Part shown: in pieces, positions 1 to 56,479 of the stretch
Numbering within the stretch: position 1 is the stretch's first letter
How the letters are laid out: every line of letters begins with the position of its first letter
NCBI GenBank assembly: GCA_020344335.1
Contig: CP070821.1
Span: forward strand, 383,626 to 440,104
DNA from: Gammaproteobacteria bacterium
GTDB lineage: Bacteria > Pseudomonadota > Gammaproteobacteria > UBA9214
Reading direction: 5' to 3'
Length of the DNA stretch: 56,479 bases
The notes under the pieces: model-generated
The model's input: only the letters and a program-made list of their open reading frames with translations
What the model was told of the DNA's origin: nothing
The model's database searches: none
Made by a program: the position numbers and the translations under genes

Positions 1-489
1 ATGGCCCGGAATCGGTAGACCGATGAGGCAGTTAGAGGCCGGATATACGTGAGCAGTCGTGCCTAACCGTCATAAAACGGAGTGCGTGCAAATGAGGGGG
101 AGTCCATATACGGACATTCAGGATATTGCTCCGATACGCCAGAGAACCGGAGAAGGGAAAATATGAAAGTTACAAGGGGCAGCGACCTGTCTATGACAGC
201 AGAGGCATAGTTTGAAAATCAAGTTCGCACGATGGAAACTAAAAAAATTATCAGACCTTGGAATTACCCCAAATAACTCCAGCAGGGCGCAGGCCCCTTC
301 GTTAGCTGTACATGAACGTTGATGAATGATCAAAAGGTCTTTTATTTTTCCTATACTTCTGGACATTACCCTGAAATACGCTCATTATAATTTTAACTAT
401 AGAGTTGAGTCTGTAGCAATAAATTCGATACAAGGCATATCATTTTCTTCCAAAACTGATAATACACTACCTAAAACGCTTTTATTTTT
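1..489. other. Non-coding or degenerate accessory DNA
   Basis: I see no convincing gene here. Short open frames exist on both strands, but none has a ribosome binding site together with a recognisable protein. The base composition is clearly AT-richer towards 370-489 than in the housekeeping part of the window. A perfect TATAAT lies at 386-391, but no matching -35 box stands at normal spacing, so I do not call a promoter. The stretch probably belongs to accessory DNA that runs up to the tRNA-Arg gene at 1966. Confidence 0.4.
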
Positions 490-1284
490 ATGAGCTGCAA
501 ACCTGCGCAAACGAATATCCAATTATACAATCAACTTCTTCTTCAGGGGTACAACAAGAACGACTTGTCTTCTGTTCGAAGTGCCTACGAGCTTTCGGTT
601 AAAATTTTCACTGGATTCTATAGAGGAAACGGAAAACCGTTTATATCCCATCTCGTGGGCACTGCTAGCGTAATTGCGACCACGGGTGGTGGATTAAATG
701 AAATTATCGCGGGCTTATTGCATTCTGCCTACTCTCTTGGCGAATTTGGTGACGGATCAAGGGGAGCCAACCCTAAGAAGCGTCGAATGGTCCGAGAGGT
801 AGTAGGTGAAGAGATAGAGCAGGTCATCTACAATTTCCCAAGCCTGGATTGGAACAACGACGATATAATTGAACGGCTGGCTCATACGCCAGCGAGTGAG
901 CTGAGCGGTAGGGAACAGCTTCTAATCTGGATGCGATTGGCCCACGAAGTGGAAGAACAATCGGATAGGGCATTTATTTACTCTGAAAAAGTCTCCCTGA
1001 AGCGCCTGGCCTTCCGATTAGAACTGGCTATCAGAATCGCTGAAAATTTAGGTTTGGACGAATTGGGCAGAGAGTTGGATAGTTTGTTGAAGGACGTCAA
1101 ATCAACCGACTTGCCACAAGCATTTGATAGTCTTGAACAAGGGGGTATTATTTTTATTCCGCCTGCAACGCATCAGGAGAAATTTCTGTTAACAGCAAAA
1201 CGAGCTGGACGGTCGATTCGTCGTAAGGTCCGTCGCCAGTTGAACAGAATCAGATTAACCCTACAGGCCCCCACCAGCCCCTGA
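490..1284 (+). CDS. HD-like (DUF6817-type) hypothetical protein
   Basis: A 264-residue protein. The N-terminal half carries GKPFISHLVGTASVIA (about residues 48-63) followed by AGLLHSAY. This resembles the start of HD-domain hydrolases such as the RelA/SpoT HD region, and DUF6817 proteins found in surface-polysaccharide loci. The classic HD doublet is not obvious, so activity is uncertain. The C-terminus is strongly basic (RRKVRRQLNRIR). No good ribosome binding site precedes the ATG, which follows a T-rich run. The gene is AT-richer than genes further along and stands alone in accessory DNA. The family guess is an inference from local similarity; substrate and role are unknown. Confidence 0.55.
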   Translation: MSCKPAQTNIQLYNQLLLQGYNKNDLSSVRSAYELSVKIFTGFYRGNGKPFISHLVGTASVIATTGGGLNEIIAGLLHSAYSLGEFGDGSRGANPKKRRMVREVVGEEIEQVIYNFPSLDWNNDDIIERLAHTPASELSGREQLLIWMRLAHEVEEQSDRAFIYSEKVSLKRLAFRLELAIRIAENLGLDELGRELDSLLKDVKSTDLPQAFDSLEQGGIIFIPPATHQEKFLLTAKRAGRSIRRKVRRQLNRIRLTLQAPTSP

Positions 1285-1499
1285 CAGATACTATCCGTGC
1301 ACCCGAGCGACCGAGGAAACCGGGAATTGTCAGCGATCTGGCTATGCCGGGGGAGGGTGTGGCACCGGCAGTCCAGAGGGGAGCTGGTGCCTCAGTTGAC
1401 CTGTATCAATACCTGATTCCTGGATAAGATGAGAACTATAAACTATATCTATTACACAGCGGGCATGCTCACCCGGAACAAGACCATAAGGAAGAAGAA

Positions 1500-1742
1500 G
1501 TGAATGACGCTGAGAAACGGGCAGCCCTTGAGTCAGAACTTAGTCTGCTGAAAATGCAGTTAGACAAGACAGCCTACCGGATTGATGTGGTTATCAAGGC
1601 AATCATGCGTCTGCGCGAAGCACGTACGTCCCAAAGAAGAAAACCTCAACAGCCATTCAACCCAGCTGCGATTCGTCCGACGAAGGGATGTCGCAGGAAG
1701 CTCCCAGATCGGCGCGTAGCCAACAACAACTTGAATGGTTGA
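1500..1742 (+). CDS. Small hypothetical protein
   Basis: An 80-residue frame starting with GTG, preceded by AAGGAAGAAGAA, a plausible though slightly close ribosome binding site. The first 40 residues look like a single charged amphipathic helix, possibly a short coiled coil (ESELSLLKMQLDKTAYRIDVV). The tail is rich in Arg, Lys and Pro. I do not recognise it. A clear intrinsic terminator lies about 90 bp downstream at 1832-1860, which supports a real transcript ending there. Confidence 0.4.
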   Translation: MNDAEKRAALESELSLLKMQLDKTAYRIDVVIKAIMRLREARTSQRRKPQQPFNPAAIRPTKGCRRKLPDRRVANNNLNG

Positions 1743-1831
1743 ATGGGGCGGTAATTAGCCAAGACAATCCGGCTAAGGCGAGAGCCGGGAATTGTCAGTA
1801 CAGCCGACACTATGACTCAGTGGAGTGTGTA

Positions 1832-1860
1832 ACCCCGCTTCGGCGGGGTATTTGTTGTTT
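1832..1860 (+). terminator. Rho-independent terminator
   Basis: A seven-base-pair stem (1832-1838 with 1843-1849, ACCCCGC with GCGGGGT) closes a TTCG tetraloop and is followed by a T-rich tail (ATTTGTTGTTT). The T-rich side is on the plus strand, so it would end transcription from the small gene at 1500-1742. Confidence 0.8.
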
Positions 1861-1965
1861 CAGTGGTGAATATATATTTATAAAACAAACGCGACATCAA
1901 AAGTGACATCTGGATTTTTATGCCTCAGAAAGAAGGATAAAAATTATACAACTAACTGTTTTAAT

Positions 1966-2042
1966 TGGCGCCCCGGAGACGATTCGAACGTCCGACCTAG
2001 CGCTTAGGAGGCGCTTGCTCTATCCAGCTGAGCTACCGGGGC
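1966..2042 (-). tRNA. tRNA-Arg (anticodon CCT)
   Basis: Read on the minus strand, this folds as a full cloverleaf. The acceptor is GCCCCGG/CCGGGGC, the D-arm GCTC/GAGC, and the anticodon stem AGCGC/GCGCT has loop CTCCTAA, so the anticodon is CCT. The T-arm contains TTCGAAT, and an encoded CCA is at 1966-1968. The 3' end faces the AT-rich stretch 1-1965. Its partner tRNA-Ala lies 38 bp upstream on the same strand, so the two are probably one transcript. Confidence 0.96.
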
Positions 2043-2080
2043 ATATTGAAAAAATACCAGACACGGATCTGGTAAACAGA

Positions 2081-2156
<76 letters not shown>

Positions 2157-2200
2157 GTGTAATCTGAATGTGTGTGATTGACTGACAATTCAGCAATCAG

Positions 2201-2209
2201 ATTCTAGCA
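2201..2209 (-). promoter_or_regulatory. Possible extended -10 promoter of the tRNA pair
   Basis: On the minus strand the sequence TGCTAGAAT forms an extended -10 element (TGn plus TAGAAT) about 45 bases upstream of the mature 5' end of tRNA-Ala. No good -35 box is visible, as is usual for extended -10 promoters. The leader between it and the tRNA can form a hairpin (2161-2167 with 2197-2203). Confidence 0.4.
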
Positions 2210-2275
2210 CCCTCGCTGGTACCAGTTCTATACACGCCGGTCCGGATGACGAGCGGGAAGACAGCGGCAGGGATA

Positions 2276-2458
2276 TCAGGAGTGGCGTGGTGCCGGGCTG
2301 GCAAGCCGGCGGGACTTGCTGAGCGCTATTTCTATATCAATGACCTTGCTGGCGATCTGCTGCGGATTGACGATATACATGTCCTCGTCAAGCTGGTTGC
2401 GAATCGTACTGATACGATGTGCAACACCAGCGGGTGAGTATGGATACGGGTTGTGCAT
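2276..2458 (-). CDS. Short FlgM-like anti-sigma-28 protein
   Basis: A 60-residue protein. Residues 12-48 (HRISTIRNQLDEDMYIVNPQ, then QIASKVIDIEIALSKS) match the conserved C-terminal part of FlgM, the anti-sigma factor that binds FliA: a helix, a short turn with a Tyr-Val-(Asp/Asn)-Pro element, then the IAxKxI helix. The ATG at 2458 is chosen because AGGAAA sits at good spacing before it, although the frame stays open upstream. FlgM proteins usually have about 90-100 residues, with a disordered N-terminal half used for export; here only some 11 residues precede the sigma-binding part. fliA lies about 6 kb away. The family call is an inference from a short motif. Confidence 0.6.
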   Translation of the reverse strand: MHNPYPYSPAGVAHRISTIRNQLDEDMYIVNPQQIASKVIDIEIALSKSRRLASPAPRHS

Positions 2459-2998
2459 AGTATTTCCTGCGTTATATATATTTTTGTGTTCGATGAAGTA
2501 TTCTTCATCCATCCCCTTATACAAGAAGGTTATCGTCAGGTGCCTCAGCTGGTTTAGTAAAATAATGTGGCAGAATGCACAAAGTGACAATACAGTGAAG
2601 CAGCATCCCGTATTGTAAAATTGGTCATCATGCGATAGTCATTTCCCGGACATTCTACTCCGCTGAAGGGGTGCCGGCGGTATCTCCGTTTCATGTCCCT
2701 CCTGCTTCCGGTCGTGCTTTGGTATCAGGTCAGCCGGGCTGAAACCGGTTTGGCCGAAATTGCTGAGTAGCTCATGTGACGGCTACAAGAGGTTGATTGC
2801 ATAGGCATTTATTATGGCCGGGTGCTACCAGCACAACAGTCCGAAACTCCTGATTACCTAAATTCCAAGCCCTTACCCGTGTTCCTTTGACTTTCCCCGG
2901 AATCAGTGGGTAATATCGGCTTAAAATCGGGCAAAACAAGCAACAGTCGCGCGCATTCAGAATAATCACATCGCCGGGTAAAACCTTAGGAAAAACAA
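2459..2998. other. Intergenic region between flgM-like gene and fleQ
   Basis: This 540-bp gap separates two divergently read genes. I find no protein with a credible start and composition. It holds the ribosome binding site of the FlgM-like gene at its left end and a sigma-70-type promoter for fleQ at 2887-2916. Small open frames on both strands look like chance. Confidence 0.5.
2887..2916 (+). promoter_or_regulatory. Predicted sigma-70 promoter of fleQ
   Basis: TTGACT (2887-2892) and TAATAT (2911-2916) are separated by 18 bases, close to the sigma-70 consensus. Transcription would start near 2923, leaving a leader of about 75 bases before the fleQ ATG, which has TTAGGA as ribosome binding site. 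Confidence 0.6.
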
Positions 2999-4429
2999 AT
3001 GCTCAATGACCCGAAGGTCCTGATAATTGAGGCGAATCTAGAGAACGCGCATGAACTTCAGTCGGTTCTCAAATTCATCAATTATTCACCGGTCCTGGCT
3101 GAAGATACTTCCCGCTGGAAATCTGCCATCGACAGGGCCGAGGATCTACTTGCCGTGCTGGTTGGTTCCTGCAGAGAAGAAAGTATGCTGGGCAGCCTGC
3201 TGAATGAACTTCACCAGTTTAACGAACACCTCCCCATCTACTTGCTGGCAGAGAAGGGTAGGGAACCTACGGTAACCATTGACCCGGGGTCCTGTATCCT
3301 CGGACGGCTGGAAATACCCCCGAACTACACCCAACTGACCAGTGCCATGCATCAGGCCGAGATATACCGTGACTCACAACAGCATCCGGATGTCGAGCAA
3401 CGGCCGGTGGACCTGTTCCGCAGCCTCGTCGGCAGCAGCCGCAAAATCCAGCAGGTACGGAAACTGATTGAGCAGGTGGCTGACAGTGAAGCCAATGTTC
3501 TTATTCTTGGCGAATCCGGTACCGGCAAGGAAGTCGTTGCAAGGAACCTGCATTACCACTCTTCCCGGCGTGAGCATCCCTTTGTGCCAGTGAACTGCGG
3601 GGCCATCCCTGGCGACTTGCTTGAATCAGAGCTCTTCGGCCATGAAAAGGGTGCTTTCACCGGCGCTATCAGCAATCGCGAGGGCCGTTTTGCCATGGCT
3701 GAGGGAGGTACCCTGTTTCTTGACGAAATAGGTGACATGTCCCTGAACATGCAGGTAAAGATCCTGCGCGTCCTGCAGGAAAAAACGTTCGAGCGGGTGG
3801 GCTCCGATAAAAGCAGCAAGACCAATGTTCGTATCATTGCTGCGACCCACCGTAATCTGGAGGAAGCTATCCAGGCCGGAGAATTCCGTGAAGACCTGTA
3901 TTACCGCCTGAATGTCTTTCCGATCGACATGCCTCCCTTGCGAGAGCGAGTAGAAGATATTCCCTTGCTCGTGAATGAGCTGATTCGGCGGATCGAGCAC
4001 GAAAAAAGGGGGTCAGTCAGGCTTTCACCCGGGGCGATTTATGCTTTGTGCCAGTATAACTGGCCGGGGAATGTGCGCGAACTCGCCAATCTTGTTGAAA
4101 GGCTCGCCATCCTGCATCCCTACGGAGTTGTCGAGGCAAGCGAGTTGCCTGAAAAGTTCAGGATTGACGAAGAGATAGATGTCGAAATGATCGGTGATGC
4201 GATGATTGGTGCACCGGTGACATCAGAAGATCTTGACCCGCGCCTGCCACGCCACGGTCTAAACCTCAAGGAACACCTGAGCAGTCTTGAGATCAGCTAT
4301 ATAAAGCAGGCGTTAAGTGATTCGGGCGGTGTGGTAGCGCATGCAGCAAAGCGCCTGGGCATGCGACGTACGACCCTGGTTGAAAAATTACGCAAATACG
4401 GCCTGCAAAGAAATCCGCCGGCGTCATAA
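2999..4429 (+). CDS. fleQ: Sigma-54-dependent flagellar regulator FleQ
   Basis: A 476-residue enhancer-binding protein that activates RpoN promoters of flagellar genes. In Pseudomonas it also binds cyclic-di-GMP and controls exopolysaccharide genes. Visible parts: an N-terminal FleQ-type receiver-like domain (1-125); an AAA+ domain with Walker A GESGTGKE (171-178), the sigma-54 contact loop GAFTGA (218-223) and Walker [12 protein letters not shown] (236-246); and a C-terminal Fis-type helix-turn-helix (about 430-470). Length matches the family. A related NtrC-type regulator is possible, but FlhG/FleN and FliA downstream make FleQ the best call. It stands alone after its own promoter; the next gene starts 272 bp later. 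Confidence 0.88.
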
Positions 4430-4701
4430 GTCTGGCGGTACACCCCCGCGTCGTTATTTATTCTCGCACGCGACCGGCAAATATCTTCACTCCGGGCTTT
4501 ATTGCCACCCCGAGCTGTGATAGCGTTGCCCTAACTAAAACAATAACTATCGGGGCACCATAAGCAGTTTCTTTTTGATTTTTTCTTGCAGGTTGATATC
4601 AGGTTGCAGGTACAGCTGTGTCTGCAATTCCAGATCGCAAGCGTGTGCTCCATACCAAAAAAGCGGTGCACCGTAACAATTATAAAATTTAAAGAAACCT
4701 G

Positions 4702-6960
4702 ATGACAGAAAAAAACAAAGACCGGGACAGTACGAACAGACAACAATTATCTGATGCTTCGGCCAAACTGCCGAATACCGGCTTCTCAGCGAAAGAATAT
4801 AACTACATCTTTCACATCACAGATGATGATATAGCCTGTCTGGAACAGCACCGGGGGCTTCTGGCTACCGGCTCGGTCCGGTTTTCCGAAATTTACTATA
4901 ACTATCTCTTTGATAATCCGGATATCGCCGATGTTCTCTACGCCTATGAACGTAACGGCGGTGAAACCAGCGAGTTCATCCGCAGCGAGCTGGCTGTCAT
5001 GCTCGATCTCTTTAGTACCAGGGGACTGAAGGGGCGCGAACAACAGCTTGTAGACAGGGGAAGGAGGCACCTGGAAAACGGCATCAAGCCGGTATGGGTT
5101 GCCGGTGCGTACAGGCTGTTCCTCGATTTTCTTCGGGAACTCGTCGGCGAACTCGGGCTGCAGCGTCGGGACCGGGGCAGACTGGGTTCGGCTTTGCTGA
5201 AGCTGGTAATCCGGGATATGGGCCTGATAAACGAAGGCTACTGGGGCTATTTGCTGGAGACCGCAGGCAAGGAGTTCGCTCATACCACTGAACAGTACAG
5301 CAGGGCAGAGCGGTTGCTGGCAGGATTGCCACAGCTCCTCTGGAGCGTGGATATTGCCGAGAACCGGATGCTGTATGCGAATTACCCGCTGCAAACACTG
5401 TATTCGGGTGCCCTGGAAGTTCCCTATCCCTTTCTTGAGGATGTGCATGAGGAGGACCAGGAATCCCTGCTTACCACCTGGCAGGAGGCCGTTAACGGGC
5501 ATCAAGCGACCATAGAAACCCGGATGTCGCTGGCCGGTGCACCGGAGCACTGGTACCGGTTGTCGCTGTATCCGACGTTGAACCACCGCGGGCGCACAAG
5601 TGAAGTCCACTGCATGCTCGAGGATATCAATGTCGAACACGACGAGCGTACGCAGCTGGAACAGCTCAGTACAACTGACAGTCTGACCGGTTTACCCAAC
5701 CGTACCCTGTGGGCCGATCATCTGAACATGGCACTGGCAGCATCCCGGCGCGTCCCCGGGTCCCAGGTTGCGGTTATCTCGCTCGATATTAACCATTTCA
5801 AGATGTACAACGATACGCTGGGCAGGCAGGTCGGAGACAGTTTGCTGCGTGATATTGCCAAACGTTTGCAGTCAGTAGTACGTGAGTCGGATTCGCTCGC
5901 GCGTCTTGGTGGTGACCAGTTCGGCATACTGCTGCAGCCGGAGAGCAATGCAAAGATGGCTGCTGAACGTGTGATTACCCAGATACTGGACAGTTTTGAT
6001 ATACCGTTCAGCTGTGGAGACAAGCAGCTCTCTGTCAGTTTAACAATCGGCGTGACATGTTTTCCGGATCACGGCACTAATGAAGAAGCCCTGCTGATGA
6101 ATGCCGAAACAGCCATGTACCGTGCCAAGCGCAACAGCCTGCCATACCAGTTTTTCAATCCGGTCAGCGATGTTAGTCCGGCCGAGCAGCTGCGCTATTC
6201 GGGACAGATCAAGGGTGCACTTGAAAACAATGAGTTTGAGCTGTTTTATCAGCCGCAGGTTGACCTGAAGACATCAGGCATTATCGGTGCAGAAGCCCTG
6301 TTGCGGTGGCAACACCCGACGGAAGGTACTGTGTTGCCACAACGGATCATACCGGTTGCAGAACAGCTTGGCATGATCTCGCCAATAACAGACTGGGTAC
6401 TAAGGACAGCGCTGCAACAATGTCGGCAGTGGAACTCTAGCGGCAAGTCCCTTCCGGTTTCGATAAATGTCTCTGCCCGCTCATTTCAGAGCCCGCGACT
6501 GGTCGACAAGATAGAGCAGGCATTGCAGAATGCCGGTATCAGTGGTGAGTATCTTGAAATCGAGATCACCGAGGCAACCCTGATGCTTGATCTTGAACGT
6601 GCGAAAGCGGTACTGGACCGCCTGGCTACATTCGGCGTCACTGTAGCGATTGATGATTTCGGAACCGGTTATTCCTCGCTCTCCTATCTGAAAAAACTGC
6701 CGGTTCACACCCTGAAAATTGACCAGTCGTTTATTATGGATGTGGCGTTTGACAAGCAGGATATAGCCATTGTCCGTTCGATAATCGATCTGGGCCATAA
6801 CCTGGGTTACCGGGTTGTGGCGGAGGGTGTGGAACACAGCATGGCCTGGAACATGCTGAATAATCTCGGTTGCGACGCTGCACAGGGCTTTCATATCAGC
6901 CGCCCCTTGTCAGAAGACCATTTCTCCAGCTGGATGTCAGACGCAAGCTGTTCCGGCTAG
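4702..6960 (+). CDS. Globin-coupled PAS-GGDEF-EAL cyclic-di-GMP enzyme
   Basis: A 752-residue soluble signalling protein. Residues about 30-190 look like a globin-coupled sensor: the helix ending RRHLENGI followed by VWVAGAYRLF matches the haem-proximal region, with H123 the candidate haem ligand. A PAS-like segment follows (about 205-320). The GGDEF domain has the form GGDQF, preceded at the standard five-residue distance by the inhibitory RxxD site (RESD). The EAL domain keeps EALLRW, IEITE, DDFGTGYSS, KIDQSFI, EGVE and QGFH, so phosphodiesterase activity is likely. Oxygen or another haem ligand may therefore set cyclic-di-GMP level. Its place between fleQ and flhG is notable because both products act with this nucleotide in Pseudomonas. 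The globin call is the least certain part. Confidence 0.82.
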   Translation: MTEKNKDRDSTNRQQLSDASAKLPNTGFSAKEYNYIFHITDDDIACLEQHRGLLATGSVRFSEIYYNYLFDNPDIADVLYAYERNGGETSEFIRSELAVMLDLFSTRGLKGREQQLVDRGRRHLENGIKPVWVAGAYRLFLDFLRELVGELGLQRRDRGRLGSALLKLVIRDMGLINEGYWGYLLETAGKEFAHTTEQYSRAERLLAGLPQLLWSVDIAENRMLYANYPLQTLYSGALEVPYPFLEDVHEEDQESLLTTWQEAVNGHQATIETRMSLAGAPEHWYRLSLYPTLNHRGRTSEVHCMLEDINVEHDERTQLEQLSTTDSLTGLPNRTLWADHLNMALAASRRVPGSQVAVISLDINHFKMYNDTLGRQVGDSLLRDIAKRLQSVVRESDSLARLGGDQFGILLQPESNAKMAAERVITQILDSFDIPFSCGDKQLSVSLTIGVTCFPDHGTNEEALLMNAETAMYRAKRNSLPYQFFNPVSDVSPAEQLRYSGQIKGALENNEFELFYQPQVDLKTSGIIGAEALLRWQHPTEGTVLPQRIIPVAEQLGMISPITDWVLRTALQQCRQWNSSGKSLPVSINVSARSFQSPRLVDKIEQALQNAGISGEYLEIEITEATLMLDLERAKAVLDRLATFGVTVAIDDFGTGYSSLSYLKKLPVHTLKIDQSFIMDVAFDKQDIAIVRSIIDLGHNLGYRVVAEGVEHSMAWNMLNNLGCDAAQGFHISRPLSEDHFSSWMSDASCSG

Positions 6961-7274
6961 CCGGGGCCTCCGATCAGGCTCCGTCGGTGGGCACTGTCGA
7001 CACATACGGCAAGCTTACCGGCGTGAAATAACCGGCACTATCCCCCCATATTCCACCTAAAAGCCAAAAATATGGCGCAGCGCACAGATTGTGGCCGCAT
7101 GATCTGATAGTAAGTGGTACCCAATAAAAACAATGAGTTATTAGTTTACCGTTCAATCGGCACTACCCACAATCCTGTTTGGTATGCATGTTGCAAAGAT
7201 AACCCGCATGAATGTGAACAGCACAACCCACGGCAACTCGCTGCGTCCCGACCGAACGGGCGCCGTATCCGCAG
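6961..7274. other. Intergenic region upstream of flhG
   Basis: A 314-bp stretch without a supported gene. It presumably carries the promoter of the flhG-fliA unit, but I could not pick a convincing sigma-70 or sigma-54 site. A 34-codon frame (7208-7312, beginning MNVNSTTHG) overlaps the flhG start in another frame. It has no clear ribosome binding site and is discussed as a finding. Confidence 0.4.
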
Positions 7275-8177
7275 TTGCCGAAAACCGGGATCCAAGCGAT
7301 GTATCTGCCTGATGTGAAGCTTGCCCGTATGCCCGCCGACAACCCGGTGTCGCGGATCCAGACCATTGCTGTTACCAGCGGCAAGGGCGGCGTCGGCAAG
7401 ACAAACATTGCCACCAATCTCGCACTTGCGCTGTCCAGAAGCGGTCGCACTACCATGCTGCTGGATGCCGACCTGAGTATGGCGAATGTCGATGTACTGC
7501 TGGGTCTGCACGCTAACGCGAATCTCATGGACGTGCTCGCCTGCAAGTGTGATCTTGAAGAAATCATCATTGAGGGTCCGGATGGCTTGCTGATCATTCC
7601 TGCTGCTTCCGGTAACAAGGTCTTGACGGAACTTGGTGCACTCGAGTGCGGCGGCATTGTGCATGCCTTCAGTGAACTGAAGCAGCATATAGATACCCTG
7701 GTAATTGATACAGCCACAGGTGTGAGTGAAATTGTTACCAGTTTTTGCCGTGCCTCCAACCATGTGCTGGTGATCGCAAAAAATGAACCGGCCTCGATCA
7801 GGGACTGTGTGGCCCAGATCAAGTTGCTGAATAACAGGAATGCCATTGCACATTTCCATGTTCTGGCAAACATGGTGCACACGGCCAGGGATGGGCTGGA
7901 TCTCTACAGCAAGATACTGGAACTTTTGGGGGATGACCACATTGCTGCCATCTCCTATGCCGGATTTGTCCCCTATGATAATTCACTGCACAAGGCGGTG
8001 AAATCGCACAAGGCGGTAATTGACGCTTATCCGGAAAGTAAATCAGCACTGGCCATCAATGCCCTGGCGCGGCGTGCTGCCCGCTGGCCACGCCCGGGTT
8101 TTCCGCACGGGCAGCTTGAGTTTTTCGTAGAACGCATACTTCAGCAAAATAATGTCGAGACGGAGGTATTGTCATGA
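7275..8177 (+). CDS. flhG: MinD-like ATPase FlhG/FleN
   Basis: A 300-residue (or 292-residue) ParA/MinD-family ATPase that limits flagellar number and, as FleN, antagonises FleQ. It shows the deviant Walker A SGKGGVGKT (about 35-43), switch I DADLSMANVDVLLG and Walker B VIDTATGVS. The C-terminus ends in an amphipathic stretch (FFVERILQQN) that could contact membrane. Start is uncertain: a TTG at 7275 has weak context, and the first ATG is at 7299 (GGGA 11 bases before). The frame is closed further upstream by several stops, so the protein is complete. Its end overlaps fliA by four bases, so the two are translationally coupled. Confidence 0.88.
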   Translation: MPKTGIQAMYLPDVKLARMPADNPVSRIQTIAVTSGKGGVGKTNIATNLALALSRSGRTTMLLDADLSMANVDVLLGLHANANLMDVLACKCDLEEIIIEGPDGLLIIPAASGNKVLTELGALECGGIVHAFSELKQHIDTLVIDTATGVSEIVTSFCRASNHVLVIAKNEPASIRDCVAQIKLLNNRNAIAHFHVLANMVHTARDGLDLYSKILELLGDDHIAAISYAGFVPYDNSLHKAVKSHKAVIDAYPESKSALAINALARRAARWPRPGFPHGQLEFFVERILQQNNVETEVLS

Positions 8178-8899
8178 AGAGTAGTACAGCAGCCAATCTA
8201 AATGAGCAGCGCAGTAATGAACTGGTCGTAATGCATGAGCCGCTCGTAAAGCGGATCGCCTTTCATCTGATGAGCAGGTTGCCGCCCAGTGTACAGGCAG
8301 ACGACCTGATCCAGGCAGGCATGATTGGTCTGATCGAGGCCTCCAGAAACTTTGATCCTGAACAGGGCGCCAGTTTCGAGACCTACGCCGGTATCCGCAT
8401 CCGCGGCGCCATGCTCGACGAAATCAGGCGTACAGACTGGACTCCGAGATCTGTCCACCGAAAGGCGCGCGAGGTTGCCGAGGCTGTCCGCAAGATCGAA
8501 AACGAAAAAGGGCGCGACGCACGTGATGTCGAGGTTGCCGAGGCAATGGGTATCAGTCTGGTTGAATATCACAAGATCCTGCAGGATGCGACCGGTTGCC
8601 GGATTTTCAGTTTCGAGGATCCGGGTACTCTTGGCGAGAGCGGCTTCGTAAACCCTGAACGTCAACCAAACCAGCCGTATGAAAACCTGCAGAAAAGCGA
8701 TTTCAAACAGGGCCTTGCGAAGGCAATCAAGGGGCTGCCGGAACGTGAACGCCTGATCATGGCACTTTATTACGACGAGGAACTGAACCTGCGTGAAATA
8801 GGTGAAATCCTGGGTGTCAGTGAATCCAGGGTCTGTCAGATTCATGGCCAGGCGCTGATCCGTTTGCGCGCCCGCATGGAAGCATGGCTGATTGACTGA
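8174..8899 (+). CDS. fliA: RNA polymerase sigma-28 factor FliA
   Basis: A 241-residue sigma factor for late flagellar and motility genes. Region 2 is clear (DDLIQAGMIGLIEASRNF, then RIRGAMLDEIRRTDW), region 3 follows, and region 4 ends with LPERERLIMALYY and the helix-turn-helix LREIGEILGVSESRVCQIH. The length equals typical FliA. It overlaps flhG by ATGA, as in the flhF-flhG-fliA order of pseudomonads, although flhF is absent here. A FlgM-like partner lies at 2276-2458. Confidence 0.93.
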   Translation: MKSSTAANLNEQRSNELVVMHEPLVKRIAFHLMSRLPPSVQADDLIQAGMIGLIEASRNFDPEQGASFETYAGIRIRGAMLDEIRRTDWTPRSVHRKAREVAEAVRKIENEKGRDARDVEVAEAMGISLVEYHKILQDATGCRIFSFEDPGTLGESGFVNPERQPNQPYENLQKSDFKQGLAKAIKGLPERERLIMALYYDEELNLREIGEILGVSESRVCQIHGQALIRLRARMEAWLID

Positions 8900-8934
8900 A
8901 AGCCCGGGCACCAGGTTCTTTCAACCATAAACTG

Positions 8935-9423
8935 ATGATCCGCTCATCCTCAAAAAGACAGTGGTACGCCAGGCGGGATGGCGCGGTGCGCGGCCCGTTT
9001 CTGGATGAGTATGTCGAACGTTATATCCTGCTCGGGAGAATCCGTTTGAACGACGAACTGAGCCAGGACAGGAAATCATGGGAACCAGTTATGAATTTTC
9101 CGGAACTGTTCCCGGAGGAACTCAGCGGCTTGTCCAGCTGGGACGACTATAACGAACTTGTGATGGCGCGTATCCGATATGATGAACGCGTTTCCGAACG
9201 GCGCAGGAATGACCGCATGCTGGCGGCGGGGGAAGACCGCCGCAAACTGGCGGATCGCCGGCGTGCAGGCACTACTGCCGGATTTTTCAGGTACCTGCTG
9301 TATGAAATTCCGTTGTCACGGCACAGCGATTCTGAGTATACGTTCCATTCTACCCGGCTGTTACTGCTGACAGCCTTGCTTGCCTGCCTGGTGGCGGCCT
9401 ATTTCAGCACTGCACTGCGATAG
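8935..9423 (+). CDS. GYF-like (DUF4339-type) tail-anchored hypothetical protein
   Basis: A 162-residue protein. Residues 9-60 resemble the small GYF_2/DUF4339 module: WYARRDGAVRGPF, then ILLGRIRLNDELSQD and a tryptophan in SWEPV. The middle is very rich in Arg, Glu and Asp (about 75-115), and a single hydrophobic helix lies near the end (about 140-159). This suggests a cytoplasmic adaptor anchored by its C-terminus. It follows fliA by 35 bp on the same strand and may be co-transcribed. The 3' end overlaps the opposing amrA gene by 25 bp. The function is unknown. Confidence 0.65.
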   Translation: MIRSSSKRQWYARRDGAVRGPFLDEYVERYILLGRIRLNDELSQDRKSWEPVMNFPELFPEELSGLSSWDDYNELVMARIRYDERVSERRRNDRMLAAGEDRRKLADRRRAGTTAGFFRYLLYEIPLSRHSDSEYTFHSTRLLLLTALLACLVAAYFSTALR

Positions 9424-10034
9424 GAAAGACCGGCTTTCTCAATATTATCAACCAGTTCCGAAAACGTCTCCGTGGAATACCGCATAACCCCGATACTGTC
9501 TGACCAGTAGTCTGCCGCGAGTCCGGCCTTGAGTTTCAGTTGCCGCAGAAAGATTGCCGGATCGGGCAGGGTTTCCCACACAGAGGGCAAAAACGTACCG
9601 CGTGCCGACCGGTCACTCAATATCAGTCCGTCAATACCGGACCGCAGTTTATCGACAAGCTCCTGTTCGGAAGTAAATTCTATCTTTTCCGGTATGCTGA
9701 GTATCGAGATCTGCAATGTGAGCCCGGACATCTCTTCAGGTGCAAGTGGTGGAAAACGCGGATCCCTGAAGGCTGCTGCCCAGGCATTCTTCGCTACATC
9801 ATCTCCGAGCGCGGCACGGGCTTCGAGTGTGCCAATACAACCACGCAGTCCGTCACCTGTTTTCAGGGTAACAAATGACGCATGTTTTTCCGTCAGCCAG
9901 GCAGGACTTTTGGCCAGTTCAATCTGCAAGGGCCGGTTGTATTCAAAACCGTGGCGGATCGAGTCGCACGCCAGACTCAGCAGTGTTTGCTGCTGGTGTG
10001 CCGAATAATCGGTCTCTAATTCAATTGACGGCAT
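9399..10034 (-). CDS. amrA: AMMECR1-domain protein (AmmeMemoRadiSam A)
   Basis: A 211-residue AMMECR1-family protein with the signature LRGCIGTLEA and the conserved FRDPRFPPL. The ATG at 10034 is chosen because the frame upstream overlaps the neighbouring gene in full and lacks AMMECR1 sequence; the resulting overlap with amrB is 14 bp. The biochemical role is not settled. AMMECR1 and Memo proteins usually occur with a radical SAM enzyme in the AmmeMemoRadiSam set, and no such gene lies next to this pair. The gene is read tail to tail with the GYF-like gene. Confidence 0.85.
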   Translation of the reverse strand: MPSIELETDYSAHQQQTLLSLACDSIRHGFEYNRPLQIELAKSPAWLTEKHASFVTLKTGDGLRGCIGTLEARAALGDDVAKNAWAAAFRDPRFPPLAPEEMSGLTLQISILSIPEKIEFTSEQELVDKLRSGIDGLILSDRSARGTFLPSVWETLPDPAIFLRQLKLKAGLAADYWSDSIGVMRYSTETFSELVDNIEKAGLSYRSAVLK

Positions 10035-10806
10035 AGGTGCCGTACCCGACCACACGGTCCTTTGGTCCCGCGGTATCTCCCGAGTTGCGCAGATCGAGCG
10101 TGGTAACGTGCATGTCGTGCTGTTTTGCAAAAAGTAACAGTCCGGCCACCGGAGTTCTTCCGCAGGCGTGATTGTGGTCAATGGCCTGGTAATCAAGTGC
10201 TTCAATGAAAGTCGAGGTTTCCCGGTCCATTCGGGTAGCCGTTTCATAGCTGTGATAGTGACTGAGGTCAGAACTGACAATTACCAGGGTATCGGGCCCG
10301 CTCCAGGCCCGCTCCAGTATGCCGGCGACGTCAGCAGCACTGGCATCTCCAACAACGAGGGGAACGAGGCTGAACGTGCCGAGCGTTCTCTGCAAAAACG
10401 GCAAGTGAACTTCCAGGCTGTGTTCCAGTTCGTGTGCTGCGTCCATATAGTGGATCTGCGGCAGTTTTTCCAGTTCACGCATGACCGTCTGATCGAGTGG
10501 CACACTGCCGAGCGGGGTGGCGAAGTCGGTGACTGAGCTCATCGCAAGTCCCTGGAACGGAACCCGGTGTGCAGGTCCGAGCAATATGACACGGCTGATG
10601 GGAGTGTCGCGGTTCAGCAGGCAGGCATAACCCGAGGCGGCTACCGGACCGGAATAGATATATCCGGCATGGGGGACGATGAGTGCCTTCGGTGCCGGCA
10701 GGTCGGTTTCTGCCTCGCGCAGCATGGCATCGACCATGGCCCCGAGGGTCTGCCTGTCGGCCGGGTAAAAACTGCCGGCAACGGCGGGGTGTCTTGTCGT
10801 TCCCAT
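10021..10806 (-). CDS. amrB: MEMO1-family protein (AmmeMemoRadiSam B)
   Basis: A 261-residue Memo-like protein related to class III extradiol dioxygenases. Visible motifs are AGSFYPAD near the start, VPHAGYIYSGPVAA with the first conserved His, LGPAHR, and SSDLSHYH. These His and Asp residues form the presumed metal pocket of the family. It sits 66 bp downstream of glgB on the same strand and overlaps amrA, so amrB-amrA are one unit. The physiological reaction is unknown. Confidence 0.88.
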   Translation of the reverse strand: MGTTRHPAVAGSFYPADRQTLGAMVDAMLREAETDLPAPKALIVPHAGYIYSGPVAASGYACLLNRDTPISRVILLGPAHRVPFQGLAMSSVTDFATPLGSVPLDQTVMRELEKLPQIHYMDAAHELEHSLEVHLPFLQRTLGTFSLVPLVVGDASAADVAGILERAWSGPDTLVIVSSDLSHYHSYETATRMDRETSTFIEALDYQAIDHNHACGRTPVAGLLLFAKQHDMHVTTLDLRNSGDTAGPKDRVVGYGTYAVN

Positions 10807-10872
10807 ATTGCTGTCCTGATATTGGTTAAATAGGCTGTCTGGCGGGATTTATCAAGCCCCGGAGCGGGTAAA

Positions 10873-13074
10873 TCAGGGCCCCGAATATTGCAGGACGATG
10901 CCCGCCAGCGGCGGGACGGTCATGGCGATAGAATAGGGGCGTCCGGACCAGGGTACGGTATCGGCCACAACCTCTCCACGGTTGCCAAGATCCGATCCGC
11001 CATAATAGCCGGAATTCGAGTTGAACAGCTCGTGATAACTGCCGAGTGCCGGCACGCCAACACGGTATTCGTGCCTGGGTACCGGTGTAAAGTTCACCAC
11101 GATGACCATGAAATTGTTACCGTCACGGCGAATGAAACTGAGCATGGATTCCTCGGCTGCATTGCAGTCGATCCACTCGAATCCGTCGACTGAGAAATCA
11201 TGACGGTGCAGTTCCGGATGCTTGCGGTATAAACGGTTCAGATCGCCGACCAGTGACTGGACGCCCCGATGCAAGTCGTAATCGAGCAAGTACCACTCGA
11301 TGCTGGATTCAAAGCTCCACTCGTGGCCCTGGCCAATCTCGTTACCCATGAACAGGAGTTTCTTGCCGGGAAAGGTGAACATGTAGGTGTACAGCAAGCG
11401 GAGATTGGCAAATCGCTGCCACTCGTCACCGGGCTGCTTGTAGAGCATCGACTGCTTGCCATGAACGACTTCATCATGTGAAAACGGCAGCAGGAAGTTC
11501 TCGGTAAAGGCGTATAGCAACCCGAATGTCAGCTCATTATGATGATATTTCCGGTGTACGCATTCATGCTGCATGTATGAGAGCGAGTCATGCATCCAGC
11601 CCATGTTCCATTTCATGCTAAAGCCCAGTCCGCCGATATCTACAGGCCGGCTGACACTGGGCCAGGCAGTTGATTCCTCCGCTATGATTACCGTACCCGG
11701 AAATTCCCTGTGTGTGACAGTGTTCAGTTCGCGCAGGAAATGCACGGCTTCGAGGTTTTCCCGACCGCCATAAATGTTCGGCAGCCACTCGTCCAGATTG
11801 CGTGAATAATCGTGATACAGCATGGATGCCACGGCATCCACGCGCAGACCGTCTATATGGAATTCTTCCAGCCAGAAAATGGCACTCGCCAGCAGAAAGT
11901 TTTTTACTTCATTACGCCCATAGTTGTAAATCAATGTACCCCAGTCACGGTGTTCACCGCGGCGGGGGTCTTCGTGTTCATACAGGGCAGTGCCATCAAA
12001 GCCGGCAAGTCCAAAATCATCTTTCGGAAAGTGCGCCGGAACCCAGTCCAGCAGCACGCCAATATTATTCTGGTGGCACAGGTTGACAAAGTAACGGAAA
12101 TCATCCGGTGTCCCGTATCGGCTGGTTGGCGCGAAATATCCGGTTGTCTGGTATCCCCAGGAAGCGTCCAGTGGATGCTCGGTAATTGGTAACAGCTCCA
12201 CATGGGTGAATCCTGTTTGCCTGACATAATCAACAAGCTCACGGGCAAGATCACGGTAATTCAGAAAGTTTCCGTTTTCATCCCGCTTCCAGGATCCGAG
12301 ATGCACCTCGTAGACTGAGAATGGCCCTTGCTGCCAGCTGCCTTCACTGCGCTGTTCCAGCCAAACCGCATCCGTCCATTGGAATGTTGACTCCTTGCAG
12401 ACCCGTGTAGCGGTTGCCGGGCGTAATTCGAAATGTTGTCCATATGGGTCTGTTTTCAATACAAGATTGCCACTATGACGGGTGCGTAATTCGTACTTGT
12501 ATTGCTGTCCGCTACCGAGACCCGGAACAAACAGCTCCCAGACACCGCTGCCACCACGGACCCGCATTGGATGGTTGCGCCCATCCCAGCGGTTAAAGTC
12601 CCCGACCACACTGACACGCTCGGCCGAGGGCGCCCACACCGCAAACAGCACCCCGGTGACCCCGTCAATTTTCTTGCGGTGCGAACCGAGTACGCGGTAG
12701 ATATGCCAGTGCGTGCCCTGCCCGAAAAGATGGAGATCGTAGTCAGAGAGTTGGGGAGGAAAACAATAGGGGTCGTAGGCCACATGCTCGGCCCCGTGAC
12801 TGTCACGCCAGATCAGCCGGTAACGCTCGGGTACGCTGCCTGCCTGCCCATGCCATTCGAACAGGTCCGTATCCCCGATGCGATCCAGCGAATAACCGGT
12901 CTCGACAATTCGGACCCAGGCGGCACCAGGTATATGCGCACGCACCATTTCCCGGTCGGCAAGACCGTGTTTCCCGAGCAGGGTAAAGGGATCATGGTGT
13001 CTGGCTTCCAGCAGACGCTGCAGATCGGGACCGGGCTCCAGCGGAAGCACATCATCCGGGTCGGTATGCTGCAT
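10873..13074 (-). CDS. glgB: 1,4-alpha-glucan branching enzyme GlgB
   Basis: A 733-residue GH13 branching enzyme that makes the alpha-1,6 branches of glycogen. It has two N-terminal beta modules ([12 protein letters not shown] near 27-38, then the CBM48 [19 protein letters not shown]), a catalytic barrel with the nucleophile in DGLRVDAV, the acid in [10 protein letters not shown] and LPFSHDEV, and the usual C-terminal domain. Length matches E. coli GlgB (about 730). It is divergent from glgC across a 165-bp gap, so both are likely controlled from that gap. Confidence 0.97.
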
Positions 13075-13239
13075 TACTCAACAGTTCCTGGTATCTGCAA
13101 GCTGTATAGTGAATTATCCTGCGTGATCAGAGGTAACTATACAGGCAAAGAGCTTGGCCATACAATGTTACCCGGCCATGGACACAATAATCTTTGATAC
13201 TCATACAAATCAGTTATTCCTGATCAATCCGTCGAACCG
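13075..13239. promoter_or_regulatory. Divergent glgB/glgC control region
   Basis: The 165-bp gap between the two divergent starts must hold promoters for both directions. I see AT-rich stretches (near 13103-13115 and 13185-13225), but no sigma-70 pair strong enough to name, and no clear operator palindrome. Confidence 0.4.
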
Positions 13240-14508
13240 ATGACATCGCAAAATACCCACCGTTTTGTCAGTCGGCTGACCCGCGCCACGCTGGCACTGG
13301 TGCTTGCCGGCGGCCGTGGATCAAGGCTGAAACAGCTGACGCTCTGGCGCGCAAAACCGGCCGTTCCGTTTGGTGGCAAGTTCCGCATCATCGATTTTCC
13401 ATTATCCAACTGTGTGAACTCGGGAATCCGGATGATGGGCGTTCTGACACAGTACAAGGCTCACTCCCTGATCCAGCATATTCAGCAGGGCTGGGGATTC
13501 CTGCGTGGTGAATTCAAGGAATTCATCGAGCTGCTGCCGGCCCAGCAACGCATAGAGAGTTCCTGGTATGCAGGGACCGCCGATGCGGTCTATCAGAATC
13601 TGGATATTATCCGGACCCACCAGCCGGAATACGTCCTGATTCTCGCGGGTGACCATGTCTACAAGATGGATTACGGGCCAATGATTGCCCAGCACGTCGA
13701 AAAACAGGCGGACCTGACGGTCGGCTGTATTGAAGTCCCGGTCGAACAGGCGCGTGCCTTTGGCGTTATGTCAGTCGAGGACGACGGACGGGTAATCGAA
13801 TTCACGGAGAAACCGGAAGCACCGCAAACCATCCCGGGTTCACCCGGGACGAGCCTGGTTTCCATGGGGATCTATGTTTTCAACACAGACTTCCTGTATG
13901 AACAACTTATTCATGATGCCGATGTCCCGTACTCAACCCATGACTTTGGGCATGACATCATCCCGCGGATCATCAGGAAATACAGCGTCTACTCCTACCC
14001 ATTCAGGAAATCGCCGGGCAGTGACAGGGCTTACTGGCGTGATGTCGGTACTGTGGATGCCTTCTGGGAAGCCAACCTGGAGCTCATCGGGGTGTTGCCG
14101 GAGCTCAATCTCTACGATGAGAAATGGCCAATCTGGACGTACCAGGAACAGTTGCCACCGGCAAAATTTGTCTTCGATGACGACGACCGGCGCGGCATGG
14201 CAGTGGATTCCATGGTCTCGGGTGGCTGCCTGATTTCTGGTGCCACGGTACGTCATTCGCTGTTGTTTTCCAATGTCCGGGTGAGTTCCTATTCCATACT
14301 GGAAGATGCCGTAGTCCTGCCGAATGTCGTGATCGGACGTAATTGCCGGATCAACAAGGCGATCGTTGACAAGGGCTGCTCTCTCCCGGAAGGGACCGTG
14401 ATCGGTGAAGACCTGACAGTCGATGCGGAACGCTATTACGTCAGTCCTGCCGGGGTAGTCCTCGTGAGTCCGGAAATGCTGGGACAGGAACTACACCATG
14501 TCCGCTGA
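13240..14508 (+). CDS. glgC: Glucose-1-phosphate adenylyltransferase GlgC
   Basis: A 422-residue ADP-glucose pyrophosphorylase that makes the glucosyl donor for glycogen synthesis. The nucleotidyltransferase start [13 protein letters not shown] is followed by [34 protein letters not shown] and the left-handed beta-helix C-terminal domain ([20 protein letters not shown] and on) are all present. Length matches bacterial GlgC. Its last 11 bases overlap the GH57 gene, so the two are coupled. Confidence 0.97.
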
Positions 14509-16204
14509 CCAGCGCCTCAATGTTGTCCTGTGCTGGCACATGCACCAGCCGCAATACTGTGACCTCATCAGCGGCAACTATGAGCTGCCGTGGACCTACC
14601 TGCACGCGACCAAGGACTATATCGACATGGCCGCCCACCTGGAGGCGGTCCCGTCCGCCCGTGCCGTTGTCAATTTCGCCCCGATTTTGCTTGAACAATT
14701 GTCAGACTATGCCGGGCAGGTACGCGGTTTCCTCTCTGAAAACAAGCCATTGCGTGATCCCCTGCTGGGAGCGCTGGCTAATCCGGTGCTGCCCAGTAGC
14801 AAGGAAAAACGCATGGCACTGGTCAGTGCCTGTCTCCGGGTCAACGAGCTGCGCTCGATCAATCGTTTTCCCAGTTTCCAGTCACTGGCCGAAATGGCCG
14901 GCTGGTTTCGAGATCACCCGACGGGCATGCTGTATGTCGGTGACCAGTTTGTAACCGATCTGCTGGTCTGGTACCACCTGGCCTGGATGGGTGAAACCGT
15001 GCGGCGCAATAATGACCAGATCAAGCAGTTGATCGAGAAAGGTCACGGCTTCACGCTCCAGGAACGCCGCCAGCTGCTCAAGCTCATCGGCGAGCTGCTA
15101 TCCTCTGTAATTGACCGCTACCGGGTGCTCGCCGAGCGTGGCCAGATCGAGCTTGCCATGTCGCCCTATGCCCACCCGATCATCCCGCTGCTGCTGGATC
15201 TGGATTCCGCCCGCGAGGCGATGCCGGATATCGAGATGCCACTCCTGAAGCGCTACCCCGGTGGCGAGGAACGGGTGTGCTGGCACATCCACGAAGGTAT
15301 TGACACCTTTGAACAGTTTTTCGGGCAACGCCCGACCGGTTGCTGGCCTTCGGAAGGGGCTATCAGCGAGGCCACGCTGGCGATACTGGAAAGACATGGA
15401 TTTAACTGGGCAGCCAGCGGCGAGTCGGTGTTCCGGCACAGTATCGCGGCTCCCGAGAACAGCGATCTTGCCGATACCAGTCATCACCAGGCCTTTCGGA
15501 TAAAGGATGGAAAACTGGCATGCTTTTTCCGTGATGACGGTCTCTCGGACCTGATCGGGTTTACCTACTCTGACTGGCATGCGGAAGATGCCGTTTCCAA
15601 CCTGATAGAACACCTGGAAAACATTGCACAGGGTACAAAGGGCCATGAACATCCGGTCGTGTCCATCATACTCGACGGGGAAAATGCCTGGGAACACTTC
15701 CCGGAAAACGGCTACTACTTTCTGAATACACTATACAAACGACTTTCGAATCATCCGAAAATGAAAATGACCACCTATTCGGAGTACCTGGAATCAGCAC
15801 CCGCAAAACAATCGTTAAACCGGCTGATTGGTGGCAGCTGGGTCTACGGCACATTTTCAACATGGATTGGTAATACTGACAAGAACCGCGGCTGGGACAT
15901 GCTCGGCGATGCCAAGCGAGCCTTTGACGAGGCGGAGACCAATGGCAACCTCGGTGGCGAGCAATTGCTGGCTGCGCGTCATCAGCTGTCTATCTGTGAA
16001 GGCTCGGACTGGTTCTGGTGGTTTGGCGATTACAACCCGACGGATACTGTCAGTGATTTCGAGCACCTGTTCCGGATGCACCTCTCCAATCTGTATAACC
16101 TGCTGGGCCGTGAGCCCCCTGAATATCTGTCACATACCTTCACCCAGGGGGGCGGTGAACCGGTGGGCGGTGGTGTGATGCGGCGCGGACAGTACACCGG
16201 CTGA
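14498..16204 (+). CDS. Glycoside hydrolase family 57 alpha-glucan enzyme
   Basis: A 568-residue GH57 protein. It opens with the family signature [12 protein letters not shown]. The likely nucleophile lies in [10 protein letters not shown], and the acid/base aspartate in [15 protein letters not shown]57 includes amylases, 4-alpha-glucanotransferases and branching enzymes, and the exact reaction cannot be told from sequence alone. It has no signal peptide, so it acts on cytoplasmic glucan. It overlaps glgC by 11 bp and is followed by malQ 24 bp later, which places it in glycogen turnover. Confidence 0.9.
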
Positions 16205-16228
16205 TACCATGTAGCGACGGATAACGGC

Positions 16229-17680
16229 TTGTCGACTCCATTGCAACAAAGGCGTGCCGGTGTGTTGCTGCACCCGACCTCATTGCCCGGCATCGCCGGG
16301 CAGGGCAGTCTCGGACCCGCGGCACGCCGTTTTGTCGACTTGCTGGAGACTTGCGGTTTCAGTGTTTGGCAAACCCTGCCGCTGGGACCGACGCATTCCG
16401 ACTGGTCACCCTACCAGTGCCTGTCCGTCCATGCCGGCAATACCCGCCTGGTCAGCCGCGAGGACCTGGTGAGTCGGGGCTGGCTGGATGCGTCTGCCCT
16501 GGCATCCGGCGACAGCCTGCAGCAGGCCCGTGCGGGTTTTGACCGGGAAGCGGACCCGGCAGAAAAACAGGCCTTCGCTGATTTCAGGGAACAGCATGCG
16601 GGCTGGCTGGATAACTATGCCTTGTACCAGGCAATCCGGCTGGTACACGATCATAAACCGTGGCCTGACTGGCCGGCGCCCCTGCGCAACCGGCACACAC
16701 CGGCACTGGCCAGGTTCCGCAAGTCATGCACGGACAGCATCGAGCAGATCTGTTTCGAGGAATTTCTGTTCTTTACCCAGTGGCATGCCTTGCGCGATTA
16801 TGCGCATCAGCATGGTGTTCTCCTGTTTGGCGATATACCGATCTTCGTCGCCCATGACAGTGCCGATGTCTGGAGTAACCGTGAACTCTTCTCAACTGAC
16901 GATCAGGGAAATCCGGATGTTGTCGCCGGCGTGCCTCCGGACTATTTTTCGGAAACCGGGCAGCGCTGGGGGAACCCCCTGTATCGCTGGGACCGGCTTG
17001 CGGCAGACGACTTTAACTGGTGGCTGGAGCGTGTCAGGTCCCAGCTGGAGTTGTTCGATATCATCCGGCTCGATCATTTTCGCGGTTTTCAACAGTACTG
17101 GGAGATCCCGGCACAGGAAGAAACCGCAATCAACGGACACTGGGTAGATGCGCCGGGCGCGGCGCTGTTTGAGAGGCTTGCAGCGGAATTCGGCGAACTG
17201 CCACTGGTTGCCGAAGACCTTGGCACCATTACCCCGGAGGTGGAAGCGATGCGGCTTCGGTTTGGTCTGCCCGGTATGAAAATCCTGCAATTCGCATTTG
17301 ATGGCGGGCCCGATAACCAGTACCTGCCCCATAACCATGAGCCCCATTCCGTTGTATATACCGGCACGCATGATAATGACACAACGCTGGGCTGGTACGA
17401 GGCTCGCGACCGGGACGGCAAGCAGGATGTGCTCGATTATCTTGGGAATCCACCGGATCCTATGCCATGGCCGGTTATCCGTGCCGCCTTTGCCTCGGTT
17501 GCCCGGCTGGCGATTGTGCCATTTCAGGATATCCTGGCACTGGGCAGCGAACACCGGATGAATACGCCGGGCACAACGAAGGGGAACTGGCAATGGCAAT
17601 TTGACTGGCAGGAGGTGCCGGGCGATCTCCCGGCACACGTGCATGGAATGCTATACCGTTACGCACGCATCCCGGTTTGA
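16229..17680 (+). CDS. malQ: 4-alpha-glucanotransferase MalQ
   Basis: A 483-residue GH77 enzyme that moves maltosyl and longer glucan units between chains. It shows the GH77 entry motif RRAGVLLHPTSLPG, the nucleophile in IIRLDHFRG, the acid in VAEDLGTITPEV and the third acidic residue in YTGTHDNDTT. It begins with TTG at 16229; I accept it because the family N-terminus starts right there and no ATG fits. It is the last gene of the glgC-GH57-malQ unit and runs tail to tail with glgP, 20 bp apart. Confidence 0.95.
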   Translation: MSTPLQQRRAGVLLHPTSLPGIAGQGSLGPAARRFVDLLETCGFSVWQTLPLGPTHSDWSPYQCLSVHAGNTRLVSREDLVSRGWLDASALASGDSLQQARAGFDREADPAEKQAFADFREQHAGWLDNYALYQAIRLVHDHKPWPDWPAPLRNRHTPALARFRKSCTDSIEQICFEEFLFFTQWHALRDYAHQHGVLLFGDIPIFVAHDSADVWSNRELFSTDDQGNPDVVAGVPPDYFSETGQRWGNPLYRWDRLAADDFNWWLERVRSQLELFDIIRLDHFRGFQQYWEIPAQEETAINGHWVDAPGAALFERLAAEFGELPLVAEDLGTITPEVEAMRLRFGLPGMKILQFAFDGGPDNQYLPHNHEPHSVVYTGTHDNDTTLGWYEARDRDGKQDVLDYLGNPPDPMPWPVIRAAFASVARLAIVPFQDILALGSEHRMNTPGTTKGNWQWQFDWQEVPGDLPAHVHGMLYRYARIPV

Positions 17681-17700
17681 TTTGCACCGGGGTTCCGCGC

Positions 17701-20259
17701 TCAGAGCCAGATCATGTGGCCGATTTCAAATGGATGGCTGAGCAGTTCATGGTCGGGATACATCCGGATCTTGTAGAATTGCAGCCCGGGAAGCGGCGGC
17801 AACAGGTTAAGCCCGAATAGTACTTCGCCGTTCGGTGTGGTTCCCGTAGCTTCGAAACGGATATGCCGGTGTGCAACGAAGTCGCTGTCCGCATTTTGCG
17901 TACCGATAACACACTCAAGAACGACATCTTCGGCAGTAAGCTCTCCCAGCTTGCCGGCGATTTTGATCTTGAAGCTTTTGCCGGACAGGATAGAGTCCCC
18001 GGAATCGTCTACGCGTCGCAATGCGACATCCGGCCAGGATTGTCTGACCTTCTCTTTCCATACGGCCAGTTTCCGCCCGTTCCTGTATTTGTCGGCAGAA
18101 AACACACGGGACTGTTGGCTTGCGGGCGCATACAGATTACGAACGTAGTCACGCACCATGCGCTGCGCATTAAAATTCGGAATGCTGGATTTCATTGAAG
18201 CCTTGGAAATCTTGACCCAGTCTTCCGAGTATCCATGGCTGTTGCGGCTGTAATACGTTGGAATTACCTGGTTTTCCAGCATGTCAAGCAGTTCACTGGC
18301 TTCCTCATGGTCGCGATAGTCTGCATCAAAATGAGGATCATGTGGCGTGATGGCCCAGCCGTTGTCGCCGTTATAGCCCTCTGCCCACCAGCCGTCCAGC
18401 ACACTGAGATTGATAACACCGTTCATGCCGGCCTTTTGCCCTGAGGTGCCGCTTGCTTCCAGCGGGAATTGGGGTGTATTCAGCCAGACATCAACACCGG
18501 TCACCAGTTTGCGTGCAAGGGCCAGGTCATAACCTTCCAGCAGAATAATCCTTCCAATGAAATCCGGGTTCAGTGAATAGCCGTGAATCCTTCTGATGAG
18601 CTCCTGTCCGGGGAGGTCATTCGGATGCGCCTTGCCGGAAAATATCAGCAGTACGGGACGTTCCGGGTCGTTTAGTAAACGCTTCAGGCGTTCAGGATCC
18701 GAAAACAGCAGCGTCGCTCGCTTGTAGGTGGCAAAGCGGCGCGCAAAACCGATCATCAGGATGTCGGATTCTTCCGTAACAATATGCCGGGTCAGCTTTT
18801 CTATCAGGGACTGACTGCAGCCGTTTCTGCGATATTGCAGGATAGCGCGCTGCCGAACATTTTCGAGCAGCTCGGATTTCAGCGACTGCCGGAGACTCCA
18901 GTAACTGTGGTCCGGGATCTCGTCGATGCATTCCCAGTATTCCGTGTTGAGCAGTTCATCGCGCCAGGCACGGCCGAAACGCATGTCGTATAGGTTTGAC
19001 CAATCCCGTGCGAGAAAGGTATTCAGGTGTACACCATTGGTGACATAGCCTATCGGATTTTCCTCGTGCGGAACCTGGCCCCATATATAGGATTCCATCT
19101 CCGATGCGACCGCGCCGTGAACCCGGCTGACGCCGTTGTGGTGGCGCGATCCGCGCAGCGCCAGCGCGGTCTGGTTGAAGCCACCTGGATTTCCGGAGGT
19201 GGCGCCAAGCTCAAGGAATTGCTGCATATCCAGCCCCAGCTCCTTGATATATTCACGAAAATAGCTGCTGATGAGGTCATGCTCAAAAATATCATGGCCC
19301 GCTTCCACAGGCGTGTGCGTGGTAAATACAGTCCCGGCGGCGACGGCTTCCAGTGCCGTTGCAAAATCGTGACCCTGTTGCACGCATTCCCTGGCACGCT
19401 CGAGAATCTGGAAGGCGGAGTGTCCCTCGTTGATATGCCAGACGGTCGGCTTGATACCCAGGGCACGCAAGGCGCGCACGCCGGCGATGCCGAGGACGAT
19501 TTCCTGCTGGATCCGGGTAGTCTTGTCGCCGCCGTAAAGCTGGTGGGTGATGATGCGGTCATGTTCCTGGTTATCCTCCAGGTCGCTGTCCAGAAGGTAG
19601 AGCGTGATGTGTCCCGCTTTGGCCCGCCAGACATTCAGGTATATCTTGCGGCCAAGAATATCGACCTCGACAACGAGCGGCTTGCCGTTGTTATCAAGCG
19701 CCTGCTGCAGTGGTAATTGATCGAAGTCGGTCGGATGATAGTGCGCCAGCTGGTTGCCGTGTTCATCGATGGTCTGGGTGAAATATCCCTGCCGGTAAAG
19801 TATGCCGACGGCAACAAACGGGACACAGAGATCACTGGCTGCCTTGCAATGATCGCCGGCGAGTATGCCAAGACCCCCGGAGTAGATGGGCAGACTTTCG
19901 TGGAAACCGAATTCGGCGCAGAAATAGGCAATCAGGTCATTATCGGCATCCAGGTGCTCCTTGATATCATGGTGCATGTCCCGTTTCAGGTAGGTGTCGT
20001 AGGCTCCCAGTACGCGGTTGAAATCCTCCATGAATACCCGGTCTTCCACGGCTTCCAACAGGCGATTCTGGGAGACGCGCCTCAGGAAGGTCTTGGGATT
20101 GTGTCCGCAGGAACCCCACAGATCACGATCCAGACGGGTATACAGCCGGCGGACCTGGCGATCCCAGCTGTAGAACAGATCATTGGCAAGGTCTTCAAGA
20201 CGCTTGAGGTCCGCCGGGATCTGCGGCTGAACTTCCAGGCTAAAGCGTGTACCAGACAT
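17701..20259 (-). CDS. glgP: Alpha-glucan (glycogen) phosphorylase, DUF3417 type
   Basis: An 852-residue GT35 phosphorylase that releases glucose-1-phosphate. An N-terminal DUF3417-like segment (LANDLFYSWDRQVRRLY) marks it as the alpha-glucan phosphorylase subtype rather than the E. coli GlgP/MalP type. AEFGFHESLPIYSGGLGILAGD and WHINEGHSAF are typical of that subtype, and the pyridoxal-phosphate lysine lies in ASGTSGQKAGMNG. The ATG is only 21 bp downstream of tRNA-Leu on the same strand, with GAGAA as a modest ribosome binding site and no room for a separate promoter. Confidence 0.95.
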   Translation of the reverse strand: MSGTRFSLEVQPQIPADLKRLEDLANDLFYSWDRQVRRLYTRLDRDLWGSCGHNPKTFLRRVSQNRLLEAVEDRVFMEDFNRVLGAYDTYLKRDMHHDIKEHLDADNDLIAYFCAEFGFHESLPIYSGGLGILAGDHCKAASDLCVPFVAVGILYRQGYFTQTIDEHGNQLAHYHPTDFDQLPLQQALDNNGKPLVVEVDILGRKIYLNVWRAKAGHITLYLLDSDLEDNQEHDRIITHQLYGGDKTTRIQQEIVLGIAGVRALRALGIKPTVWHINEGHSAFQILERARECVQQGHDFATALEAVAAGTVFTTHTPVEAGHDIFEHDLISSYFREYIKELGLDMQQFLELGATSGNPGGFNQTALALRGSRHHNGVSRVHGAVASEMESYIWGQVPHEENPIGYVTNGVHLNTFLARDWSNLYDMRFGRAWRDELLNTEYWECIDEIPDHSYWSLRQSLKSELLENVRQRAILQYRRNGCSQSLIEKLTRHIVTEESDILMIGFARRFATYKRATLLFSDPERLKRLLNDPERPVLLIFSGKAHPNDLPGQELIRRIHGYSLNPDFIGRIILLEGYDLALARKLVTGVDVWLNTPQFPLEASGTSGQKAGMNGVINLSVLDGWWAEGYNGDNGWAITPHDPHFDADYRDHEEASELLDMLENQVIPTYYSRNSHGYSEDWVKISKASMKSSIPNFNAQRMVRDYVRNLYAPASQQSRVFSADKYRNGRKLAVWKEKVRQSWPDVALRRVDDSGDSILSGKSFKIKIAGKLGELTAEDVVLECVIGTQNADSDFVAHRHIRFEATGTTPNGEVLFGLNLLPPLPGLQFYKIRMYPDHELLSHPFEIGHMIWL

Positions 20260-20280
20260 AGGTTATTCTCACAGCAATGA

Positions 20281-20366
20281 TGGTGCCGAGGGCGAGAGTC
20301 GAACTCGCACGACCAAAGGCCACCTGATTTTGAGTCAGGCGCGTCTACCAGTTCCGCCACCCCGGC
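20281..20366 (-). tRNA. tRNA-Leu (anticodon CAA)
   Basis: A minus-strand cloverleaf with a long variable arm. The acceptor is GCCGGGG/CCTCGGC, the anticodon stem CCTGA/TCAGG with loop CTCAAAA (anticodon CAA), the variable arm TGGCCTTTGGTCGT, and the T-loop TTCGACT. A CCA is encoded at 20281-20283. It reads UUG codons. glgP starts 21 bp past its 3' end. Confidence 0.96.
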
Positions 20367-20387
20367 TTCCAGGATGTCACTGGCGCT

Positions 20388-20415
20388 AGTATAAGCAATC
20401 CCTGTCTTCGGGCAA
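20388..20415 (-). promoter_or_regulatory. Predicted promoter of tRNA-Leu (and glgP)
   Basis: On the minus strand TTGCCC (20410-20415) and TATACT (20388-20393) are 16 bases apart, a fair sigma-70 promoter. The start point would be near 20381, about 15 bases before the mature tRNA 5' end. No second promoter is visible between the tRNA and glgP. Confidence 0.6.
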
Positions 20416-20450
20416 GCCGTGAAATAAACCATGTGTTACCATGCGCCGGC

Positions 20451-22620
<2,170 letters not shown>

Positions 22621-22703
22621 TACCGGGCCGTCGGGCCAGCACTTGCCGGATATTCGGGCAGTTTCGGCCGTTAACTGAAAGAAACAGGAGCGATGCTTCA
22701 GTC

Positions 22704-23033
22704 ATGAATTTCTTCATATCGGATGCGTGGGCACAGGCCGCACCTGCCGGGCAATCGGACCCGCTGGTCAGTTTCCTGCCATTGATTTTTATCTTTGTGG
22801 TGTTCTATTTCTTGCTGATACGTCCACAGAGCAAGAAGGCCAAGGAACACCGGCAAATGGTGGAAGCCCTGGCTAAAGGAGACGAGGTAGTCACCAATGG
22901 CGGTTTGCTGGGCAAGATTACAGCCGTTGGTGAGAGCTTCATCGAAGTCGAGATTGGTGATGGCATGCGCGTCAAGGTGCAGCGCCAGGCAATTGCCACA
23001 CTGATGCCCAAGGGGACAATCAAGGAATCCTGA
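22704..23033 (+). CDS. yajC: Preprotein translocase subunit YajC
   Basis: A 109-residue inner-membrane accessory protein of the SecDF complex. It has one N-terminal membrane helix (LPLIFIFVVFYFLLIRPQ), then the conserved cytoplasmic part KKAKEHRQMVEALAKGDEVV and TNGGLLGKI. A ribosome binding site (GGAGCG) lies upstream. It sits 83 bp after tgt and 22 bp before secD. Confidence 0.96.
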   Translation: MNFFISDAWAQAAPAGQSDPLVSFLPLIFIFVVFYFLLIRPQSKKAKEHRQMVEALAKGDEVVTNGGLLGKITAVGESFIEVEIGDGMRVKVQRQAIATLMPKGTIKES

Positions 23034-23055
23034 TTTCCCGACCCAGGAAAACAAC

Positions 23056-24915
23056 ATGATCAATCAATATCCGCTCTGGAAGAACCTGGCGATCGTCCTG
23101 GTTCTGCTTGTTGGCATTATTTACGCCTTGCCGAATATCTATGGTGAGGACCCGGCCTTGCAGATAACCAGTGCACGGGCTGGCAAGCTCGATGCCAGTC
23201 TGGCTGGCACTGTAACCGCAACACTGGAGGATGCCGGCATTGCCTACAGGAATACCGAATCCGATGACCAGCAGATCCTGGTGCGTTTCAATGACACCGG
23301 GGCACAGCTCAAGGCCATGGACTTCATCAAGGCAGGGGTTGGTAGCCAGTATGTCGTGGCGCTCAACCTGGCACCGGCGACTCCGGAGTGGCTGCAGTCG
23401 CTGAATGCACTGCCTATGTATCTGGGCCTGGATCTCCGGGGTGGTGTTCATTTCCTCATGGAAGTCGACATGGATGCAGCAACTGGCAAGGCAATTGAAG
23501 GTTATGCCGGCGATGCCAGGTCACTGCTGCGTGGTGAAAAAATCCGCTATTTGACGATACGTGCCGAAAACGACGCCCTGCGGATCATGTTCCGCAGCCC
23601 GGAGGACAGGGAGCGGGCAAACAGCCTGCTTGGCGATGAACTGCCGGGGCTCATGCTGGATCGTATCGATGCCGAGAGCGGCGAAGTCGGATTGTACATA
23701 AGGCCTTCGGAGCAGGAGCTGCGTGATATCAGGAAATTCGCCCTGCAGCAGAATATCATGACCCTGCGCAACCGCGTCAACGAGCTTGGTGTCGCCGAAC
23801 CGGTCATCCAGCAACAGGGCACACAGCGTATCGTGGTGCAACTGCCCGGTGTACAGGATACGGCACGTGCCAAACGTATTATCGGTGCAACAGCGACCCT
23901 TGAGTACCGCGCCGTCGATACCGAGCATGACATCGAAACCGCACTGGCAGGCAAGGTCCCGGCCGGTTCGAAGCTCTACTATGACCGCAACGGCAGTCCG
24001 GTGCTGTTGAAGAAACGCGTCATCGTCACCGGTGACCAGATCATCAATGCCGGCGCCGGATTTGACCAGCAATCCGGAACCCCGAACGTAACCGTCATGC
24101 TGGATGCCAAGGGCGCCCGCAAGATGCTGGCCTTTACCAAGGAAAGTGTCGGCAAACCGATGGCCGTCGTGTTCATCGAGAACAAGACACAAGTGCAGAT
24201 GGTTGATGGCAAACCGGTCAGGTCCACAAAGAAGATTGAAGAGGTTGTCAGTGTCGCGACGATCCGCGATGTATTCAGCAAACGCTTCCAGACAACCGGT
24301 CTCGACAGTCCTCAGGAAGCCCATGAACTGGCACTGGTACTGCGTTCCGGCGCATTGGCCGCGCCGGTTGAAATCATCGAGGAACGCACCATCGGTCCGA
24401 GCATGGGAAAGGAGAACATTGAACAGGGATTCAAGTCCGTTGTTATCGGTTTCTGTGCCGTGCTGATCTTCATGGCCATTTACTACCGGGTGTTCGGCCT
24501 GGTAGCGAACCTGGCACTGACCGTCAACCTCGTGCTCATCGTCGCCGTCCTGTCGTTACTCCAGGCGACGCTGACACTGCCGGGCATTGCAGGTATCGTG
24601 CTGACCGTCGGTATGGCAGTCGATGCCAACGTATTGATATTCGAACGCATCCGGGAGGAATTGCGCAATGGCAACAGCCCGCAGGCGAGCATCCAGGCCG
24701 GTTACGAGAAGGCCTTTTCCACGATTGCCGATGCCAATATCACCACCCTGATTGCCGCCATTGTACTGCTGAGCTTCGGTACCGGCCCGATCAAGGGATT
24801 TGCCGTGACGCTTTCGATCGGCATCATGACCTCGATGTTTACAGCAATCATGGGTACCCGGGCAGTTATCAACCTGATCTATGGCAGGCGCCGCGTCGCA
24901 AGCCTGATGATCTGA
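23056..24915 (+). CDS. secD: Protein translocase subunit SecD
   Basis: A 619-residue RND-type membrane protein that uses the proton gradient to help pull preproteins through SecYEG. It has an N-terminal helix, a large periplasmic P1 domain with LGLDLRGGVHFLMEVD, and five C-terminal helices with GIVLTVGMAVDANVLIFERI, the signature around the functional aspartate. Length is as in E. coli SecD. Confidence 0.97.
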   Translation: MINQYPLWKNLAIVLVLLVGIIYALPNIYGEDPALQITSARAGKLDASLAGTVTATLEDAGIAYRNTESDDQQILVRFNDTGAQLKAMDFIKAGVGSQYVVALNLAPATPEWLQSLNALPMYLGLDLRGGVHFLMEVDMDAATGKAIEGYAGDARSLLRGEKIRYLTIRAENDALRIMFRSPEDRERANSLLGDELPGLMLDRIDAESGEVGLYIRPSEQELRDIRKFALQQNIMTLRNRVNELGVAEPVIQQQGTQRIVVQLPGVQDTARAKRIIGATATLEYRAVDTEHDIETALAGKVPAGSKLYYDRNGSPVLLKKRVIVTGDQIINAGAGFDQQSGTPNVTVMLDAKGARKMLAFTKESVGKPMAVVFIENKTQVQMVDGKPVRSTKKIEEVVSVATIRDVFSKRFQTTGLDSPQEAHELALVLRSGALAAPVEIIEERTIGPSMGKENIEQGFKSVVIGFCAVLIFMAIYYRVFGLVANLALTVNLVLIVAVLSLLQATLTLPGIAGIVLTVGMAVDANVLIFERIREELRNGNSPQASIQAGYEKAFSTIADANITTLIAAIVLLSFGTGPIKGFAVTLSIGIMTSMFTAIMGTRAVINLIYGRRRVASLMI

Positions 24916-24935
24916 GCACCACCACAGGCACAAAA

Positions 24936-25877
24936 ATGGATATTATCAAGCACAATCTGGCAATCGACTTCATGGGGAAGCGGCATCCGGCTGCCATCTT
25001 CTCCATTCTACTGATCCTTGTTGCGATCGGGTCACTGGCGACACGTGGACTGAATTTCGGTATTGACTTTACCGGTGGCACGTTGATCGAGGTCGGTTAC
25101 CCGCAGCCTGTGGACCTGGGGGAAATCCGGCCCTTACTGGAAAGCAGCGGCTATGCAGGCGCCCAGGTCCAGCATTTCGGCACCTCCCGTGATTTGTTGA
25201 TCCGGATTGCACCACAGGAAAGTAAGGCCAGCGCAAAACTCAGCGAAGAAGTACTGGCCAGCTTGCGCCAGCACAACGCCGGGGTTGAAATGCGCCGTGT
25301 GGAGTTTGTCGGTCCGCAGGTCGGCGAGGAGCTGACGGAGCAGGGCGGCCTCGCAATGATCTACGCCCTGATCTGTATTCTCGTCTATATCATGATCCGG
25401 TTCCATATCCGATTTGCACCGGGGGCGGTAATTGCCCTGATTCACGACGTTCTGATTATTATGGGTATTTTCTCTGTATGGCAGATCGACTTCGACCTCA
25501 CGGTACTCGCAGCGTTGCTCGCGGTCATCGGCTATTCACTTAATGACACGATTGTTGTGTTTGATCGCATACGCGAGAACTTTCGTAAAATGCGCAAGGG
25601 TACCTCCAGGGAAATTATCAACCGGTCACTGAACCAGACCCTGTCACGCACCTTGATGACATCATTAACGACCCTGCTTGTAGTGTTCTCACTATTCCTC
25701 TTCGGTGGCGAGGTTATACATTCCTTTGCACTGGCCTTGATGCTGGGTGTGGTCGTGGGGACTTATTCATCCATCTACGTCGCCAGCTCGACAGCGTTGA
25801 CACTGGGTATCAGTAAAGCCGATTTGCTGCAGCCCAAGAAGGAAGGGGCAGGGCAGGCTGGTGGTGAAACCCCCTGA
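24936..25877 (+). CDS. secF: Protein translocase subunit SecF
   Basis: A 313-residue partner of SecD. It shows the N-terminal NFGIDFTGGTLIEV element, the family signature SLNDTIVVFDRIRENF and six predicted membrane helices. It starts 20 bp after secD and ends the queA-tgt-yajC-secD-secF unit. Confidence 0.97.
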   Translation: MDIIKHNLAIDFMGKRHPAAIFSILLILVAIGSLATRGLNFGIDFTGGTLIEVGYPQPVDLGEIRPLLESSGYAGAQVQHFGTSRDLLIRIAPQESKASAKLSEEVLASLRQHNAGVEMRRVEFVGPQVGEELTEQGGLAMIYALICILVYIMIRFHIRFAPGAVIALIHDVLIIMGIFSVWQIDFDLTVLAALLAVIGYSLNDTIVVFDRIRENFRKMRKGTSREIINRSLNQTLSRTLMTSLTTLLVVFSLFLFGGEVIHSFALALMLGVVVGTYSSIYVASSTALTLGISKADLLQPKKEGAGQAGGETP

Positions 25878-25916
25878 GGATACCCGCGGTTCGGTACGGC
25901 CTCGAGAAAGTAAGCT

Positions 25917-26129
25917 TCAGTCTTTGTCTGGCTTGCGGGGAAACGGGATAATATTTGCCACGCTCCGTGGTGCTGCCGGGCTTCTCTCAACACCCAGTAT
26001 TTGCAGTTTTCCGAGGCTGCTCCGCCGGCCGGCCTGACGCGTGATGTACTGCATTCCATCCAGGACATCATGCATGATCTGCTCCAGCATCCGGCCATTG
26101 ATCCGCCTGTTTTTCGATCGCTTGTACAT
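25917..26129 (-). CDS. Small hypothetical protein
   Basis: A 70-residue basic protein. It has a helical N-terminal half (NGRMLEQIMHDVLDGMQYIT) and ends in a NIIPFPRKP tail, a type of ending often seen in real small proteins. The ribosome binding site before the ATG at 26129 is weak; an internal ATG at 26090 is an alternative. It is opposite secF in orientation, with 39 bp between the two stops. I do not recognise the family. Confidence 0.45.
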   Translation of the reverse strand: MYKRSKNRRINGRMLEQIMHDVLDGMQYITRQAGRRSSLGKLQILGVERSPAAPRSVANIIPFPRKPDKD

Positions 26130-26289
26130 TATCTTTTGCGTCCGGAATTACCGGTTTCATGCCTGGTGACAGCATGACGTGTTGTGATCTTCAATCGGCG
26201 TGCCCGGACATAACTTGATGGCCGGTATGCGGGAATGCGAATACTGTCACAGGCCGGAAATCTGCCGGTTGTGAGCGGCCGTGCTGTGC

Positions 26290-27087
26290 TCAGGAGGCAA
26301 GTTCATCCGTCAGATATGGCCGGATGGTTTTCAGGATAAGCGGAAACAGCTTCGGGTTGGCACTGACGAGGTTGCCGCTTTTCATATAACCATGTCCACC
26401 GACAAAATCACCCGAGAGGCCACCGGCCTCCTGGATCAACAGGGTACCAGCGGCCATGTCCCACTCCTTGAGACCGATTTCCCAGAAACCGTCCAGTCTT
26501 CCCGAGGCAATATAGGCAAGATCCAGCGCCGACGAGCCTGCACGCCTGATACCGGCCGTCTTGGGGAACAGGGCACGAAACATGTCCAGATAGGTATCAA
26601 GATGCCGCTGTGACCTGAACGGAAAGCCGGTCCCCAGCAGTGCGCCTTCCAGTTTGTGCCGATTGCTGACCCGAATGCGGCGGTTATCAAGATGTGCACC
26701 GGAACCCCGGGTTGCTGTAAACAGTTCCTGCTGTACAGGATCATAGATAACCGCTTGTTCCAGTCGACCCTTGTAACGCAGTGCTATGGATACGGCAAAC
26801 TGTGGGAAGCCGTGCAGGTAGTTTGTCGTACCGTCAAGGGGGTCAATTATCCACTGGTATTCATCTCCGGCCTGTGAACCACTTTCCTCCGCCAGTATGC
26901 CGTGGCTCGGATAGGCCTTGCGAATAGTGCCGATAATCTCCTGCTCGGCCTGCTGGTCTACATCGGAAACAAAATCATTCCTGTCCTTGGTGTGTACCGA
27001 CAACTGCTCAAGCCTGTCCAGGTTGCGGATGATGATATTGCCGGCATTGCGTGCGGCACGGACCGCGATATTCAGCATGGGATGCAT
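26290..27087 (-). CDS. suhB: Inositol-1-monophosphatase family protein SuhB
   Basis: A 265-residue Mg-dependent phosphatase. SuhB also acts in rRNA transcription antitermination in E. coli. The metal and substrate motifs are AEESG, IDPLDGTTNYLHGFPQF and KEWDMAAGTLLIQEAGG, in normal order and length. It faces secF and the small gene at 25917 across a 160-bp gap in which I see nothing definite. Confidence 0.95.
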   Translation of the reverse strand: MHPMLNIAVRAARNAGNIIIRNLDRLEQLSVHTKDRNDFVSDVDQQAEQEIIGTIRKAYPSHGILAEESGSQAGDEYQWIIDPLDGTTNYLHGFPQFAVSIALRYKGRLEQAVIYDPVQQELFTATRGSGAHLDNRRIRVSNRHKLEGALLGTGFPFRSQRHLDTYLDMFRALFPKTAGIRRAGSSALDLAYIASGRLDGFWEIGLKEWDMAAGTLLIQEAGGLSGDFVGGHGYMKSGNLVSANPKLFPLILKTIRPYLTDELAS

Positions 27088-27168
27088 GATGCCAGGACCT
27101 GCTCCGGATGTTCGTCAAAAAAGGGCGACAAAGAATAGCAGAGAAGCCCTGCAAGAGATATGCAGGGG

Positions 27169-27537
27169 CTAGCGGTGTTTTTTCTGTTTGTGGTACCTGT
27201 CCCGGAGCTGTTTGCGTTCAGCCGGCGTCATCTCGCGGTACTGTTTCTGTTTCCGCTCGAGCCTGTCACGCTCGTTTGGTGACAATCTCATGTAACGTCG
27301 GGCGCCGTCACGCAGTCTGTTCTGCTCGTTTTCCGGATACCCGGTCCAGTCACGGCGGTGTTTTTTCAGGATATCCTGCTCTTCCGGTGACAGTGTATTC
27401 CACGGGATCCCGGCGTCCACCAGGATAAGCGGTGAAATTACCGGCGGACGTCCGCCTTCAGCAGACACGGCCATTGCCGGAAACAGTGCAACCCCGGTTG
27501 TCACAAGGAGAAAAAAAATGAATAGCCTGCGGGTCAT
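27169..27537 (-). CDS. DUF3106-type periplasmic protein
   Basis: A 122-residue exported protein. An N-terminal signal (RRLFIFFLLVTTGVALFPAM, cut near AVSAEGG) precedes a highly charged helical region with repeats of the type LSPEEQDIL, LSPNERDRLE and MTPAERKQLRDRY. This pattern marks DUF3106 proteins and recalls periplasmic stress proteins with LTxxQ/E repeats. The ATG at 27537 is chosen; a TTG three codons earlier is possible. It is the last gene of an operon with an ECF sigma factor and its anti-sigma factor, starting 9 bp after the latter. Confidence 0.78.
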   Translation of the reverse strand: MTRRLFIFFLLVTTGVALFPAMAVSAEGGRPPVISPLILVDAGIPWNTLSPEEQDILKKHRRDWTGYPENEQNRLRDGARRYMRLSPNERDRLERKQKQYREMTPAERKQLRDRYHKQKKHR

Positions 27538-27546
27538 CAGTGTCAA

Positions 27547-28017
27547 TCAGGTGCGGTTGGCTCCAGCTGGTTCAGCATTATTATTGTTTTCTTTCTGGTT
27601 GGCCAGCCACTGATAGAAATCCAGGTCCTCGTAGATGTCCGGGACACTGTCAGCGTCCTGGATGGCGACATGATTCGTTTCCGGGCCGTTCGACGTCAGG
27701 TTCCAGAGACCAACACTGACCGCGACCAGCAGTGCGGCGGCTGTTGCCAGCGAGGGTATGAACGGGTAGCGGTGCCTGCCTTCAGACTGCATGGCCAGCC
27801 GGCGCCGTTCCTCCAGGGCATCGGACAGGTTTCCGGTACCATCCCGGGTGCCGAGGGCGTCAGGCCCAAGTTGCCGCCAGCTTTCCAGCTGGTCACGGCA
27901 TTGCCGGCATCCGGCAAGATGCTTCTCCAGGGCAGATTTCTCGTCTACGGTATCGTCCAGCAGGCCGGCACGGTAGCGGTCGAGCTGTTCGGTATCAGGG
28001 TGTGTATGGTTGTGCAT
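27547..28017 (-). CDS. Zinc-finger anti-sigma factor
   Basis: A 156-residue single-pass membrane protein. The cytoplasmic N-terminus has the ZAS pattern: DTEQLDRYRAGLLDD, then KHLAGCRQCRDQL, a His-x3-Cys-x2-Cys site. A membrane helix follows (SLATAAALLVAVSVGLWNL, about residues 86-104), then a short periplasmic tail. The ATG at 28017 overlaps the end of the ECF sigma gene by 23 bp, the usual sigma/anti-sigma arrangement. It presumably holds the sigma factor inactive until a periplasmic or redox signal arrives. Confidence 0.85.
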   Translation of the reverse strand: MHNHTHPDTEQLDRYRAGLLDDTVDEKSALEKHLAGCRQCRDQLESWRQLGPDALGTRDGTGNLSDALEERRRLAMQSEGRHRYPFIPSLATAAALLVAVSVGLWNLTSNGPETNHVAIQDADSVPDIYEDLDFYQWLANQKENNNNAEPAGANRT

Positions 28018-28597
28018 GTTCCCAAACCTCTGCCAGTTGTTTGCGCAGTTGCCGCATGGCGCGGAAATGGTGTTGCTTGACACTGTTCTCGGAGCAGCCG
28101 AGTGTTTGTGCTGTTTCACTGATTGTCATACCACGCCATTCCCTGAGAATAAAGACCTGTCGCTGTCTCTCGGACAGGGCCTCCAGCGCCTGTGCCACCT
28201 GCGTGCGTAATTCCGCAGTCACTGTCTCGACTTCGGGGGCCGTTATTCCATCATCCCTGTCAGGTGCTGCTACTTCATGCTCGGTCAAGGGGTTGCTGTC
28301 ATCTCCCTGTTTCTGAAACAGCCCGGTCAGGGATACCAGTTTCAGCTTGCCCTGTTCCATTAGCCTGCGGCGCCTGGCGTCATTGATTTTACTTTTCAGG
28401 ATGGTGCGGAACAGCGCCGGCCATTCCCCGGCCGGCTTGTCCCGGTAGTACTCGATGAGGCGCACCATGGATTCCTGTACCACATCCAGTGCCGTTTCCC
28501 GGTGCCACAGTGCGGCATAGGCAACATAGTAGGCATTCTCTTCATTCCTGGTGAAGAAATCTTCCAGCTCCCGGTTTTTCAGTTCATCTGCTTGCAA
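27995..28597 (-). CDS. ECF-type RNA polymerase sigma factor
   Basis: An ECF sigma factor of about 200 residues. Region 2 is seen in ETALDVVQESMVRLIEYYRD and EWPALFRTILKSKINDARRR. Region 4 is seen in LEALSERQRQVFILREWRGM followed by ISETAQTLGCSENSVKQHHF. The start is uncertain. I chose a TTG at 28597, just before the conserved part; a CTG at 28618 or a GTG at 28702 (AGGG before it) would extend the protein. The frame stays open upstream but overlaps the His-rich gene there. Target promoters are unknown, although autoregulation is typical for the group. Confidence 0.85.
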   Translation of the reverse strand: MQADELKNRELEDFFTRNEENAYYVAYAALWHRETALDVVQESMVRLIEYYRDKPAGEWPALFRTILKSKINDARRRRLMEQGKLKLVSLTGLFQKQGDDSNPLTEHEVAAPDRDDGITAPEVETVTAELRTQVAQALEALSERQRQVFILREWRGMTISETAQTLGCSENSVKQHHFRAMRQLRKQLAEVWEHAQPYTP

Positions 28598-28733
28598 GGT
28601 ATTGGTATCACTCGCCAGGGGATAATTGGCAGTAACCCCGGCAACGGGCCTGACGGCTTTGCCAATGCTCACCGGCGCAATGCATGGCGGCACCAACAGC
28701 ACGTTCCCTGCGAGACTCACATCGCGCGGGTTT

Positions 28734-29102
28734 CTAGCGGAGGCCGGCAATCCCGGAGCGGGTATGGTACGCAGATTTTCCATGGTGGCCGTCCCGATGT
28801 CCAACCGGATGACCGGAATGCCTGTACCTGGTTGCAGATTTCCGCCTGTCGTGATGCCGGTGATGTGCATCATGTCCGCCATGATGCTTTCGGAAGTGTC
28901 TCTTGCCAGCCCAGTGGTGCGGACGGAAATGACGGTGATGGCCGTAATATCCATACCGGTGCGAAGGTAAATAGTAATGGTGTTGGCGGTAATGCTCAGA
29001 ATGGTAGGGGTACGAAGAATGGCCTGCACTGGCCGGTGTCACCAGGCACAGTGACAGCCCTGCGGTCAGTAATACTGCTGTCGTTGCTTTTTTCAGGTTC
29101 AT
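28734..29102 (-). CDS. Histidine-rich secreted protein
   Basis: A 122-residue protein with a clear signal peptide (MNLKKATTAVLLTAGLSLCL, cleavage after ASA). The mature part has about 25 His in some 95 residues, with many Tyr, Arg and Gly, in patterns such as EHYRQHHYY, GHHRHFRPHH, HHGGHDAHHRHHD and GHRDGHHGK. The ATG at 29102 has GGAG at good spacing. No fold is evident. The composition suggests metal binding in the periplasm, which is an inference. It lies 73 bp after psd and about 135 bp before the ECF sigma gene, on the same strand. Confidence 0.75.
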   Translation of the reverse strand: MNLKKATTAVLLTAGLSLCLVTPASAGHSSYPYHSEHYRQHHYYLPSHRYGYYGHHRHFRPHHWAGKRHFRKHHGGHDAHHRHHDRRKSATRYRHSGHPVGHRDGHHGKSAYHTRSGIAGLR

Positions 29103-29175
29103 GGTTCTGCTCCGTTCACAGGTTGTCTCAATACTGTCTAACGGAGCAGTCCCGTACGGGTTAACAGAAGTCCGG

Positions 29176-30051
29176 TCAAATTTGCTGCCGGAAGTATCCG
29201 AGCTCCTGTCCGACCCGTACCGGCTGTTCGGCATCCAGCTCCGGCAACCACTCGGCCTGGCCCCTTGAAAACAGCAGGATGATAGTGGACCCCATATTGA
29301 AGCGCCCCATTTCATCGCCGCGCTGCAAATGTTTCTCTGGTTCGCCAGCAGTACCGTAGGAACGGCTGCGGACAGTCGCCGTTCCTGGTTCAATGACTCC
29401 TTCCCAGACAGTTTCCATGCTGGAGACGAAAATCGCGCCAACCATGATGACCGCCACCGGGCCGTTTGCTGTGGCAAACAGATTGACCTGGCGTTCGTTG
29501 CGCGTAAAAAGGTTCGGTATCGCCCGCGTGGTGTGTGGGGCCACGCTGTAGAGGCGACCCGGAATGAACACGGTTTCCGTCAGTTTCCCGCTGCAGGGCA
29601 TGTGTATCCGGTGATAGTCTTTTGGTGACAGGTAGAGTGTGCTGAAAATCCCGCCCTGGAATGCCGCGGCCCGCCCGGCGTCACCGCCGAGGAGGTCGAT
29701 GAGTGAAAAGCGCCGTCCCTTCGCCTGCAGCAGCGTATCCGCTTCAATTTCCCCGATCTGGCTGATGGCGCCATCGACAGGGCTGGCAATTGCGCTCTTG
29801 TTTCCTGGCTGCGGACGCAGCCCCGGTTTCAGTGGCCGTGTAAAAAAGCTGTTGAAATCCGGATACCCGGCAGGCCGGGCTTCCACGGCCTCCGACATAT
29901 CGACGTGGAAGTGACTGACAAATGCCCTGATCATAATGTTTTTCAGCCAGATGATTCGCGATCGCGTGATGACGCGCACGATACCGGAAAGCAGGTGGTG
30001 GGGAAGGGGCGCAAGTGACCATGATTTCAGCCAGTCAGCCAGGGAATACAT
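29176..30051 (-). CDS. psd: Phosphatidylserine decarboxylase
   Basis: A 291-residue inner-membrane enzyme that makes phosphatidylethanolamine. It has ASPVDGAISQIG, the catalytic His in LSPKDYHRIHMP, and the self-cleavage site as FNMGSTIILLF. The last is a Met variant of the LGST motif; the Ser that becomes the pyruvoyl group is kept. Length equals the short bacterial type. It starts 14 bp after the PCu(A)C gene and is likely co-transcribed with the two copper chaperone genes. Confidence 0.95.
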   Translation of the reverse strand: MYSLADWLKSWSLAPLPHHLLSGIVRVITRSRIIWLKNIMIRAFVSHFHVDMSEAVEARPAGYPDFNSFFTRPLKPGLRPQPGNKSAIASPVDGAISQIGEIEADTLLQAKGRRFSLIDLLGGDAGRAAAFQGGIFSTLYLSPKDYHRIHMPCSGKLTETVFIPGRLYSVAPHTTRAIPNLFTRNERQVNLFATANGPVAVIMVGAIFVSSMETVWEGVIEPGTATVRSRSYGTAGEPEKHLQRGDEMGRFNMGSTIILLFSRGQAEWLPELDAEQPVRVGQELGYFRQQI

Positions 30052-30065
30052 TGCTCTGATACAAA

Positions 30066-30530
30066 TTAATGATGGTGCGGATGTTCGCCGCTGTCACCGG
30101 CGTCTCTGGTAACCTGCGCCTCTACTGCAAGCCTTGCAGTGCCTGCGTATTGCAACTCGAATCTGACAATATCATTCTGTCGCAGGACACGTTTCGGGTC
30201 AAACAACATCAGGTGCAAGCCACCGGGTTCCAGCAGAGCCTTGCCTCCCGGGGGCACCTTGATGGTTTCCACGGCGACCATAGTGGCAATGCCGTCCTCG
30301 ATCCGGGTGCGATGCAGCTCGGTTCGATCAAAATCAGGACTGACGATCCCCGTAATGACAGCGGGCTCGTCACCCGTATTGAGGATGGTCATGTAACCCG
30401 CCAGGACCCGGGAAGTCGGGGGCGCCTCGCGCACCCAGGGCTTGTGCACCTCGATGAGCGGCTGTGCCAGCAGTAACGCGGGCACGAACAGGCCGAAGAG
30501 TCCGGCAAGAGATACCTGTACTTGTTTCAT
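30066..30530 (-). CDS. Periplasmic copper chaperone PCu(A)C
   Basis: A 154-residue exported protein with a signal peptide (SLAGLFGLFVPALLLAQ) and the PCu(A)C/DUF461 fold. ELHRTRIEDGIATM and LEPGGLHLML give the His/Met copper site (H...M...HxM). A C-terminal HPHHH tail may add binding. It overlaps the Sco1 gene by four bases, matching the known pairing of PCu(A)C and Sco1 in loading the CuA centre of cytochrome oxidase. Confidence 0.92.
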   Translation of the reverse strand: MKQVQVSLAGLFGLFVPALLLAQPLIEVHKPWVREAPPTSRVLAGYMTILNTGDEPAVITGIVSPDFDRTELHRTRIEDGIATMVAVETIKVPPGGKALLEPGGLHLMLFDPKRVLRQNDIVRFELQYAGTARLAVEAQVTRDAGDSGEHPHHH

Positions 30531-31174
30531 GGATAGGCCTTTACCAGTCGCGGCAAGTCTTCAGATATTCCGGCTGGATCGAGCGGTGGTGAATAGTTTG
30601 CGTGAAAACGTCCGTCAGGATCGAACAGCAATACACTGGCTGTATGATCCATCAGGTAATTTTCAGTGTCCTTTTCGCCCGGGACCCGCATGTATGCAAC
30701 ACCCAGCTGTCGTGTCAGGCTTTCGAGCCCCTGTTCTGTGCCGGTCACACCCAGAAACTCACCGTTGAAGTAACTTACAAACTGCCCCAGCTGTTCCGGC
30801 GTATCACGGTCGGGGTCGATACTGACAAAAATGTACTGGACCGGGATTTTGCTGTTAGCCAGACGACTGGCGACGCTGTTGAGTACAGACATCGTGGTGG
30901 GGCATACGTCCGGGCAATGTGTATACCCGAAAAACATGTATGACCATTTGTCCTTGAGCCTGTCTACTCCGAATTCCGCACCATGATGATCGGTCAGTGC
31001 GAACGGCGTTAAAGCGCGAGGTTCGGAAAAGCGCAGGCCATGCAGGTCTTCGAGGTCCGCTACGTTGTCAAACAGGTAAGTGGACAACCACCACCCGGCG
31101 GTCAGGGCTATGATGGAGGCGATAATGAGGGGCAGCAGGAGTTTCGCCCCGGGAAAACTGGTGGATATTTTCAT
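30527..31174 (-). CDS. Sco1/SenC copper chaperone
   Basis: A 215-residue membrane-anchored thioredoxin-like protein for CuA assembly. It has one N-terminal helix (LLLPLIIASIIALTAGWWLS), the copper-binding HCPDVCP (CxxxC) and the distal His in MDHTASVLLF. The ATG at 31174 gives a normal N-terminus; a TTG three codons upstream is less likely. It is the first gene of the sco1-PCu(A)C-psd unit and is divergent from prmB across 99 bp. No oxidase gene is in the window. Confidence 0.93.
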   Translation of the reverse strand: MKISTSFPGAKLLLPLIIASIIALTAGWWLSTYLFDNVADLEDLHGLRFSEPRALTPFALTDHHGAEFGVDRLKDKWSYMFFGYTHCPDVCPTTMSVLNSVASRLANSKIPVQYIFVSIDPDRDTPEQLGQFVSYFNGEFLGVTGTEQGLESLTRQLGVAYMRVPGEKDTENYLMDHTASVLLFDPDGRFHANYSPPLDPAGISEDLPRLVKAYP

Positions 31175-31273
31175 GGCAAACAATATCTCATATCGTCATA
31201 TGGTGTTCATTGATCAACGTGGCCGCTACCATACACACCGTGTAACCTCGCTACCAGTCATTTGATTACAAGT

Positions 31274-32203
31274 ATGCCATCGTCATTACCGGAAACCGTC
31301 AGGGAGCTGATCGAATGGGGCGCAGACCGGCTGGATGCGGCGGGACTGGTATTCGGCCATGGAACTGACAATGCTTATGACGAGGCCGCCATGCTCGTGC
31401 TGAGTGCGCTCCAGCTTGACATGAATCTGCCGCCCGGGGACCTCGATGCACGGGTAGATCCAGCCGATGTCAGGCAGGCCACGGAGCTTCTCGATATGCG
31501 CATTACCACGCGCAAACCGGCGGCCTATCTGACACACGAGGCCTGGTTCGCGGGAATGCCGTTTTATGTAGACGAGCGTGTGCTGGTTCCGCGTTCGCCG
31601 ATTGCCGAATTGATTGAAAACCGCTTCGTACCCTGGATCCGTCCGGAACGGGTAGCACGCATCCTTGACCTGTGCACCGGCAGTGGTTGTATTGCCTGCG
31701 CCTGTGCCCGGGAATTCCCGACCGCATATGTCGACGCGTCGGACCTGTCCGCGGATGCACTGTCGGTTGCGCGCCGGAACATCGCGCGCCATGGCCTGGA
31801 ACAGCGTGTTACTCTGTTGCAGAGCGACCTTTTCGCAGCCATCACTGCGGATAATTATGACATTATCATTTCCAATCCACCCTATGTACCCCGGGAAGAG
31901 GTCGGACAGCTGCCTTCCGAATTTTGTCACGAACCGTCACTTGCTCTCGCTGCCGGCGAAGACGGGCTGGATATTGCGATCCAGATACTCAACAATGCAC
32001 ATCGCTATCTGTCTGAAACCGGCATACTGGTTGTGGAAGTCGGACATACCTGGCCGGTACTGGAAGCCGTGTTTCCGGATGTTCCGTTTACCTGGCTGGA
32101 GTTTGAGTTCGGGGGAGAAGGCGTGTTCCTGCTGGGACGCGACCAGCTGGATACTTTCCGGGATTCCTTCGAACGTGTTGCCGGACAACGAATGACTACC
32201 TGA
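31274..32203 (+). CDS. prmB: Ribosomal protein L3 N5-glutamine methyltransferase PrmB
   Basis: A 309-residue class I methyltransferase. The SAM site is ILDLCTGSGCIACACA and the catalytic motif ISNPPYVPREE. The N-terminal helical domain (TVRELIEWGADRLDAAGLVF GHG region) fits PrmB more than PrmC. The ATG at 31274 is preferred to a TTG four codons earlier. It is divergent from the Sco1 gene. Confidence 0.93.
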   Translation: MPSSLPETVRELIEWGADRLDAAGLVFGHGTDNAYDEAAMLVLSALQLDMNLPPGDLDARVDPADVRQATELLDMRITTRKPAAYLTHEAWFAGMPFYVDERVLVPRSPIAELIENRFVPWIRPERVARILDLCTGSGCIACACAREFPTAYVDASDLSADALSVARRNIARHGLEQRVTLLQSDLFAAITADNYDIIISNPPYVPREEVGQLPSEFCHEPSLALAAGEDGLDIAIQILNNAHRYLSETGILVVEVGHTWPVLEAVFPDVPFTWLEFEFGGEGVFLLGRDQLDTFRDSFERVAGQRMTT

Positions 32204-32226
32204 TATTTTCGCGAGGTAAACTGTTC

Positions 32227-32544
32227 ATGAGCCAGAGAGCCAAGTCAGCCGAGGACTACGCCGGCCTGGTAGATCAGGTCATTTTCGAACTCGAGGAACT
32301 CCTCGCTGCCACGGATTTTGATACCGAGGCCATCGATGTCAATACGAACTTTCTGGAGATCCTGCTGGATGAAGTACGCAGGCTGCGCGCGAGTATGTCG
32401 GACGGCAGTTACCTGTTCGGGCGCGATGACCTGCCGTTCATGCGACTGGTAAAAAAGAGTGATGAAATGACGTTGCCGTTTATCCGCCTTTTCTACCAGA
32501 TAAACGAAACCCACAAGCAGGGGCTGGAGATACCGGATGACTGA
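32227..32544 (+). CDS. Conserved-looking hypothetical protein
   Basis: A 105-residue acidic helical protein with GAGG as ribosome binding site before ATG. Features are LVDQVIFELEELLAATDFDT and a segment LPFMRLVKKSDEMTLPFIRL. It has no signal peptide or membrane segment. It is 23 bp after prmB and probably co-transcribed. I cannot name a function. Confidence 0.65.
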   Translation: MSQRAKSAEDYAGLVDQVIFELEELLAATDFDTEAIDVNTNFLEILLDEVRRLRASMSDGSYLFGRDDLPFMRLVKKSDEMTLPFIRLFYQINETHKQGLEIPDD

Positions 32545-32597
32545 GCATGCCGGTACGCAAAGGTACTGAAGGGGCAGACTGGCTGCCGGTCGTGACC

Positions 32598-32795
32598 TCA
32601 CACCTTGGGACGGTAGATTAGTCCGGGTCTGATCAGCAATTCATCCTTGTTCAGCTGGTCAAGCGGGAATTCACCATCTACATTCCTCGCGATCCGGTCA
32701 AACACGTAGGTCCCGGTAGCTGCGGTAATGGTTTCCCTGATTGGCTGCCCCAGGTAATTGCCGACCTGCAGGGACTGGTTTTCTTTTTGAGCCAT
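32598..32795 (-). CDS. Small conserved-looking hypothetical protein
   Basis: A 65-residue protein with an excellent ribosome binding site (AAGGAG, seven bases before the ATG). The sequence is folded-looking: VGNYLGQPIRETITAATGTY, then FDRIARNVDGEFPLDQLNKD and LLIRPGLIYR. It lies between prmB and aroC in opposite orientation. There are no cysteines and no signal. The family is not recognised. Confidence 0.65.
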   Translation of the reverse strand: MAQKENQSLQVGNYLGQPIRETITAATGTYVFDRIARNVDGEFPLDQLNKDELLIRPGLIYRPKV

Positions 32796-32912
32796 GCTCG
32801 TCTCCTTGAACGCAGTTGTACAGAATGCATATCGGTAAGCGAGGAGTGGCCTTTAACCTGACGACTGCAGGAAACAGAGGACGCTGGCGGGACAAGTCGC
32901 TACAATAACCCC

Positions 32913-34016
32913 ATGTCAGGCAACAGTATTGGAAAACTCTTCACGGTCACCAGCTTTGGGGAAAGCCACGGCCCGGCGCTGGGCTGTATCGTCGATGGCT
33001 GTCCGCCGGGTCTTGAACTCAATGAGCAGGACCTCCAGCAAGACCTCGACCGTCGCAAACCAGGCAAATCACGGCACACCACCCAGCGCCGCGAAACGGA
33101 CGAAGTCCGGATTCTCTCGGGGGTGTTCGAGGGCCGGACGACCGGCACACCGATTGGCCTGATGATCGAGAACCAGGACCAGCGCTCCAGGGACTACTCG
33201 AAGATCAAGGACCGGTTCCGTCCCGGACATGCCGATTACACCTACCAGCAGAAATACGGTTTCCGGGACTACCGTGGGGGCGGGCGCTCTTCCGCGCGCG
33301 AGACCGCGATGCGGGTGGCCGCCGGGGCGATTGCCAAGAAATACCTCGCCGCGAACGCCGGCATCAGGATACGCGGTTACCTGGCCCAGCTGGGACCCAT
33401 AAAGCTGGAACTCCGGGACTGGGATGCCGTGGAGGCCAACCCGTTTTTCTGTCCCGATCCGGCACGCGTTGAAGAACTGGAAAGCTACATGGACGCCCTG
33501 CGAAAGGAAGGCGATTCTATCGGCGCCCGCATCAACGTGGTTGCTTCCGGCCTACCGCCCGGGCTGGGTGAGCCCGTATTCGATCGACTGGATGCGGACA
33601 TAGCCCGGGCCATGGTTAGTATCAATGCCGTCAAGGGCGTGGAAATCGGCGCGGGCTTTGCGAGCGTCGAACAAAAGGGCACCGAACACCGCGACGAAAT
33701 TACCCCGCAGGGCTTCCTCAGCAACCGGGCCGGTGGTGTGCTGGGGGGAATATCCAGTGGCCAGGATATCCTTGTGAGCCTTGCCCTGAAACCAACCTCC
33801 AGTATCCGCATCCCCGGGCAGACGGTCGATATCAAGGGTGATCCGGTGGAGATCGTCACGACCGGCCGTCACGATCCCTGTGTCGGCATCCGCGCCACGC
33901 CAATCGCAGAAGCGATGCTGGCCATCGTGTTGATGGACCAGTTTCTGCGTCACCGTGCCCAGAACATGGACATTCAGTCGGAAACGCCGGTTGTCCCGGC
34001 CGGCGCGAATGACTAG
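32913..34016 (+). CDS. aroC: Chorismate synthase
   Basis: A 367-residue enzyme that converts EPSP to chorismate using reduced FMN. It begins with the family signature [49 protein letters not shown] and the C-terminal [17 protein letters not shown] follow. Length is normal. Chorismate feeds the trp genes found 10 kb further on. Confidence 0.97.
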
Positions 34017-34065
34017 ACACGGCATTATCCCGCTTTCCTGATCTGCTGAACCGGATTTCCGGGCT

Positions 34066-35199
34066 ATGCATTACTGGCGATTATCCGGTTTTTACCTGTT
34101 TTATTTTGCCTCGCTTGGCGCGCTGGTCCCGTACCTGAGTCTGTACCTGAAGTCTCTCGGCTTCAGCGTTACCGAAATCGGGCAGCTGGTCGCCATCCTG
34201 ATGGCAACCAAGATTGTGGCACCGAACATCTGGGGCTGGATTGCGGATCACACGGGACAACGCATGGTCATCGTCCGGGTGGCCTCGTTGCTGGGTGCCA
34301 TCAGTTTTGCCGGTGTCTACGTCGACAGTGGCTACTGGTGGCTGGTGGTCGTAGTCACCCTGTTCAGTTTTTTCTGGAATGCTTCCCTCCCGCAGTTCGA
34401 GGCAACCACCATGAACCATCTGGGGAGTGAAACCGGGCGCTACAGCAGTATCCGCCTGTGGGGTTCTGTCGGATTTATCATTACCGTTGCCGGGCTCGGA
34501 CCGGTGCTCGATGCCCATGGTGCCGGTCTGCTGCCGGGAATCGTGCTTGCCCTGTTCGTGGCAATCTGGCTTAGCAGCCTCATGGTGCCGGAGTCCGAGG
34601 CGGGTCACCTGCGCCTGGACCAGCAACCGCTGCGCAAGGTGCTCGGTCGGCCGATCGTGGTTGCGCTACTCGGCGTGTGTTTTTTGATGCAGGCCAGTCA
34701 TGGTCCATATTACGCATTCTTCACTATCAACCTGGAGGATTTCGGTTACACGCGCTCCCGGATTGGCCAGCTCTGGGCACTGGGTGTGATCGCCGAAATT
34801 GTGGTGTTCCTGCTGATGCCGCGGCTACTGCCCCGTTATGGTGCACGCATCCTGATGCTGACCGCAACTGGCCTGACGGCAATTCGCTGGCTGTTGATTG
34901 CCACGTTTGCTGCAAATCCTGCGGTCATTGTATTTGCACAGACCCTGCACGCCGCCAGTTTTGGCCTCTACCATGCGGTTGCCATCTACCTGGTGCACAG
35001 GTTGTTCACCGGTTCACATCAGGGCCGTGGCCAGGCACTGTACAGCAGCATCAGTTTTGGGGCCGGTGGCGCCATCGGCAGTCTCGTGAGCGGTTATCTG
35101 TGGACCGGCATCACCCCGGAATCCATGTTCCTGCTGGCAGCCGTCGCCAGCCTGTGCGCACTGGGTGTGGCCTACCATGGTCTCAAGGAGGATTATTAA
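34066..35199 (+). CDS. MFS transporter, HcaT/MFS_1-like
   Basis: A 377-residue membrane protein with about 12 predicted helices. The start [20 protein letters not shown] and the loop [18 protein letters not shown] match the HcaT-like branch (phenylpropionate-permease family) of the major facilitator superfamily. [11 protein letters not shown] is a typical motif of that branch. Substrate unknown. It ends right before leuC, and a strong AGGAGG lies inside its last codons. Confidence 0.85.
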
Positions 35200-35241
35200 A
35201 TGCCAATACGAATCTGTACTCGGATACGCCATCCTATATAA
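35200..35241 (+). CDS. Possible 13-residue leader peptide ahead of leuC
   Basis: An ATG directly after the transporter stop codon, eight bases downstream of a full AGGAGG, opens a 13-codon frame ([13 protein letters not shown]). Four of the 13 residues are Ile and four are Arg, but there is no Leu. The frame ends just before leuC, across a TATAAT sequence. No terminator hairpin follows, so classic attenuation is not supported. The strong ribosome binding site is the only firm sign. Confidence 0.3.
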
Positions 35242-35242
35242 T
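35237..35242 (+). promoter_or_regulatory. Possible -10 box of a leuC promoter
   Basis: A perfect TATAAT lies 38 bases before the preferred leuC ATG. The -35 position (CTGTAC at 17-base spacing) is poor, so this may be a regulated or weak promoter that separates leuCDB from the transporter gene. Confidence 0.4.
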
Positions 35243-35279
35243 TGTACGTTTTATTATCATGAGTAGGACCGCATCCGAA

Positions 35280-36692
35280 ATGTCCGGCATGACCCTGTAT
35301 GACAAGCTCTGGGAGTCCCACCTGATCCGGGAGGATGAAGCAGGCACGGCATTATTGTATATCGACCGGCACCTGGTTCACGAAGTGACCTCCCCGCAGG
35401 CATTCGAAGGATTACGGCTTGCGGGACGGAAACCGTGGCGCACCAGTTCCATCCTGGCAGTCCCGGACCACAACGTACCAACGACAAACCGGAGCGCCGG
35501 GATCAAAGACCCGGTATCCCGCACCCAGGTTGACACCCTGGACCGAAATTGCGCCGACTTTGGCATTACCGAGTTTTCCATGCTTGATCCGCGCCAGGGT
35601 ATCGTGCATGTCATCGGGCCGGAACAGGGCGCCACATTGCCCGGTATGACCGTGGTCTGCGGTGACTCGCACACATCCACCCACGGGGCATTCGGTGCAC
35701 TGGCATTCGGGATCGGCACCTCCGAAGTGGAACATGTTCTGGCAACCCAGTGCCTGATCCAGAAAAAGTCCGGGAACCTGCAGATCCGCGTGGATGGCAA
35801 GCTGGCGCCAGGTGTAGCGGCCAAGGATGTGGTGCTGGCCATTATCGGCAAGATCGGGACTGCCGGTGGTACCGGTTATGCCATCGAATTTTCCGGAGCG
35901 GTCTTAGAGGCACTTTCCATGGAAGGACGCATGACGGTCTGTAACATGGCTATCGAAGCCGGTGCACGTGCCGGGATGATTGCTGTCGATGACACCACGA
36001 TTGACTACCTGTCACGGCGGCCGTATACACAGCAGGTTGATCTCTGGGACAGGGCCGTCAATGCCTGGCGCGGGTTTGTCAGCGATGCGGATGCCACCTT
36101 TGACAAGCATGTCTCCCTTGATGCCAGCGCACTTGCACCCCAGGTGACCTGGGGCACCTCACCCGAGATGGTGACCTCGGTCGATGGATATGTGCCGGAC
36201 CCGGATCAGGAACCCGACCCGGTGAAACGTGATGGCATGTGCAAGGCGCTGGATTACATGGACCTGCAGCCAGGTACACCAATAACCGAGATCCGGCCGG
36301 ACCACGTGTTTATCGGATCCTGCACCAATGCACGCATCGAGGACCTGCGCGCAGCTGCTGCCGTCAGTCGCGGGCAAACGGTTGCTGCAGGGATCAAGCA
36401 GGCACTGGTGGTCCCCGGTTCCGGTCTTGTCAAGCAACAGGCCGAGGCCGAGGGGCTCGACCGGGTATTCAGGGACGCTGGTTTCGAATGGCGGGAACCC
36501 GGGTGTTCCATGTGCCTGGCCATGAATGCGGACCGTCTTGCACCCGGTGACCGCTGTGCATCGACTTCAAACCGCAATTTTGAAGGTCGTCAGGGTCAAG
36601 GCGGGCGCACCCACCTGGTCAGTCCCGCAATGGCAGCGGCCGCAGCGATTTCCGGTCACTTTGTCGATGTTCGTGATACCGCCGGCAGGTAG
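35280..36692 (+). CDS. leuC: 3-isopropylmalate dehydratase large subunit LeuC
   Basis: A 470-residue aconitase-family subunit that isomerises isopropylmalate in leucine synthesis. [33 protein letters not shown] and CSMC supply the 4Fe-4S cysteines and substrate site. The start is chosen at 35280 (AGGA upstream); an ATG at 35259 would add seven residues. The frame is open far upstream across the transporter gene, but that part is a shadow. It is followed by leuD after 7 bp. Confidence 0.96.
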
Positions 36693-36699
36693 CAGCACA

Positions 36700-37350
36700 G
36701 TGGAGAAATTCATCTCTTTGACCGGGATCGTGGCGCCCATGGATCGCCCGAATGTCGATACCGACGCCATCATTCCAAAACAGTTTCTCAAGTCGATCAG
36801 TCGCTCCGGGTTCGGGCCCAACCTGTTTGATGAGTGGCGCTACCTGGACCACGGCGAACCCGGAATGGACCATTCGGGACGCACACTCAACCCGGAATTT
36901 GTACTGAACCAGGAACGCTATCAGGGTGCCAGCATCCTGCTGGGCCGGGAGAACTTCGGTTGTGGTTCGTCGCGTGAACACGCCGTGTGGGCATTACTCG
37001 ATTATGGCTTCAGGGTAGTTATCGCCCCGAGTTTTGCCGACATCTTTTTCAACAACTGCTTCAAGAACGGGGTGCTGCCCATCGTGCTCGACAGCAGTAC
37101 CGTCAGTCGTCTGTTCACCGCCGTTGAAACCACGCCCGGCTACCGTCTCACGGTTGATTTACTTGCCCAGCGGATTACCATGCCGGACAAGGACAGCATC
37201 GCGTTCGAGGTTGATCGCTTTCGCAAGGATTGTCTGATGCGCGGACTCGACGATATCGGGCTGACCCTGCAACATACTGCGGCGATTCGTGCCTACGAGG
37301 AAAGACGGCGCGCAGAAGCCCCGTGGTTATTTACTAATTTACCTGAATAA
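36700..37350 (+). CDS. leuD: 3-isopropylmalate dehydratase small subunit LeuD
   Basis: A 216-residue partner of LeuC. It has the typical start [29 protein letters not shown] and [18 protein letters not shown]. The start is GTG at 36700 with AGG in reach; the frame continues upstream over leuC but without LeuD sequence. Confidence 0.96.
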
Positions 37351-37369
37351 AACCTGATATCTTATTAAT

Positions 37370-38452
37370 ATGAATCACAATATAGCCATTCTGCCTGGCG
37401 ATGGCATTGGACCGGAAATCATCGCAGAGGCAGAAAAGGTGCTGGCCGGTTTGCAAGCCGATTTTGGCCTGTCGGCCACCCTGGAGCACGCCCCAATCGG
37501 GGGAGCCGGCTACGAGGACAGCGGTACGCCGCTGCCGGATGCGACACTGGCACTGGCGAAAACCGCGGATGCTGTACTACTCGGGGCGGTCGGTGGACCG
37601 CAGTGGGAGCAGCTGGACCGTCCATTGCGTCCGGAACAGGGGTTGCTGGGACTGCGTACCGAGCTGAAGCTGTTTTCCAACCTGCGGCCGGCGGTCCTGT
37701 TTCCGCAACTGGCTGCTGCCTCGTCACTGAAGCCGGAGGTTGTCAGCGGACTGGACCTGATGATTGTGCGTGAACTCACAGGCGGCATCTACTTCGGACA
37801 GCCACGTGGCATACGAACCCGCGACGACGGTCAACGCGAGGGCTTCAATACGCTGGTATACAGTCAAGGCGAGATAGAACGTATTGGTCGTTCAGCCTTC
37901 GAAATCGCGCGCAAGCGCGAGCATCGACTGTGTTCTGTTGATAAAGCCAATGTTCTGGAGTGCAGCGAACTCTGGCGGGAGGTAATGAACTCGCTCGCAG
38001 ACGATTACCCGGACGTGGAACTGAGTCACATGTATGTCGATAATGCTGCCATGCAGCTGGTACGCGAGCCGCGCCAGTTTGATGTCATTGTGACGACCAA
38101 TATGTTTGGCGACATCCTTTCGGATGCCGCCGCCATGTTGACGGGTTCCATCGGCATGTTGCCATCGGCATCCCTCGACAGCACCGGCAAGGGTATGTAT
38201 GAACCCATTCACGGTTCGGCCCCCGATATCACCGGCAAGGGTATCGCCAACCCGCTGGCCACAATACTTTCTGTTGCCATGATGCTGCGCTACAGCCTGG
38301 ATGAACCGGCGCTGGCCGAACGCATTGAGCGTGCCGTGGGCAAGGTGCTGGACAACGGCCTGCGAACCGCGGATATTGCTGCCGAGGGGTCGAATACAGT
38401 CAGCACCAGCGAGATGGGAGATGCCGTTCTTGCCGCCCTGCGTAATGGGTAA
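37370..38452 (+). CDS. leuB: 3-isopropylmalate dehydrogenase LeuB
   Basis: A 360-residue NAD-dependent beta-decarboxylating dehydrogenase. [11 protein letters not shown] begins the protein; [29 protein letters not shown] and the NAD-binding [20 protein letters not shown] are all present. It is the third gene of leuCDB; leuA is not in the window. Confidence 0.97.
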
Positions 38453-38511
38453 CTGACGTTTTTACTGATTTTGCCCGTTATACCGGGCTGTTGAACAGGT
38501 AGTTTAGACAG

Positions 38512-39534
38512 ATGAATCGCAAATTTGATGTTGCCGTTGTTGGTGCCACCGGTGCCGTGGGTGAAACCATGCTGGAAATACTCGCGGAGCGCGAGTTTCC
38601 TGTTAACCATGTCTACCCCCTTGCCAGTGCCCGTTCTGCCGGCAAGAAGGTTCCATTCGGGAGCACCCACCTGACGGTAGAAGATCTTGAGAAGTTCGAT
38701 TTTTCGAAAGCCCGGATCGGCCTGTTTTCAGCCGGCGCCTCGATATCGGAAAAGTATGCGCCGGTTGCCGCATCTGCCGGCTGCATTGTTATCGACAATA
38801 CCTCGCGGTTTCGCTATGACGACGATATCCCGCTGGTGGTACCGGAGGTCAATCCCGGTGCCATCAAGCAGTACACCAACCGGGGTATCATAGCGAATCC
38901 GAACTGCTCGACTATCCAGATGCTGGTGGCATTGAAACCGATCCAGGACGCGGCTGGGATCGAGCGTATCAATGTATGCACTTACCAGGCGGTTTCCGGT
39001 ACCGGAAAAGAAGCGATCGAGGAGCTTGCAGGACAGACCGCAAAGTTGCTGAGCGGCAACGAGGCAGTAGCCAATGTCTATCCGAAGCAGATCGCTTTTA
39101 ATGTATTACCGCATATCGACGTCTTCCAGGATAATGGTTACACCAAGGAGGAGATGAAAATGGTGTGGGAGACGCGCAAGATCATGGAAGATGACTCGAT
39201 CATGGTAAACCCGACCGCCGTTCGGGTACCCGTATTTTACGGACACTCGGAAGCCGTGCACATTGAAACCCGTGACAAGCTGTCAGCCGAACGGGCGCGG
39301 GAACTGCTCGCCCGGGCACCGGGAGTGGTGGTGCTGGATGAACATCAGGATGGCGGTTACCCGACTGCGGTTTCCGAAGGTGCCGGCCATGACCCGGTAT
39401 ATGTCGGACGGATCCGCGAGGATATTTCCCATCCGCGTGGCCTTGACCTGTGGGTAGTGGCCGATAATGTCCGCAAGGGCGCGGCACTGAACAGCATACA
39501 AATTGCAGAAATCTTGGTGAAAGATTACTTGTAA
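38512..39534 (+). CDS. asd: Aspartate-semialdehyde dehydrogenase
   Basis: A 340-residue NADP enzyme at the branch to Lys, Met, Thr and diaminopimelate. VAVVGATGAVGETMLEIL is the nucleotide site, NPNCSTIQML has the catalytic Cys, and the His lies in RVPVFYGHSEAVHIET. It is the usual neighbour of leuB and fimV. A hairpin (GCCCG/CGGGC) lies in the 59-bp gap before it but lacks a T-run. Confidence 0.97.
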   Translation: MNRKFDVAVVGATGAVGETMLEILAEREFPVNHVYPLASARSAGKKVPFGSTHLTVEDLEKFDFSKARIGLFSAGASISEKYAPVAASAGCIVIDNTSRFRYDDDIPLVVPEVNPGAIKQYTNRGIIANPNCSTIQMLVALKPIQDAAGIERINVCTYQAVSGTGKEAIEELAGQTAKLLSGNEAVANVYPKQIAFNVLPHIDVFQDNGYTKEEMKMVWETRKIMEDDSIMVNPTAVRVPVFYGHSEAVHIETRDKLSAERARELLARAPGVVVLDEHQDGGYPTAVSEGAGHDPVYVGRIREDISHPRGLDLWVVADNVRKGAALNSIQIAEILVKDYL

Positions 39535-39627
39535 GTTATAGTTCGCAGGATTGAAATGATCCTGTCTTCGGCATGGCAGCCAGATCAGATACCTACAGTC
39601 AGTGAACGGGAAGGAAAGGGGAAGTTT

Positions 39628-41913
39628 ATGCTCCGTAAAGACGTCATCACTGCTGCCTTACTCTTGCTCGTATCCACATCCCAGGCGGTTGCTCTGGGAC
39701 TTGGGGATATCGAGGTCCAGTCGGCATTAAACGATCCTTTCCGGGGTGTCATTAACTTGACGTCGGCAACTGACGAAGAATTGGAAAAACTCAAGGTCAG
39801 CATTGCCACGCCGGAGGCGTTCCGCCAGGCCGGTATTCCCAGGCCACATCTGCTGACTTCCCTCCAGTTCAAGGTCGAACGCACGGCAGATGGCGCAGCG
39901 GTCATCCGGGCTTCCACGGTGGACCCCGTACATGAGCCGTTTCTCGAATTCCTGCTGGAGGCATCCTGGGAGCGTGGTCGCCTGCTGCGGCAATACACGG
40001 TCCTTCTTGATCCGCCCTATACCATGCCGGCAGTGCCGGTGGCGCCGCGAACGCCGGTGATCCCGGCACCACAACCGACAGCGGTCCCCGAACCGCAACC
40101 GGCGCCGGCCCCGACACCGGTCCCGGCACAAACCATACCGGCTACCCCGGCTCCCGCACCTGCGCCAGCAGCACCCCCTCCCGCCCCAGCGCCGGCACCT
40201 GAAACAGCCCGACAGGAGCCTGTGAACAACTATGGCCCGGTCCGGAGAAACGAGACTCTCTGGGTCATTGCGAAAAAAGTGCGTCCGGACAGTGACATCA
40301 GCATGGACCAGATGATGCTGGCACTGCAGCGCGCCAACCCGGGTGCCTTTATCAACAACAATATCAACAATCTCAGGGCCGGGGCCGTGCTCAGTGTACC
40401 GGGGCGGGACGAAATACAGTCACTCAACCGGTCAGAAGCTCGACGGGAAGCCAGCCGGCAGCACGCGGAATGGAAAATGGCCCGTACCGGTGACCGGCAG
40501 GAACCGGCAACGCCGGACAGCGAGGCCGTTACTGAGGAAATAACTGAGCCCGAAACTCCTGTCCCGGAAAGCGAAACCCGGCTGCAGCTGGTCGCACCGG
40601 AAAGTGATGCCGTTGATGAGCCGGGCACTCCGGGGACACCACAGGAAATCGCAGAGCCCGACACCGCAACAGCGGATCTGCAGCAACAGCTGGCAATTGC
40701 CAACGAGGCGGCCGAGGCCAACCGTGCACAATCCGATGAGCTGCAAGCACGCGTAGGCGATCTCGAGGAGCAGGTGGCAGACATGCGGCGTCTGCTGGAA
40801 CTCAAGGATGCCCAGCTGGCAAACATGCAAAACCGGCTCGCCGAAGGCAGCGACGCAACAACTGCAGCCGAAGAGGCCGAGCAGGCACCGGCAGACGAGA
40901 CTGCGGAAACTGCGGCATCTGAAGAGTCTGCCGAGAGCCCGATCGTGGCAAAGCTCAACGGCCTCGTTGACCGCTTGCTCGAGAACCCGGTCCTCGCCGT
41001 CCTTGGCGTGCTCGTTGCCATGATACTGGGCGGATTTCTCTGGGCCTCGACGCGCCAGCGCAAGCACAGCGACATCTTCAGTGATGAGCCCACTCTGGCA
41101 AATCGCATGGCCGAGGCAGAGGTCAAGGTGGAGCCCGAGGTAGAGCCCGAGCCGGAAATCCGGCAAGAGGATTTCACTGCATACCGTGATACCGGGCCCG
41201 AGGATGTGGAATTAGAGGATATGGGTTTGCTCGAGGGCGATAGTACCAACGACCCGCTAACCGAGGCAGATGTCTTTATTGCCTATGGCCGCGTCCAGCA
41301 GGCAGAGGATGTCATTCAGAGCGCGCTCAGGAAAAGCCCTGAAGACAAAGACCTCAAGCTCAAGTTGCTGGAAATCTATCATGCTGGCGGCAATGCCGCC
41401 GCATTTGACACATTTGCCGAGGGTTTTCGCAGGGCCCTCGACGCGGATGACCCGAGGTGGGAAAAGGTTGCCTTCATGGGCTATGAGCTGTCGCCGGACA
41501 ACCCTGTCTACCAATCCGGCGGTGAACGGGCTGCTGAGCAGGAGAGTAATCTTGACTTTGACATGGATCTCTCCGGTATGGATGAAGATACCCGTGCTGG
41601 CGAAGCCAGTGTTGATGAGGACCTTGGCCTTGACTATGCAGACATCGAGAAGTCCGCAAATGACTTGCCGGAAAGTATCGAGTTCCACCTGGATGACCAG
41701 GACAAGGAACCTGACACTGACACCGTAACTGAAGCAGTAGCAGAAGGCCTGCTTGACAGTAGTGACGAAGTCGGCACGAAGCTTGACCTTGCGCGGGCCT
41801 ACGTTGGCATGGGAGACAGTGACAGTGCCCGCAATATACTCGAGGAAGTACTCGAGGAAGGCAATGAAGAACAGAAAAGCGAGGCAAAAAACCTCTATAC
41901 CCAACTCTCCTGA
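39628..41913 (+). CDS. fimV: FimV, polar hub and type IV pilus assembly protein
   Basis: A 761-residue inner-membrane protein. A signal-like N-terminus (ITAALLLLVSTSQAVA) leads to the FimV core (LGLGDIEVQSALNDPFRG). Next come a Pro/Ala-rich linker (about 120-200), a LysM peptidoglycan-binding motif (ETLWVIAKKVRPDSDIS region), a coiled coil (about 340-410), one membrane helix (VLAVLGVLVAMILGGFLWAS) and an acidic TPR-bearing cytoplasmic part. The ATG at 39628 has GGAAAGGGGAAG before it. FimV organises pili and polar proteins in Pseudomonas and Vibrio. Confidence 0.93.
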   Translation: MLRKDVITAALLLLVSTSQAVALGLGDIEVQSALNDPFRGVINLTSATDEELEKLKVSIATPEAFRQAGIPRPHLLTSLQFKVERTADGAAVIRASTVDPVHEPFLEFLLEASWERGRLLRQYTVLLDPPYTMPAVPVAPRTPVIPAPQPTAVPEPQPAPAPTPVPAQTIPATPAPAPAPAAPPPAPAPAPETARQEPVNNYGPVRRNETLWVIAKKVRPDSDISMDQMMLALQRANPGAFINNNINNLRAGAVLSVPGRDEIQSLNRSEARREASRQHAEWKMARTGDRQEPATPDSEAVTEEITEPETPVPESETRLQLVAPESDAVDEPGTPGTPQEIAEPDTATADLQQQLAIANEAAEANRAQSDELQARVGDLEEQVADMRRLLELKDAQLANMQNRLAEGSDATTAAEEAEQAPADETAETAASEESAESPIVAKLNGLVDRLLENPVLAVLGVLVAMILGGFLWASTRQRKHSDIFSDEPTLANRMAEAEVKVEPEVEPEPEIRQEDFTAYRDTGPEDVELEDMGLLEGDSTNDPLTEADVFIAYGRVQQAEDVIQSALRKSPEDKDLKLKLLEIYHAGGNAAAFDTFAEGFRRALDADDPRWEKVAFMGYELSPDNPVYQSGGERAAEQESNLDFDMDLSGMDEDTRAGEASVDEDLGLDYADIEKSANDLPESIEFHLDDQDKEPDTDTVTEAVAEGLLDSSDEVGTKLDLARAYVGMGDSDSARNILEEVLEEGNEEQKSEAKNLYTQLS

Positions 41914-41965
41914 TTGTTTTTCAGGGGCGCAGTTCGCCATGCAGGCGGCCTGACCGCCAGTCCTT

Positions 41966-42655
41966 ATGAAGGTGCCTTACCTGCATCCGGTGATCCGGAT
42001 CGTTACCCTGTTCGTTTTCATTGTCGGTATATCCCCGGCACGCCCTGAACTATTGCTCGCGGGCGCCGTTTTATTCAGTGCACTATTCGCCATGGCGGGC
42101 TTCCCCGGTACCGGCAACCTGTTCGGCATGATCTTTCGGCTGCGCTGGCTGTTGCTTGCCATCCTGATAGTCTATGGCTGGTGGACGCCCGGGGATAAAC
42201 TGTTGCCAGTACCGGGCAATCTGTCGCCATCAGTCCAGGGTCTGGAATCCGGCATGCACCGCATTAGCGTCCTGATCCTGATCGTGTGTGCCGTGCACCT
42301 GCTGATCAGAACGACATCGACCTCGAGCCTGATGTCTGCCCTAATGGTTCTCTCCAGTCCGGTGCTGAACGAGAAGCTGCGCGAACGGTTTGCAGTCAGG
42401 TTGTTGCTGACGGTTGAGGCCGTCGGAACAACGCGGGAGATGCTCGGCCAGGCAAGCAGGCAGGGCAAGCAGTCCGGCCGCAGTCTGGCCATGATCGACA
42501 GACGCGTCAGGGAACTCTATAACGCGGTACTGGAACGTGCCGCACAGTCCGCAGGAAAGCCGATTGAAATGGACGCGCCCGATATGCCACCACTCTATCA
42601 ATGGCTCATTCCCTTGCTGCTGTCGATTGTCATCGTACTGATGCTGGCAGCCTGA
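41966..42655 (+). CDS. CbiQ/EcfT-like integral membrane protein
   Basis: A 229-residue protein with about four or five hydrophobic helices: HPVIRIVTLFVFIVGI, LLLAGAVLFSALFAMA, FRLRWLLLAILIVYGW, ISVLILIVCAVHLLI and a C-terminal LIPLLLSIVIVLMLA. The cytoplasmic loop is basic. The layout resembles the transmembrane T component of energy-coupling-factor transporters, but no ATPase or substrate subunit is nearby. The family call is tentative. It sits between fimV and truA, about 8 bp before the latter. Confidence 0.6.
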   Translation: MKVPYLHPVIRIVTLFVFIVGISPARPELLLAGAVLFSALFAMAGFPGTGNLFGMIFRLRWLLLAILIVYGWWTPGDKLLPVPGNLSPSVQGLESGMHRISVLILIVCAVHLLIRTTSTSSLMSALMVLSSPVLNEKLRERFAVRLLLTVEAVGTTREMLGQASRQGKQSGRSLAMIDRRVRELYNAVLERAAQSAGKPIEMDAPDMPPLYQWLIPLLLSIVIVLMLAA

Positions 42656-42662
42656 AAATGTC

Positions 42663-43445
42663 ATGCGTGTGGCACTGGGCATAGAATATGACGGCTCCGG
42701 CTTTTGCGGCTGGCAGCGTCAGCGCAGCGGCCGGACGGTACAGGCCTGCCTGGAAGAAGCCGTCTCCAGGGTGGCAGATGAACCGGTAACAGCGACCTGT
42801 GCAGGGCGCACCGATTCCGGTGTCCATGCGACCGGACAGGTAGTTCATTTTGATACCGTGTCAGTGCGCGACAGCAAGGCCTGGGTCATGGGCGTAAATT
42901 CACATCTCCCTCCGGATATCCGGATTACCTGGGCCCGCGAGATGGGCGCGGATTTTCACGCGCGTTTTGCTGCCCGCCAGCGGCATTACCGCTACGTCAT
43001 TTTGAACCAGGTACACGGATCCGCGTTGCTTGCCAACCGGGTGTGCAGGGAGCACGCCGATCTGGATGTATGTCGTATGCGGGAAGCGGCCGCTTACCTG
43101 CTGGGCGAGCATGATTTTACCAGCTTCAGGGCTGTTGCCTGTCAGGCAAAGCACCCGGTCAGGACGATTTATACACTGGATATCACACGTACCGGCCGCT
43201 TCATATATCTTGATGTTGTGGCCAATGCCTTTTTACACCACATGGTGCGATGTATTGCCGGTGTCTTGCTGAGTGTCGCTCGCAACGAGGCAAGCCCCGA
43301 ATGGGCAAGGGAGCTACTGGATGTCCGTGACCGGACGGCTGGCGGAGTTACTGCTCCGGCAGCTGGCTTGTATCTGGTTGCCGTCCGTTATCCGGCCCGG
43401 TTTGACCTGCCGACTTCCGGGTGGCTGCCTGAATACGGCCAATAA
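42663..43445 (+). CDS. truA: tRNA pseudouridine(38-40) synthase TruA
   Basis: A 260-residue enzyme. RVALGIEYDGSGFCGWQRQ opens the protein; CAGRTDSGVHATGQVVHFD has the catalytic aspartate; FTSFRA and NAFLHHMVRCIAGVL follow. Length and order are normal. It lies between the membrane protein and trpF, as in many gammaproteobacteria. Confidence 0.97.
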   Translation: MRVALGIEYDGSGFCGWQRQRSGRTVQACLEEAVSRVADEPVTATCAGRTDSGVHATGQVVHFDTVSVRDSKAWVMGVNSHLPPDIRITWAREMGADFHARFAARQRHYRYVILNQVHGSALLANRVCREHADLDVCRMREAAAYLLGEHDFTSFRAVACQAKHPVRTIYTLDITRTGRFIYLDVVANAFLHHMVRCIAGVLLSVARNEASPEWARELLDVRDRTAGGVTAPAAGLYLVAVRYPARFDLPTSGWLPEYGQ

Positions 43446-43509
43446 ACTGCATTTCTGTTAGTCTTGAAAACTTGTTTACTGAACGGCCTGTTATATCCGG
43501 GCAGGACCC

Positions 43510-44148
43510 ATGTTGCGTACCCGAGTGAAAATTTGCGGAATTACCCGACCGGAAGACGGGCGCTGTGCCGTCGAGAACGGGGTAGATGCCATCGGGCTGG
43601 TATTCTTCCCGGAAAGTCCACGCTGCATAACGGCAGACAGCGCCACTGAAATCACCGGCGCCCTGGATCCCTTCGTGACAGTTGTCGGTCTGTTCGTCAA
43701 TGCATCGCAAGCTGAAATCAAGGGGGTACTCGGACAAGTTCCACTGGATTTGCTACAGTTTCATGGTCAGGAGAGCAACGAGGACTGCATCGGTTACGGA
43801 TTGCCATTTATCAAGTCGATTGCCATGGAGCCGGGCGTTGATATTGCGAAAGCCATGGCTGCCTACCCGGATGCACGCGGATTCTTGCTGGATGCCTGGC
43901 AACCGCAAATTCATGGTGGTGGCGGTGAAGCGTTTGACTGGCAACAGATACCGCGCGAGTTACCGTCACCGTTTATTCTGGCTGGTGGACTCACTCCGGA
44001 GAATGTCGGAACGGCCATCCGCCGGGTGCGTCCCTATGCGGTGGATGTCAGTAGTGGTGTTGAAAGCGCACCGGGAATCAAATCGGCTGTTAAAATAACA
44101 GCCTTCATGAATGGAGTACGCAACAGTGGAACAGACACAGTCAAGTGA
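43510..44148 (+). CDS. trpF: Phosphoribosylanthranilate isomerase TrpF
   Basis: A 212-residue barrel enzyme of tryptophan synthesis. [12 protein letters not shown] has the catalytic Cys, [16 protein letters not shown] and [15 protein letters not shown] the Asp and phosphate site. A ribosome binding site (GCAGGA) precedes the ATG. The 3' end overlaps trpB by 38 bp if trpB starts at its first ATG. Confidence 0.97.
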
Positions 44149-45355
44149 GCCGGCGCGAGCTGCCGGACAACTGCCGGACGAACGCGGTCACTTCGGTCCT
44201 TATGGTGGCCGTTTCGTGGCAGAAACTCTCATGCTGCCTCTCGAAGAGTTGGCTGAAGCCTATAACCGTTACATCACGGACCCGGAGTTTCTCGAAGAAC
44301 TGGACGCAGATCTGGCGGATTTTGTCGGCAGGCCGTCGCCGCTTTATTTTGCCGAACGCTGGAGTCGCAATCTTGGTGGTGCACGCATTTTTTTCAAGCG
44401 GGAAGATCTCAATCACACCGGTGCCCACAAGGTCAATAACACGGTCGGTCAGGCGCTGCTGGCAAAACGCATGGGCAAGACCCGCATCATCGCGGAAACC
44501 GGTGCAGGTCAGCACGGCGTGGCGACCGCAACCGTCGCCGCCCGGCTGGGCATGGAATGCGTCGTCTACATGGGCTCCGAGGACATCAAGCGCCAGGCAA
44601 TCAATGTGTATCGCATGCGTCTGCTGGGTGCGGAGGTAGTCGCTGTTGAATCCGGCTCCAGAACTCTCAAGGATGCACTCAATGAAGCCATGCGTGACTG
44701 GGTAACCAACGTAGATAACACCTTTTATGTTATCGGAACCGTTGCCGGGCCACACCCGTATCCTGCCATGGTGCGCGATTTCCAGGCCGTCATTGGCCGC
44801 GAGACCCGCACCCAGATACAGGAACACGCCGGCCGGCTGCCGGATGCCCTGGTGGCATGTGTAGGTGGCGGTTCGAACGCAATCGGATTGTTCTACCCGT
44901 TTCTGGCTGATAGCGAGGTTGCCATGTTTGGCGTCGAAGCCGGTGGTGACGGGCTGGAAACGGGGCGTCATGCCGCGCCACTGTGCGATGGCAAGCCTGG
45001 AGTCCTGCACGGCAACCGGACCTACCTCATGGAAGACCCGGACGGACAGATCATCGAAACCCATTCGGTTTCGGCCGGCCTTGACTATCCGGGTGTTGGC
45101 CCCGAGCATGCCTGGCTCAAGGACACCGGGCGGGTAACCTACGATACGGTGACGGACAGGGAAGCACTCGCGGCATTTCATGAAGTGACCCGTGTCGAAG
45201 GCATCATGCCGGCACTGGAATCCAGCCATGCGCTCTCCTATGCCGCAAGAATCGCTACCGGGATGGACCGCGATGACATAATCATCGTGAATCTATCCGG
45301 GCGTGGCGACAAGGATGTACACACAATCGCCGCCATGGAAGGGATCACTATATGA
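44111..45355 (+). CDS. trpB: Tryptophan synthase beta chain TrpB
   Basis: A 414-residue pyridoxal-phosphate enzyme that joins indole and serine. The family start is [16 protein letters not shown]; the cofactor Lys lies in [21 protein letters not shown] and [12 protein letters not shown] bind the cofactor. An ATG at 44111 overlaps trpF; a GTG at 44126 is an alternative that still overlaps. It overlaps trpA by four bases. Confidence 0.97.
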
Positions 45356-46176
45356 GCCGCATCGAGAGTTGCTTCCACAGGCTGGCGGAACAACAGCGCA
45401 AGGCCCTGATACCTTATGTAACCGCAGGGGACCCGCAGCCGGATGTAACCGTCCCACTGATGCATGCACTGGTCGAAGCGGGTGCTGACCTGATTGAGGT
45501 AGGAGTGCCGTTTTCCGATCCCATGGCTGACGGTCCGGTGATACAGGCCGCCTGTGAGCGCGCATTGGTACACCATACAAGCTTGCATGACGTACTCGAC
45601 ATGGTCCGGGAATTTCGCACGACTGACACGGAAACGCCCGTTGTCCTGATGGGCTACCTGAATCCCGTCGAAGTCTGGGGATATAATGCTTTTGCGAGTG
45701 CCGCAGCCGCAGCCGGGGTGGACGGCGTCCTGATGGTTGATATGCCGCCGGAAGAGGCCAGCAGTCTGACCGGGGCGCTACGGGAGCTGGGCATCGACGC
45801 GATATTTTTACTGGCACCAACCACCAGTAATGCGCGCATGAATATCATCAGCGAGTCAGCCAGTGGGTTCGTTTACTATGTTTCCTTCAAGGGGGTAACG
45901 GGTGCCAACCGGCTGGATGTGAGCAAGGTAGCTGACAAGCTGGTGGAGGTCAGGAAGCATACGGATCTGCCAATCGGCGTTGGTTTCGGTATTCGCGACC
46001 CCGAATCAGCTGCAGAAGTTGCACGCATTGCCGATGCTGTTGTGGTAGGCAGTGCACTGGTAAGCAGGATAGCCGAGCTGGCGGACCGCCCCGAGACAAT
46101 CCCCCCGGCACTGGCCGAAACGCTGTCGGAAATGCGCAGCGCCATTGACCTGGTATCCGCCCGGCAACAGAAATGA
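45352..46176 (+). CDS. trpA: Tryptophan synthase alpha chain TrpA
   Basis: A 274-residue barrel that cleaves indole-glycerol phosphate. The catalytic Glu and Asp are in [32 protein letters not shown] and [12 protein letters not shown] form the phosphate site. It is coupled to trpB by an ATGA overlap and followed by accD 28 bp later. Confidence 0.97.
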
Positions 46177-46204
46177 AATTCAGACAAGCATGTACAATTG
46201 AGCT

Positions 46205-47080
46205 ATGAGCTGGTTCAGAAAATTGATGCCGTCCAAAATCCGCACGCCGGGCGGTAACAAACGTTCGATCCCGGAAGGGCTGTGGATCAAGTGCAGCGGT
46301 TGCAGTGCCGTTCTGTACCGCTCCGAATTGGAGCGCAATTTCGATGTCTGTCCAAAATGCAGCCATCACATGCGTATTGGTGCGCGCCGTCGGCTGGAGA
46401 TGTTTTTTGATGCAGACAGTATCGAGGAAATCGGTACCGGTCTGGAACCGGTTGACATCCTCAAGTTCAGGGACAGCAAGAAATACCGGGAACGGTTGTC
46501 GGCTGCCCAGAAAGATACCGGTGAAAAAGACGCCCTTGTTGTCATGCGTGGCACGGTTGACGGCATGCCGCTGGTCGCGGCAGCATTTGAATTCAGTTTC
46601 ATGGGTGGTTCGATGGGTGCCGTCGTCGGCGAACGTTTTGTCCGTGGCATCAATACCTGCATCGACAACAACATACCGTTTGTCTGCTTTTCGGCAAGTG
46701 GAGGCGCACGCATGCAGGAAGCCCTGTTTTCTCTAATGCAGATGGCAAAAACCAGCGTCGCCCTGAAGCGCCTCTCGGATGCAGGCATACCGTATATTTC
46801 CGTACTGACCGATCCGACCATGGGCGGCGTCTCTGCCAGCTTCGCGATGCTGGGTGATATAAACATCGCCGAGCCCAAAGCACTGATAGGCTTCGCCGGG
46901 CCACGAGTCATTGAACAGACGGTTCGGGAAACCCTTCCGGAAGGCTTTCAGCGCAGTGAATTTCTGCTGGAACACGGCGCGATCGACATGATTATAGATC
47001 GTCGAGAAATGCGCACTAATCTATTGAGTATACTGGGTATACTTGCCAGAAAACCAACCGTTACATCAGCGGCCGGCTAG
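46205..47080 (+). CDS. accD: Acetyl-CoA carboxylase carboxyltransferase beta subunit AccD
   Basis: A 291-residue subunit of the first enzyme of fatty-acid synthesis. The N-terminal zinc ribbon [16 protein letters not shown] with VCPKCSHH is intact, then the crotonase-type domain with [29 protein letters not shown] and [13 protein letters not shown] hairpin overlaps its stop codon. Confidence 0.97.
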
Positions 47081-47095
47081 TAGCCGCTGTCGTTT
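47067..47095 (+). terminator. Hairpin at the end of accD, possible weak terminator
   Basis: CAGCGGC (47067-47073) and GCCGCTG (47083-47089) form a seven-pair stem around the accD stop codon, followed by TCGTTT. The T-run is short, so termination would be partial; it may only protect the 3' end. Confidence 0.4.
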
Positions 47096-47167
47096 GCAAA
47101 ACCGTATTACCTAACAACGGCAGCCGATATCGCCATCCCTGCCAAGCCACTTCCCATAACCAGCATC

Positions 47168-48433
47168 ATGCCGAAATTTCATACCCTGGGTGACTGGCTC
47201 CGGTGGCAGGAAACCTTGCATCCCAGAGAGATTGATCTCGGCCTCGAACGAGTAACCGCAGTCGCAGACCGGATGCAGGTACGCCAACTGCCGGCACAGA
47301 TCATTACCGTTGCCGGAACCAATGGCAAGGGTTCGACAGTTACCCTCCTCGAGTCCATCCTGCTGTCTGCAGGGTACCATGTTGGCGCCTACACATCGCC
47401 TCATTTGCTGCGCTACAACGAACGTATCAGGATCAACGGGCGCGAGGCTGACGATGCTGATTTATGCAAGGCATTCGATACTATCGACCGTCTTCGAAAT
47501 CCGCATTCGCTTACCTACTTTGAATTCGGGACACTGGCAGCACTCTGGATCATGCAGCAAAAACAGCCCGACATTGTGCTGCTTGAGGCGGGTCTTGGCG
47601 GCCGGCTGGATGCGGTCAATGCGGTCGACACGGACATTGCTATCGTCACATCGATAGGCATTGATCACGAACGTTGGCTTGGAAGCGATCGTGACACCAT
47701 CGCCCTGGAAAAGGCGGGGATCCTGCGCAGGGAGAAGCCCGCCATCTGCAGTGACCCTGCCCCTCCGCAAAGACTCAGGGAAGCGGCCACCGCCCTCGGA
47801 GCTCACTGGTATTGTCTTGATGAACAGTTCCGTTTCGACCGGTTCGAGGATGTATGGCATTGGTCAGGGCCCGATACACGGCACGAGTCACTCCCGCTGC
47901 CGGCACTGTCCGGTGCCCACCAGCTGCGCAATGCGGCGGGGGTTCTGATGGCACTGGAACTTCTGCGGGACAAATTTCCGGTCGAGCGGAAGGCGCTCGA
48001 ACAGGGGTTGCAAAACGTCGTTTTGCCCGGCCGTTGCCAGTTCCTGCGAGGTGTGCGGGATATTGTTCTCGATGTTGCACACAACCCACAGAGTGCCATG
48101 CAACTCGCCGAAGTGCTGGAGCAACAGCCAACGACAGGGAAGACCTACGCAGTGCTCGGCATGCTGGAGGACAAGGATATTGGCGAGTACACGGAAAACC
48201 TCGCGGCAGTGGTGGATCACTGGTGTCTTGCCGGACTGGGGGGTGATCGTGGTCTGCAGTCCGGTGAATTACTGCGCAGGGCCAGTACCAGTATAAACAG
48301 GGACAGGATAAGCTGTTTTCCGGATGTCGCGTCAGCTGTCAGACACGCAATCCGGGCCAGTGCGGCTGATGACAGGATTGTTATCTGCGGCTCATTCCAT
48401 ACCGTGGCAGAAGCCATGTCGTGTGCGGTATAG
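47168..48433 (+). CDS. folC: Dihydrofolate/folylpolyglutamate synthase FolC
   Basis: A 421-residue Mur-ligase-like enzyme that adds glutamate to dihydropteroate and folates. The P-loop is VAGTNGKGSTV, followed by AYTSPHLLRYNERI and EAGLGGRLDAVN; DVAHNPQSAMQL begins the C-terminal domain. It stands in the usual accD-folC-dedD-cvpA-purF order. Confidence 0.96.
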   Translation: MPKFHTLGDWLRWQETLHPREIDLGLERVTAVADRMQVRQLPAQIITVAGTNGKGSTVTLLESILLSAGYHVGAYTSPHLLRYNERIRINGREADDADLCKAFDTIDRLRNPHSLTYFEFGTLAALWIMQQKQPDIVLLEAGLGGRLDAVNAVDTDIAIVTSIGIDHERWLGSDRDTIALEKAGILRREKPAICSDPAPPQRLREAATALGAHWYCLDEQFRFDRFEDVWHWSGPDTRHESLPLPALSGAHQLRNAAGVLMALELLRDKFPVERKALEQGLQNVVLPGRCQFLRGVRDIVLDVAHNPQSAMQLAEVLEQQPTTGKTYAVLGMLEDKDIGEYTENLAAVVDHWCLAGLGGDRGLQSGELLRRASTSINRDRISCFPDVASAVRHAIRASAADDRIVICGSFHTVAEAMSCAV

Positions 48434-48483
48434 TCACGCCACCGTAATATCCACCACAGACCGGAACCAGGCAGGGTATCAAG

Positions 48484-49068
48484 ATGGATCAGAAGCTCAA
48501 GCAACGACTGGTTGGTGCAGTCGTACTCATCTCGCTGGCCGTTATTTTTATACCGATCATTCTCGAGGGTCCCGATGACGAATGGAGCCCGCGTGTTCAG
48601 GAGATCCCGGTTCCGCCGCAGATCGAGTACCCGGCAGAAGTTGAGTTGCCGCTCCCGGCAGAGTCGCCTCCGGAAGCGCCAGCGGCGCAGGAACCCGCCG
48701 TATCCCCCGTGGCAAAAGAAACCGGCACGCTACGTCCCGAGCCTGCACCTGCACCTGCACCTGATGAAGTAAAGCCTCCTGCACCCGCGGCAAAACCTGC
48801 TACGCCAGTAGCAAAGCCTGCCGCGACGTCCGGATCCTGGATCATCCAGGTAGGCAGTTTCAGCCAGAAACTGAATGCCAGCGGCTTGCGGGACCGGTTG
48901 AATAAAACCGGTTATAAAAGCTATTTACAGGAAACCCCGTCCGGTAACGGGAAGACATGGCGCGTCCTGGTTGGACCCTACGAAACCCGTACCGCAGCCG
49001 AAGAGCAGCGCGACAGGATCAAACGCGAACATCATCTCAAGGGGATGGTTACCCAGTCGCGGGAATGA
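48484..49068 (+). CDS. dedD: SPOR-domain cell division protein (DedD-like)
   Basis: A 194-residue protein. A short cytoplasmic start and one membrane helix (LVGAVVLISLAVIFIPIIL) lead to a long periplasmic Pro/Ala-rich linker (about 40-115) and a C-terminal SPOR domain: WIIQVGSFSQKLNASGLRDR, then WRVLVGPYETRTAAEEQRD. SPOR domains bind denuded peptidoglycan at the septum. The position between folC and cvpA is typical for dedD. Confidence 0.92.
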   Translation: MDQKLKQRLVGAVVLISLAVIFIPIILEGPDDEWSPRVQEIPVPPQIEYPAEVELPLPAESPPEAPAAQEPAVSPVAKETGTLRPEPAPAPAPDEVKPPAPAAKPATPVAKPAATSGSWIIQVGSFSQKLNASGLRDRLNKTGYKSYLQETPSGNGKTWRVLVGPYETRTAAEEQRDRIKREHHLKGMVTQSRE

Positions 49069-49225
49069 CGCCGGGCAACTGCTCACCTGCATCACCTGGA
49101 ACCAAGCCTGGCGGTGATTTCAATAGCAGGACCAACAGCATATCTGCTAGACTAACTGACGTTGAAAAAATTTTTAAAGTCAACGGGCTGAAGTAGCAGG
49201 GCCCGCCGACGAGGAATATGCAAGA

Positions 49226-49717
49226 ATGGTCTGGATCGATATTGCAATCATTGCGCTGATTGTTCTCTCAGCCCTGTTGAGCCTGTTCCGCGGTTTCATC
49301 AAGGAAGCCCTGGCGCTGGCGTCCTGGCTTGTAGCCCTGTGGGTTTCCATGCTCTTCTACGAAGACCTGGCTGTTGTCATGTCCCAGTGGATTGCCGAGC
49401 CATCGTTGCAGAACATTGCTGCATTCAGCATCCTGTTCCTCAGTGTATTGCTGCTGGGTGGCCTGATAAATTACCTTGTCAGCAAGCTCGTGGTGAAGAC
49501 CGGCCTGGCTACAACCGACCGGATGCTCGGAGTCGTGTTCGGCGTCGCACGCGGTGCCTTCATCGTAGCCATCGTGGTACTGTTTGCCGGACTGACTCCG
49601 TTACCGCAGGACTCCTGGTGGCAGGAATCACAATTGCTGGGCTATTTCCAGGAATTCGCATTGTGGATGCGCGAGTACCTGCCGCGTGATATAGCCGAAA
49701 ACATATCTTACGTCTAG
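49226..49717 (+). CDS. cvpA: Colicin V production family membrane protein CvpA
   Basis: A 163-residue inner-membrane protein with four predicted helices. It begins WIDIAIIALIVLSALLSLFR, with the conserved GFIKEALALASWL next; the last motif is TDRMLGVVFGVARGAFIV. GAGGAA precedes the ATG. A 157-bp gap separates it from dedD. The general role is unclear; in many bacteria it is co-transcribed with purF, here 21 bp downstream. Confidence 0.95.
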   Translation: MVWIDIAIIALIVLSALLSLFRGFIKEALALASWLVALWVSMLFYEDLAVVMSQWIAEPSLQNIAAFSILFLSVLLLGGLINYLVSKLVVKTGLATTDRMLGVVFGVARGAFIVAIVVLFAGLTPLPQDSWWQESQLLGYFQEFALWMREYLPRDIAENISYV

Positions 49718-49738
49718 CAAACCTGACTAGAGCCCATT

Positions 49739-51250
49739 ATGTGCGGCATCATTGGTATTGTTTCCCGGAGACCTGTCAATCAGGCTATCTATGATGGTCT
49801 GACCGTGCTGCAGCACCGCGGGCAGGATGCGGCAGGTATCATGACCTGCGAGGGCAGCCACCTGCATCTTCGCAAGAGTAACGGGCTGGTACGTGATGTC
49901 TTCCACACAAGGCACATGCTGCGCCTTCACGGCAATATGGGTATTGGACATGTGCGCTATCCAACTGCAGGCTGCGAAAGTTCTGCTGAGGCACAACCTT
50001 TCTACGTCAACTCGCCCTACGGTATCAGCCTTGCACACAACGGCAACCTGACCAATGCAAACACCCTGAAACTGGAACTTTTCCAGGAAGATCTGCGACA
50101 GATCAATACGGAATCAGATTCCGAAATCCTGTTGAATGTATTTGCCCACGAGTTGCAGCAGCAAGGCAAATTGCGCATGGATGTCACTGATGTCTTCCGT
50201 GCTGTGGCGGGAGTGCACCGGCGCTGTGAGGGCGCCTACGCGGCGATTACCATGATCACCGGCTACGGGATCCTGGGTTTCCGCGATCCCTGCGGAATCC
50301 GTCCGGTCGTATACGGCAAGCGTGAAACAGAGGATGGTACAGACTATATGATCGCTTCCGAAAGTGTGGCACTGGATGTGCTGGGGTTCGAGCTGGTCAG
50401 GGATATCGCGCCGGGTGAAGCCATATTCATTGGTCTCGACGGTCAGGTACATGCCCAGCAATGTGCCGATAACGTGATGCATTCACCCTGTATTTTTGAA
50501 TTTGTCTATCTCGCAAGGCCGGACTCCATCATTGACAATATCTCTGTTTACAAGGCGCGCCTGCGTATGGGAAATCGCCTTGCAGAAAAAATACGCAGGA
50601 TCCGACCGGACCACGATATCGATGTCGTTATTCCGATACCGGATACCAGCCGCACCTCGGCATTGCAGCTTGCCAACAATCTCGGTCTCAAATACCGGGA
50701 AGGCTTTATGAAGAACCGCTACATTGGCAGGACCTTTATCATGCCGGGCCAGCAGCAGCGCAAGAAATCCGTGCGCCAGAAGCTCAATGCCATTGACCTC
50801 GAGTTCAAGGGAAAAAACGTGCTGCTGGTAGACGATTCCATTGTGCGCGGCACTACCTCGTCCCAGATTATCCAGATGGCGCGCGATGCCGGTGCAAACA
50901 AGGTGTATTTCGCCTCGGCAGCGCCCCCGGTGCGTTATCCAAACGTGTACGGAATCGACATGCCCGCCGTGGATGAACTGATCGCACATGATCGAAACGT
51001 CGAGGAAGTGCAGGAAGCCATCGGCACGGACTGGCTCGTTTACCAGGACCTCGATGACCTGGTTGAGGCCGTCAGCAAGGGGAATCCGGATATCGACCGC
51101 TTTGATGCTTCCGTATTCACCGGGGAGTACATTACCGGAAATGTTGGTACAGATTACCTGAACAGCCTGCGGGCCGCGCGCAATGATTCTGCCAAGGACA
51201 GCCGGCGTAGCAGGGATGACGAGGCGATTGACCTGCACAACACGGCATGA
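49739..51250 (+). CDS. purF: Amidophosphoribosyltransferase PurF
   Basis: A 503-residue enzyme for the first step of purine synthesis. The nucleophile is Cys2 in MCGIIGIV, so the start is certain; QHRGQDAAG and the glutaminase site [10 protein letters not shown] follow. The PRPP loop is [16 protein letters not shown]. It ends about 50 bp before the SAM-II aptamer. Confidence 0.97.
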
Positions 51251-51301
51251 TGGCATGAATAGCATTGACAGCATTACCGGCCTGAAATAATCTGGTGCTG
51301 A

Positions 51302-51352
51302 CAGCGCCGATTTGATTTCAGCTTGCGGGCGCCTTACAAATACAGCTAAAGC
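51302..51352 (+). promoter_or_regulatory. SAM-II riboswitch aptamer upstream of metZ
   Basis: The short SAM-II pattern is present nearly in full. A five-pair P1 stem joins 51304-51308 (GCGCC) to 51328-51332 (GGCGC). The loop starts with GATTTGA (51309-51315) and contains GCTTGC (51321-51326). After the stem comes ACAAATACAGCTAAAG (51336-51351), the conserved 3' part that closes the pseudoknot. These elements match known SAM-II aptamers in order and spacing. High SAM should stabilise the fold and lower expression of the next gene, metZ, which fits the known targets of this class. Confidence 0.88.
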
Positions 51353-51359
51353 GACGGCA

Positions 51360-51392
51360 CCTGCTTTCGCGAAGCTGAAAGCGGGTTTTTTT
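51360..51392 (+). terminator. Intrinsic terminator (expression platform) ahead of metZ
   Basis: CCTGCTTTC (51360-51368) pairs with GAAAGCGGG (51377-51385), with one G-T pair, around the loop GCGAAGCT; seven T follow (51386-51392). It lies 8 bases after the SAM-II aptamer and 18 bases before the metZ start. The loop and 3' arm (AAGCTGAAA, 51372-51380) are perfectly complementary to TTTCAGCTT inside the aptamer (51316-51324), so an antiterminator can form when the aptamer is not folded. Confidence 0.85.
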
Positions 51393-51410
51393 ATGCCCAG
51401 GAGTCAACCG

Positions 51411-52604
51411 ATGTCAGACAAGCACGATGGTCCGGATTTCGAGACACTTGCAATCCGGGCCGGGCAGGTAAGAACCGCGGAGGGAGAACACTCCGAGCCG
51501 ATATTCCCGACTTCCAGCTTTGTTTTCGAGAACGCGGCTGCTGCCGCGGCACGCTTTTCCGGTGAGGAACCGGGTAATATCTATTCACGGTTCACCAACC
51601 CGACCGTGCGCATTTTCGAACAACGGCTCGCCGCCCTCGAGGGCGGGGAGTGCTGTGTCGCCACGTCATCCGGCATGGCGGCGATTCTTTCCGTCTGCGC
51701 GGCCCTCCTCAAGACCGGTGACCATGTGATTTGTTCACGTAGTGTCTTCGGAACAACCACGGTACTTTTCTCGACGTACCTTGCAAAGTTCGGTATCGAG
51801 ACAACCTTCGTGCCGCTCGCAGACCTCGATAACTGGGAGCAGGCCATCCGGCCCGAAACACAGCTGCTTTTCCTGGAAACGCCTTCAAATCCACTAACAG
51901 AGCTGGTCGATATCAGGGCGCTGGCGGATCTGGCGCATGCCAACGGGTGTCTGCTGTGTGTCGACAACTGCTTTTGCACGCCGGCCCTGCAACAGCCGCT
52001 GGCGCTGGGTGCCGACCTAGTCATCCACTCGGCCACCAAGTACCTCGACGGACAGGGTCGATGCGTTGGCGGGGCTGTCATCGGTGATGAGGAGCGCGTC
52101 GGCAAGGATATCTTCGGCTTCCTGCGTACCGCCGGTCCCACGATGAGTCCCTTCAATGCCTGGGTTTTTCTCAAGGGACTCGAAACCCTGTCGCTGCGCA
52201 TGCAGGCGCACAGCAAGAATGCGCTCGAAATCGCGCGCTGGCTGGAACAACAGCAACACATCGAGCGTGTATTCCATCCGGGACTTGAATCGCATCCCCA
52301 GCATGATCTTGCCGGCAGTCAGCAGAAGGACTATGGGGGTATCGTCTCCTTCGAGGTAACCGGTGGCCAGAACAATGCCTGGTCTCTGATTGATGCCACC
52401 CGGGTATTTTCCATCACGGCGAACCTGGGAGATACCAAAAGCACGATCACGCATCCCGCGACAACAACGCATGGCCGCCTGACGCCGGAGCAGCGGGCAG
52501 ATACCGGGATAACAGATGGCCTGATACGCCTGGCCGTGGGACTCGAATCCGTAAATGACCTGGAGGCAGACCTTGAGCGGGGACTCGCGACCATCGGTCA
52601 CTGA
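51411..52604 (+). CDS. metZ: O-succinylhomoserine sulfhydrylase MetZ
   Basis: A 397-residue Cys/Met-metabolism pyridoxal-phosphate enzyme that makes homocysteine directly from an activated homoserine and sulfide. The cofactor Lys lies in IHSATKYLDGQGR; SSGMAAIL, LFLETPSNPL and VDNCFCTPALQQPL are typical; the end has THGRLTPEQR. The start at 51411 has AGGAG seven bases before it and follows the terminator; an ATG at 51393 touches the T-run and is less likely. The sulfhydrylase call rather than a gamma-synthase rests on overall resemblance. Confidence 0.92.
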   Translation: MSDKHDGPDFETLAIRAGQVRTAEGEHSEPIFPTSSFVFENAAAAAARFSGEEPGNIYSRFTNPTVRIFEQRLAALEGGECCVATSSGMAAILSVCAALLKTGDHVICSRSVFGTTTVLFSTYLAKFGIETTFVPLADLDNWEQAIRPETQLLFLETPSNPLTELVDIRALADLAHANGCLLCVDNCFCTPALQQPLALGADLVIHSATKYLDGQGRCVGGAVIGDEERVGKDIFGFLRTAGPTMSPFNAWVFLKGLETLSLRMQAHSKNALEIARWLEQQQHIERVFHPGLESHPQHDLAGSQQKDYGGIVSFEVTGGQNNAWSLIDATRVFSITANLGDTKSTITHPATTTHGRLTPEQRADTGITDGLIRLAVGLESVNDLEADLERGLATIGH

Positions 52605-53826
52605 TGTACGGGCTGACCTGCTGGCCATCTACCAGGCCGGACTTGCGGCGGTTGATGGTCACGCCTGTGTCAGCCGTTATCTGAACGCGAACATGCCGTC
52701 CGGGACGGTCTTTCTCGCAGCCATCGGCAAGGCGGCCTCTGCCATGGCGGCTGGCGCGAGGGACTCGCTGGGCGAACAACTCTCTCGGGCATTGGTAATC
52801 ACGAAAACCGGGCACCTGGATCCGGTGCTGCAACAGGATCCACGGTTTGTCTGTCGGGAGGCCGGGCACCCGGTGCCGACGGACGACAGCCTGGCCGCCG
52901 GACACGCACTGATTCGCTTCCTGGAAGAACTACCGGACAGTGCGGAACTGCTGGTTTTGATCTCGGGCGGGGCATCGAGCCTCGTCGAGGTGCTCCCCGA
53001 TAATGTCGGTCTCGACAAGCTGCGGGCGCTGAATGACTGGTTGCTGGCCAGTGGTCTGCCCATCCATGACATGAATCGTGTCCGCTCCGCGTTCTCCCGA
53101 ATCAAGGGAGGGCGCCTGCTACGCTGGATCGGCTCGCGGCCAACTACCGTACTACTCATATCCGATGTAGCTGGCGATAACCCGACGTTTATCGGTTCGG
53201 GACTGCTCTACACGGCAGACAGAAAACCGCTGGACAATTTCGAGCTGCCTGACTGGGTGACGTTCATCATCGGGAGTTCCCAGGGCGAGCCAGTACCCGC
53301 CGGCAATGAGTTGTCGGTGGAACACCATGTGGTGGCCAGGCTGGTGGATGCACTGGAGGCAGCACACCGGCATGCCGAATCCCTTGGCTATACGCCCACT
53401 ATCGTGACCCATGCACTATCCGGCGATGCACTGCAGGCCGGCCGGGATATCGTGAACCAGCTGCAGGACAAAAAGCCGGGCGCCTATCTCTGGGGGGGCG
53501 AGACAACCGTAAACCTGCCACCACGACCCGGGCAGGGCGGCCGTTGTCAAAGCCTTGCACTGTCTGCCGCATGCAGCCTGTCCGGCCAGGAGAATATCGT
53601 GCTGCTCGCCGCCGGCACGGACGGGACAGACGGACCCGGTACGGCGGCTGGCGCCATGGTTGATGGCAGCACCGTGGCGCGTGGCGCAGCGCGGGGTCTT
53701 GATGCCGGTCGTTGCCTGCAACAGGCAGATGCCGGTACCTTTCTGGAGGCCAGTGGCGACCTGGTGGTCACCGGGCCAACCGGCACCAATGTCACCGACC
53801 TGGTCATCGCGATCAAGTCGGAATGA
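52573..53826 (+). CDS. Glycerate 2-kinase (MOFRL type)
   Basis: A 417-residue enzyme that phosphorylates D-glycerate at carbon 2, as TtuD/GckA. FLAAIGKAASAMAAGA, CREAGHPVPTDDS, LISGGASSLVEVLPD and the MOFRL-domain LLAAGTDGTDGPG with VTGPTGTNVTD are seen. The chosen start is TTG at 52573, seven bases after GGAGG and inside the metZ end; an ATG at 52555 is possible. The overlap with metZ puts it under the SAM-II leader. The next gene overlaps by four bases. Confidence 0.9.
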   Translation: MSGDSRPSVTDVRADLLAIYQAGLAAVDGHACVSRYLNANMPSGTVFLAAIGKAASAMAAGARDSLGEQLSRALVITKTGHLDPVLQQDPRFVCREAGHPVPTDDSLAAGHALIRFLEELPDSAELLVLISGGASSLVEVLPDNVGLDKLRALNDWLLASGLPIHDMNRVRSAFSRIKGGRLLRWIGSRPTTVLLISDVAGDNPTFIGSGLLYTADRKPLDNFELPDWVTFIIGSSQGEPVPAGNELSVEHHVVARLVDALEAAHRHAESLGYTPTIVTHALSGDALQAGRDIVNQLQDKKPGAYLWGGETTVNLPPRPGQGGRCQSLALSAACSLSGQENIVLLAAGTDGTDGPGTAAGAMVDGSTVARGAARGLDAGRCLQQADAGTFLEASGDLVVTGPTGTNVTDLVIAIKSE

Positions 53827-54668
53827 CTGCAGTCAACCGCCCGACAGGCTTTCATATGCGGAATATTTTCGAATGTGCACGGGAATGCATAGCTACGGCA
53901 GACCCTGACCGGAAGTGTCTGCTTACCCGGGAGGCACAACAGGCATGGCAGGAGAATGTCATCGATTTCAGCATGCCTGCGCTTGGTCCGGATGACATTG
54001 CCGATCCAGGCCGGCCCGCGAAACCGCAACTGGTCCCGCCATCACAATTGCCCCGTCGCAAACTGGGTTCCGGGGAGGGGAGGGCCGCGTTTCTGCATGC
54101 CCTTGCGCACATTGAATTCAATGCGATCAACCTGGCCTGGGACGCCGTATATCGCTTCCGTGATATGCCGGTGGACTATTATTCTGACTGGCTCGGGGTC
54201 GCGGCCGACGAGGCGAGGCATTTTGCGTTGCTGAGAGAACGACTGCGTGACCTGGATCACGACTACGGCGACTTTCCTGCCCATGATGGTCTCTGGGACA
54301 TGGCGGTCAGAACGGCACACGATGTCCTGGCACGCATGGCTCTGGTACCCAGGGTACTGGAGGCACGCGGTCTGGATGTGACCCCGTCAATGATCTCCCG
54401 GTTGCGCCAGCTTGGCGACATGGAAAGCGTTCGTATTCTGGATATTATTTTGCAAGATGAAATCGGTCATGTGGAATGCGGCTCACGCTGGTTCAAGCAC
54501 CTGTGCAGGGAACGCGGACTGGAGCCACTTCCCACCTTCATGACATTGATCGACGAGTTCCTGCAGGGGCGGGTTCGCAGACCCCTGAACCTGGAGGCAA
54601 GGATCAAGGCTGGATTCTGCGACAATGAACTCGAATTGCTAAAAACCCTTGCTATGGAGCCCGCATGA
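53823..54668 (+). CDS. DUF455 ferritin-like protein
   Basis: A 281-residue protein of the DUF455 ferritin-like family. The four-helix pattern carries likely di-iron ligands in LAHIEFNAINLAWDAV, DEARHFALLRERL and LQDEIGHVECGSRWF (Glu and ExxH pairs). No substrate is known; some relatives lie near tRNA or quinone genes, but no firm role exists. The start at 53823 overlaps the glycerate kinase stop (ATGA); an ATG at 53856 is an alternative. Confidence 0.88.
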   Translation: MTAVNRPTGFHMRNIFECARECIATADPDRKCLLTREAQQAWQENVIDFSMPALGPDDIADPGRPAKPQLVPPSQLPRRKLGSGEGRAAFLHALAHIEFNAINLAWDAVYRFRDMPVDYYSDWLGVAADEARHFALLRERLRDLDHDYGDFPAHDGLWDMAVRTAHDVLARMALVPRVLEARGLDVTPSMISRLRQLGDMESVRILDIILQDEIGHVECGSRWFKHLCRERGLEPLPTFMTLIDEFLQGRVRRPLNLEARIKAGFCDNELELLKTLAMEPA

Positions 54669-55396
54669 GTAACAGGTTTGCCACTGCCATCCTGGCTGCC
54701 ACCTTATTAATGTGTCCGCTGGCAGGTATCAGCCAGACAGAGCCATCACCAGGTGCATTATCGGGCGGCATCATCCTGTCGTACCAGCAAGAGGAAGCCG
54801 GGGTTGAAGCCTATCCGATCCGCGTCCTGGTTGTACCGGGATACTTGCGCATGGATGACGGTCATGATCATGATGATTTCCTGTTGCTTGACCGGGGTAG
54901 CCGCACAATATTCAGTATCACCCATGAAGACAGGGCCATTCTCGTAATCGAGCAGGGTGCACCCGATGCAGGAGGTGTGGCGAAACCGGATCTCAATCTC
55001 GGTATTGAAAAAATCGAGGAGGATGATGTTCCACTGGTTGCCGGCAAGGTGCCCGAAATCTATATTTTTACAGCGGATGGAGAGATCTGCCTCGAGGCGG
55101 TGGTCGTCCCGGGTCTGCTGCAGCCGGCCGTGGAAGCACTTGGCGAGTATAGCCGCTTGCTGGGCGAACGCCAGCTGGCGACGCTGGACAATATCCCGGT
55201 GGATATCAAGACGCCCTGTTACCTGTCACGCTATATCTACGCTCCCGACAGGGCGCTGGAGAAAGGGCTGCCGATCCAGGAGTGGGATCGCAGCGGTTAC
55301 CGACGGATGCTCACCGATTTCCGGGACAATGTACAAATTGACCCGCAGTTGTTCGAACTGCCTTCAGGGTATAACCGGAAAACGCTTGGACAGTAA
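54665..55396 (+). CDS. Secreted protein of unknown function
   Basis: A 243-residue protein with a signal peptide (FATAILAATLLMCPLAGISQ). The mature part is rich in Asp and Glu. It contains LRMDDGHDHDDFLLLDRGSR, where an acidic His cluster could bind metal, and then TIFSITHEDRAILVI. Two Cys are in the second half (GEICLEA and KTPCYLS). It overlaps the DUF455 gene by ATGA, so the two are coupled. I cannot name a family. Confidence 0.7.
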   Translation: MSNRFATAILAATLLMCPLAGISQTEPSPGALSGGIILSYQQEEAGVEAYPIRVLVVPGYLRMDDGHDHDDFLLLDRGSRTIFSITHEDRAILVIEQGAPDAGGVAKPDLNLGIEKIEEDDVPLVAGKVPEIYIFTADGEICLEAVVVPGLLQPAVEALGEYSRLLGERQLATLDNIPVDIKTPCYLSRYIYAPDRALEKGLPIQEWDRSGYRRMLTDFRDNVQIDPQLFELPSGYNRKTLGQ

Positions 55397-55399
55397 GCC

Positions 55400-56131
55400 T
55401 CAGGCTGGCACTTCCAGATTCTCGAACCGGTAACCTGCTGGCGAGTATTCAAGCACGTTGCCACCGGCGTCCCAGCTTCCCAGGACGATACGGGTTGCAG
55501 GCTGGCCATCGATTACAAGTCTGTGCACAGCCTGCCGGTGTGTGTGCCCGTGGATCAGCAGGTGCACACCGTGCTCTTCCATGACACGGGCAACTGTGTC
55601 AGGGTTAACATCCATCTCTTCGCCCGTCTTGAGCCCGCCGGCATCATGACTTGCCTCCCGTAGTTCGCATGCAATCCGGCGGCGTTCCTCGATCGGCTTT
55701 TCCAGGAAACCCAGCTGCCACTCGCGCTTGCGGACCTTGTGGCGAAATGCGAGATAATCCGTGTCATCGGTACACAATGTATCGCCGTGCATGAGCAGGG
55801 CGGCCTGTCCGAACAGGTCAATCCTGACCGGATCATCGAGCAGGGTGCACCCGCTGGACCTGGCAAATCGGTCCCCGAGCAGAAAGTCACGGTTGCCGCG
55901 CAGTACAAACACGGCTGTCCCGGAATCGGCACACGCGGTCATGCCATTCATGATCTCCCGGACCAGAGGCGCGTCATCAACGTCACCGACCCAGGCCTCG
56001 AACAAATCACCGAGGACATAAATGGCGTCGGCGTCCCTGCCGCGGTTGCCCAGAAAGGTCAGGAACAGGCGGCTAAGCTCCGGGCGGTCATGGTCCAGGT
56101 GCAGATCAGAGATGAACAGAACCGCCTGCAT
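55400..56131 (-). CDS. lpxH: UDP-2,3-diacylglucosamine diphosphatase LpxH
   Basis: A 243-residue calcineurin-like Mn-dependent hydrolase of lipid A synthesis. The metal motifs are in order: SDLHLDHDRPE, LGDLFEAWVGD, RGNRDFLLG, MHGDTLCTDD and IHGHTHRQAVH. It starts 16 bp after ppiB on the same strand and ends three bases from the opposing secreted-protein gene. Confidence 0.96.
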   Translation of the reverse strand: MQAVLFISDLHLDHDRPELSRLFLTFLGNRGRDADAIYVLGDLFEAWVGDVDDAPLVREIMNGMTACADSGTAVFVLRGNRDFLLGDRFARSSGCTLLDDPVRIDLFGQAALLMHGDTLCTDDTDYLAFRHKVRKREWQLGFLEKPIEERRRIACELREASHDAGGLKTGEEMDVNPDTVARVMEEHGVHLLIHGHTHRQAVHRLVIDGQPATRIVLGSWDAGGNVLEYSPAGYRFENLEVPA

Positions 56132-56147
56132 GAACTGGCCCCGGCAG

Positions 56148-56479
56148 TCAGCCTTCCTCTGCAGTGACCTTGTTGATAATAACCGCCTCTACGGGTACAT
56201 CCTGGTGTCCGCCCCTGTTACCGGTGCTGACCTTCTCGATACTATGCACCACATCCATCCCGTCGACGACTTTTCCAAAGACCGCGTATCCCCAGCCCTG
56301 CGGTGTTGGTGCGGTATGGTTCAGAAAGGTATTGTCCTTGACATTAATGAAGAACTGCGCAGTTGCCGAATTCGGGTCATTCGTTCGTGCCATGGCAATG
56401 GTGCCGGTGTCGTTTTTCAAACCGTTGTCGGCCTCTATTTTAATAGGGGCATTGGTGGGTTTTTGCTTCATGTCCGGAG
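56148..56479 (-). CDS. ppiB: Peptidyl-prolyl cis-trans isomerase (cyclophilin), 5' end cut by window
   Basis: The C-terminal 110 or so residues of a cytoplasmic cyclophilin; the 5' part lies beyond the window edge. [31 protein letters not shown] with its substrate-binding Gln-Phe-Phe, [16 protein letters not shown] and the final VEAVIINKV fit PpiB. The reading frame runs unbroken to the last base. Linkage with lpxH is common in gammaproteobacteria. Confidence 0.93.

Follow-up and report, generated by a model that had tools for sequence, protein, structure and literature searches.

The 160-base gap between purF and metZ in the stretch of DNA analysed here (the window, 56,479 nucleotides) most likely carries a SAM-II-class riboswitch that acts by transcription termination to repress metZ and, probably, the glycerate kinase gene that overlaps it. 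We put the probability of this reading at about 80%. purF ends at 51250 and the ATG of metZ lies at 51411; between them the sequence runs from a promoter through a SAM-II-type aptamer and an intrinsic terminator to a Shine-Dalgarno sequence and then metZ. Aptamer homology, covariation, the promoter, the terminator and a conserved competing hairpin were computed, and from these we infer SAM as the ligand, termination in vivo and the direction of the SAM response. The features of the locus are the following.

49739-51250, plus strand: purF, the upstream neighbour (TIGR01134, 523 bits)
51265-51293, plus strand: promoter, from the sequence and homologues; -35 TTGACA 51265-51270, 17-nt spacer, -10 TAATCT 51288-51293
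51304-51354, plus strand: SAM-II-type aptamer, from an RF00521 match and the relatives' covariance model
51304-51332, plus strand: helix P1, from covariation; GCGCC 51304-51308 with GGCGC 51328-51332, around loop L1
51316-51324, plus strand: L1 segment TTTCAGCTT of the sequence-only reading, exact complement of 51372-51380
51343-51354, plus strand: aptamer 3' strand CAGCTAAAGCGA with the core GCTAAA 51345-51350, from the alignment and from pairing with the terminator 5' half
51343-51377, plus strand: predicted antiterminator hairpin (-16.3 kcal/mol); 51343-51347/51373-51377, 51351-51354/51367-51370 and 51356-51358/51363-51365
51359-51392, plus strand: intrinsic terminator, from folding and homologues; stem-loop 51359-51386, U-tract 51386-51392
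51271-51391, minus strand: match to RF02424 (33.9 bits)
51399-51403, plus strand: Shine-Dalgarno AGGAG of metZ, from the sequence
51411-52604, plus strand: metZ, presumed target of the switch; O-succinylhomoserine sulfhydrylase of 397 aa (NCBIfam NF006003, TIGR01325)
52555-53826, plus strand: ORF resembling glycerate 2-kinase, starting within the 3' end of metZ (152 bits, under the equivalog cut-offs of 550 and 670)

The sequence-only reading had assigned the aptamer to SAM-II in all conserved parts, and the homologues bear this out. The core GAUUU (51309-51313), CUUGC (51322-51326) and GCUAAA (51345-51350), which holds the SAM-II ligand site, is present; L1 (51309-51326, GATTTGATTTCAGCTTGC) reads GATTTG...CTTGC and positions 51345-51354 read GCTAAAGCGA. 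Among 29 diverse aptamers GATTT, CTTGC and GCTAAAG are invariant, and the assumed structure of P1 and P2 pairs in 94.7% of cells compared with 24-46% in slid versions. In the 29-row alignment of relatives all five P1 pairs show changes on both sides, with 97.9% of cells paired. The P2 pairs, which join L1 to the 3' strand, are kept in 87.9-100%. Four of them (columns 21-65, 24-63, 27-58 and 28-57) pair in all rows without varying, which makes them uninformative for covariation, columns 20-66 show compensatory variation with two both-side changes and 4 of 29 rows unpaired, and columns 23-64 are unpaired in 10 of 29 rows. Since P2 is mostly invariant, its support comes mainly from the known SAM-II fold together with one covarying pair. 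The leader thus has the H-type pseudoknot P2 of the SAM-II class along with covariation in P1, the conserved core and a position 5' of methionine and SAM synthesis genes.

The closest known class is SAM-II (metA, SAM_alpha; RF00521) described by Corbino et al. 2005 (PMC1273637). A covariance-model search, which had been proposed as a check, found this family in a permissive scan of 251 bases (29.4 bits, E 4.5e-5), but the score falls below the gathering threshold of 36 bits, which is a database detection limit and not a biological property of the class. For this reason the Rfam scan of the whole window at curated thresholds returned tRNAs only and no riboswitch match. In the whole genome (2.6 Mb) the aptamer leads all other RF00521 matches by 11 bits. 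Compared with the alphaproteobacterial consensus, the form in the window has a shorter L1 and a nearly invariant UCAGCUUGC that replaces the GC-rich P2 extension, and these differences bring the score under the Rfam threshold. The long-loop family RF01726 did not match the aptamer (13.6 bits, E 4.7, gathering threshold 44). Matches to PyrG_leader, anti-hemB and group-II models in the permissive scan were at chance level, and the minimum free energy of the leader alone was uninformative (z -0.12).

Both the sequence and the homologues support a promoter of its own for metZ. The -35/-10 scores 5' of 126 homologous aptamers are 8.9 of 12 compared with 6.7 in shuffles, and the -10 mostly ends 11-17 nt 5' of GATTT. 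A simple sigma-70 scan of the window missed this promoter because its -10 is weak; it was the homologues that revealed it. Transcription presumably starts near A51301. The metZ product scores 704 bits with NF006003 (cut-off 522) and 575 bits with TIGR01325 (cut-off 510). The overlap of the glycerate kinase ORF with metZ is 50 nt for a start at ATG 52555 and 32 nt for one at TTG 52573, which lies behind GGAGG and is the likelier start. A similar ORF is found 3' of metZ in several relatives, so that the gene pair recurs. The two genes probably share an operon, and control of the kinase by the same switch, as suggested earlier, is plausible. MetJ was not detectable in the genome of the window.

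The aptamer is followed by the stem-loop ACCTGCTTTCGCGAAGCTGAAAGCGGGT and seven T, with a predicted fold of -14.8 kcal/mol. A strong terminator had been placed 8 bases 3' of the aptamer; the terminator stands, but the distance from 51354 is 4 bases, unless the aptamer is taken to end at 51350. A terminator stands behind 179 of the 218 homologous aptamers, in most cases beginning 12-32 nt 3' of the G of GCTAAA, and by the same method about 18% have none. Such terminators occur in metX, metK, metF and metN leaders as well as in purF-metZ gaps. The predicted GC-rich hairpin, the U-tract near the aptamer and the alternative pairing are those of an intrinsic-terminator platform. These terminators and the conserved competing hairpin support the logic of the earlier proposal, in which high SAM would free the terminator, and support its claim that aptamer folding and antitermination are mutually exclusive.

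In the mechanism that we propose, the RNA would start near 51301. With SAM present P1 would form and L1 would pair with the 3' strand GCUAAAGCGA as the pseudoknot P2. Held in P2, the 3' strand would leave the terminator 51359-51386 free to form, and transcription would stop in the U-tract to give a transcript roughly 92 nt long. In the absence of SAM, the 3' strand 51343-51354 would pair with the 5' arm and loop of the terminator (51363-51377) once these are made. This pairing would precede completion of the terminator 3' arm and RNA polymerase would read into metZ. Nearest-neighbour energies, which ignore the pseudoknot and kinetics, give P1 plus the antiterminator hairpin 51343-51377 at -25.0 kcal/mol when 51380 has been made in the growing transcript, and P1 plus the terminator at -25.9 kcal/mol once the latter is complete (window fold). 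The two states are near balance, and SAM could therefore tip the outcome by sequestering the 3' strand.

Which strand acts as the antiterminator was examined in 126 non-redundant leaders, with 188 terminators from elsewhere in the same loci as controls. The pairing of the 3' strand with the terminator 5' half has a median of -10.45 kcal/mol compared with -5.3 in controls (p 4e-35), and that of L1 with the terminator 3' half a median of -7.5 compared with -5.5 (p 1e-14); both complementarities are real as a pattern across leaders. In the pre-terminator fold the 3' strand is paired in 98% of the 126 leaders versus 65% of controls. The two differ when own partners are compared with swapped ones. 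The 3' strand plus linker against the terminator 5' half gives z -8.4, whereas L1 against the terminator 3' half gives z -2.2 (p 0.015), and in a stringent set of 41 leaders the values are z -3.5 (p 0.0002) and z -1.5 (p 0.07). Related leaders are not independent in these comparisons, but common descent by itself would not be expected, on average, to favour own partners over swapped ones. A hairpin between the 3' strand and the terminator 5' half is predicted in some form in all the same-family relatives examined (-10.6 to -17.4 kcal/mol). These folds and comparisons support the local hairpin of the aptamer 3' strand (CAGCUAAAGCGA) with the terminator 5' half as the predicted main conserved antiterminator.

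The sequence-only reading had instead taken as antiterminator a duplex of the L1 segment with the loop and 3' arm of the terminator, which aptamer folding would block, and we regard this as unlikely. Its coordinates and its match were right: TTTCAGCTT (51316-51324) and AAGCTGAAA (51372-51380) are exact reverse complements over 9 nt with a duplex energy of -11.9 kcal/mol. When L1 is set against the 3' halves of unrelated terminators, runs of at least 7 Watson-Crick pairs arise in only 0.3% of controls, so the 9-mer is no casual match. The advantage over control terminators across the 126 leaders speaks for it as well, as does a weak covariation of L1 with the terminator bases that follow GCTG (one variable position, p 0.023), and the L1 pairing could nest around the simpler pairing of the 3' strand with the 5' arm to give a four-strand exchange. 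However, loss of the 9-nt complementarity in close relatives that keep the aptamer had been named beforehand as the observation that would speak against the idea, and this is what was found: not one of the same-family relatives examined that retain the aptamer has the exact complementarity; their runs are 6-8 and some are in another register. The swapped-partner scores give the pairing little leader-specific support, and it disrupts P1. It also requires the terminator 3' arm and therefore forms only when the terminator can. The terminator 5' arm resembles L1 and the 3' arm resembles the aptamer 3' strand, and part of the complementarity follows automatically from this mimicry. The pairing of L1 with the terminator 3' arm is thus secondary or incidental; it may add to antitermination but is not required.

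A different possibility is that the terminator merely ends the purF transcript, 109-142 nt 3' of the purF stop codon, and that the aptamer acts in another way, for example on translation. This is very improbable, as the aptamer is separated from purF by a promoter and the same aptamer-terminator spacing is found in metX, metK, metF and metN leaders that do not lie behind purF; translational control is rejected because the metZ Shine-Dalgarno sequence is in none of the predicted switching pairs. That the aptamer is a SAM-II look-alike for SAH or another metabolite is hardly credible either: it scores under the Rfam cut-off, and some tandem relatives precede non-methionine genes so that specificity may have drifted in places, but no core nucleotide varies, and the genes downstream overwhelmingly serve the synthesis of methionine and SAM. 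Judged by these sequence features, SAM is very probably the ligand of the metZ switch.

Tandem SAM-II pairs were observed before non-methionine genes at several loci (L263 941-1190, L143, L027 2979-3140, L116/L260 2032-2210, L294 and L298), and one genome (G260) has several tandem copies. The first copy carries a terminator and the second is often of the type GATTTAA..ACAACTTGC. The targets include a MoxR-type AAA ATPase, small proteins that by eye resemble HD/RelA-SpoT-type hydrolases, and a protein family of L064, L260, L294 and L298 with 28-38% identity between genomes. A PD-(D/E)XK nuclease resembling Cas4 (L260 3748-4494) lies behind a tandem pair in a genome of the window's family. PADLOC on the tandem neighbours gave one protein with Cas4-type nuclease similarity, marginal matches for another and nothing else. 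The MoxR family PF20030 was tried as a marker of these neighbourhoods and does not discriminate, as it matches 281 of 369 genomes. Tandem SAM-II is already known (PMC9481103); no report of it before such non-methionine targets was found in the literature searched. A SAM-II-like subtype, GAGTTAACTGA(G)CAACTTGC..GCTAAAGCGT, was also observed in metK leaders of Burkholderia and Curvibacter (L253 and L252, near locus position 1500). According to an earlier report, betaproteobacterial metK lacks a known regulator (PMC4239095).

Taken alone, the locus is an ordinary SAM-II switch. It had been considered unusual in a gammaproteobacterium, and the survey does not agree, as about half of the class species carry the element. 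An exact-match search for the 18-base loop turned up the layout of this leader in numerous beta- and gammaproteobacteria. Of 57 relatives, 27 have a match. A covariance model of the relatives (29 aptamers, the window's own among the rows) detects the element at E <= 0.001 in 187 of the 369 species that sample the GTDB class, former betaproteobacteria included; about 0.4 false positives are expected from the E-value. At the same E-value RF00521 finds 121 of the 369, and 30 lie above its curated cut-off. MetJ was found in only four of the 369 genomes, that of the window not among them. A metZ-like gene lies 3' of 167 of 218 aptamers, with purF upstream in 97 of these 167 (many loci are too short to tell), and most other aptamers precede metX, metK, metF, metH, metN or metA, as named from protein motifs. 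SAM-II beyond the Alphaproteobacteria has been noted previously (PMC1273637, PMC2258182).

Among known systems, the metZ SAM-II riboswitch of Sinorhizobium meliloti with its sRNA RZ (Scheuer et al. 2022, PMC9373788) likewise places the aptamer before metZ, and predicted SAM-dependent termination yields a riboswitch sRNA as it would here. S. meliloti is alphaproteobacterial and its sRNA and mRNA were measured at high and low SAM, whereas the locus in the window is known from sequence alone. Leyn et al. 2014 (PMC4239095) presented as novel a metXZ RNA element in betaproteobacterial metX and metZ leaders, with six conserved regions and a possible pseudoknot followed by a terminator; SAM_alpha they reported from Rhizobiales and Rhodobacterales alone. 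In our sample the SAM-II element is present in betaproteobacterial leaders of metX and metZ, and by this context the metXZ element is therefore very probably SAM-II. Khoo et al. 2012 (PMC3521395) located the candidate Bp2_287 5' of methionine genes and proposed that it acts in cis; SAM-II is absent from their Rfam list. Its Rfam family, RF02424 ('Burkholderia sRNA'), matches the minus strand of Burkholderia purF-metZ leaders at 202 and 162 bits (L060 5211-5383 and L019 5336-5512). The model lies on the opposite strand and its conserved letters are the SAM-II aptamer read backwards, so that RF02424 is probably the reverse complement of a SAM-II leader, a strand error in a curated family, although it could conceivably represent an antisense transcript.

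Two published 'novel' RNAs thus appear to be the SAM-II element. The conserved antiterminator offers a concrete design for testing SAM-II termination control, which is only predicted in the literature compared. We lean towards the view that, of all SAM-dependent controls on methionine genes, divergent SAM-II is the most frequent one in beta- and gammaproteobacteria, which would explain both metXZ and the mis-stranded RF02424, and that it works as a strand-exchange platform in which the terminator arms mimic both pseudoknot strands. Of the class genomes with the element, the curated Rfam cut-off lets through roughly one in six. As a result, methionine regulation looks unexplained in many beta- and gammaproteobacteria even though it falls within the reach of a known riboswitch class.
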